Below, piece by piece: positions 1 to 41,011 of a DNA stretch of 41,011 nucleotides. How positions within the stretch are numbered: the stretch's first letter is position 1; each line of letters starts with the position of its first letter. This stretch comes from Deltaproteobacteria bacterium (GTDB lineage Bacteria; UBA10199; SBBF01): the NCBI GenBank assembly GCA_016183175.1, contig JACPFC010000007.1, positions 1 through 41,011 of the forward strand, in the 5' to 3' direction. The translations under genes and the position numbers were made by a program. The notes beneath the pieces are model-generated. The model saw only the letters and a program-made list of their open reading frames with translations. It had not been told where the DNA came from and ran no database searches.

Positions 1-15
1 TACCCCCCTTTTTTT

Positions 16-36
16 TCAACAGCCGGTTATGGCACA
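16..36. repeat. Left copy of a 21-bp direct repeat
   Basis: The 21 bases match 1833-1853 at 20 of 21 positions and in the same orientation. In both copies the repeat covers the last Val-Pro codons and the TAA stop of a minus-strand gene, in the same reading frame. The two copies bracket about 1.8 kb that holds the small gene at 27-356 and the ATPase at 469-1779. This could be the scar of a duplication or a recombination boundary; chance is not excluded for 21 bases. Confidence 0.6.
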
Positions 37-356
37 GGCACAAAAGACGGCGTCGTAAAAGCCGGGGCGGCAACGGGAGAAAAAACAGTCGCGGCGGCGG
101 AGAGCGCCGCCGGCAAAAGGGAAAGATTCACTGACGGGGTTGTTAAAGGACCGCACCAGGGCGCGGCGGGGGGAGAAGTAGAAACAAATTTGTCGCCACC
201 GACAAATCCCCCCTCACCCCCCTCCGCCACACTGCCGGCGGACAGGTTTGTCAAAGGGGGGGAAGCTGTGGCCCCCTCCTCGCTGATCGGAGGTTCCTCT
301 ACGAGATCGGGTGGGGGCGAAAGGGCGCCCTTATTTGGATCGATTGGATCGGCCAT
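27..356 (-). CDS. Small Pro/Ala-rich protein with APWC/PSVNLS C-terminal tail, function unknown
   Basis: Encodes 109 aa of no recognised family. Residues 1-60 are acidic, Pro- and Gly-rich and look disordered. The tail carries APWC at 65-68 and PSVNLS at 74-79, then about 30 uncharged Ala/Pro/Val/Phe residues. The same tail, in the same order, ends the 719-aa protein at 3576-5735, and the DNA is also alike, which argues that this frame is real. I chose the ATG at 356 rather than an upstream ATG at 380 because the leader up to this ATG aligns base for base with the leader of the gene starting at 6616. Role unknown; a sorting or surface-attachment tail is only a guess. It is antisense to the low-complexity upstream extension of the ATPase frame. 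Confidence 0.6.
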   Translation of the reverse strand: MADPIDPNKGALSPPPDLVEEPPISEEGATASPPLTNLSAGSVAEGGEGGFVGGDKFVSTSPPAAPWCGPLTTPSVNLSLLPAALSAAATVFSPVAAPAFTTPSFVPVP

Positions 357-384
357 AAGAGTGAATGATTGGAATATCACCCTT

Positions 385-442
385 TATCGGCCGAGGGCAA
401 AAAAAGTTGCCCCCTTTTTTGCCAAAAAAATTATTGCTAACG
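385..442 (-). repeat. Shared gene leader, copy 1
   Basis: The plus strand shows TATCGGCC (385-392) then GGCAAAAAAAGTTGC (396-410). The same core is at 6646-6671 and 7067-7092. Read on the minus strand it lies just upstream of the start codon at 356. Relative to the other copies, about 24 bases are inserted after the core before TGCTAACG resumes. It probably carries the promoter or 5' untranslated region of the gene; I could not fix -35 and -10 boxes. Confidence 0.6.
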
Positions 443-480
443 TTATAAACGTTAGGTATCTTAACGTTATGGACGTTAGG
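440..480. repeat. ACGT-centred repeat array
   Basis: Two 18-base units that differ at two positions (AACGTTATRRACGTTAGG) are separated by six bases. ACGT occurs at 440, 449, 464 and 473, with 9-base spacing inside each unit. It resembles the longer ACGT array at 18901-18965 between ruvC and ruvA. It overlaps the chosen start codon of the ATPase gene. It may be a protein-binding array or a simple repeat; nothing in the sequence decides. Confidence 0.55.
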
Positions 481-1779
481 GAAATTAACAACCTTTTAAG
501 CCGGGGGGAAATCGACCGGCCGGGGCTTATGCCTCATCTGGCCGAACTGGAGGCCAAAACGCTCCGTTTTCGGTTCGAGTTCGGCCTCGATGAACTCCCC
601 GTTCAGCCCGGCCTTATCACTATCCGCGGCCCGCGGCAGTACGGAAAAAGCACCTGGCTCGAACGGGAATGCGTCAACACGATCCGAAAATTCGGCAAAG
701 GCTCGGCCTGTTATTTGAACGGCGATGAGATCGTCTCGCCGGAGCATTTCGGCGAAAGCCTTTTGGAGGTAGGCCAACTCTATCCTGCCGGGACGCAGGT
801 CCGGCGCCTTTTTATCGACGAGGTCACCGCTGTTTACGGCTGGGAAAAGGTCATTAAAAAAATCCTCGACCGCGGACATTTGCGGGATGTGCTGATTGTC
901 ACCACCGGCTCCCGCGCCGCCGACTTGCGGCACGGCTCGGAGAGGCTCCCCGGACGAAAGGGAAAACTGGCCAAAAGCGAATACCTTTTCCTCCCCGTTT
1001 CGTACCGTCAGTTTCACGCGCAGACCTCGGACAAACCGGGCCCAAAAACCTGGATCGCCTACCTCTTGACCGGAGGTTCCCCCGTTGCGTTGAACGAAAT
1101 GCATCAGTCCGGGCGTCTTCCCGAATATTTCATCCAGTCGATCCGCGACTGGATTTTCGGTGAAATCGTCTCGTCGGGACGGTCGCGGATCGCCCTTTCC
1201 AATCTTTTGGCCATCCTTTTCAAGCAGGGGGGCAAACCGGTCGGCTTTGCCAAGCTGGCCCGCGAGTCGGGCATGGCCAACAACACGGTGGCCGCCGGCT
1301 ATATCGAGCAGTTGGGCGATCTGATGTGTGTCCTTCCCGCATGGCCCGTCGATGGAAACAATTTTCTCCCCCAGCTCCGCAAGCCGTCCAAATTCAATTT
1401 TATCAATCTGGCGGCGGTTGTGGCCCTCCATCCGGCGGGGATCCGCGCTGTTTCAGACTGGGAGGCCCTTTCTGAGGAGGAACAGGCCGTTTTTCTGGAG
1501 TGGGGGATCGCCCAGGAAATCTGGCGGCGCTCCGTGCTGGCCGGCGTTGAAAATCCGGAGGCGATTCATTTCTGGCAGTCGAAGGAGCACGAAATCGACT
1601 TTTTCACGCCCGCCGGGGAATTTGTCGAGGTCAAACGGGGGGCGTCCGGTCCGATGGATTTTGCCTGGTTTCCGAAGATATTTCCCAAAAAAAAGCTCAA
1701 CGTCGTCTGCGCCACCCCTTTTAAGTCGTCAGCTGTCGAAGGGATTGCCCTTGAGGACTTTTTTTTAAAAGACCGGTGA
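469..1779 (+). CDS. AAA ATPase with DUF4143-type C-terminal domain
   Basis: About 436 aa. Walker A GPRQYGKST lies at residues 54-62 and Walker B LFIDE at 114-118, followed by a TGSRA sensor-like segment. The C-terminal third contains a nuclease-fold-like segment with HEIDFF and EVKRG, as in the AAA_14/DUF4143 family. Such proteins are common, often horizontally mobile, and of unclear cellular role. The frame is open back to 190, but the extra 93 residues are low-complexity, are antisense to the gene at 27-356, and include its leader, so I prefer the ATG at 469; an ATG at 529 is also possible. No strong ribosome site precedes 469. A second gene of the same family is at 16244-17458, not closely similar. 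Confidence 0.85.
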   Translation: MDVREINNLLSRGEIDRPGLMPHLAELEAKTLRFRFEFGLDELPVQPGLITIRGPRQYGKSTWLERECVNTIRKFGKGSACYLNGDEIVSPEHFGESLLEVGQLYPAGTQVRRLFIDEVTAVYGWEKVIKKILDRGHLRDVLIVTTGSRAADLRHGSERLPGRKGKLAKSEYLFLPVSYRQFHAQTSDKPGPKTWIAYLLTGGSPVALNEMHQSGRLPEYFIQSIRDWIFGEIVSSGRSRIALSNLLAILFKQGGKPVGFAKLARESGMANNTVAAGYIEQLGDLMCVLPAWPVDGNNFLPQLRKPSKFNFINLAAVVALHPAGIRAVSDWEALSEEEQAVFLEWGIAQEIWRRSVLAGVENPEAIHFWQSKEHEIDFFTPAGEFVEVKRGASGPMDFAWFPKIFPKKKLNVVCATPFKSSAVEGIALEDFFLKDR

Positions 1780-1832
1780 TCCCGGCGATCACAACTCTAT
1801 CCCGGCAGGCGGCGGGAAAAGGCGGGACTTTG

Positions 1833-1853
1833 TCAACAGCCGGTTACGGCACA
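1833..1853. repeat. Right copy of the 21-bp direct repeat
   Basis: Matches 16-36 at 20 of 21 bases. It covers the stop codon and last codons of the glycosyltransferase gene that ends at 1844, in the same frame as the stop of the small gene ending at 27. Confidence 0.6.
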
Positions 1854-3034
1854 TAACCGGGATTGACCCGTACTTCCCCTTCAAGATTTCCCGTCTCACT
1901 AATCTCCTCGGCGCGCACGATTCCGTTTTCAACGACAAACCGGTATTTTCCCCAGACCACCGTGCGTTGAAAATAGCCCGCCAGCCACACAAAAGGGAAA
2001 AGAAGGTCGGCGATCAGAACCGAGAAGAAGTAGAGAAAAGGAATGCCTTGCCGATAGATAACCCGATCGAGAAAAGAAGGCATGACGGTTCGATAAGCAA
2101 TCACCATCAGCAACATTCCCCACGAATAAGGGCTTCCCGGCTCCAAAAACAAAAGAAGGAGGGCAAACAGGGACTGGCAGGTCAAAATAAAAAAATGATA
2201 CGCAACAGGAGAGGCGACACGAACCGCCACCATCCACCGGAGAGTATGCCCCGCATGGCCGATGATGCCCTGGTTTCTTTCGTGCGTCCGGATGAGATAC
2301 GGGGCCACTCGGGTCTTGTACCCCGCCAATGCGAAAAGTTTGGCCAGTTCCTGGTCGGTCGTCAGTTTGCGGGCAATCGCCTTGAACCCCCCTGTTTTCA
2401 GATAGGCCTCGCGGCGGAAGGCCATGGCCGGGCCAATCCCCACGGGAGTCAGATATTGAAACAAGACGTCCACGAGCGGAATCATCAGATTGTAGGTGAG
2501 CGTATTGGCATACCCCGCCCATCCCCTGGCTCCCACCATCAAGGGAACCGCCGACACAAGGCCAACGCGCCTGTCTTCCAGCGGTTTGATCAGTTGACGG
2601 ATATAGTCGGGCGTAGCAATGGTGTCGCTGTCGCTCAAGACAAGAATCTCCCCCGAGGCCTCCAAAAAGGCATTGTAAAAGTTGCAGACCTGCCTGTTGG
2701 GGCCCAATTGCGAGGGCCTGACGACAAGTTTTATGGGACAGTGGGGATGATTGTCCATGAAACGTTTCAGGAGGGGAATCGCCGGATCGTCGCCGTCCAG
2801 AACGGACAGAATCAACTCATAATGGGGGTAATCGATCCGCGTGAAACTTTCGAGATTTTCGGCCAACCCCTCTTCAACGCCGTAAAAGATCTTCAGGATG
2901 GAAACACGGGGGGAAAAAACGGTTTCCTTTATTTTTCGGCGGCGGAAAAAAAAGAGAAAATTTGCAAAGGCGACAGACCAGGCAAAAAGATTCACCAGAA
3001 TGAGGGAGAAAAGGATTTGGGAGGGGGACAGCAT
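1844..3034 (-). CDS. HpnI-like / ceramide-glucosyltransferase-type GT2 glycosyltransferase
   Basis: 396 aa from the ATG at 3034; a TTG at 3082 would add 16 residues. One N-terminal membrane helix (about 4-30) is followed by a GT-A domain: the nucleotide-binding DSD is at 135-137, TTDQEL at 225-230, and HTLRW at 263-267 stands at the place of the (Q/R)xxRW motif of processive lipid glycosyltransferases, with His instead of Gln or Arg. About three hydrophobic helices follow (275-355). The layout matches family GT21 and the hopanoid-associated HpnI, which adds a sugar to a lipid at the inner membrane. The squalene genes hpnCDE are 24 kb away and no squalene-hopene cyclase is seen here, so a hopanoid substrate is only an inference. 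The last codons lie in the 21-bp direct repeat. Confidence 0.8.
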   Translation of the reverse strand: MLSPSQILFSLILVNLFAWSVAFANFLFFFRRRKIKETVFSPRVSILKIFYGVEEGLAENLESFTRIDYPHYELILSVLDGDDPAIPLLKRFMDNHPHCPIKLVVRPSQLGPNRQVCNFYNAFLEASGEILVLSDSDTIATPDYIRQLIKPLEDRRVGLVSAVPLMVGARGWAGYANTLTYNLMIPLVDVLFQYLTPVGIGPAMAFRREAYLKTGGFKAIARKLTTDQELAKLFALAGYKTRVAPYLIRTHERNQGIIGHAGHTLRWMVAVRVASPVAYHFFILTCQSLFALLLLFLEPGSPYSWGMLLMVIAYRTVMPSFLDRVIYRQGIPFLYFFSVLIADLLFPFVWLAGYFQRTVVWGKYRFVVENGIVRAEEISETGNLEGEVRVNPGYVP

Positions 3035-3114
3035 GAATCGAAAAATTGGTGCGATTCGACCACACCAGGCGGGCTTAGTCAAAGGATAAAAAAATTAATA
3101 AATTCAAGCCCTGT

Positions 3115-3201
3115 TTATTTCCGGAAAATTTTCGGCTTCAATTTTTTTGCCTCGGCAATAAAAAAATGCTGCCAGTCGCTGTCGTTGAGTTTTACAATCA
3201 T
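3115..3201 (-). other. Possible 28-codon remnant ORF upstream of the glycosyltransferase
   Basis: A short minus-strand frame from ATG 3201 reads MIVKLNDSDWQHFF and ends KPKIFRK. It looks protein-like but is too short to assign. It may be a fragment of a decayed gene in the gap 3083-3303. No ribosome site is evident. Confidence 0.25.
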
Positions 3202-3239
3202 GTTGAAGGGTCAGGATTTTCGATTCCATAATTTTGCAT

Positions 3240-3259
3240 GTTTCACTCGGTGGTGAAAC
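3240..3259. promoter_or_regulatory. Hairpin with two mutually exclusive pairings
   Basis: GTTTCAC (3240-3246) and GTGAAAC (3253-3259) form a 7-bp stem. On the minus strand a neighbouring TCGGTG can instead pair with the CACCGA of the loop. It lies downstream of the three-gene minus operon. There is no T tract, so it is not a classical terminator. Confidence 0.35.
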
Positions 3260-3303
3260 ACCGACTGCAATGAAATACGCCACCTTCTTCGATGGGACGA
3301 ATT

Positions 3304-3579
3304 TCACAGCAAGAGAAATGACAGGAAACGGCGGCGATCGGGATCGAGTTGAAGTTCCTTCCAGTAACGGAGGAGTTGTTTTTTCGAAATTTTGGAACGG
3401 GCCAATCCAAAATTGACCTTTTGTTCGAGTTCAAAAAGCGCGGCTCCCTTCCTTGAATGGTCCCTTAATTTTTTGATGTCGCAACTCCAATTATGCACAA
3501 AATCATTATAATCCAACCCCGCCGATTCGCAACGGGTATTATCACCGGCGGCCGGGCCGTTTGAAAGATCCCCTTTCAT
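3304..3579 (-). CDS. Small protein of unknown function, coupled to the 719-aa gene
   Basis: 91 aa. The start ATG (3579-3577) overlaps the TGA stop of the upstream 719-aa gene as ATGA, the usual sign of translational coupling. The first 20 residues are nondescript. Residues 22-91 look like a helical protein end, with SKKQLLRYW and LDPDRRRFLSFLL. The style recalls C-terminal parts of small toxin-antitoxin-associated proteins (nucleotidyltransferase type), but I cannot assign a family. It could also be the 3' remnant of a larger gene that was replaced by the neighbour's tail. Frame and overlap are seen; function is not known. Confidence 0.45.
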   Translation of the reverse strand: MKGDLSNGPAAGDNTRCESAGLDYNDFVHNWSCDIKKLRDHSRKGAALFELEQKVNFGLARSKISKKQLLRYWKELQLDPDRRRFLSFLLL

Positions 3580-5735
3580 AAGGGAACCGAAAAAGCCATT
3601 ACAGGCATGAAGGGTTGCGCCTCGAAGATGGGTGCGAAAACCGGGGTAAAAGCCGGAGCGGTTGCGACAATGGCTCCGAGCGGGACGGAAAGATTCACCG
3701 ACGGAATTAAAGGAGCACACCAGGGCGCGGCCATACCGCCCGAATAAAGTTCCAACCCTGTTGCAAGGGGGCCGCTGTTCATCCCGCTTGCAATGACCGG
3801 GTCAGGGACCACACCGGCAGACAATGTTCCCGGAAAAACGGGGCGTAATGCGGCGGGCGGCGGACCGGCCTTCTTCTCCGACAACTCATCAATCATCGGT
3901 TCGTGATCCTCCGTATCTCCTTCGCCGCCGATGATGTCGGGATTGGGATCCGATTCAGGATTCAACGGATCAAACTGCGGATTTCGGGCCCAAATTGCTT
4001 TCAACTTTGTTATATCAATTGCCAAATGAGTTTCATATTTTTTGCCGGACCTGAATGTATCGCGGTAGATACCCCCAGGAAGATTCCCAACCCCCACCAC
4101 ACCCATAACAGCCCCATTGACCGTGGCATTGGCAAAAACAACATCGTCAACCCCTTCCTGATTAACCAGTTGTCTCAAGAGCAACAGATCAAAATCGTGT
4201 CGGGACACATCGCCGACAAGATAGCGCCGTTCAACTAATAAAAGAAACTTTCCCGGGGGACGCCTGCCGCTTCTACTGTTTTCCAGAATAGTTCTTCCCA
4301 CAATTTCACCGGTAGCCGTATTCCGCAGGTTGGCCACAAAAATGCTCGGATGAAGGGCCCGCGCGACGGGCTCGCCGTCGGAATTGAAATCACCCGCCGC
4401 CGAAAGACGCTGGCAGGTACGAAGGGGATATTCACCCGCCAAGGCGATGTCCGCAAGGCTGTCGGAAATCGTGAGTTCAAAATCGGCCGTTTCAACCTGC
4501 CGCGATCCCCCGCCTGCTTGAGTTTTGGCAATCTGGTCGATGTTGTGCAAAATTTCCCCGATGTGGGGATAGTCGGCGTTGACCTCCAAGGCGCCGATCT
4601 CCTTTTTCCACCCGTCGAGCCGATCGACCGGAATCGGCTTGCCAAGACGCAGGGTAATTTCGATATTTTGAACGACGGCCTTAAGCCTGTCATTCTCGAT
4701 CTCGCCGCTCTTTTCAACCCCCAGGTGTTCCAGGATGCTATGGAGAATCTCCAGAAATTGCCCGGAAAGCTGTTCCCCGCCGATTTTCAGGGAGGCCACT
4801 GCGCGACCGGGCTTAAGCCCCTCCTTCTTCAACTTTTTATCCTTAACGAGGGCGGCTAAATACCGGATGACGATTTCTTTTCCGATTTCGGTCTGGAAAA
4901 AATAATACCCCATCAGTGTCAGAAAAAGATTATCCTTTCGCAAGACCGACTCGGGGTCGGCGTACGTGGCCCTGATTTTCCTTTGAAGTCTGACGGGGAG
5001 TTTACAGGCGGCAAAAAAATAATCCAAGACCATCTGATCAAGACGCTCTCCCATTTCTCTAAAGTTCGCGGCGTTAAGGAATTCCTTTTTTCCGCAGGCT
5101 GTGCGCCAAAGAGCGATCTGGGTCGTTAATTCATGCAACGGCAATTCGGATAAGACCCTCTGGATGTTGGCCAGCATGCGCGAAAACCGGGCAAAGGCAA
5201 GCACGGTGTCGTTGCGATCGGACCGATTGGGCTGGTTCCGGTCGATGGAGGGGATCACGGCGTTAAGAAAATCACCGATTTCTTTACTGCCATAGCGGTG
5301 GTCTGGTAGATCGCCCATCCGGAGGGTGACAAGCATGAATTCGGCAATATCGCGCCGCGTATCGCGCGTATTCGACCCTTTGGGGATATGGTTGACCAGC
5401 CAGTTCAAATGGTTGCGCATTGCTTCGAGGGGAAATACGGCAATCATCGCCTTGAGCGTTTCAATACCGGGGTTGTAAATGACAAATCGTCTTAAAGTTT
5501 CGGCTGGCCCTGGCCACATATCATCATCTGCATAATATCCCCTTCGTTCGATCACTGCCTCAACCATGACCTTCTCAACAGCCCATGAAAGGAGCCTTTG
5601 ATTTTTAAGGGCGAGGACCTTTGCGGACGGAAGCCTATTGACAACGGAATTGAGCCCGTTGGCAGGTGAATAATATCCTGTAAATTCTTTCAGGAGATCG
5701 AAATCTTCCTCCGCGGTTTGATTGATCAGCGCCAC
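3576..5735 (-). CDS. 719-aa protein of unknown function with APWC/PSVNLS tail
   Basis: Not a family I can name. Residues 1-410 are mostly helical and charged, with no signal peptide. Residues 420-560 form a mixed alpha/beta part that contains GEYPLRTCQ (434-442), GEIVGR (476-481) and LLLVERRY (498-505). This spacing recalls an uncharacterised domain I have seen in large proteins of intracellular and candidate-phylum bacteria, but that is memory of a pattern, not an identification. Residues 585-665 are Pro/Asp/Gly-rich linker. The tail has APWC at 670-673 and PSVNLS at 678-683, then about 36 nonpolar residues, as in the 109-aa protein at 27-356. The start is GTG at 5735, which overlaps the end of the upstream gene by 10 bases. 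It is the middle gene of a three-gene minus operon. Confidence 0.7.
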   Translation of the reverse strand: MALINQTAEEDFDLLKEFTGYYSPANGLNSVVNRLPSAKVLALKNQRLLSWAVEKVMVEAVIERRGYYADDDMWPGPAETLRRFVIYNPGIETLKAMIAVFPLEAMRNHLNWLVNHIPKGSNTRDTRRDIAEFMLVTLRMGDLPDHRYGSKEIGDFLNAVIPSIDRNQPNRSDRNDTVLAFARFSRMLANIQRVLSELPLHELTTQIALWRTACGKKEFLNAANFREMGERLDQMVLDYFFAACKLPVRLQRKIRATYADPESVLRKDNLFLTLMGYYFFQTEIGKEIVIRYLAALVKDKKLKKEGLKPGRAVASLKIGGEQLSGQFLEILHSILEHLGVEKSGEIENDRLKAVVQNIEITLRLGKPIPVDRLDGWKKEIGALEVNADYPHIGEILHNIDQIAKTQAGGGSRQVETADFELTISDSLADIALAGEYPLRTCQRLSAAGDFNSDGEPVARALHPSIFVANLRNTATGEIVGRTILENSRSGRRPPGKFLLLVERRYLVGDVSRHDFDLLLLRQLVNQEGVDDVVFANATVNGAVMGVVGVGNLPGGIYRDTFRSGKKYETHLAIDITKLKAIWARNPQFDPLNPESDPNPDIIGGEGDTEDHEPMIDELSEKKAGPPPAALRPVFPGTLSAGVVPDPVIASGMNSGPLATGLELYSGGMAAPWCAPLIPSVNLSVPLGAIVATAPAFTPVFAPIFEAQPFMPVMAFSVPL

Positions 5736-6616
5736 AAGAAGGGCCGCCCCATTTCATGCTCCTGCCCCCCAGGAGAGGTATGAATAAAGCTCATCATGTC
5801 GATTGTCATTGATCGCTGTTTATTCATAACCAGTCCGGCCTCAAGCAGACGGGCAATTTTTTTGGCCAGAACGGGGTGCTTGCCCAGCAGGGGATGTTGC
5901 CGAATGCGCGGTGACAGACCCGATAGTGACTCCTGCTCCAAGCGAATAAACACTTCGGGTAATAGCAGGCGACGCAAGGCCGTTGCTGTGAGCCTGACTT
6001 CGTTACGTATGATTAAAACAGGCGCGTTTAAGTGCAACAAACGATCGAACCCAAAGAGCCTCCTACAAAGCTGATCAATTGAAGCATTGGGATCAATGTT
6101 TCTTCTAAGACGCGAATTGCCGAGAAGCTCAAGCCAGGTGTCGTTGTTGTAAATATGCAGGTTTTCCTCCGGAATTCCCACCTCCGCCGCATCAGCCTCA
6201 TCCGGCGGCGGGACATACTCAAAAAACGAGACGATCGCGCGCCGGATCACTTCCGACAAATATCTTGTTCTGACCTCTGCCGGCCCTTCCCGCATGGCCT
6301 TCTGTGCCAGCCAGTCGATAAAATCGCCGAGTTCAGCGGTATAATCACGACGCGGTCTCGTCACTGATGAATCAGACCGGGTCAGGACGGAACCGATGCC
6401 CGGTTGGCCAAAAGACCCTTCGCCTCTCTGCAACAGTTCCCGAAACGCCCGATAGTCCGCCTCGATCTGGCGGACCATTTCCGGATCGAGCCCCTCTTTG
6501 GGCGTCTCTTCGACAAACCGGCGCACCTCCCCTTCATCCAACGGGGCTTCGGGAGACAAACCGAGAGACGCACGCAACAGCGCCTGCTGGTCGGGATTTA
6601 AATGCAGTTCAGGCAT
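5726..6616 (-). CDS. 296-aa protein of unknown function, first gene of the APWC operon
   Basis: The chosen start is ATG 6616 (MPELHLNPDQQ); an in-frame ATG at 6661 lies inside the repeated leader and is rejected. The protein is helical and acidic, with Arg/Leu-rich segments at the C-terminal half and no membrane helix or signal peptide. No family is recognised. The leader between GGCCGATAAAGG and the ATG matches that of the small gene at 27-356, although the two proteins are unrelated after the start. The 3' end overlaps the GTG of the 719-aa gene by 10 bases, so the two are surely co-transcribed and probably work together. Confidence 0.7.
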   Translation of the reverse strand: MPELHLNPDQQALLRASLGLSPEAPLDEGEVRRFVEETPKEGLDPEMVRQIEADYRAFRELLQRGEGSFGQPGIGSVLTRSDSSVTRPRRDYTAELGDFIDWLAQKAMREGPAEVRTRYLSEVIRRAIVSFFEYVPPPDEADAAEVGIPEENLHIYNNDTWLELLGNSRLRRNIDPNASIDQLCRRLFGFDRLLHLNAPVLIIRNEVRLTATALRRLLLPEVFIRLEQESLSGLSPRIRQHPLLGKHPVLAKKIARLLEAGLVMNKQRSMTIDMMSFIHTSPGGQEHEMGRPFLWR

Positions 6617-6645
6617 AAAAGTGAATTGTCCTGAATACCCCCCTT

Positions 6646-6720
6646 TATCGGCCAATGGCAAAAAAAGTTGCTAACGAAATTGAGGTGGCAGTAAATTTGG
6701 GAGAGATAGTAATTTGGGGA
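6646..6720 (-). repeat. Shared gene leader, copy 2
   Basis: Core TATCGGCC (6646-6653) and GGCAAAAAAAGTTGC (6657-6671), extended by CTAACGAAATTGAGG and GCAGTAAATTT. From 6646 outward it matches copy 3 (7067-7140) almost throughout, with small gaps. On the minus strand it is the upstream region of the operon starting at 6616. Confidence 0.7.
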
Positions 6721-6731
6721 AAAACCGTTAT

Positions 6732-6827
6732 TTAAGAGGATCTATCTTTTCCAATGGTTGTTGTCTCAATGTTTTCATTGTAAAACATGGAGACGATAAT
6801 TCCGTAGAAACGGCTGATTTCAGGCAT
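6732..6827 (-). pseudogene. Truncated DUF4160-like ORF
   Basis: The 31-aa frame starts MPEISRFYGIIVSMFYNEN, which is the usual opening of DUF4160 proteins. The family's next segment, PPHFH followed by a Tyr/Glu-rich strand, is missing and the frame stops after a further 12 residues; the family is normally about 80 aa. The ATG overlaps the TGA of the DUF2442-like gene. DUF4160 and DUF2442 genes are often paired and are thought to be toxin-antitoxin-like; this pair looks decayed. Confidence 0.5.
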
Positions 6828-6981
6828 GGTGATGATGGAGGGTATTCACCTTCTCTTTCCATCGGGCAAACACCCCCTTACCCATAAGAGGAGACAAATC
6901 GACCTCGCCTTCCGCGCCATCGGAGAACTTGACCCATATTTTATACCGGGCCAACGGTTTTACATCAATAGGCCTATACAT
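6820..6981 (-). pseudogene. Shortened DUF2442-family ORF
   Basis: A 53-aa frame that reads VKPLARYKIWVKFSDG, then GEVDLSPLMGKGVFARWK, the signature of DUF2442. It ends early with LHHHHA just after the WK motif, where the family goes on for about 30 residues with a WP and a CPDALY-type ending. It therefore lacks its C-terminal half. The downstream DUF4160-like ORF overlaps its stop. Copy 3 of the shared leader lies about 80 bases upstream. It is too short for most gene finders. Confidence 0.55.
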
Positions 6982-7066
6982 AGTTTTATTCTACCGTATA
7001 TCTCCCAAATTTCAAATGCCAATTTCAGGGAGGAAATTGATGCCGTTCACCGTTATATACCGACAA

Positions 7067-7140
7067 TATCGGCCGGTGGCAAAAAAAGTTGCTAACGAAA
7101 TTGAGGCGCAGTAAATTTTTGGAGGGACAGCAATTTTTGG
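7067..7140 (-). repeat. Shared gene leader, copy 3
   Basis: Core TATCGGCC (7067-7074) and GGCAAAAAAAGTTGC (7078-7092) with the same extension as copy 2 up to about 7140. On the minus strand it is upstream of the DUF2442-like ORF; on the plus strand it lies just before the brnT operator, so it could serve a divergent promoter. Confidence 0.65.
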
Positions 7141-7141
7141 A

Positions 7142-7180
7142 ATTGTAGTGGTTGACACTACAATAGTTTGGCGATATCCT
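7142..7180 (+). promoter_or_regulatory. Promoter with embedded operator of the brnT-brnA module
   Basis: ATTGTAGTG (7142-7150) and CACTACAAT (7156-7164) are a perfect 9-bp inverted repeat around a 5-base centre. A -35 box TTGACA (7152-7157) sits inside it, and a -10 box TATCCT (7175-7180) follows after 17 bases. BrnA-type antitoxins are known to autorepress, and a repressor bound here would cover the -35 box. The promoter places the RNA start near 7187, which matters for the choice of the brnT start. Confidence 0.7.
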
Positions 7181-7189
7181 GACAACAAG

Positions 7190-7486
7190 TTGAAAGAAAT
7201 CCGATTCGACTGGGACCTGTGGAACGTCCAGAAAAACGAGCAAAAACACGGGGTGTCCGCCCTTGAGGCCGAAAGCTGTTTTTACGATGACAAGGCAAGG
7301 ATCTTTGAGGACTTAAAGCATGCCACCCGAAACGAGAACCGATTTGTGCTCTACGGCAAGGGGCTGGAAAACAGGGTTTTGATGGTCGGCTTTACTCTTC
7401 GGAAATCGAAAGTGCGGATTATCACCGCCCGACCGGCCTCCCGAAAAGAAAGGAAGGTTTATGAAGAAAAAACTTCGCGAAATTAA
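7190..7486 (+). CDS. brnT: BrnT-family ribonuclease toxin
   Basis: 98 aa from TTG 7190 (then KEIRFDWDLWNVQKN). The family pattern is present: FDWD near the start, KHGVSALEAESCF, then RIITARPASRKERK at the end, which is the BrnT signature. BrnT is an RNase whose activity is held in check by BrnA. A GTG at 7148 would add 14 residues, but it lies inside the operator-promoter and upstream of the predicted RNA start, so TTG 7190 is preferred. The gene overlaps brnA by 26 bases, which fits one operon. The TTG start is close to the predicted RNA start and would be nearly leaderless. Confidence 0.85.
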   Translation: MKEIRFDWDLWNVQKNEQKHGVSALEAESCFYDDKARIFEDLKHATRNENRFVLYGKGLENRVLMVGFTLRKSKVRIITARPASRKERKVYEEKTSRN

Positions 7487-7712
7487 AGATTATGACGAAC
7501 AGGATACAACGCCGTGGATTAATCCTTCAAAAAATCTTTCCCTCAAGGAACTGGGGCTAAAACTCCCTCCGGCGCCTCCCACGCAGGTGATTTCAATTCG
7601 TCTGCCTACCTCCCTGCTGAATGAATTGCGCGCCAAAGCCAGCGCCGAGGATATTCCCTATCAGGCCTTGATCAAACATCTCCTCTCCAAGACCCTCAAG
7701 AAGGCGGCGTAA
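7461..7712 (+). CDS. brnA: BrnA-family ribbon-helix-helix antitoxin
   Basis: 83 aa. Residues 1-38 are the toxin-contacting type of extended segment. TQVISIRLP (about 41-49) begins a beta strand and is followed by two helices (LLNELRAKASAED and YQALIKHLLSKTL), a ribbon-helix-helix DNA-binding fold as in BrnA/CopG proteins. AAGGAAGG precedes the ATG at a good distance, inside the end of brnT. Its likely target is the palindrome at 7142-7164. It is convergent with asnB, 18 bases away. Confidence 0.85.
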   Translation: MKKKLREIKDYDEQDTTPWINPSKNLSLKELGLKLPPAPPTQVISIRLPTSLLNELRAKASAEDIPYQALIKHLLSKTLKKAA

Positions 7713-7730
7713 TCAACTGCCGTAGCCCCG

Positions 7731-9602
7731 CTAAAAAAAATTCTCCCGCCACAACTGGAACATCAAAAGGGAAAAAAGCGGCTTTCGGTTGTTCTTTTTT
7801 CCGGAAAGATGCCCCGCGACAAGCCGGTCGATATAATCGGCGTTGAAAATCCCCTCTTCTTTTATCTTTTCACGGTTCAAAAGCGAGGTGAGCATTCCCT
7901 TCAATTCCCGGCGAAGCCAGAGGGCAATTGGAATGCCAAAGCCCTTCTTTTTCCGGTGAATGATGGGGGAAGGAAGAACCTTTTCAAGCGCTTTTTTGAG
8001 AATATATTTTGTCGCGCGCCCCTTCAGTTTCATTTCGAAGGGAAGTTTCGAGACGTATTCGATAAGATTGATATCCAGAAACGGCGCCCGCACCTCCAGG
8101 GAGGCGGCCATCGAGGCCCGGTCGGTTTTGACCAGGATGTCGCCGCACAGATAAAATTTCTGATAGAAATAGAGGACCCGGTCGCCGGGATGGGATGAAC
8201 GGCAGTTTTTCATGACATCGTCCACCAGCCGTAAAGGATTTCGGGAGATATTTTGATTCAAAAACAATTCATCCTGTTCCTCCTGATGAAACGCCCCCAG
8301 CCAGACCTGATTCCGGATGACCGGCGGAAAACAGGCGCCGTAGAGAAACTGCTTTGCCATAAATTCCAAACTCATATCTTTCCGCGAGACCGGGAGTGCA
8401 TTGGCGACGCGTGTCACCGCACGTTGCGCCATTTGCGGCAAACGCGTAAACCAGCGGGCCATGCGATCGGCGTAAAACGTGGGATAACCGGCAAACAGTT
8501 CATCCCCTCCGTCCCCCCCCAGCACCACCGTCACCGTTTGACGGGTGAATCGGGAGAGCAGATAGGTGGGAATAACCGAATAATCGGCAAACGGCTCATC
8601 CAAAAATCCCGCCACCTCGGGAAGGATGTCAATCAACTTTTGAGCACTCAAGGTCTGAAAGTGATGGTCGGTAGAAAAATGTTTGGCGACAAAAGACGAA
8701 TAGGCCGATTCGTCAAACGACGGTTCGTCGAAATTGATGGAAAAGGTCTTGATGTCTTTTCCGCTTCGATGGCGCGCCATGAGGCCCACGACGGCGGAGG
8801 AGTCGATTCCTCCGGAGAGGAAGACCCCGAGCGGGACGTCGCTGATCATCCGGTATTCGACGGCGCGATCGAGAAGTTTCATGATTTTTTCACAGGCCTC
8901 GGCCTCTCCGACTTCACACTTCTCGTCGGAGAGGGGGACATCCCAGTATGGTTTGATCGTCAGACCCGTTTGATCGTAAACAAGAGAATGCCCGGCCGGT
9001 AATTTCCTCACGCCGCGGAAAATGGAATAGGGAGCGGGGACATATTCGTACTGAAAATAGTGGCTTAAGGCTTCCTGATCCGCTTCGGATTTAAAATCGG
9101 GATGCCCCTGAAAGGCCTTGCATTCGGAGGCAAAGGCGAAGTGGGAGGGCGCATCCCAGTAGTAGAACGGCTTTTTCCCCATCCGGTCACACGCGGCAAA
9201 GAGCCTTCGCTCCTTGTTGTCCCAGACGGCAAACGAGAACATTCCATTGAGCCGCTTAAGACATTTTTTTCCCTCCATCGCATAAAGCGTCAGGAGAACT
9301 TCGGTATCGGAATGAGTCTGAAACAGGACCCCCTGTTTTTCCAGATCCGAACGGATTTCCAAAAAATTGTAAATCTCCCCGTTGAAAACAATCGTGTACC
9401 GTTTGTCGGGGGTCTGCATCGGCTGATGCCCCGAGGAAAGATCGATGATGGAGAGGCGCCGGTGGCCCAGGCCGACAGACCCCTCCACAAAATAGCCTTC
9501 GTCGTCGGGACCGCGGTGGGCGAGACGGCGGTTCATTTTTTGCAGGATGGCAAGATCAACAGGACGGTCGTACTTGTGTAGAATGCCCGTGATACCACAC
9601 AT
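7731..9602 (-). CDS. asnB: Glutamine-hydrolysing asparagine synthase family protein
   Basis: 623 aa, full length. Cys2 is the glutaminase nucleophile of an N-terminal class II amidotransferase domain (1-210), with RLAHRGPDD at 26-34 and FNGEIYN at 73-79. The synthetase domain carries the ATP pyrophosphatase loop SGGIDS at 263-268. The reaction is Gln plus Asp plus ATP to Asn and Glu, but many paralogues beside glycosyltransferases amidate surface sugars instead. Here it follows a GT2 glycosyltransferase with a TAATG stop-start overlap at 9602 and lies near a nucleotide-sugar epimerase, so a surface polysaccharide role is likely. Residues needed for both half reactions are present. Confidence 0.9.
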   Translation of the reverse strand: MCGITGILHKYDRPVDLAILQKMNRRLAHRGPDDEGYFVEGSVGLGHRRLSIIDLSSGHQPMQTPDKRYTIVFNGEIYNFLEIRSDLEKQGVLFQTHSDTEVLLTLYAMEGKKCLKRLNGMFSFAVWDNKERRLFAACDRMGKKPFYYWDAPSHFAFASECKAFQGHPDFKSEADQEALSHYFQYEYVPAPYSIFRGVRKLPAGHSLVYDQTGLTIKPYWDVPLSDEKCEVGEAEACEKIMKLLDRAVEYRMISDVPLGVFLSGGIDSSAVVGLMARHRSGKDIKTFSINFDEPSFDESAYSSFVAKHFSTDHHFQTLSAQKLIDILPEVAGFLDEPFADYSVIPTYLLSRFTRQTVTVVLGGDGGDELFAGYPTFYADRMARWFTRLPQMAQRAVTRVANALPVSRKDMSLEFMAKQFLYGACFPPVIRNQVWLGAFHQEEQDELFLNQNISRNPLRLVDDVMKNCRSSHPGDRVLYFYQKFYLCGDILVKTDRASMAASLEVRAPFLDINLIEYVSKLPFEMKLKGRATKYILKKALEKVLPSPIIHRKKKGFGIPIALWLRRELKGMLTSLLNREKIKEEGIFNADYIDRLVAGHLSGKKNNRKPLFSLLMFQLWRENFF

Positions 9603-10561
9603 TAAAAATTCACCCTCTCCTGCACCAGATAAACCGGCTTTCCCTGCGACTCGTGATAGGTCCGCACCAGCAGTTCGGCGATCAGCCCCATCATGACGGA
9701 GAGGATGCCCACCACCGAAAGAAAGACAGCCAAGAGGAGCAGGGGATTCCGGTGGGCAAAAACATGATCGGCATATTTCTGGTATAGCACGAAAACTCCC
9801 AGAAGAACGGCCGCCCCATTGAGCAAGAACCCCATGCCGCCGAAGAGGTAGAGGGGCGTCGTGGCAAACGAGCCAAGAAACTTGACGGTCAGAAGATCAA
9901 GCAGAACCTTGAATGTTCGGCTCAAGCCGTATTTCGATTTTCCCTTTGTCCGCGGAAAATGGTTGACGGCGATTTCGGTGATCCTTGCCCCGGCCAGTCT
10001 GGCATAAGCCGGAATAAAACGGTGCATCTGGCCGTAAAGGGTAAAACTGTCCACAAAACGGGCCTCGTAGACCTTGAGGGTGCATCCGTAATCTTTCAAC
10101 CGACAGCCGGTGATCCGGGAGATGAGGGAATTGGCAAGCCAGGAAGGGAGGCGACGGGTGATGAGGGAATCCTTGCGTTTTTTTCGCCAGCCCGAAACAC
10201 AGCCGTAACCCTCTTTCATTTTTTCCAGCAGGGCCGGGATATCGTGTGGATCGTTCTGGTTGTCGGCATCCATGGTAAGGTAGACGCGCCCCCGCGCCTC
10301 TTTGAATCCCGCCGACATGGCGGCCGTCTGGCCGAAATTGCGGGTAAAGCGGATGATTTTGAGATGGGCATCTTTTTCGGCCAATGTTCGAAGGATCTCG
10401 AAACCGCGGTCGGAGGACCCGTCATCGACGAAAATAATCTCGTACGAGATGCCCAGTTTCAAAACAACTTCGGAGATCCGCCGGCAAGCCTCGGCAATGT
10501 TTTCCGCCTCGTTGTAGAACGGAACGATCACCGAAAGATCGAGATCTTTTCTGTTTTCCAT
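9602..10561 (-). CDS. GT2 glycosyltransferase of the dolichyl/undecaprenyl-phosphate sugar type
   Basis: 319 aa from ATG 10561 (MENRKDLDLSVIVPFYNE); an in-frame start at 10582 adds seven poor residues. The GT-A domain has FVDDGSSD at 44-51 and the metal-binding DAD at 98-100. Two C-terminal membrane helices (about 235-256 and 270-300) match the ArnC/GtrB/DPM1-like branch, which loads a sugar onto a polyprenyl phosphate at the inner membrane. Its stop overlaps the asnB start. The divergent epimerase gene begins 62 bases away on the other strand, so the two share a promoter region. Confidence 0.9.
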   Translation of the reverse strand: MENRKDLDLSVIVPFYNEAENIAEACRRISEVVLKLGISYEIIFVDDGSSDRGFEILRTLAEKDAHLKIIRFTRNFGQTAAMSAGFKEARGRVYLTMDADNQNDPHDIPALLEKMKEGYGCVSGWRKKRKDSLITRRLPSWLANSLISRITGCRLKDYGCTLKVYEARFVDSFTLYGQMHRFIPAYARLAGARITEIAVNHFPRTKGKSKYGLSRTFKVLLDLLTVKFLGSFATTPLYLFGGMGFLLNGAAVLLGVFVLYQKYADHVFAHRNPLLLLAVFLSVVGILSVMMGLIAELLVRTYHESQGKPVYLVQERVNF

Positions 10562-10622
10562 AGGGAGAGGAAGCCCTACCAAATTGGTTGCAGTGAGACA
10601 ACTGCTTTGGTAATCCCGCCTT

Positions 10623-11615
10623 ATGAACGTGCTTGTTACGGGAGCCGCCGGATTTATCGGCTCCCATCTTTGCGAAACGCTCCTTCGCGCCTCTCATCGT
10701 GTTATCGGCATCGATAATTTCAACGATTTCTATTCACCGGCGTTGAAGCGGCAAAATCTGGAAGAGATCAAAAAAACAGCCGAAAAAACTAAAAACTTTT
10801 TCCAGTGCTACTCCGGTGATATTTGCGATACCGCTATGCTGGAGAGTCTTTTTACCGAGCACAAAATCGAGAGCATCATTCATCTGGCGGCCATGGCTGG
10901 GGTCCGGCCGTCGATCCAAAATCCCGTTTTATACGAACGGGTCAACGGTCTCGGCACTGTGAACCTGTTGGAGGCCTGTAAAAAAGCGGGGGTTAAAAAT
11001 TTCATCTTCGGTTCTTCTTCTTCCGTCTATGGCCTCAATAAAAAAATCCCCTTTGTCGAATCGGACCCCGTCCTTCTTCCCTACTCTCCGTATGCGGCAA
11101 CCAAGCGGGCCGGTGAGCTGACCTGTCATGTCTATCACCTCCTCTATCGAATGAATATCGCCTGCCTTCGTTTTTTTACCGTCTATGGTCCGCGTCAGCG
11201 CCCCGATCTGGCGATTCGCAAATTCACCGAGTTGATGTTCCAGGGCAAATCGATTCCCATCTACGGCGACGGATCATTCGCCCGTGACTTTACCTATATC
11301 GACGACATCATCGATGGCGTGGTGAAAAGCATCGACTGGTGCCTTAAAAAGACGGATAGGCCGAAATACGACATCTTCAACCTCGGCGAATCGGCGACGA
11401 CCAGCGTTTTGGAACTGATCAAGCTCTTGGAAGAGGCTACGGGTATTACGGCCAAAAAGGAGTTTCTTCCTCCCCAGCCGGGGGATGTGCCGATCACTTA
11501 CGCCGACGTCGCCAAATCGAAGAACATTCTCGGTTATAACCCCCGGACCCCGATTCGGGAGGGAATTAAAAAGTTCGTTGAATGGTATCGAAAAGCGGGG
11601 GTCTCACCGGCTTGA
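10623..11615 (+). CDS. NAD-dependent UDP-sugar 4-epimerase (UDP-glucuronate 4-epimerase type)
   Basis: 330 aa, extended short-chain dehydrogenase. The NAD loop GAAGFIGS is at 7-14, the catalytic Ser region SSSSVYG at 131-137 and YxxxK (YAATK) at 157-161. The motifs FYSPALKRQN after the first Asp and RFFTVYGPRQRPD are those of UDP-glucuronate 4-epimerases, which make UDP-galacturonate for polysaccharide. GalE or a related epimerase is the alternative. It is divergent from the glycosyltransferase/asnB pair and probably serves the same surface glycan. The next gene, efp, starts 34 bases downstream. Confidence 0.88.
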   Translation: MNVLVTGAAGFIGSHLCETLLRASHRVIGIDNFNDFYSPALKRQNLEEIKKTAEKTKNFFQCYSGDICDTAMLESLFTEHKIESIIHLAAMAGVRPSIQNPVLYERVNGLGTVNLLEACKKAGVKNFIFGSSSSVYGLNKKIPFVESDPVLLPYSPYAATKRAGELTCHVYHLLYRMNIACLRFFTVYGPRQRPDLAIRKFTELMFQGKSIPIYGDGSFARDFTYIDDIIDGVVKSIDWCLKKTDRPKYDIFNLGESATTSVLELIKLLEEATGITAKKEFLPPQPGDVPITYADVAKSKNILGYNPRTPIREGIKKFVEWYRKAGVSPA

Positions 11616-11649
11616 CAATCGGCCATAGAACCCGTAAATCCCCTTCGCT

Positions 11650-12219
11650 GTGTCCATATCCGCCAATCAACTGCGTCCCGGGAACATCATTCAACATGAT
11701 GGAAAACTGTGGCTTTGCCTTGAATCGGTCCACAAAACGCCGGGAAACCTTCGCGCCTTTATCCAGGCCAAGATGAGAGGCGTCAAGGATGGCGTCCAGA
11801 AGGAATTCCGCTTTTCCTCCACCGAAATGCTCGACCGCGTTTCGCTTCGCGAGCGGGCGATGCAGTTTCTTTACGTCGACGGCGATTTTTACAACTTCAT
11901 GGACAACGAAAACTACGAGCAGGTCCATCTCTCCAAAGACCTGGTCGGCGAGGCGGCCAACTATCTTCTCCCCGACGCACAGGTAAAAGTCACCTTCTTT
12001 GAAGAAAGCCCCATCGGCATCGCCCTCCCCCCGGCCATGGATTTCACCGTGACGGAGGCCGAGCCGGGAATGAAAACCGCCACCGCCTCCGCCTCGTACA
12101 AAAACGCCAAGATCGAAACGGGGGTTGCTGTCAAAGTACCCCAGTTCGTCGAGGCGGGCGACCGCATCACCATCAACCCGGCGACGGGAGAATATCTTGA
12201 ACGCGCAAAAAACAAATAA
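11650..12219 (+). CDS. efp: Elongation factor P with Asn at the modification site
   Basis: 189 aa, three beta-barrel domains (KOW-like 1-65, OB 66-127, C-terminal 130-189). EF-P binds the ribosome and relieves stalling at polyproline. The tip loop that normally reads PGKG or PGRG, with the modified Lys or Arg, reads PGNLR here (Pro31, Gly32, Asn33), so there is no residue for lysylation, hydroxylation or rhamnosylation. I recall the HxTPGNLRAF form from EF-P of Verrucomicrobia, so it may be an established unmodified subfamily. Neither epmAB nor earP is in the window. The start is GTG (SISANQLRPGN) without a clear ribosome site. Confidence 0.9.
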   Translation: MSISANQLRPGNIIQHDGKLWLCLESVHKTPGNLRAFIQAKMRGVKDGVQKEFRFSSTEMLDRVSLRERAMQFLYVDGDFYNFMDNENYEQVHLSKDLVGEAANYLLPDAQVKVTFFEESPIGIALPPAMDFTVTEAEPGMKTATASASYKNAKIETGVAVKVPQFVEAGDRITINPATGEYLERAKNK

Positions 12220-13108
12220 AGGAGAGTCCCTTCTCTTCCTCTTTCTCCTCTTCCTGTCCCCTCCCGCCTTCAGCCAAGACAAACTCACCATAGCCTTCAT
12301 CTATCCCGGCGGTGAAGGATCATCGGCGGACGCCCAGCCGATTCTTGACCGTTTTTTCGATCACGTCCAAAAAAACGGGGGGCCCGCCCTGACAGGGGCC
12401 TACTACCCGACACTGGAGACGGGGCTGTCGGCGGTCAAGTCGGGGAAGACCCAAGTGGGAATTGTGAGCCTTGAAACCTGGCTCACCTGGAAAAAAAGCG
12501 TCCCGATGGAAATCATCCTGTCCACCCTTCCTGCCGCCTCCAACAACCCGAGGGAGCGGTATTTTTTTATGACCACGGCGGCAAATCCGGAAATCATCGA
12601 GCCGGCCAGGGCGCCGGTTGCCTACGCCTCGCGGCCGGTGGATCCGGTTTTTTTCAAATCGATTTTGATGACCAACATCCCCGCCGAATTTCAGGCCGAT
12701 TTTAAATTGCGGACGGCACAAAACCTCTTAAGCGAGCTGAAAAAAATAGCCGCGGGGGAAACTCCGGGATTCGCGCTTCTGGATAATTTTGAATATGCGT
12801 CGCTGAAAAAATTAAGGGGCTCGGCCCCGAGTCTCGACTGGGTGAAGGATTTAAGACTCATCTATTCCTCGCCGCTGGTTCCCGCCTCTCCGGTTGTTTT
12901 GTTCACACCCATCCCCGAAGAGGAAAAAGAAAAACTCGCCTCCGCCCTTTTGTCTCTTCCCAATTCGCTGGAGGGAAGAGAAATCCTGGCAAATTTAAGG
13001 TTGAGAGGTTTTGCCAAGCCACGGATTGAAGAGTATCAGGCCGTGGAGGCAAGTTTTGAGAATGCACGGCTTGCCGCCCCCAGTATTCCCGCAGAATCCC
13101 CCAATTGA
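12197..13108 (+). CDS. PhnD-like periplasmic substrate-binding protein
   Basis: 303 aa from TTG 12197. I chose this start because GGGAG lies six bases before it, and the following residues (NAQKTNKGESLLFLF, then SPPAFSQ) make a good cleavable signal peptide; an upstream ATG at 12125 lies inside efp. The mature part has the pattern of the phosphate/phosphonate-binding PhnD-like type 2 periplasmic fold: a strand TIAFIYPGG, then AVKSGKTQVGIVSLETW and later GFALLDNFEYASL. No permease or ATPase gene is adjacent, so a transport role is unproven. It overlaps efp by 23 bases and, at its 3' end, the convergent ROK gene by 73 bases. Confidence 0.7.
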   Translation: MNAQKTNKGESLLFLFLLFLSPPAFSQDKLTIAFIYPGGEGSSADAQPILDRFFDHVQKNGGPALTGAYYPTLETGLSAVKSGKTQVGIVSLETWLTWKKSVPMEIILSTLPAASNNPRERYFFMTTAANPEIIEPARAPVAYASRPVDPVFFKSILMTNIPAEFQADFKLRTAQNLLSELKKIAAGETPGFALLDNFEYASLKKLRGSAPSLDWVKDLRLIYSSPLVPASPVVLFTPIPEEEKEKLASALLSLPNSLEGREILANLRLRGFAKPRIEEYQAVEASFENARLAAPSIPAESPN

Positions 13109-14004
13109 GAGAGGCGGATCTCCACGCGGGAAGCGGTAACGGCATAGGTTCGGCGCGAGAGTTCTTCTTTGGCGGGGGGGAGCCAAAGGTCGGACGAAAA
13201 GATCAGCCCCCCTCCCAGAACGATCCGGTCGATGCCGGTCACATTGGTGAGCGAGGCCAGCCCGATTCCGAGATAATAGCCCATCCGGTTTAAGATTCCC
13301 CGCGCCGCCTCGTTCCCCTTTTTTGCCTCATCCGCCAGTTTTCCCGCGACTGTGGAAGGGTCCGCCTCGAGCAAAAGGTGAAGACCGGCTGATCCGGGGA
13401 TTTCGTCGTCGGCAACCGCTTGCCGGACCATCCGGTTGAGCGCCGTCGCCGACATGAAGGTTTCAAAACAACCCCGGGAGCCGCAGGTACAGAAGGGCCC
13501 TTCCGCATCGATGACCATGTGGCCGAACTCGCCGGCAAATCCGCACGGACCGTGATAGATCCGGCCGTCAATCACGATTGCCCCTCCGATGCCGGTGCCG
13601 AGGGTCAGCATTAAAAAATCGGGCCAGTCCCGCACCACCCCCAACCAATGCTCCCCCACGGCAATGAGATTGGCATCATTGTCGACGACAACGGGCCGAT
13701 TCAGCCCCTCTTCGATCCGCCGTTGAAAATCGACATCCTTCCATTGCGGGTAATGGGGAGAGGCGTAGACAATCCCTTCATCCGCCGAAACAATTCCAGG
13801 AAGCCCCACACCAATACCCGACGCCTTGATCCCCGCCCCTTTTTCGAGGGATAAAATTTCCCTCTCGATCAGGGAAACAATTTCTTCCGGTTTGCGATGC
13901 GAGCCGACAAGCGCCTTTCTCGCGCCGGAAACTTTCCCTTTCCGGTCAACCAGCGCCATCCGAAGATGCGTTCCGCCGACATCGATGCCGATAACGAAGG
14001 TCAT
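13036..14004 (-). CDS. ROK-family sugar kinase (glucokinase-like)
   Basis: 322 aa from ATG 14004. The phosphate-binding DVGGTH is at 8-13, NDAN at 109-112 with the catalytic Asp110, GTGIGG at 136-141, and the ROK zinc site is His162 with Cys172, Cys174 and Cys179. These are all key residues of an active ROK hexokinase, most likely ATP-dependent glucokinase. There is no N-terminal helix-turn-helix, so it is not a ROK repressor. It runs downstream of the Yip1-like gene, with only five bases between, so the two form a minus-strand operon. A longer upstream frame to 14136 is rejected because it lies in the Yip1 gene. Confidence 0.9.
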   Translation of the reverse strand: MTFVIGIDVGGTHLRMALVDRKGKVSGARKALVGSHRKPEEIVSLIEREILSLEKGAGIKASGIGVGLPGIVSADEGIVYASPHYPQWKDVDFQRRIEEGLNRPVVVDNDANLIAVGEHWLGVVRDWPDFLMLTLGTGIGGAIVIDGRIYHGPCGFAGEFGHMVIDAEGPFCTCGSRGCFETFMSATALNRMVRQAVADDEIPGSAGLHLLLEADPSTVAGKLADEAKKGNEAARGILNRMGYYLGIGLASLTNVTGIDRIVLGGGLIFSSDLWLPPAKEELSRRTYAVTASRVEIRLSQLGDSAGILGAASRAFSKLASTA

Positions 14005-14009
14005 AGAAA

Positions 14010-14684
14010 TCACACCACCTGATGGGCGGCTTTGAGGATCAATGGGACCAAAACCGCCAGCAAAACCCCGATGAAAAAGACAAACCCCAGACAACAGACA
14101 ATAACCGGGATCAGGACCGTCAGAATACTCTTCCACCAGGGGCAGTCGTGCAGTTCCTTGAGGCCGATGGCCAAAAGGATCATCTGGTAGATCCCCGCCA
14201 ACCCCCCGACAATCGGGATGATCACAAAAAGCTGGGCGGTGGCGGCGTATGAGACGGCTTGGAGTGTGGCGTTGAAGCCGTTTTTTGTCCCCTTCAAGAT
14301 CCAGAGAAAAAAATGATTGATGGCGGCGGACACGAAAACACCGATAAGCGAAAAAATCGGCACGAGAAGAACAATCGCCCCCAACACAAGGGGGATCACA
14401 AGGCCGGAGGCAAAATCCCCGACCCGAATCGATTGAAAAAGAGCCCCAAAAATCGCCGGCTCTAAAAAGACAAAAAGGGCCTGATACCCAACGAGAACCA
14501 AAGCCCCGACGGTCTGGGCGATAACAGTATAGACCGCAACCGGGAAGAGACGATCACTGACCTTAAGATGCTTAAAAAACAAAACCGGGGAGACGACAAT
14601 TTCCTTGGCCGTCAGGACAAACGCCTGCAGAGGCTGACGGCGATAGTTTTGTTCCCACTCGGTGGGGTGGCGTTCCATTGTCAT
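14010..14684 (-). CDS. Yip1-family integral membrane protein
   Basis: 224 aa. A polar N-terminus (1-40) is followed by five predicted membrane helices (about 47-75, 88-120, 128-142, 150-172 and 180-215) with the Yip1 domain layout. YIP1 proteins in bacteria have no firm function. ATG 14684 and ATG 14678 are both possible starts. It is divergent from rsmE, 49 bases away, and precedes the ROK kinase gene. Confidence 0.75.
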   Translation of the reverse strand: MTMERHPTEWEQNYRRQPLQAFVLTAKEIVVSPVLFFKHLKVSDRLFPVAVYTVIAQTVGALVLVGYQALFVFLEPAIFGALFQSIRVGDFASGLVIPLVLGAIVLLVPIFSLIGVFVSAAINHFFLWILKGTKNGFNATLQAVSYAATAQLFVIIPIVGGLAGIYQMILLAIGLKELHDCPWWKSILTVLIPVIVCCLGFVFFIGVLLAVLVPLILKAAHQVV

Positions 14685-14733
14685 AAAATCTGTTTCATCA
14701 TAGCCGACACAATGATAGATTTAAATAAAATTC

Positions 14734-15450
14734 ATGCCCACCTTTCAGGTCAGACGATCGGAAATCGACAAAGGGCTCTTCACCCTTGCCGGGAGAGAGG
14801 CCCATCATTTGACGCATGTCCTGCGAGCCGCCCCCAGAGAGCTTTTGCGCATCACCGACAGAGAGGGAAATCTTTTTGAGGCGCGGGTGGTGGAGGTTGA
14901 AAACGGCGTCACCCTTCAGGTGGAACGCCCCCTTCCGGCTCCCCCCCTTCCTTGTCCGGTGCATCTCTTTCTCGCTCTTTTAAAGGCCGAAAAGATGGAG
15001 TTTGTGGTGCAAAAGGCGGTTGAGCTGAACATCGAGTCGGTTCATTTTGTGATCCCAAAAAGATCAATCGTCCGGGAAATTTCCCCCCAAAAGTGGAAGC
15101 GCCTGCGGACGATTGCCTTCGAGTCGGCAAAACAGTGCGGCCGTCTTGCGGCTTTAAACCTGGTGGAACCTCTGCCGGTTGACGGACTGATGGAGCGATT
15201 GCAAAAGTCGATGTCCCATTTTATTTTCAGGGAAAGCGGGGATCGCGAGACCGTCCGTAATCTCCTGAAAAAGTACGATGTAAGCCCCCCCTACGGCCTC
15301 TGGATCGGGCCGGAAGGGGGGTGGGAAGAAGAGGAAATCCAAACGTCGCTTCGACTTGGCTTTCTACCGGCCACCCTTGGGCCTTTGACGCTTCGGGCCG
15401 AAACGGCGGCGATTCACGCGATCAGCTCGGTTTTGGCCCTTGCCTTTTGA
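14734..15450 (+). CDS. rsmE: 16S rRNA (uracil1498-N3)-methyltransferase
   Basis: 238 aa, full length. A PUA-like N-terminal domain (1-70; GREAHHLTHVLR at 20-31) precedes a SPOUT methyltransferase domain. LFLALLKAEKMEFVVQKAVE and the knot motif IGPEGGWEEEE near 190-200, with LGPLTLRAETAA close to the end, are the RsmE signature. The enzyme methylates U1498 in the decoding region of 16S rRNA using S-adenosylmethionine. It is followed after three bases by the phosphodiesterase gene, so the two are co-transcribed. Confidence 0.93.
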   Translation: MPTFQVRRSEIDKGLFTLAGREAHHLTHVLRAAPRELLRITDREGNLFEARVVEVENGVTLQVERPLPAPPLPCPVHLFLALLKAEKMEFVVQKAVELNIESVHFVIPKRSIVREISPQKWKRLRTIAFESAKQCGRLAALNLVEPLPVDGLMERLQKSMSHFIFRESGDRETVRNLLKKYDVSPPYGLWIGPEGGWEEEEIQTSLRLGFLPATLGPLTLRAETAAIHAISSVLALAF

Positions 15451-15453
15451 AAT

Positions 15454-16182
15454 ATGACCCTTGTCATCGCCCATCGCGGCTCCCGCGCCCATGCACCGGA
15501 AAACACCCTTCTGGCCTTTCAAAAGGCCCATGAACAGGGGGCTGACGGGATTGAGCTGGATGTCCACCGGACCGCCGACGGCACGGTTGTGGTCTATCAT
15601 GACGACCGGATATCGGATGCGGCCGAGCGGACCCTCCCCATCCGCGCGACAAAGTGGGAGATCCTCAAAAAAATCGTCCTGCCGCAAAATCAAACGATCC
15701 CCACCTTGCGCGAGGTCTTCGAGCAGTTTGGACAAAAATTTTCGGTCATCAATGTCGAAATAAAATCGACCGGCTATTTTACCAACGGCATCGAGAAGGC
15801 GGTGCTCGATCTTGTTTGCCGGTTCCATCTGGAAGACCGTGTGATCATTTCGTCGTTCAACCCTCTGCATCTTTGGCGCATTTGCCGGATGAACCGCCGC
15901 GTCCGGACCGGGCATCTGATCTGGCCGCCGCAGTGGTTTGCCCGTCGCCATTTCTGGACACGCCTTTGCCATGTTTATTCCGTCAACTTGGAACACGAAT
16001 GGGCCGCCAACGGGCATCTTGAGGAATTCGCGAAGCTGGAAAAGAAAATATGGATCTGGACGGTGAACAAGGAGAATGAACTGCGCCGGTGGTTTACGAG
16101 GGGGGTGGATGCGATTATCACCGACGACCCCCTGCGGGCGTTGAAGATTCGGAAACAAATCTCTGCATCTTTGCCTTTATAG
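15454..16182 (+). CDS. Glycerophosphodiester phosphodiesterase
   Basis: 242 aa, one GDPD TIM-barrel domain. The start carries AHRGSRAHAPENT with the catalytic His, and the metal ligands follow in GIELDVHRTADGTVVVYHDD. Later NVEIK and WTVN/ITDDP match the family end. No signal peptide is present, so it is the cytoplasmic UgpQ type that releases glycerol-3-phosphate from deacylated phospholipids. It begins three bases after rsmE. A strong palindrome follows at 16187. Confidence 0.9.
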   Translation: MTLVIAHRGSRAHAPENTLLAFQKAHEQGADGIELDVHRTADGTVVVYHDDRISDAAERTLPIRATKWEILKKIVLPQNQTIPTLREVFEQFGQKFSVINVEIKSTGYFTNGIEKAVLDLVCRFHLEDRVIISSFNPLHLWRICRMNRRVRTGHLIWPPQWFARRHFWTRLCHVYSVNLEHEWAANGHLEEFAKLEKKIWIWTVNKENELRRWFTRGVDAIITDDPLRALKIRKQISASLPL

Positions 16183-16186
16183 CACC

Positions 16187-16214
16187 CTACAAAAAAGTCG
16201 TGACTTTTTTGTAG
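16187..16214. terminator. Perfect 13-bp inverted repeat, probable bidirectional terminator
   Basis: CTACAAAAAAGTC and GACTTTTTTGTAG are exact complements around two bases. The T run lies inside the arm, as in bidirectional terminators. It lies between the phosphodiesterase stop and the ATPase start, so it could also be an operator for the ATPase gene. Confidence 0.5.
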
Positions 16215-16243
16215 TTCCATGTAAACTAAAAATCATACAGGAT

Positions 16244-17458
16244 ATGCGCTCCATCAAACCGGAAGTGGAAGCCACATTAACCGATGACCGGAAGATGGCC
16301 TTTATTGCCGGGCCCCGTCAGGTGGGCAAAACCACCTTGGCCCAAGCCATGCTGGCCGGAGGCCCCGGGGATGAAGGCTATTACAACTGGGATATCGAAA
16401 CCCACAAGAAAATGATCCTGAAGGATCCGGTCTATTTCTGGCAGGCCCCTCCCGACACTCCGCCCCAGCGGATTGTTTTGGATGAAATTCACAAATATCC
16501 GAGGTGGAAGCGGTTTTTAAAAGGGCTCTTCGACGCCAACCGCAGGCGCGTGGAAGTGCTGGTCACCGGAAGCGGTCGGCTGGATGTCTATCAAAGGGGG
16601 GGCGATTCCCTCTTTGGGCGATACCACCTTTTTCACCTCCTGCCGTTTTCCGTCGGGGAGCTTTTGAAACGCGATGGCCCCCCTCCCTCTCCGGACGATT
16701 GTTTGGGCCGGTTTTTTGATTCTTTGCCTTCTCCCGCCACGGACTACTTCGAAACCCTCTGGAAGTTCGGCGGATTTCCGGAGCCCTTTTTCGCCGCCGA
16801 CGACCGCAAGCTCGTCCAATGGCAAAACGACCATCGCCAGCTGGTCTTGCGCGAAGACTTGAGGGATTTGACCCAGGTGCGGGAGCTGGGACTGGTGGAA
16901 TCGATGATCCATCTCCTTCCCGAACGCATCGGCTCTCCCCTCTCGATCAATGCCCTCCGCGAAAGCCTCGGGGTTAATTTTAAAACGGCGCAAAACTGGA
17001 TCAAATCGCTGGAGCGGCTCTATTACCTGTTTTGCCTGCGCCCCTACAGCGCCCGGCTCGACCGCGCTTTAAGGCGCGAGGAGAAGGTTTATTTTTTCGA
17101 CTGGTCGGTTTTGGAAGATCCGTCAAAACGGTTCGAAAATATGATGGCAGTTCATCTGTTGAAGGCCTGCCTCATCTGGACCGACGCAGGCTACGGACAA
17201 TTCAATCTGCACTACGTCAGGGACAAGGAAAAGCGGGAGGTCGATTTCGTGATTACCAGCAAAAACAGGCCGTATCTTCTTGTTGAGGCAAAACTGTCGG
17301 AAACGGAATCGGACCGTTCTCTCCTTTATTTTCTGGAACGGTTGAAGCCCCAAAAGGGCGCCTGCCAGATCGTGAGAAACGGAGAAGCAACGCGACTGGT
17401 TCAAAGAGGTCCTTTGAATATCGCTTCTGCCCCGCGCTTTTTGGCGGCTTTTCCCTGA
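16244..17458 (+). CDS. AAA ATPase with DUF4143 domain
   Basis: 404 aa, complete AAA_14 plus DUF4143 architecture. Walker [10 protein letters not shown] is at 23-31, Walker B IVLDE at 77-81 and the TGS sensor at 108-110. A winged-helix-like segment (about 230-255) and a PD-(D/E)XK-like tail with EVDFVI and LLVEAK (about 330-350) follow. Members are widespread single genes of unknown role. It is not clearly linked to its neighbours: a palindrome precedes it and yebC follows after 61 bases. It is shorter in its first 20 residues than many relatives but has every motif. Confidence 0.9.
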
Positions 17459-17519
17459 CAAGCCCAAAAAACCGCCTTGGCAATCTGTAAAACCCTGTGG
17501 TAGACAGGTCACAAGTCAT

Positions 17520-18275
17520 ATGTCGGGACACTCGAAATGGGCGACGATTAAACGGAAAAAAGGGGCGGCGGATGCCAAGCGGGGTCAGCTTTTCACTAAG
17601 CTCATCAAGGAAATCACCGTGGCCGCCCGGGCGGGGGGCGGCGATCCATCCGGAAACCCGCGGCTTCGCACCGCCATCGCCATCGCCAAGGCGGGCAGTA
17701 TGCCGGGCGACAACATCGAACGGGCGATAAAAAAAGGGACGGGAGAGCTCGAAGGGGTCAATTATGAAGAGGTGACCTATGAGGGCTATGGACCGGCAGG
17801 GGTCGCAATGCTGGTTACCTCACTCACCGACAACAAAAACCGGACCGTGGCCGAAATCCGGAACCTTTTTTCCAAAAACGGCGGCAACATGGGGGAGTCG
17901 GGCTCCGTCGGCTGGATGTTTGAAAAAAAGGGGGTTCTGAATTTCGACAAAAAAACGGTTATCGAAGATAAACTGATGGAGGCGGCCCTCGACGCCGGCG
18001 CCGAAGACATTCAAGATGCCGAGGATTCCTGGGACGTTGTGACATCGCCCGCCGACTTTGAAAAGGTGAAAGAGGCGCTCGAAAAAGCCGCCTTCAAGCC
18101 CCTCTCGGCCGAAATTTCCATGATTCCCAAAAACACAATCCGCATCGAGGCCGAAGATACCGCCGCCAAGATGCTACGGCTCATGGAGGCGCTCGAGGAA
18201 CACGACGATGTGCAAAAGGTTTACGCCAATTTCGACATCCCCGCCCAAATCCTCGAAAAACTGTCGGTAGCTTGA
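17520..18275 (+). CDS. yebC: YebC/PmpR family regulator or translation activator
   Basis: 251 aa. The start [21 protein letters not shown] is the family signature, and three domains of the TACO1/YebC fold are complete, with [12 protein letters not shown] near 60. Members act as DNA-binding regulators, and recent work on the family places some at the ribosome on proline-rich messages. It stands directly before ruvC, as in many proteobacteria. The structured repeat at 18280-18425 separates the two, so ruvC may have its own expression signals. Confidence 0.93.
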
Positions 18276-18279
18276 CTGT

Positions 18280-18425
18280 CTTTTAAGCGAACCATCGGGC
18301 TTTGCCCGTGGTGAGCGCGGGGTTTGGGGCCACCTGCCCGCCGGATTGGCAGGCGGGTTTGAGGCCCGAAATAGATAAACGCGAGTAGCATCAAACGGGC
18401 CGAAAGGGCCCCAAGTAAAATGATC
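18280..18425 (+). repeat. Structured intergenic repeat, copy 1 (before ruvC)
   Basis: Begins with TTTTAAGCGAACC and ends with GGGCCCCAAGTAAAATGATC, the last bases being the ruvC start. It contains a small hairpin around CGGGC/GCCCG, a central hairpin whose outer arms are GGGCC and GGCCC, and a 3' hairpin GGGCC-GAAAG-GGCCC. Copy 2 is at 26642-26771. The flanks of the central hairpin are nearly identical in the two copies while its arms differ but still pair, which points to a selected RNA or DNA fold. Confidence 0.75.
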
Positions 18426-18899
18426 ATCCTGGGAATCGATCCTGGAAGCCGTATCACCGGATTTGGCCTGGTTGAAAAACAAAAAAACAACGAAGTCAGA
18501 CACATCGAAAACGGCGCCATTTATTGCGCCGAGGCCCCCTCTTTTGAAGGGCGCCTGGTGCTCATCTTCGAAAAGATCCAGTCGCTCATCAAAGACTTCC
18601 GCCCCGCCGCCGTGGCGGTGGAAAATATTTTCTATTCCAAAAATGTCAAAAGCACTCTAAAATTGGGGCACGCCCGCGGGGTGGCGCTGGTCTCCGCCTC
18701 TCTTCTCCGGACTCCCGTTTTCGAATACACCCCGTTGCAGGTAAAACAGGCGATTGTCGGCTATGGCGGGGCCTCGAAAGAGCAGGTGCAAAAAATGATC
18801 AGGGTTCTGTTGAACCTTCCGCAGATGGCGGAAGAAAACGCCTCCGACGCCCTGGCGGTGGCGATTTGTCACGCGAATACGATGCAGATTAAAGGCTAA
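18420..18899 (+). CDS. ruvC: Crossover junction endodeoxyribonuclease RuvC
   Basis: 159 aa. RNase H-like fold with catalytic Asp7 (GIDPGS), Glu68 (AVENIFY) and Asp143 (SDALAVAICH). At the fourth acidic position of the E. coli enzyme (its Asp138) this protein has Asn140; some bacteria have His there, so loss of activity should not be assumed. RuvC cuts Holliday junctions as a dimer together with RuvAB. There is no ribosome-binding sequence before the ATG; the structured repeat abuts it. ruvA follows after 77 bases filled by an ACGT repeat array. Confidence 0.93.
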   Translation: MIILGIDPGSRITGFGLVEKQKNNEVRHIENGAIYCAEAPSFEGRLVLIFEKIQSLIKDFRPAAVAVENIFYSKNVKSTLKLGHARGVALVSASLLRTPVFEYTPLQVKQAIVGYGGASKEQVQKMIRVLLNLPQMAEENASDALAVAICHANTMQIKG

Positions 18900-18900
18900 A

Positions 18901-18965
18901 AACGTGCTTACGTTTTGTACGTGCTTACGTTTTTAACGTATTAAACGTATGAACGTATGAACGTA
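18901..18965. repeat. ACGT array between ruvC and ruvA
   Basis: ACGT occurs eight times, at 18902, 18910, 18919, 18927, 18936, 18945, 18953 and 18961, so every 8 or 9 bases. It starts as a near-perfect 17-base tandem (ACGTGCTTACGTTTTGT) and continues as an 8-base tandem (ACGTATGA). It fills the whole gap before ruvA. The spacing is too short for CRISPR and there are no spacers. Confidence 0.75.
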
Positions 18966-18976
18966 AACACGAAAAA

Positions 18977-19579
18977 ATGATCTCCCAGTTAAAAGGCATC
19001 CTTTCCCATAAATCCCCCGACGGGTTGACAATCGACATCAACGGCGTTGGCTACGACGTGACTGTCCCCCTGACCACGTTCTATCGTCTGCCGGAGACGG
19101 GGTCGCCGGTCATCCTCCAGATTTATACCCATGTCGCGGAAGGGGCTTTGGCCTTGTTCGGCTTCTCCGATCTTCATGAAAAAAATGTCTTCAAAAAACT
19201 GATCGGCGTTTCGGGCATCGGGCCAAAGCTGGCGCTCACGATCCTTTCCGGTCTTCCGGTGCATGAACTGATGGAGGCCATCGCCCGCGACAATCTCGTC
19301 AAATTGACCGCCATCAACGGCATCGGCAGAAAAACGGCGGAAAGGCTGATCATCGAGCTCCGCGACAAGCTGGGGCCGCTCTCTTCGACTTTTGCCGCTT
19401 CAAGCCCGGCTCCGACGGCAACGGGCAATGGAAAAACCTGGGAAGAGGCCCTTTCGGCGCTTGTCAATCTTGGTTATCATCGCGTCGTTGCCGAAAGGGC
19501 GTTGGGACAGATAAAAATCCGTCCCGATTCCAGTCTTGAAAACGTCCTGAAGGAATCGCTGGGGGTACTGGCAAGATAA
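18977..19579 (+). CDS. ruvA: Holliday junction helicase subunit RuvA
   Basis: 200 aa, full length. An OB-fold domain (1-62), two helix-hairpin-helix motifs ([14 protein letters not shown] near 75-88 and [13 protein letters not shown] near 114-126), a flexible linker (about 140-155) and a C-terminal RuvB-binding domain (158-200). RuvA tetramers bind the junction and load RuvB. It precedes ruvB by one base (TAA then ATG). Confidence 0.95.
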
Positions 19580-19580
19580 A

Positions 19581-20615
19581 ATGGCACAAAGAACCAATAC
19601 AGATTTGCACCTCGAATCGACCGATGATGACCGGGCCTTCGACTTCTCCCTCCGCCCCCGGAATCTCTCGGAGTATATCGGCCAGGAAAAGGTCAAGGAA
19701 AAACTCGCCATTTTCATTTCCGCGGCGAAAAAACGGGGGGAGGTGCTTGACCACTGCCTCTTCTGCGGGCCTCCCGGTTTGGGAAAAACCTCTCTGGCCC
19801 ATATTATCGCGAGGGAGATGGAGGCGCCGATCAAGGCCACCTCCGGACCGGTGCTGGAGCGGGCGGGAGACCTCGCGGCCATTCTCACCAACCTCGAACC
19901 CAATTCGGTTTTGTTCATCGACGAGATTCACCGCCTGAATCCGATTGTGGAGGAGATCCTCTATCCGGCAATGGAGGATTACCAGCTCGATATCCTGATC
20001 GGCCAGGGGCCGAGCGCAAAATCGATCAAACTCACTCTTCCCCGCTTCACCCTGGTGGGGGCCACGACACGGGCGGGGCTTCTCACCTCCCCTTTGCGCG
20101 ACCGTTTCGGGATTGTGGAGCGCCTCAACTTCTACGAGCCGGATGAACTGAAAAAAATCCTCGCCCGTTCGGCCGGCATTCTCGGCATTCCCGTCGATGA
20201 CGAGGGCGCCATGGAGATCGCCGCCCGTTCGCGCGGCACGCCACGGATTGTCAACCGCCTTTTGCGCCGCGTCCGCGATTATGCCCAAGTGAAGGGGAAC
20301 GGGGCCATCGATCTTAACGAGGCTCAAAACGGGCTTAAACTTCTGGAGGTCGACGAAATGGGGTTTGACGCGATGGACCGGAAAATTATGCTGACCATCA
20401 TTGAAAAATTCAAGGGGGGCCCCGTGGGCATCGAGGCGCTGGCCAGTTCGATTCACGAGCAAAAGGATACGCTCGAGGATGTCTACGAACCGTATCTTTT
20501 AAGCCAGGGTTTCATCGACAGGACCCCGCGGGGGCGGGTTGCAACCCGCAGTGCGTTTACGCACTTCAACAAACAGCCCCCCGCAGAGGATGGAACGAGA
20601 AATTTGTTCGCTTAA
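19581..20615 (+). CDS. ruvB: Holliday junction branch-migration ATPase RuvB
   Basis: 344 aa. The start region has [12 protein letters not shown], Walker [10 protein letters not shown] at 63-71, Walker B LFIDEIH at 111-117, the sensor GATTRAG and an arginine finger in RDRFG, then the winged helix with RTPRGRVAT near the end. All ATPase motifs are intact. Hexameric RuvB pumps DNA through RuvA. Last gene of ruvCAB; a REP-like palindrome follows directly. Confidence 0.96.
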
Positions 20616-20617
20616 TT

Positions 20618-20686
20618 GTCATTCCCGCGCAGGCGGGAATCCAGTTTTTTCAATCACTTCTGGATCCCCGCTTTCGCGGGGATGAC
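20618..20686. repeat. REP-like inverted repeat
   Basis: Outer arms GTCATTCCCGC and GCGGGGATGAC with inner CCAG/CTGG form a bipartite palindrome of about 69 bases, each half itself a hairpin (CCCGC/GCGGG and CCCCGC/GCGGGG). This is the widespread class of chromosomal REP elements. It may also act as the ruvB terminator. Confidence 0.75.
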
Positions 20687-20715
20687 ATAAAAGACAAGTT
20701 TGTCAACCCGCTAAA

Positions 20716-20996
20716 ATGAAGTTAATCGAAAAACGCGACACCAATTTCTTTTTTTACGGACTGGCTGTCGCTATTTTTTTCATTTTTCTGGTCTTCACCG
20801 TCACCGGTCAGGACGGCCTCGTCCGATTGATCCAGCTCAAACGGATCAAGCAGGAACTGGCGTCCGAATTGCACTGCGTCAGGAGCAGAAAAGCCTCAAG
20901 GACCTGAAAGTCATCGAACATCTGGCCCGTAAATCACTGGGGTTGGTTTATCCCGAGGAGACGGTTTTCGTGTTTGACAAAGGGGCCGGCCCATAA
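20716..20996 (+). pseudogene. Frameshifted FtsB/DivIC-like septum protein
   Basis: The first frame (20716 to about 20870) encodes a short cytoplasmic start, one membrane helix (about 13-33) and the beginning of a coiled coil (LIQLKRIKQELASEL). It then stops at 20907. From CTG 20874 another frame carries on the family pattern without a gap: LRQEQKSLKDLK, then IEHLARKSLGLVYPEETVF, ending at 20996. One extra base, or two fewer, near 20870 would restore a protein of about 93 aa. FtsB/DivIC proteins link FtsL and FtsQ at the septum and are usually essential, so a sequencing or assembly error is at least as likely as a real loss. Confidence 0.8.
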
Positions 20997-21067
20997 TACT
21001 ACTCCGCCATCCGGCAGTTGTTTGCCGGTTTTAAAGCAACAATCATCAAAGAAGGAGAATTGGAAAT

Positions 21068-21280
21068 ATGGCTCGCACGAAAGGACGCGTTAAGTGGTTT
21101 AACGATGCCAAGGGTTTTGGCTTCATTGAGCAGGATGGGGGCAAGGATGTTTTTGTCCACTATTCCGCCATCGCCGGGGAAGGCTACAAGTCTCTCGCCG
21201 AAGGGCAAGAAGTTGAATTCGACCTCACCGAAGGGCCCAAAGGGCCGCAGGCGCAAAATGTCACAAAGGTCGGGGCGTAA
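21068..21280 (+). CDS. Cold-shock domain protein
   Basis: 70 aa, a single cold-shock domain. RNP1 KGFGFI is at 15-20 and RNP2 DVFVHY at 27-32; the aromatic nucleic-acid-binding residues are present. It starts with [10 protein letters not shown] as in CspA-type RNA chaperones. AAGGAGAA lies about ten bases before the ATG. The leader 20997-21067 is short and shows no long cold-shock 5' element. The 120 bases that follow (21281-21400), before the convergent regulator gene, hold no gene that I can see. Confidence 0.95.
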
Positions 21281-21400
21281 GGCGGCAGGGCCCCTCCAAT
21301 AATGCGTGGCGGGCACAGCGCCAACCAAATGGTCTGAACGGACCTTCAAATGGTTCGCAAACTTCTTCGCAAAATGCGCAACTCATGAGAGTTGGGGTAG

Positions 21401-23032
21401 CTATTCCCCAATCCCGTAATCTTTCAATTTCTTGAAGAGGGTCGATTTGGCAATTCCTAAAAGATCGGCCGTTTGCGCCTTGTTCCCGCCGGTCTTTTCC
21501 AGCGCCTCCAGAATTTTGTATTTTTCCACCCGATCGAGGCTCATCCGTTCCGCCTCCCTCCCCGGATCGCCGCCGATAAGCTCTATATGCTCCGGTCTGA
21601 TGACCGGACCGTCGCAAAAAACGAGGCTCCGCAAGACCACATTTTTGAGTTCACGAACGTTTCCGGGCCACGAATAGGCGGCCAGCTTGCTTAAAACCTC
21701 GGGTGAAAGGGAAAGGGGCGATTGGGGAGATGCCTGACGGAGAAAATAATCGGCCAGAAGGGGAACATCGTCCTTGCGGTCCTTGAGAGGGGGAACCGAC
21801 AGAGGGATGACAAAAAGGCGAAAAAACAAATCCTCCCGGAAGGTCCCCTTTTTTACCTGCTCGGAGAGGTTTTTGTGCGTGGCGGCGACAATCCGGACAT
21901 CCACCGGAATTTCCTCATCCCCTCCCACCCGCCGGATGGCCCTGTTTTCCAAAACCCTTAAGAGTTTCGGCTGGAGTTCCAAGGGGAGTTCCCCAATTTC
22001 ATCCAGAAAGAGCGTTCCGTTGTTGGCCTGCTCGAAGGCGCCGGCCCGCCGGGCGACAGCCCCCGTAAAGGCCCCTTTTTCATGCCCGAAAAGTTCACTT
22101 TCAATCAGATGGACCGAAATGGCCCCGCAGTTTAAAATCACATACGGCTTGTCCCGGCGGGGTGAAAGCTCATGGATGGCCCGCGCAACCAACTCCTTGC
22201 CGCTCCCCGTTTCGCCGTAAACGAGAACGGTCTGGTCGGTTGGCGCCACGCGGGCGATCCGGCTAAAAAGGAGGCGCATCGATTCGGTCTGCCCCACCAG
22301 GCCGCAGAAATGGTTTTGGTCCATCGGAAGCACCGCTTCATCCGCGCCGGCGTCGTCGAACCGGACGCGGGTTTTGCCGATGACAAACTCGATCGGGCGC
22401 TTCAAGGCGGCGCGGTTGATGCGCACCTCGCCGACCCAGGTGCCATTGGTGGAATTGAGATCCTCCAAAAAAAAGCCGCCGCCGTCGGGGACAATCCGGC
22501 AGTGACGGCCGGAGACGTATTCATCGTCGATGACGATGTCGCAGGAGGCGTTTGACCCGAGGACTACCTTCGATGACGGCAGATCGACCCGCCGGGCCTC
22601 CCCCCCCTTTTGGGTGATGACCAGACAGGGTTTGCTGACGATAAATTTGTCCTTTTTCGGATCGAATTTTAAAATCCGCGTGTCCGGTCGGTCCGAGATC
22701 CGGGTGATGCAGGTCTCCACCTCGCGGTCGAACTCCCGGTCCTGCCGCGACTTGAGGACAAACAAAAGCCCCCAGTCGCCGATCCGGATTTTCTGGCCGC
22801 TTGAGAGTTTTGCCTTCTGGACCGGTTTTTTGCCGAGAACAGTCCCCCCCTTGCCGCGGTTTTCGACAAACCAGGCCTTGTCCTCACAGGTAATGACCGC
22901 ATGGTCGCGGGAGACACTCTCATCGGGGAGGACCAGATCGTTCTGCGGCGACCGGCCGATGGCAAACCGCGCCCCCGTAAACGGGACGCGGAAGACCGTT
23001 CTTCCCTGTTTGGAGACAACGAGTTCCGGCAT
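21401..23032 (-). CDS. Sigma-54-dependent activator with two FHA domains
   Basis: 543 aa. FHA 1 (about 22-90: GRSPQN and SVSRDHA) and FHA 2 (about 155-225: GSNASCD, VSGRHC and NSTNGTWV) precede the AAA+ domain with Walker A GETGSGKE at 273-280, the sigma-54 contact motif GAFTGA at 320-325 and Walker B LFLDE at 341-345. A Fis-type helix-turn-helix is at 500-543. FHA domains bind phosphothreonine, so the input is likely a Ser/Thr kinase; none is in the window. There is no response-regulator receiver domain. This layout is typical of Myxococcota-like bacteria. The DUF192 gene ends two bases upstream, so it may share its transcript. Confidence 0.93.
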   Translation of the reverse strand: MPELVVSKQGRTVFRVPFTGARFAIGRSPQNDLVLPDESVSRDHAVITCEDKAWFVENRGKGGTVLGKKPVQKAKLSSGQKIRIGDWGLLFVLKSRQDREFDREVETCITRISDRPDTRILKFDPKKDKFIVSKPCLVITQKGGEARRVDLPSSKVVLGSNASCDIVIDDEYVSGRHCRIVPDGGGFFLEDLNSTNGTWVGEVRINRAALKRPIEFVIGKTRVRFDDAGADEAVLPMDQNHFCGLVGQTESMRLLFSRIARVAPTDQTVLVYGETGSGKELVARAIHELSPRRDKPYVILNCGAISVHLIESELFGHEKGAFTGAVARRAGAFEQANNGTLFLDEIGELPLELQPKLLRVLENRAIRRVGGDEEIPVDVRIVAATHKNLSEQVKKGTFREDLFFRLFVIPLSVPPLKDRKDDVPLLADYFLRQASPQSPLSLSPEVLSKLAAYSWPGNVRELKNVVLRSLVFCDGPVIRPEHIELIGGDPGREAERMSLDRVEKYKILEALEKTGGNKAQTADLLGIAKSTLFKKLKDYGIGE

Positions 23033-23033
23033 A

Positions 23034-23480
23034 TTATATATTCAAACTTACTCGATCGCCCGTCTCTACCCCGCTTTCATCGGCAAAACCGGCCTTCACT
23101 TCGAGCACGTAGCGAAACACCGAAGTCGGCGTGATCAGCTCTTCGGAAAAAGGTTCGGTGTTTTCCGCCACATAAATGATTCGGTGGTTTTCGTCGATGA
23201 AAATAATGTCGAGCGAGAGCGGCGTGTCCTTCATCCAAAACGAGGTCAGCGTGTTTTCGTCGAAAATAAAAAGCATCCCGTCCCGGTCGCTCAAGTCGGT
23301 GCGGTTCATGAGGCCGGTCGCCCTTTCGGCGGCCGTGTCGGCGATTTCAACGGCAAATTCGGTGGAACCGGAGCGGGTAATCACGGTTACGGTATCCGGG
23401 GTTGTGCCGTTGTCGCCGCAACCGGATTGACATGACCCAAAAATAAAAAGAACAAGAAAAATTCCGAGTATTTTGCTCAT
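23034..23480 (-). CDS. DUF192 lipoprotein
   Basis: 148 aa from ATG 23480, which overlaps the gyrA stop as ATGA. The N-terminus is a lipoprotein signal with FGSC at 14-17 (lipidated Cys17). The DUF192 core follows: [34 protein letters not shown], then the [11 protein letters not shown] end. DUF192 proteins are small beta-barrels of unknown function, often secreted or lipid-anchored. A longer frame up to 23606 is inside gyrA and rejected. Confidence 0.85.
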
Positions 23481-25981
23481 GGTGAGCTTTTCGAACCATT
23501 TGGAATTTGGCCTTTGGAATTTGGAATTTCCTCGCCCCCTTCCCCATTCTCCTCCTCCTTCTCCACAAGGGTGGCCGCAGAGACCACCTTCTCGCCCGGT
23601 TCGCACTGGATGAGGCGCACCCCCTGGGTGTTTCGCCCCATGGTGGAAATCTGCCGGACATGGATGCGGATGATCTTTCCCAGATCGGTGATGAGCATTG
23701 CATCGTCCGATTCAAGCACCTGCAGGGTGGCGATGACGAGGCCGGTCTTTTCGGAGGTCTTCATGGTGATGATGCCGCTTCCGCCGCGCCCCTGAATGCG
23801 GTATTCGCCGGTGTCGGTCCGCTTCCCGTACCCTTTTTCGGAGACGGTGAGAATGGTCGCCCCCACATTCACCAGACTCATCCCCACGACCCGATCCTTT
23901 TCAGACAAAGAAATGCCGCGCACCCCTCCCGCCGCCCGCCCCATCGGCCGCACCTCTTCCTCCTTAAACCGGATGGTCTGCCCCTCGGAGGTGCTCAAAA
24001 GAATGTCGCGCGTGCCGTCGGAGAGGGTCACGCCGACCAGTTCGTCGCCCGGTTCGATGGTGATGGCGATGATCCCGCCGGCCCGCGGATTGGCATAGGC
24101 CGGCAGGGCGGTTTTTTTGACCGTCCCGTTGCGGGTGACAAAAAAGACATATTTACCTTCATCGAAGTCCTTTACCGGGAGAATTGTGGCCGGCTTTTCA
24201 TCCGGCTCGAGAGCGATAAGATTGGAAATGGCCTTCCCCCGCGTGGCGCGCCCCGCCTGCGGAATCTCATGGACTTTGAGCCAGTGAACCCTTCCCCGGC
24301 TGGTGAAGATCAAAATATAACTGTGCGTGGAGGCGACAAAAAGTTGCTCGACAAAATCCTCCTCGCGCGTCGTCATGCCTGTTTTTCCGCGTCCGCCGCG
24401 CCTTTGCGCCCGGTAGAGGCTGATGGGATTCCGCTTGATGTAGCCAAGATGCGACACGGTGACCACCATGTCCTCCTCCTGGATCAAGTCCTCCACCGCG
24501 AACTCCCCCACCGCCCCCGCCACGATTTCGGTCCGGCGTTTGTCGCCGTATTTCTGCCTGATCTCGTTCAACTCGGCGACAATCAGGTCGGCGATCAGCT
24601 TGTCGCTCGCCAGAATTTCGCCAAGCTGTTTGATGAGCGCCAAAACTTCTTCGTATTCCTGGACAATCTTGTCGCGTTCGAGGCCGGTCAGCCTCTGCAG
24701 ACGCAGATCGAGGATCGCCTGCGCCTGGATGTCGGTCAGCTCGAAATTTTCCATCAGCCCCCTTTTGGCATCGGGGGGATTGGGGGATTTCTTGATCAGC
24801 TCGATGACCCGGTCGATGTTTTCGACGGCGATTTTCAGGCCCTGAAGAATGTGCGCCCGCCTTGAAGCCTCGGAAAGTTCAAAGGCGGTCCGGCGGGTGA
24901 TGACCTCCCTGCGGTGCTCGATGAAGATTTTTAAAAACTCGCGGAGGCCAAAAATTCGAGGCTGGCCCGAGACGATGGCCAGCATGATGATGCCGAAAGA
25001 GGATTGCATGGCGGTGTGCTTGTAGAGCTGGTTCAGGACAACCGCCGCTACCGTCCCCTTTTTTAACTCGATGACGACCCTCAAGCCCTCGCGGTCCGAC
25101 TCGTCGCGCAGATCGCCGATCCCCTCGATTTTTTCCTCGTTGACCAGTTCCGCGATCGATTCGATCAACCGCGCCTTGTTCACCTGATACGGCAGTTCGG
25201 TGACGACAATCGCCTCGCGCTCCCCCTTGGCGATTTTTTCGATGATCGTCCGGGCCCGCATCTGGATGACCCCCCGGCCGGTCCGGTAGGCTTGGCGGAT
25301 CCCCTCCCTGCCGTAGATAAAACCGGCGGTGGGAAAATCGGGGCCAGGAACGATTTTCAACAATTCGTCTTCGGGGAGATTCGGGTTTTCCACCAGTTTC
25401 ACCAGCGCCTCGACAATTTCGCTCAAATTGTGCGGTGGAATCCGCGTGGCCATGCCGACGGCAATGCCGTCGGAGCCGTTGATCAACAGATTGGGGACGC
25501 GCGTGGGGAGGACAACCGGTTCGGTCGTGGAGTCGTCAAAATTGGGGACAAAATCAACGGTGTTTTTATCAATGTCGGCCATCGTCTCTTCGGCCAAGGG
25601 GGTCAAGCGACATTCGGTGTAGCGATAGGCGGCCGGCGAGTCGCCGTCGATGGAGCCGAAATTCCCCTGCCCGTCGATGAGCGGGTAGCGCATGTTCCAT
25701 TCCTGCGCCATCCGGACCAGCGTGTCGTAGACCGCCGTGTCGCCGTGGGGATGATATTTCTTGAGGACCTCGCCGACGACGCCGGCGCACTTGGTATAGC
25801 GTTTGGAGGAGAGAATCCCCTCGCGGAACATCGCATAGAGGATTCTGCGGTGAACCGGCTTCAGCCCGTCGCGCGCGTCGGGAAGGGCCCGCCCCACGAT
25901 CACGCTCATGGCGTAATCGAGGTAGGAACTTTTCATCTCCTCCTCGATGTTGACGGGGACAACTTCTTTGGAGACAACCAT
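23477..25981 (-). CDS. gyrA: DNA gyrase subunit A
   Basis: 834 aa. The winged-helix and tower parts are complete, with catalytic Tyr121 in AAYRYTE. The quinolone region reads [10 protein letters not shown], so Thr82 stands at E. coli Ser83 and Asp86 at Asp87. The GyrA box QRRGGRG begins the C-terminal beta-pinwheel, so this is gyrase and not topoisomerase IV. The last 15 or so residues ([12 protein letters not shown]) are encoded by short direct repeats of ATTCCAAA and look like an acquired tail. gyrB is not in the window. The DUF192 gene overlaps its stop. Confidence 0.97.
23497..23531. repeat. Short direct repeats in the gyrA 3' end
   Basis: The plus strand shows three units of TTTGGAATT-type sequence (CCATTTGGAATTTGG, CTTTGGAA, TTTGGAATT) in 35 bases. 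They encode the [12 protein letters not shown] tail of GyrA. Confidence 0.5.
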
Positions 25982-26059
25982 GGATGGAACCTACTCTGCA
26001 AATACCGATAAATCAAGTCTCGGCGGACACAAAAAATTTCATCGCCCGCTCTTTTCGCC

Positions 26060-26317
26060 TTGACATTGTTTGGCGGCGAGCTATCATGCCTTCGCGTAAA
26101 AAATCAGCCACTCCCCGATGATGCCCAATTTTTCAGCATTTCCCGTCATCCAATCGATAATTAATAACGATATAGACTGCAAAAGCTTGAAAAATGCACA
26201 TCGGCGGGTTGTCTGTTTAGAAATATTTAAAACCATCGCACTCATTTCCGGAGCCGGCGTTCTTAAAGTCTTCTCCGGAGATGGGTGATCTTTAAAGTCA
26301 CCTTAAGGAGGTAGACC
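26060..26317 (+). promoter_or_regulatory. Promoter and 5' leader of the HU gene
   Basis: TTGACA (26060-26065) and TATCAT (26082-26087) are 16 bases apart and point to the HU gene, giving a leader of about 220 bases. Near its end are two hairpins, TCCGGAG/CTCCGGA and GGTGA/TCACC with an inner CTTTAAAG, just before the ribosome site. The gap 25982-26317 between gyrA and HU otherwise holds no gene; the gyrA promoter on the minus strand was not resolved. Confidence 0.5.
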
Positions 26318-26590
26318 ATGACAAAATCAGAACTGATCAGCTCGATCGCCCGAGACAGCAAGAGCTCCAAGGCGCTTGCCGAAAAGGCGCTGAACGCGGT
26401 CACCGAAAACGTGGCCAAGTGCCTTAAAAGAGGGGACAAAATCACCCTGACCGGCTTTGGAACCTTCGCCACGGCAAGAAGAAAGGCCCGTGTCGGCAGA
26501 AACCCGCAAACCGGCGCCGAGATTAAAATCAAGGCGGCCCGTGTCCCCCGGTTTAAGGCGGGCAAGTGGCTCAAAGACCAGGTTGCTTAA
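26318..26590 (+). CDS. HU-family DNA-binding protein
   Basis: 90 aa, complete HU/IHF fold. It begins MTKSELISSIA and has GDKITLTGFGTFA and the DNA-binding arm ARRKARVGRNPQTG with the intercalating Pro of RNPQTG. Whether it is HU or an IHF-like form cannot be told from sequence alone. A very strong ribosome site AAGGAGG lies six bases before the ATG. A rho-independent terminator follows 24 bases after the stop. Confidence 0.95.
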   Translation: MTKSELISSIARDSKSSKALAEKALNAVTENVAKCLKRGDKITLTGFGTFATARRKARVGRNPQTGAEIKIKAARVPRFKAGKWLKDQVA

Positions 26591-26614
26591 TAGAACCGAT
26601 TCGCTTATAAAGAA

Positions 26615-26648
26615 GGCAGTCCGCCTCCGGTGGACTGCCTTTTTTTTT
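26615..26648 (+). terminator. Rho-independent terminator of the HU gene
   Basis: GGCAGTCCGCC and GGTGGACTGCC pair with one G-T wobble around a three-base loop and are followed by nine T. Confidence 0.9.
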
Positions 26649-26771
26649 AAGCGAACCGTCGGGCTTGCCCCGCGGTGAGCGCGGGGTTTGGTCCGCCACA
26701 AAGTTTGGCGGACGAAATAGATCAACGCGAGTAGCAACAATCGGGCCGAACGGGCCCCAAATAAAATGATC
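26642..26771 (+). repeat. Structured intergenic repeat, copy 2 (before the squalene operon)
   Basis: Same order of blocks as 18280-18425: TTTTAAGCGAACC, GGTGAGCGCGGGGTTTGG, GAAATAGAT, AACGCGAGTAGCA, CGGGCCGAA, GGGCCCCAA and TAAAATGATC. The central hairpin here is GTCCGCCA/TGGCGGAC, eight perfect pairs, quite unlike the arms in copy 1. The 5' part can also pair CCCCGC with GCGGGG. Confidence 0.75.
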
Positions 26772-27119
26772 CCAAGAAAGAAAGAATTTGAGTGGAAAGA
26801 GGGGAGCCATCTTGCCCCCGGCGACTACGATCCCCTCGGAAATGTCCGTGATTTGGGTTTTTCCAAGCTGGCCGACGGCATTTACGCCGATCCGGTCCGG
26901 CGCAAGGAACAGAGGAAAAAGAAATTGACCCGTCCTTTTGTCCCCAAGCCTGCGGGATTTTTCCTTGAGGAGTCGGAATCAGGCCTCCATCAGGAAATCA
27001 CCCCCTCCGAGGCGGCAAGGTATATTCACAAGGAGGAAAAAGGGATCCGGGGAATTTTAAGATTCACCAAACCGGCAACGCCGAAGGGAAAAAAGAAATC
27101 CCCGACCGGCAAAAAATAG
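26766..27119 (+). CDS. 117-aa basic protein of unknown function heading the squalene operon
   Basis: No family recognised. Hydrophilic, rich in Lys, Arg and Pro, no membrane helix or signal. A middle stretch LGNVRDLGFSKLADGIYADPVRRKEQ and a helix SPSEAARYIHKEEKGI-like region precede a Lys-rich tail ending GKK. It starts at ATGATC at the very end of the structured repeat and has no ribosome site of its own. hpnC begins one base after its stop, so it is surely co-transcribed with the squalene genes. A function in lipid synthesis is only suggested by position. Confidence 0.55.
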   Translation: MIPRKKEFEWKEGSHLAPGDYDPLGNVRDLGFSKLADGIYADPVRRKEQRKKKLTRPFVPKPAGFFLEESESGLHQEITPSEAARYIHKEEKGIRGILRFTKPATPKGKKKSPTGKK

Positions 27120-27120
27120 C

Positions 27121-27960
27121 ATGTCCTTCGAATATTGCCTTAAAATCACCAAAAACCACTATGAAAATTTTCCGGTCGCCTCGCTCGCCATCCCCCGGAA
27201 ATACCGGCCGTTTGTGGCCGCGGTGTACGCTTTTGCCCGCGCGGCGGACGATTTTGCCGATGAAAAGGAATTCGAGGGAACGCGCCTCGACCGGTTGAAC
27301 GAGTGGGACGAAAAACTCAAAAATTGCGCCGGGGGCAAGGCCGATCACCCTGTCTTTGCGGCGCTGGGGGAGACGATCCGCAAATTCAACCTCCCGGTCT
27401 CCCTTTTTTCCGACCTGCTTGCCGCCTTTAAAATGGATACCGTCGTTTCGCGCTACGAAACATTCGATCAGGTGCTCAATTACTGCAGGCACTCGGCCAA
27501 TCCGGTCGGCCGGATTATCCTCCATCTCTTCGGCTTTCCGGCCCCCCGCCTTTTGGAATATTCCGATTTCATCTGCACCGCCCTTCAGTTGGCCAATTTC
27601 TGGCAGGATGTCGCGGTCGATCTGGAAAAAGACCGCATCTACATCCCGCGCGAGGATTTTGTCCGCTTCCGTTACTCGGAGGAGGAGCTTAAAAAAAAGG
27701 TTGAAAACGACAATTTCCGCCGGTTGATTCTTTTCCAGGTGGAACGGACAGAGGATCTTTTCGACAGGGGCAAGTCCCTTTGCGGAAAAATTCCGGGGCG
27801 CCTCGGGTTTGAATTGCGCCTCACCTGGCTGGGGGGGGCAACCATCCTGAAAAAGATTCTGGCCTTAAACGGCAATATGCTGTCAAACCGGCCGAAGCTG
27901 ACAAAGAGGGACCTCCCCTCCCTTCTCTTCGGCGCCCTGCAAAAAAGGACTTTTGGATAA
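27121..27960 (+). CDS. hpnC: Squalene synthase HpnC (presqualene diphosphate to hydroxysqualene)
   Basis: 279 aa. All-helical trans-prenyltransferase of the squalene/phytoene synthase family, with the first Asp motif AADDFADE (Asp43, Asp44, Asp47) and the second QDVAVD (Asp163, Asp167). The start with NHYENFPVAS and IPRKYR is the HpnC signature. In the three-step bacterial route HpnD makes presqualene diphosphate, HpnC turns it to hydroxysqualene and HpnE reduces this to squalene. hpnD follows after eight bases. Confidence 0.92.
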   Translation: MSFEYCLKITKNHYENFPVASLAIPRKYRPFVAAVYAFARAADDFADEKEFEGTRLDRLNEWDEKLKNCAGGKADHPVFAALGETIRKFNLPVSLFSDLLAAFKMDTVVSRYETFDQVLNYCRHSANPVGRIILHLFGFPAPRLLEYSDFICTALQLANFWQDVAVDLEKDRIYIPREDFVRFRYSEEELKKKVENDNFRRLILFQVERTEDLFDRGKSLCGKIPGRLGFELRLTWLGGATILKKILALNGNMLSNRPKLTKRDLPSLLFGALQKRTFG

Positions 27961-27968
27961 TCATTGCC

Positions 27969-28847
27969 ATGATTCAGTCTTCCGCCACCAAACCCTTCGC
28001 GCTTAATTCCGAGGACGCCAAAACCATCACGGCGCGGAGCCGTTCCAACTTTTCCAGCTCCTTTTTCTTCCTGCCGCCCGAAAAGAGGCTGGCGATTCAA
28101 CGGGTATACGCTTTTTTCCGCGTTGTGGATGATGTGGTGGATGAAGAGGCCGACCCTGGCCGCCAAAAGGAACTGCTCGATTCGTGGAAACGAGAACTGG
28201 TTAAAACCTATGAGGGGATAACGATTGTCCCCCTCCTCAAGGAACTAAAGGCCAGCATCGACCGTTTCCGGATTCCCCGCGACTATTTTCTCAAGCTCAT
28301 CGAAGGGTGCGAGATGGATATCACCAAAAAGCGATACGAAACATTTCGGGAACTCCATGAATATTGCACTCTTGTCGCCTCGATGGTGGGGCTGGTCTGC
28401 ATGAAAATATTCGAGTATCACGCCCCCGCCGGCGAAAAGGCGGCGGTGGATCTGGGGATCGCGCTCCAGTTGACCAATATCATCCGCGATGTGGGGGTCG
28501 ATCTGGAATCCGGGCGGATCTATCTGCCGCAGGAGGAGTTGAATCAATTCCGGGTCGGAATCGGCGATCTCGCCGCCAAAAATCCCGGTCCCGGTTTTTT
28601 CCAGCTGATGGAATTTCAGTATCGCCGGGCCCTGTCCTATTACGAAAGCGGCATGGCGGAGTTTAAAAACGACACGGATAAAAAACTCCTCGCGGCGCGG
28701 ATCATGGGACATGTCTATCGCCGCCTCCTCGAAAAAATCAGGCGGAAAAACTACCCCGTCCTTGACGCGCGGGTGCGCTTGAATTTTGCCGAAAAAATCG
28801 CCATTCTCATTCCCATCCTGTATCGGCATTACTTGAGCTTGAGATAG
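27969..28847 (+). CDS. hpnD: Presqualene diphosphate synthase HpnD
   Basis: 292 aa. First Asp motif RVVDDVVDE (Asp54, Asp55, Asp58), second RDVGVD (Asp174, Asp178), with SRSNFSSSFFFLP at 24-36 that binds the diphosphate. It joins two farnesyl diphosphates. A phytoene synthase role is less likely beside hpnC and hpnE. The stop TAG is followed one base later by the inverted-repeat element that fills the gap to hpnE. Confidence 0.9.
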   Translation: MIQSSATKPFALNSEDAKTITARSRSNFSSSFFFLPPEKRLAIQRVYAFFRVVDDVVDEEADPGRQKELLDSWKRELVKTYEGITIVPLLKELKASIDRFRIPRDYFLKLIEGCEMDITKKRYETFRELHEYCTLVASMVGLVCMKIFEYHAPAGEKAAVDLGIALQLTNIIRDVGVDLESGRIYLPQEELNQFRVGIGDLAAKNPGPGFFQLMEFQYRRALSYYESGMAEFKNDTDKKLLAARIMGHVYRRLLEKIRRKNYPVLDARVRLNFAEKIAILIPILYRHYLSLR

Positions 28848-28848
28848 A

Positions 28849-29021
28849 CGTAACAATTCGGTTTCGGGTGGATGTCTTGAGGTTCCGGCGGCTGTTTGAG
28901 CGCACCTTAAAAACATCGCCAACCGGAACAAACTAAGCCCTAATCAGCAACTCAAGTGGCGATTAGAAAGACCGCGAGTTCCGCCGGAACCGAAAGCAGA
29001 CACCGAGACTGAATTGTTACG
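28849..29021. mobile_element. MITE-like element with terminal inverted repeats in the hpnD-hpnE gap
   Basis: The ends CGTAACAATTC and GAATTGTTACG are perfect inverted repeats; the imperfect match continues inward (GGTTTCGG against CCGAGACT) and resumes as GGTTCCGGCGG/CCGCCGGAACC. The element is 173 bases, codes for nothing, and contains an inner hairpin CTAATC/GATTAG. It starts one base after the hpnD stop and ends six bases before the hpnE ATG. I could not find a convincing target duplication. Confidence 0.65.
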
Positions 29022-29027
29022 TAATAG

Positions 29028-30386
29028 ATGTCGATGCCCAAAAATGGAAAATCAGTTGGAATCATCGGAGGCGGATTTGCCGGCTTGAGCGCCGCCGTCT
29101 TTCTGGACTCGGCGGGCTTTGACGTCACCTTGTTCGAAAAAAAACCGATTTTGGGCGGCCGGGCGTATGCCTTTCTCGACCGAAAGACCGATACCTGGGT
29201 GGACAACGGCCAGCACCTTCTGATCGGGGCCTACCACGAAACGCTCAAGCTCCTGGAAAATATCGGCGCCACGCGGCATCTTTTTTTTCAGAAGGCGGCA
29301 GACGTCCCCCTTTTTTCAACAGACAACCGGATGGTTCACTTCAAACCCTTAAACCTCCCCCCTCCCTTCAACATCCTTGCCGGCCTGATACGCATGCCGA
29401 TTTTTTCGCTGGGGGAAAGAATTCATTTTTTAGGGCTCGGCCGGGAACTGCGGCGGCTTAAAAAGGGCAAACCGCGCGTTTCCCTCGACCAAACGGTTAA
29501 CGACTGGCTTGGCGCCTTAAACCAGTCCGAGAACACCCGCATCAACTTCTGGGATCCGCTGACGCTGGCGGTATTGAACGATGATCCCGATGTGGCCGGC
29601 GCCCGGATGTTGGCGGCGGTCCTGGTAAAGGGTTTTTTGGGGGGCAAAAAGGATTCCCGCCTGATCCTGCCGAAGGAAAACTTGAATGAGTTGCTGGCCA
29701 AGCCGGCGCAGGCCTGTCTGGAACTGCGGGGGCAAAAAATCCGTCTGGGGGAGGGGATCGCCAAAATACACATCCTGAACGATCGGATTCAGGGGCTGGA
29801 AACCGACAAGGGCGAAATTTTCAGGGCTGATGATTACATGAGCGCCGTCCCTTTTTCGGTCCTTTTGCGCCTGATTCCTCCCGGATTTGTCGAAACGGAG
29901 CCCTATTTCGCCAATCTGAAACTCCTGAAATCATCGCCGATTGTGTCGATTAATCTCTGGTTCGACCGCGATATTCTTCCTCATGATTTCATCGGAGTTG
30001 CGGGGCGCCGGGTGCACTGGTATTTCAACAAGAACCGGATTTATGATGTAAGCCATCCGCCGTATCATTATATGGGGGTGGCGAGCGGCGCCTATTCGCT
30101 GGTCGACAAATCGAGGGAAGAAATCCTCGAAATGACGTTAAAGGAACTGAATGAGGCGGCTCCCGCCTCGGCCTCGGCCCATCTGATTCATTCGCTGGTC
30201 AACAAGGAACGAGAGGCCACCTTGTCCCCGCAAGCCGGCTCCGAAAAATTCCGCCCCAAACAGAAGAGCCCTTTTGCCAACCTTTATGTCATCGGCGACT
30301 GGACCGATACGGGCCTACCCGCCACCATCGAATCGGCTGTCTTGTCCGCAAGACTCGCGGTCAATGATTTGGAGCGTCTCCTTTAG
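29028..30386 (+). CDS. hpnE: Hydroxysqualene dehydroxylase HpnE
   Basis: 452 aa, FAD-dependent amine-oxidase/phytoene-desaturase-like fold. The dinucleotide loop GGGFAG is at 14-19, GGRAYAF and DNGQHLLIGAYHETL follow, and the C-terminal FAD motif IGDWTDTGLPATIESAV lies near residue 420. DNGQH is typical of HpnE. It reduces hydroxysqualene to squalene. ATG 29028 and ATG 29034 are both possible; neither has a ribosome site, because the inverted-repeat element reaches to six bases before the start. No cyclase gene follows in the window. Confidence 0.92.
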   Translation: MSMPKNGKSVGIIGGGFAGLSAAVFLDSAGFDVTLFEKKPILGGRAYAFLDRKTDTWVDNGQHLLIGAYHETLKLLENIGATRHLFFQKAADVPLFSTDNRMVHFKPLNLPPPFNILAGLIRMPIFSLGERIHFLGLGRELRRLKKGKPRVSLDQTVNDWLGALNQSENTRINFWDPLTLAVLNDDPDVAGARMLAAVLVKGFLGGKKDSRLILPKENLNELLAKPAQACLELRGQKIRLGEGIAKIHILNDRIQGLETDKGEIFRADDYMSAVPFSVLLRLIPPGFVETEPYFANLKLLKSSPIVSINLWFDRDILPHDFIGVAGRRVHWYFNKNRIYDVSHPPYHYMGVASGAYSLVDKSREEILEMTLKELNEAAPASASAHLIHSLVNKEREATLSPQAGSEKFRPKQKSPFANLYVIGDWTDTGLPATIESAVLSARLAVNDLERLL

Positions 30387-30440
30387 AATACTGAAGCGGG
30401 TGCCACCTGCGGGACATGATAGGGACCGTAGCGTGATTGG

Positions 30441-30812
30441 CTATGATTTTCTGATTGGCAACAACCGTTTTCTGATTTGATGCCGGTCAATCACAACGAC
30501 TGCCTTGCCGATCTCTGCCGGTTTAATACGATCCAAAACCCGCGCAAGGAGAATGCGTGTTTCTTCTTCACTGTAATTTCCCCCTCTGAAAAGAATCAAA
30601 CCGGGTGTTTCCACTTCCAGTTGTGCAAACAGTCTTGGAAAGTCAAGATCGGCCGTAATGACAGTCCGATTTTCACGGCGAGCGCGATCCAGGATCTGAT
30701 CATCGGGAGATGTCATCAAGCCAACTTCCACAGCGTGAACGGCATCGTGCTTCTGGTCTCGAAGCCATTTGGCCAGCTCAGGAGAGAGAGGCATGTCGAT
30801 GAGAAATTTCAT
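30441..30812 (-). CDS. DUF5615 PIN-like toxin
   Basis: 123 aa from ATG 30812. MKFLIDMPLSPELAKWLRDQ, then HAVEVGLMTSPDDQILDRAR and TVITADLDFPRL match the DUF5615 PIN-like fold, with acidic residues Asp6, the DDQI pair and Asp in TADLDF as the usual metal site. Such proteins are the probable RNase toxins of DUF433/DUF5615 modules. It overlaps the DUF433 gene by 35 bases in the antitoxin-first order. Confidence 0.85.
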   Translation of the reverse strand: MKFLIDMPLSPELAKWLRDQKHDAVHAVEVGLMTSPDDQILDRARRENRTVITADLDFPRLFAQLEVETPGLILFRGGNYSEEETRILLARVLDRIKPAEIGKAVVVIDRHQIRKRLLPIRKS

Positions 30813-31032
30813 CGGTAATTTCGATTGTTTCGTCTTCAGCCAAAGAAGCGGCAAAGTTCAAGGCCTCGGCAATATCTCCGTCCTCGAGGTAGGGATAGGC
30901 TTTCATGATGGATTCTTTCGTTTCACCTGCCGCCAATAAACCGAGCAGACGCGAAACTGGAAATCGCAGATTCCGGATACAGGGCTTGCCCGTGCAAACT
31001 TTTGGATCGAATGTAATACGGGCAAATTTCAC
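30778..31032 (-). CDS. DUF433 antitoxin
   Basis: 84 aa from GTG 31032. ITFDPKVCTGKPCIRNLRFPVSRLLGLLAAGET is the DUF433 winged-helix signature (PxxxxGKPxI...R). The second half YPYLEDGDIAEALNFAASLA completes the domain. DUF433 proteins are presumed DNA-binding antitoxins of the following DUF5615 gene. The module is flanked by no other part of the same transcript. Confidence 0.85.
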   Translation of the reverse strand: MKFARITFDPKVCTGKPCIRNLRFPVSRLLGLLAAGETKESIMKAYPYLEDGDIAEALNFAASLAEDETIEITDEISHRHASLS

Positions 31033-31064
31033 ATGTTAATACTAACAGCACGGCGCTTATACCG

Positions 31065-31424
31065 TCAATGTCGATTTATGCCCGGTGGGTTTTCTATATT
31101 CTCGACGCAAGGGATAACATAGTATTCAAATCCACCATCTGTTGATGGCAAAGGAATTCCTGCCAGGATCCAAAAAAAACTTTTCGGATATTGTTTCTCT
31201 GCCTTTACGCCAACACTGCACGTCGAGTCACCTGGACGGAATGTTTTGACTTGTATGTGTGCAAACTTCGTCCCGGCTTTATCGCTACAGAGAATATCGG
31301 TGTTGGGGCAATTTCCTAAGGTAACTACGGCGCTCCAACCACGCCGACATAGCTCTCCAGCTACAAAAAATTGGGATGCATTGCCCCGATGGGACTTGTC
31401 CTCTTTTTTATTATTTTCCCCCAT
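31065..31424 (-). CDS. PD-(D/E)XK nuclease-like protein, possibly shortened
   Basis: 119 aa. GNASQFFVAGELCRRGW (about 14-30), NTDILC (about 41-46) and HIQVKTFRP (about 55-63) give the E, D and QVK pattern of small restriction-endonuclease-like proteins. The family often runs to about 150-170 aa, so the C-terminal part may be short. Its neighbours are a toxin-antitoxin pair and a broken nuclease gene, so the locus looks like a patch of mobile genes. The true role is unknown; the call rests on motif order alone. Confidence 0.5.
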   Translation of the reverse strand: MGENNKKEDKSHRGNASQFFVAGELCRRGWSAVVTLGNCPNTDILCSDKAGTKFAHIQVKTFRPGDSTCSVGVKAEKQYPKSFFWILAGIPLPSTDGGFEYYVIPCVENIENPPGINRH

Positions 31425-31458
31425 GACAAGAATCTCCCCCCTTTGGTTTAAAAGTGAT

Positions 31459-31798
31459 TTAATTCTCTACTTTTTTCACCGATTCCCGATACCTGCAATA
31501 CTCATACTCAGGATCTGCTTCCGGGAACGTATCATGCGCGAGACAGGCATGGGCCTTGAGAATCGCCGGCCCCACCCAATCATCATCCCCCTTGTAGTCA
31601 AGCAACTGGATGTCAAAGGTTAACCGCCCATCGAACCGCTCCGGTGTTTTGAGGACGTTGACGTAGACAAAATAGCCGGTCTCCTCCACGTCAAACCCCA
31701 TTCCGCGCAAGAGCCACTGATAAATTTCCATCTGCCGCTTGTAGCCTTCCTTCCATTTGCGGATCGAACAGATTTCGTTTTCTGGCCTGTAGCGGCAT
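31459..31798 (-). pseudogene. PD-(D/E)XK family gene with internal deletion
   Basis: From ATG 31798 the frame reads MPLQARKRNLFDP, a typical opening of a family of about 220-aa PD-(D/E)XK proteins. At about 31757 the sequence passes, in another frame, to KWKEGYKRQMEIYQWLLR and on to the family's C-terminal half, with FDGRLTFDIQLLDYKGDDDWV and EYEYCRYRESVKK, ending at 31459. The middle, with the SRSKIENF and Cys-rich part and the catalytic core, is missing. An open frame to 31872 exists but its first 45 residues do not resemble the family. It is best read as an internal-deletion remnant, though an expressed C-terminal fragment is not excluded. Confidence 0.6.
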
Positions 31799-31945
31799 AC
31801 GCGCATCTTAGCACACCATCTTCGGCAACGTGAGAAAATTACCGCGCCTTTTTCCATTACCCTGTTGGCCATAAATAAAATCGGGCCAAGTCGTTATCTT
31901 ATTCGGGGAACGGTTTATCTCTTTGAAACATGCGTGTTACCACGT

Positions 31946-33031
31946 CTATTTTGAGCTTGGGGCCGCCCGCCGGTCGAACTCGTCTTCGATATCGCCCACC
32001 AGTTCCTCAATCACATTTTCCAGCGTGACCATCCCGGTAACCTGCCCCGGCCTTTTTTCCACCATGGCGATATGGACCTTGCGGGTCTGAAATTCAATCA
32101 GTGCGGCCTCCAGCGTCTTGTCCTCGCCAAAAAACAAAAGCGGCCGGGCCAGATCGAACAGGTTGATAATCTCCCCATGCTCCAACTGCCAGATGACATC
32201 CTTCATGTGGACAAAGCCAAGGATCTTTCCTTTGTTGCTCTCCCGGAGTGGAAAACGGGTATGCCCGGATTCTTTGGCCCTTTTCAAGTTTTCTCCAATC
32301 GACTCATCCAGATAAAAACAGACGACCCGCTCGATCGGCACCATGATGCTTCGGACCGTCTTGTGGGAAAATTCCAGGGCGTTGTCCAGAAGGAGCCACT
32401 TGCGGACATTGATGGTCCCCTCCTCCAGCGAATCCTCGACAATCAACTTCAGTTCCTCCTCCGTATGGGCCCGGGCCGGGCCGCCAATCGGCTGGATCCG
32501 GATCATTCGAAGGATGCCGTTTGAAAGGGAATTCAGTATCCAAAGAAAGGGGAAAAACACGAGGTAGAAGACCCTCAAGGGAACAGCCACGAGCAGGCAC
32601 ACTTTTTCGGCGGTCCGAATGGCGATGGATTTGGGGACCAGTTCCCCCAACACAATGTGAAGCGCCGAGATGAAAAGAAAGGCAACCATGAGCGATGCCG
32701 AGCGGAGGGTCACCTCCGAGAGATGCGCACCGAAAAAATTCAGAAGCCCGCCGATAATGAGCGAAAACGCCGGCTCGCCGATCCAGCCAAGGCCGAGGCT
32801 CGCAAGAGTGATTCCCAGTTGCGTGGCCGAAAGATAGGCATCGAGGTCGTGGACGATTTTTTTTGAGAGGCGGGCCAGCGGATGCCCCTTTTGGGCAAGA
32901 ATCTCCAGCCGGGTGGCCCGGATTTTCACAATCGCAAACTCGGCCGCCACAAAAAAAGCGTTCAGCGCAACAAAAACCAACGCCAGAGCGGCATACCAAC
33001 CGGTTCCTTCGGAGACATTAAAATGGGGCAT
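31946..33031 (-). CDS. CNNM/HlyC-CorC family membrane protein (DUF21 plus CBS)
   Basis: 361 aa. A DUF21 membrane domain (about 10-195) with four helices and the ATQLGITLASLGLGWIGEPA signature is followed by two CBS domains (about 215-340; MVPIERV and MVTLENVIEELVGDI). Relatives are about 430 aa and end in a CorC_HlyC domain; this one stops just after the second CBS, so that domain is missing. The family has been linked to magnesium or cobalt efflux. No operon partner is clear; an inverted-repeat element lies just upstream of its start. Confidence 0.88.
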   Translation of the reverse strand: MPHFNVSEGTGWYAALALVFVALNAFFVAAEFAIVKIRATRLEILAQKGHPLARLSKKIVHDLDAYLSATQLGITLASLGLGWIGEPAFSLIIGGLLNFFGAHLSEVTLRSASLMVAFLFISALHIVLGELVPKSIAIRTAEKVCLLVAVPLRVFYLVFFPFLWILNSLSNGILRMIRIQPIGGPARAHTEEELKLIVEDSLEEGTINVRKWLLLDNALEFSHKTVRSIMVPIERVVCFYLDESIGENLKRAKESGHTRFPLRESNKGKILGFVHMKDVIWQLEHGEIINLFDLARPLLFFGEDKTLEAALIEFQTRKVHIAMVEKRPGQVTGMVTLENVIEELVGDIEDEFDRRAAPSSK

Positions 33032-33060
33032 CGTGCGACTATATACGGAAATTCATTGTC

Positions 33061-33192
33061 TCGCAAACAAAGAGAGTCCCTTTGTCTTCACAATTTTCGT
33101 AAGCCGCTCTGGTTTAGATTGTCTCGCCGGCAGATGTCGCTGGCGGGAACGAAAATTGCTCCGTCAAAAGGACTCTCTTTGTTTGCTCGCGA
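33061..33192. mobile_element. MITE/REP-like palindromic element
   Basis: The left arm AAACAAAGAGAGTCC and right arm GGACTCTCTTTGTTT are exact complements; further in, CAATTTTCGT pairs with ACGAAAATTG. The outer ends TCGC and GCGA also match, with four bases missing on the left. The middle is about 40 bases with its own GCCGG/CTGGCGGG-type pairing. It has no coding capacity. It lies 30 bases upstream of the CorC-like gene start. Confidence 0.65.
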
Positions 33193-33446
33193 TATTTTGT
33201 TTTAGGAGGGGGGTAAAGCCGCTCGCGGCAATCCTTGAAACCGCGAGCGGCTCGGAGGGTAAAGGAGGTATGAAACGTGTGTTTCAACCTGCACCCCCTA
33301 ATAGTGCAAAGCGCATGCCAAAAGGGACAAAATTGGGGAAATATTTAACTAGCTGAATTTATTTAACTAATCTTGAAATTACCTCAAGGGATTCGACCCT
33401 TAAATGGAGGTAAATGGGGGGTGGATTACCCCATGGGGGAATAAAA
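33193..33446. other. Non-coding stretch with hairpin and one doubtful short ORF
   Basis: A perfect 12-bp hairpin AGCCGCTCGCGG/CCGCGAGCGGCT is at 33217-33252. AAAGGAGG follows, and ATG 33270 opens a 28-codon frame (MKRVFQP...) that resembles the start of ribosomal protein L34 but then diverges; its ribosome site is only one base from the ATG. GTG 33277 has better spacing but gives 23 codons. ATTTAACTA repeats at 33343 and 33361. I would not call a gene here. Confidence 0.4.
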
Positions 33447-33480
33447 AACCCCTCCCGACTTCAAGCCGGAAGGGGTTTTC
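33447..33480 (-). terminator. Rho-independent terminator of glnA
   Basis: On the minus strand AAAACCCCT and AGGGGTTTT pair, with inner CCGGCTTGAAGTCGG, and a T run follows. It lies 27 bases after the glnA stop. Confidence 0.85.
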
Positions 33481-33506
33481 AAAATTCCTGCGCGAAACCT
33501 GCGGTA

Positions 33507-34922
33507 TCAGCAATCGTAATAGAGATGGAACTCGTACGGCACCGGGCGGAGCCGGACCGGGTTGATTTCCGTATCGATCTTGTAGGCAATCCAGTTTTCG
33601 ATGAGATCCTGCGAGAACACGTTCCCCTTGAGAAGGAATTCGTGGTCGCGCTGGAGGGCGTTAAGCGACTCCTCGAGACTGCCGGGGGCGGAAGGAACTT
33701 TTTTGAGTTCCTCGTGGGTAAGGCCGTAGATGTTTTTATCCAGCGGCTGACCCGGATCCATCTTCTTTTCGATGCCGTCAAGACCCGCAAGCAACATCGC
33801 TGCAAAGGCAATGTAGGGGTTGCACGACGGATCGGGCGTCCGGAACTCCAGCCGCTTTGCCTTGGGCGAAGCCGAATACATCGGGATGCGGACAGCAGCC
33901 GAACGGTTCCGGGAGGAATAGGCCAGGTTGATGGGGGCCTCAAATCCCGGGACGAGACGACGGTATGAGTTGGTCGTCGGACAGGCAAACGCACAAATGG
34001 CGGATGCGTGCTTTAAAATACCGCCGATATACCAGAGGCCCATCTGGGAAAATCCGGCATATTTGTCCCCCGCAAAAAGCGGCTTGCCGTCCTTCCAGAT
34101 CGACTGGTGGGTGTGCATCCCCGAACCGTTGTCGCCGAAAATCGGCTTCGGCATAAAGGTGACCGTCTTGTTGTGCCGCTTGGCCACATTTTTGAGAATG
34201 TACTTGTACCACATCATCTTGTCGGCCATGTTGACCAGCGAATCGTAAACGAGATCGATTTCGCCCTGCCCCGCCGTGGCCACTTCATGATGATGTTTTT
34301 CAACGGCGATCCCCACCTTTTCCATTTCGAGGATCATTTCGGAGCGGATGTCCTGCAAGGTATCGGTGGGGGGAACCGGGAAATAGCCTTCTTTATGCCG
34401 CGGCTTGTAGCCCAGGTTCGGCTCCTCGCTCTTGCCGGTGTTCCAGACCCCTTCGCGGGAATCAATGTGATAGTAGCCTTCGCGGGCGTTCTGGTCGAAG
34501 CGGATGTCGTCGAAGATGAAGAATTCCGCCTCGGGGCCGAAGTAGGCCGTATCGCCGATGCCGGTGGACTTGAGATAGGCCTCGGCCTTTCCGGCGATGC
34601 CGCGCGGATCGCGGCCGTAGGGTTCGCGGGTGATCGGGTCGACGATGTTGCCCGCCAACGACATGGTTTTTTCGGCACAGAACGGGTCGATGCGGGCCGT
34701 TTGCGGGTCGGGCATAAGCAACATGTCCGATTCGTTAATGGCCTTCCATCCGCGGATGGAGGAACCGTCGAAACCGTTTCCTTCGGAGAACAAATCCTCG
34801 GTCAGCTCGGAGAGCGGCAGGGAATAGTGTTGCCAGGTTCCGATCAGATCGCAGAATTTCAGATCAACAACCTTGACTTTCAAATCTTTCGCGAGCGCGA
34901 TGACTTCTTTGGCTGTTTTCAT
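33507..34922 (-). CDS. glnA: Type I glutamine synthetase
   Basis: 471 aa. [38 protein letters not shown] and [14 protein letters not shown] give the complete active site. Tyr399 in [10 protein letters not shown] stands at the adenylylation site (E. coli Tyr397), so control by GlnE is likely. It makes glutamine from glutamate and ammonium with ATP. AAGGAG lies five bases before the ATG. glnK is 100 bases upstream with a strong hairpin between them; amt is before that, so the three serve ammonium uptake and fixation together. Confidence 0.97.
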
Positions 34923-34957
34923 AAATACTCCTTGGATCGATTGTTGTTAATAATTAA

Positions 34958-34986
34958 GCCGGCGCGCCCTTTATGGACGCGCCGGC
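34958..34986 (-). promoter_or_regulatory. Hairpin between glnK and glnA
   Basis: GCCGGCGCG and CGCGCCGGC are perfect 9-bp arms around an 11-base loop. There is no long T tract after it on the minus strand. It may trim or partly stop amt-glnK transcripts or protect the glnA message. Confidence 0.6.
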
Positions 34987-35022
34987 CGTCAATACCGTAA
35001 AAACAATTCACTTGTCCAGCGG

Positions 35023-36746
<1,724 letters not shown>

Positions 36747-36848
36747 AGGACTTTCTCCTTTTCTTCAATTTTTTGTGAAAGACAAATAAACACACCACCC
36801 CTTTAAGGGACTACCCTCCTCCAGATTGGGGAGAGGGGAGCAAGTTCT

Positions 36849-37562
36849 GTGCCAAATACAGAAAAGAGTCAACTCCATAATTTGGCTTCCGATTTAATTT
36901 TAGACAGATGGATTCAAGAGACCAAGATTTATGCACCTGCCGAATATTTGGGCATTCGCTCTTTCGATTTGATCGCGGCATATCGTCGTGTTATGCCAAA
37001 ACTTAAAATGGCTCACATTATTATTGACGGTTACAACCTGATCCGCCGCTCACATTCGTTGAGCCGGGCGGAGGCGGTTGACTTGGAGCGCGGACGGCTG
37101 GAGCTTTTGAAAAAACTTGCCGCTTGGCGGCAGACAAAGCATCACGCCGTCACCGTGGTGTTTGACGCAGGGGAGACGTTAAACCTTTCGGTTGAAGAGG
37201 ATCGCTTTGCCGGAATTCGCATCCTCTACAGCAAGGGAGGCCAGACCGCCGACAGCGTAATGATTGATCTCGCCCGGAAATTAAGGGAGCAGGCGATTGT
37301 CGTCAGTTCCGACAATGAAATTTTGCAGGCCGCCAAGAGGTCCGGATGTTCTTTCCTTTTGGCGGAGGAATTTGAACGGAAATTGAATGCCGTAGGGGCG
37401 TCCGCCAATAAGTCGTGGCGGACGCCCCTACCAGAAACGGATCGAGACAGACCGGACGAAAACCGCCCCCTCAACAAGCGATGGATGACGATGAAAAAAG
37501 GCCCCGCTAAAAGACTTCCAAAAGCAAAAAGAAGGGCAATGGCGCGGTTGCGGGATTTATAG
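36849..37562 (+). CDS. YacP-type NYN-domain ribonuclease with N-terminal extension and internal palindrome
   Basis: 237 aa. The NYN/PIN-like core starts at MAHIIIDGYNLIRRS (residues 54-68) and has VVFDAGE, GGQTADSVMIDLA and VVSSDNEI, the family's acidic active site. YacP homologues normally begin at that Met; here GTG 36849 with GGGGAG eight bases before it adds 53 residues that look like protein (SDLILDRWIQ, YLGIRSFDLIAAYR) but match nothing I know. A start at 37008 has no ribosome site. Near the end, a perfect palindrome (37392-37431) is read in frame as AVGASANKSWRTP and is followed by a Lys/Arg-rich tail. It is divergent from amt. Confidence 0.75.
   Translation: MPNTEKSQLHNLASDLILDRWIQETKIYAPAEYLGIRSFDLIAAYRRVMPKLKMAHIIIDGYNLIRRSHSLSRAEAVDLERGRLELLKKLAAWRQTKHHAVTVVFDAGETLNLSVEEDRFAGIRILYSKGGQTADSVMIDLARKLREQAIVVSSDNEILQAAKRSGCSFLLAEEFERKLNAVGASANKSWRTPLPETDRDRPDENRPLNKRWMTMKKGPAKRLPKAKRRAMARLRDL
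37392..37431. repeat. REP-like perfect inverted repeat inside the NYN gene
   Basis: GTAGGGGCGTCCGCCA and TGGCGGACGCCCCTAC are exact 16-bp complements around eight bases. It keeps the host frame open. Confidence 0.9.
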
Positions 37563-37690
37563 GTGAATGGGTGACGCAACAATAATAATTAGCTGACCAC
37601 GGTAATAACTCGCAACATTCCCACGCGTCTGCCGATAACTATATCAGCAGTAATCCTTGGGGGTTTGGGAAAGATAAAAGAGGTCAATCA

Positions 37691-38452
37691 GTGTTTCAGC
37701 TGAAATCATTAGCGATTTCATTATTAATCATTTTTTGTCTGTCATTTACTTACTGCGGTTCGGAGGGAACCGACGAAGGGGCCTCGGGCTCGTATTCAGC
37801 CGAGGATCCCTCCGCTTCGGATACGGCAGGCGATACCGGTAATCTGACTGGTTCCCCCTTTGAAGAGACCGAATCGGGTGAGCCCTTCGAATGGGGCAAA
37901 TTCATCCGCGCCCCGTATCAATCAACCGAAATCACCGAACTCCCCCTTCCCGTTTTTCTCGCCTGGTTTTCCGACGGCGAAAAGGAAGAGGTGCTCGAAG
38001 GGATTGCCATCGCCAACGAGGCGGTGGGGTTTGAGGTCTTTGAGGTCGTGGATTCGTGGATTTCCACCGCCCGCGTCATTTACAAGGTTGACGATATTGA
38101 TTTTAACGATGATGAGGTCTCCGGTGTTTCCGGCTTTGACAGCGTTGTCGGCTACACCTACAACCGCAACGTCTATATTAATGATAAGTATGACGCCGGC
38201 CGGGTGGTCACCGATTTTGCCACCGAAATCCGCGCCGATTACGTAAACCACTGGGTGGTGGCCCACGAGCTGGGACATGCGATGGGGATTCAGGCCCATT
38301 CCCTGATCGACTACGCAAACGACACCCTCCTTCCGCTGGAGGAAAATTCCCTCATGGGTTCCGCCATCACCTTCGACCCGGCGATGGACGACTACAATTA
38401 CATGATGCGAATGCAGGGGGAGATTCTTCTGGAATACATGGAGGGGGATTAA
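37691..38452 (+). CDS. Lipoprotein with zinc-metalloprotease motif
   Basis: 253 aa from GTG 37691, with GAGG seven bases before. A lipoprotein signal (helix 8-20, lipidated Cys22) is followed by a Ser/Glu/Asp-rich linker (23-70) and a globular part. His192-Glu-Leu-Gly-His196-Ala-Met-Gly199-Ile-Gln-Ala-His203 is the zinc site, and Met222 in SLMGSA could be a Met-turn. This resembles metzincins, but the third His is one residue further away than in the classical HExxHxxGxxH. It is likely anchored to a membrane with the active site in the periplasm or outside. The next gene starts 70 bases downstream. Confidence 0.75.
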   Translation: MFQLKSLAISLLIIFCLSFTYCGSEGTDEGASGSYSAEDPSASDTAGDTGNLTGSPFEETESGEPFEWGKFIRAPYQSTEITELPLPVFLAWFSDGEKEEVLEGIAIANEAVGFEVFEVVDSWISTARVIYKVDDIDFNDDEVSGVSGFDSVVGYTYNRNVYINDKYDAGRVVTDFATEIRADYVNHWVVAHELGHAMGIQAHSLIDYANDTLLPLEENSLMGSAITFDPAMDDYNYMMRMQGEILLEYMEGD

Positions 38453-38522
38453 AACTTGACTTCCCCGGAACAACCAGCCTAGTTAAAAAACCGATCAAAA
38501 AAGGGGTCAATAATGGATTTCT

Positions 38523-41011
38523 ATGAGCGGCCCAACTGACCTTCTTAAAAAAATTTTTGACCCGTTCTACGACAAAGACAGTGACGGCGACTTTGACATT
38601 GACGATGCAAACCTTCTAACTGACAACGCGATCGCACTCCCCTTCATTTCAGAATCTTCAGCAGATATCTACGTCGTGGGCACTGATACAATTAAGGATT
38701 ATCTGGATGATCACATACTCAACACGGTCACATCTCCCACGATTTATTCCCTGCCGAAAAACCTAACCTCGGCTTACTGGTCGCTTTATCAAAATAATTC
38801 GCAAGATGTCGATGCCCTTAAGACCGAGCTTTCACGGCTCATTGAAATAGACAGGGGAATAGCCACGGCAATAGCCACGATCAAGTCCGCCGTTGAGAGG
38901 CTGGAACAAAGGGAATCGGGAGAGAAAATCGCAGAAGCTCTCGAAATCATTACCAAGCAATGGCCTAACCTTGATCCGGTCGCAAAAGATGAAGGTTCGG
39001 CCTCGAAAGATGAATCAAAAGTCTATTCCGATTATATCAACATCCTTGCCCGGAAACGGATCCTCATCTATCTCGACCGCTTTGGTTTATTGGACCCGGA
39101 CATGGCGCCTGTCAATCTGGTCCATCGGATCACTGTGGGCAACGGCTCTGTCCAGATCGATCAGACCAATTACCCCGGCACGGAAGGGGAGAAAATCCCT
39201 GACAAGATCATAAGAGAAATTGGAAAGATCACAACACAAACAGGCAATGAAACATACCCGCTTCAGGGCAAATGGGAGATATTTTTCGCCTTGCATGAAA
39301 AAACCCCGAATTACACAGAAGCCCTTACCGCAGTGGATAAGCTGTTTAAAACCGAATCCGAAACCAATCCATGGTCGGTGACTGACGGTGATTTTGATAA
39401 AAATCCGGCACGTTATTTAAGGTGGGCCACACTGAATCTTGTCATGGCCTATCTGGATCTGAAAGAAAACAAAAAACAAAAAGATCCCGATCTTGATAAA
39501 AAACGCCTTGAGTTCCTAAAACACCTTAACTTCCTGATAGAAAAGACAAAGACTCACCGCATCAGGGACAAGGACTCCGGATTATTCAAAAGCTACGAAG
39601 ATTTTTGCCGCAAGCTGATCCTTTTGACCGGGCTTATCCAATTCGGCCAATCGACAAAAACCAACGATCAAATCGAGGCGATTCATCTCATATCCTCACG
39701 GCTGGAACAACTCTACGGAAAAGACAATCAACAATATAAAGAAGATGCCCACGAACTGACCTACTACAACCTGGCCCCTTTTCTTGAAGAATTCAACAAT
39801 ACAAGCCTCGATCAGAACTGGGCCGACAAACTGATTTCCCAGTCAAGCCGTTTAAGTCAGGTAAGCGGGTTTGACCGGATTGATCGGTCTCTGACCTCGT
39901 TACAAGATAAGCAGGACCTCCTGCGCAGTGAATATCAAAAGACAAATAGTCGGCTCGAACAGTTGGAGGAGCGCTCTGTCACAGAGTATAACGCCGCCCT
40001 GAGTGATGCCGGCCATTTTTCCGTCACCTCATTGGCGGCCAAGATCGCCTTTTCGCGCCTCATCAGTCAAAAGTTGTCGCTTGTTAGATTGCACAATGAT
40101 TCCACAAATTCTTTGACACAAAACACCCCACAACATCGTGACGTTGTCATCGATGTCGCCGGGAAAGTTGTAAAACAAGCCGTTATCACTATTGAAAGCT
40201 CCAACAAGGAACACATCAACAGTGTGAGTAAGCTGAAAGAAGTGCTTAACGCCACCCTTGAGCTAAAAACGGTTTCAGAAGACGATATCGAAAAAATTTC
40301 AGGCGCGCTTAGGGCTGTTTTCGACGATTCGGGCGTCAAAAACGACCCGAATGCTCTGGCGGTGCTCGCCGATTTAAAAAAAGTTGAATTTGCCGTGGGT
40401 TGTTATGATTTTTACCTAAAATTCAACGAACTCATCAGAATTTTCGAAGATCTGCAAAGAGCCTATACAGATTATACCGAAAAGATATCGAGTACTTTTA
40501 CAAAAAATGCCGGCACTCTTGATCCTCATACCCTTATTCAGACTTGGAATGAACATAAAAAAGACCTCACAAAATCGGAAACGCAAATCGTCACTCAGCT
40601 TGATGGCATAGAAAAAAAGTTGAATGAGATGGGCCAGGCCATCCCAAAACCGCCGGAAAACACCAGCGATGAGTCTTTATCCGGTTTTACAAGCGGCCTC
40701 GAAAAGACAGTGGATGATATTAAAACCTCGGTGAAATACGCGCGGAAGATCATCGACAACATTTCCATAAGCAAAATTGACGAACAAGTGGTGAACCCAA
40801 TCGAAAGGAAACTAACAGAGCACGGCAATGTCTCATTGTTATTGGGCATCCCGAATTCGGGAACCCCTCGAAGCCTGGGCCGCCTGGGTTATGAGGTAAC
40901 TTCTCCAAATTCAGGGCATGTCATGATCGATGGGGCGGTTTTGTTTTCATTCGACAAAGACTTTATCTCGGGCGCCGAAATCGGCGGGACGGTGCTGTTT
41001 GGTGATCCTGC
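38523..41011 (+). CDS. Very large unknown protein with EF-hand/dockerin-like start (3' end outside window)
   Basis: The frame is open from ATG 38523 to the window end, 829 full codons with no stop, so it is longer. An in-frame TAA at 38511 fixes the ATG as the first start. Asp17, Asp19, Asp21, Gly22, Phe24 and Asp28 form a calcium-binding EF-hand/dockerin-like loop. The rest is hydrophilic and helical with coiled-coil stretches (about 460-490 LQDKQDLLRSEYQ, 670-720, 730-770). From about 780 (LLLGIPNSG) it becomes Gly- and beta-rich. No signal peptide, membrane helix or catalytic motif is visible. Base use is AT-richer than its neighbours. No family recognised. Confidence 0.85.
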   Translation, partial: MSGPTDLLKKIFDPFYDKDSDGDFDIDDANLLTDNAIALPFISESSADIYVVGTDTIKDYLDDHILNTVTSPTIYSLPKNLTSAYWSLYQNNSQDVDALKTELSRLIEIDRGIATAIATIKSAVERLEQRESGEKIAEALEIITKQWPNLDPVAKDEGSASKDESKVYSDYINILARKRILIYLDRFGLLDPDMAPVNLVHRITVGNGSVQIDQTNYPGTEGEKIPDKIIREIGKITTQTGNETYPLQGKWEIFFALHEKTPNYTEALTAVDKLFKTESETNPWSVTDGDFDKNPARYLRWATLNLVMAYLDLKENKKQKDPDLDKKRLEFLKHLNFLIEKTKTHRIRDKDSGLFKSYEDFCRKLILLTGLIQFGQSTKTNDQIEAIHLISSRLEQLYGKDNQQYKEDAHELTYYNLAPFLEEFNNTSLDQNWADKLISQSSRLSQVSGFDRIDRSLTSLQDKQDLLRSEYQKTNSRLEQLEERSVTEYNAALSDAGHFSVTSLAAKIAFSRLISQKLSLVRLHNDSTNSLTQNTPQHRDVVIDVAGKVVKQAVITIESSNKEHINSVSKLKEVLNATLELKTVSEDDIEKISGALRAVFDDSGVKNDPNALAVLADLKKVEFAVGCYDFYLKFNELIRIFEDLQRAYTDYTEKISSTFTKNAGTLDPHTLIQTWNEHKKDLTKSETQIVTQLDGIEKKLNEMGQAIPKPPENTSDESLSGFTSGLEKTVDDIKTSVKYARKIIDNISISKIDEQVVNPIERKLTEHGNVSLLLGIPNSGTPRSLGRLGYEVTSPNSGHVMIDGAVLFSFDKDFISGAEIGGTVLFGDP

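Follow-up and report, generated by a model that had tools for sequence, protein, structure and literature searches.

The window analysed here, i.e., the whole stretch of 41,011 nucleotides of contig JACPFC010000007.1 from a Deltaproteobacteria bacterium, contains an open reading frame (36849–37562, forward strand) of 237 aa, whose residues 57–192 match the YacP-like NYN domain PF05991 (E 1.6e-28) with 100.2 bits, exceeding the gathering score of 24.6 of that family. The first-pass annotation of this frame as an NYN ribonuclease gene is therefore borne out at the family level, and ribonuclease activity is predicted for its product. YacP-type NYN RNases, which we take to be the enzymes named Rae1, have in common with the window protein both the PF05991 domain and a basic C-terminal tail, whereas the linker between these parts is in the window protein encoded by an in-frame palindrome. 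The gene, referred to here as yacP, is preceded by a divergent gene for an ammonium transporter, presumably amt (Table 1).

Table 1. Features of the yacP–amt region, in positions of the window.
Feature	Position	Strand	Remarks
amt ammonium transporter gene (presumed name), divergent neighbour	35376..36746	-	orthologues 93% (G002) and 81% (G005) identical
Sigma-54 -24/-12 promoter match before amt, TGGCACAGAACTTGCT	36839..36854	-	claimed GTG start lies inside the -24 box
Claimed 53-residue N-terminal extension	36849..37007	+	no homologue; overlaps amt upstream region; probably not translated
YacP-like NYN ribonuclease gene, probable true extent	37008..37562	+	ATG at 37008, 184 aa; PF05991
In-frame 40-bp palindrome, ends GTAGGGGCG/CGCCCCTAC, encodes VGASANKSWRTPL	37392..37431	+	near-identical copies in murF, comEC
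Palindrome left arm	37392..37407	+	perfect 16-nt inverted repeat
Palindrome loop, 8 nt	37408..37415	+	inverted repeat, RNA fold
Palindrome right arm	37416..37431	+	perfect 16-nt inverted repeat
Remaining linker and basic C-terminal helix of yacP	37432..37559	+	synonymous identity to G002 unusually high

The two arms of the palindrome are 100% complementary. With loops of up to 20 allowed, no perfect arm of the window exceeds these 16 nt, compared to a maximum of 9–14 in 12 first-order random versions, which rules out a chance palindrome, and the predicted RNA hairpin reaches -36.3 kcal/mol (z -7.5), a value that 0 of 200 shuffles equalled. The element lies in frame close to the end of the NYN domain, in a frame devoid of stops that is read as VGASANKSWRTPL(P), and two more near-identical copies, located in murF (C96) and comEC (C106), are also in frame. 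The earlier description of a 16-bp perfect palindrome of the REP type in the coding frame, adding about 13 residues, agrees with these 16-nt arms, the multiple copies and the open frame. As the open frames suggest, the insert is probably translated together with the rest of the protein; a separate function of the added residues is improbable. In an AlphaFold model of modest mean pLDDT (71.6, with 3 sequences in the input), the insert begins where a helix ends and extends into a stretch with pLDDT below 50 (residues 132–166) that separates the NYN domain from the C-terminal helix. Thus, the model points to a linker between the nuclease domain and the basic helix that is probably disordered.

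The window copy is a member of a family of repeats whose ends, GTAGGGGC/GCCCCTAC, are constant, while the core varies and is palindromic in most cases. Strict copies, defined by the pattern GTAGGGGCN{4,34}GCCCCTAC, amount to 10 in this genome (G000), 37 in a sister genus (G002), 19 in another family of the same order (G005), 16 in G006, two each in G001 and G004, and none in G003 and G007, all of these genomes being draft assemblies; the reversed pattern, used as control, occurred once in G007 and not at all in the other seven genomes. Within the class, the strict pattern is found in 20 of 46 genomes, with a patchy distribution and core types particular to each genome. Most copies of G002 are 28-mers (33 among the loci examined, 24 of them perfect palindromes), and one 28-mer core is present in 8 copies in that genome. 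Since identical cores occur at unrelated loci within one genome, cores appear to spread as blocks; moreover, the fact that they form local subfamilies repeated within each genome speaks against the same palindrome having been inherited vertically and then drifting. Both the 28-mers and the window copy have their GTAG paired with CTAC at the opposite end. The copies in uvrC and pcrA of G000 are dimers of the form GTAG-stem-stem-CTAC, with GTAG outside each stem, and at 46–59 bp dimers are longer than the 40-bp window copy. A search of the literature, partial in coverage, for GTAGGGGCG or TAGGGGC in connection with palindromes returned nothing relevant among the matches listed.

At least 16 of the 37 copies in G002 (over 40%) are internal to, and in frame with, genes recognised by Pfam or NCBIfam, including pheS, trmD, truA (twice), recG, prmA, purH, uvrC, ctaA, and yacP; this count omits a copy in a 98-aa frame (locus L101) and becomes 17 if it is included. 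Four of the 10 strict copies of G000 are likewise internal (yacP, nuoM, pcrA, and uvrC), and further internal copies are those of comEC and murF mentioned above and a degenerate one in a radical-SAM gene. No frame-breaking internal insertion was seen among the copies inspected, and the intact frames suggest that the host proteins are functional. The trmD gene provides an empty state for comparison, as 7 of 8 genomes have a short linker without insert, while the insert is found only in G002 with a net gain of 18 bp, so that approximately 10 bp of linker would have been exchanged for 28. Among the non-internal strict copies of G000 and G002 together, 13 of 27 terminate an open frame of at least 100 aa exactly at the TAG of the element itself. 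As a separate observation, uvrC of G002 (L119) seems to be frame-broken near its 3' end, with two overlapping matches, owing either to an assembly error or to a real change.

The linker that harbours the palindrome in yacP is also occupied in relatives. At codon boundaries identical to those of the window copy, yacP of G002 carries GTAGGGGCGTACAGCGGTACGCCCCTAC, which is 12 bp shorter, and a degenerate palindrome lies in the same linker of G005. Hence, the expectation that close orthologues would lack the insert holds for those of G001, G004, and G006, which have no palindrome, and fails for G002 and G005; the G003 and G007 sequences showed none either. In uvrC, the linker contains a 48-bp dimer in G000, different 28-mers in G001 and G002, and another palindrome type in G005, with no palindrome in G003, G004, G006, and G007. 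At the second site of truA (aligned in 7 of 8 genomes, with no match in G003), palindromes are found in G001 and G002 with the same left boundary, a degenerate one in G005 and another type in G000, while in murF (7 of 8 genomes aligned, G003 being left out) those of G000 and G002 share identical boundaries and G005 has another type. In the radical-SAM gene (2 of 8 genomes aligned), the palindromes of G000 and G002 lie within one nucleotide of each other in different reading frames. Moreover, a convergent intergenic site (C4 in G000, L103 in G002) holds different palindromes in the two genomes, whose ends give both stop codons in both cases, those on the G000 side having been read by eye. Different palindromes with identical boundaries thus amount to three cases, namely yacP, murF, and one intergenic site. 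Overall, of 14 elements of G000 compared with 36 loci of G002, 6 are matched by a palindrome in the corresponding gene or gene end of G002, in every case with a different core. Insertion at the identical site in every case is ruled out by the different boundaries in uvrC and frames in the radical-SAM gene, and is also contradicted by C116 and L101, where the palindromes lie at separate positions within one gene end. Other palindrome types, of the forms AATCCCCCTT..AAGGGGGATT and CCCTCCCCC..GGGGGAGGG, were seen in truA of G000 (L127), uvrC of G005 (L121), and murF of G005 (L138), so at least two further types seem to insert in frame in these same linkers.

The part of yacP downstream of the element is unusually similar in G000 and G002 at the level of synonymous codons, with 29 of 35 identical in the tail (33 of 39 including the 4 codons preceding the element) versus 41 of 86 for the body of the gene; among 15 pairs compared, only this pair shows such an increase. 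A recombined tract common to both genomes (window 37380–37562 against L007 of G002) is one possible explanation of this pattern.

The GTAG REPs are the closest point of comparison. In Di Nocera 2013 (PMC3733652), these are described as stem-loops of 20–40 bp with GTAG termini that form head-head dimers, whose termini can supply TAG stops, whose copies are also found inside genes, and whose target genes include those for repair and tRNA modification. The present family resembles them in each of these respects, being dispersed and multi-copy, with a window copy within the 20–40 bp range, GTAG termini, head-head dimers, TAG-supplying ends, intragenic copies, and repair and tRNA-modification genes among its targets. 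However, GTAG REPs carry an unpaired tag at one end, whereas single copies of the present family are symmetric; because this one-end tag is missing from single copies, the family is not strictly assigned to GTAG REPs. Furthermore, GTAG REPs are mostly extragenic, in contrast to the internal share found in G002, and the same source (PMC3733652) reports a single instance of different REPs occupying approximately one site, in recB of two Xanthomonas, whereas different cores share a site here in at least five genes and an intergenic site. The Rickettsia palindromic elements (RPE), as characterised there (PMC3733652), are palindromes in frame within functional protein genes, and the intragenic repeats of R. 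conorii are of the CGTC type or the longer RPE-1. The likeness to palindromes inside Rickettsia genes proposed in the first-pass annotation is supported by in-frame palindromes in murF, uvrC, pheS, trmD, truA, and others, whose products are predicted to be functional, although sequence and lineage appear to set the present family apart. The palindromes resemble both intragenic REPs and RPEs and are strictly neither. Palindromes that encode protein are known; the distinctive traits here are the symmetric ends, the very high intragenic share, and the repeated use of the same linkers.

RAYT/Y1 transposases (PF01797) are the likely class of mobilising enzyme. C5 of G006 (L060) bears two RAYT-like Y1-transposase frames (1468–2175 and 2596–3186, minus strand), both containing the same in-frame dimer of the present palindrome type, read as VGATPRGCPNNGQAQGPAPT, so that in G006 the element may sit within its own mobiliser. 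In contrast to such systems, the genome analysed here has a single trace of a Y1 transposase, a fragment (C116:13689-13835, covering 54 of 121 profile positions, approximately 730 bp from a palindrome), and no Y1 transposase was found in G002, whose genome is 84% complete.

Taken together, the locus is very probably explained by a mobile, GTAG-REP-like palindrome that occupies a tolerant linker of yacP through recurrent insertion or replacement, the supposed extension being the sigma-54 promoter region of amt. An element with ends GTAGGGGC...GCCCCTAC and a core differing among copies would have inserted into the yacP frame at the low-confidence linker, and would have survived there because it altered the length of the gene by a net multiple of three, its frame is free of stops, and the linker is tolerant. 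In general, insertions would be filtered for net multiples of three, for a frame without TAG, and for flexible linkers; the scarcity of tolerant protein sites, combined with a high insertion pressure, would then lead to the same linkers being refilled in relatives. As each site holds the repeated core of its own genome, arrival after divergence is likelier than drift. Against this explanation count the fragmentary state or absence of the Y1 transposase in G000 and G002, the pairing of GTAG with CTAC in single elements, and the identical boundaries, which are more frequent than simple re-insertion predicts; in those cases, an exchange of palindromes at a site already occupied probably plays a part. 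In its full form, this idea posits one ancestral palindrome per site, whose core later gave way to those of local subfamily members through conversion or transposase-mediated exchange via the shared ends. Such core swapping would account for the unrelated cores within identical boundaries in yacP and murF, for the stop codons supplied by both ends at the convergent site, for the common left boundary at the second truA site, and for the synonymous identity of the element and yacP tail, far above that of the body in G000 and G002 only. It is nevertheless a less likely, if possible, general account, given that the copies in uvrC and in the radical-SAM gene do not agree in boundary or frame, that the shared ends of 8–9 bp are short for homologous conversion, and that no intermediate was observed. 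Still more tentatively, housekeeping genes could be regarded as containing fixed docking sites for exchangeable palindrome cassettes, in which the GTAGGGGC/GCCCCTAC ends remain fixed while core and peptide are swapped as a block; if so, orthologues in sister genera would bear different linker peptides drawn from the palindrome repertoire of each genome.

A hairpin maintained for a conserved role in mRNA stability, translation pausing, or DNA topology, with its core drifting under compensatory selection, would fit the strong RNA hairpins predicted for both the G000 and G002 versions of yacP and the many elements that supply a TAG stop at gene ends; yet it is improbable, because cores recur exactly at unrelated loci of a genome, lengths vary (28, 40 and 59 bp), and many orthologues have no hairpin. 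An assembly artefact, conceivable in draft genomes, is hardly credible when separate assemblies share the family at the same sites with different cores and the frames of essential genes stay open. Under the mobile-element explanation, an uncultured groundwater-associated lineage joins those with the rare protein-coding palindromes (Rickettsia RPEs and intragenic REPs), which here reach high density and enter essential genes. Since the same linkers are hit repeatedly in related genera, they represent natural replicates, so that comparing or swapping linkers offers a direct test of whether the inserts are noise that is tolerated or give rise to change in proteins. For annotation, short repeated peptides such as VGAxxxxPL and RGxxxxAPT in these proteins call for caution, as they would be translated palindromes.

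The upstream part of the frame was originally interpreted as a coding extension of 53 residues with the only good ribosome site, and neither part of this claim is supported. Orthologues of yacP were found in 23 of 60 relatives, with alignments that begin at about Met 37008 and never upstream of it; this Met is the start of the orthologues, several of which likewise lack a clear ribosome site by eye, and translation most likely starts at ATG 37008. Position 36839–36854 on the minus strand is a perfect match to TGGCACN5TTGCW, which we take to be the sigma-54 -24/-12 consensus, 93 nt before amt, and the claimed GTG start (36849), together with the G-rich sequence leading up to it, overlaps this match on the opposite strand. 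One-mismatch matches lie 92 nt before amt in G002 (TGGCATGAAACTTGCT) and 72 nt before it in G005 (TGGCATAATGTTTGCT). Matches with one mismatch are expected by chance at approximately 0.5–1 per locus (means 1.01, 0.48, and 0.63), and the case for a promoter thus depends on where the match lies, how it is oriented, and its conservation. The DNA flanking the match aligns with the amt upstream region of G002, where yacP is more than 2 kb away from that amt, behind a second glnK-amt pair. The supposed ribosome site therefore most likely belongs to the divergent amt operon, as part of its putative sigma-54 promoter. A genuine lineage-specific N-terminus could be argued from the 67 codons open upstream of the family ATG (chance probability of about 0.04) and from the G-rich leader before the GTG; it is very unlikely in view of the location of the GTG within the -24 box, the position of the homologous G002 DNA, and the lack of any peptide similar to residues 1–53 in 45 relatives (beyond the protein itself, with other matches at E 0.05 or worse), in plasmid proteins, or in NCBIfam. 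These same searches also discard an antitoxin or a fused domain. The extension is very probably not protein, in a frame that would be open by chance within the promoter region. As a further caution for annotation, a GTG start predicted between divergent genes can turn out to be a promoter box. Two minor observations concern the surroundings: the extra glnK-amt pair between amt and yacP in G002 (L039, 3640–5836) is missing here (window 36746–37008), and an imperfect inverted repeat with 38-nt arms, 84% complementary and 48 nt apart, is located at 33063–33186, past the 3' end of a glnA-like gene.
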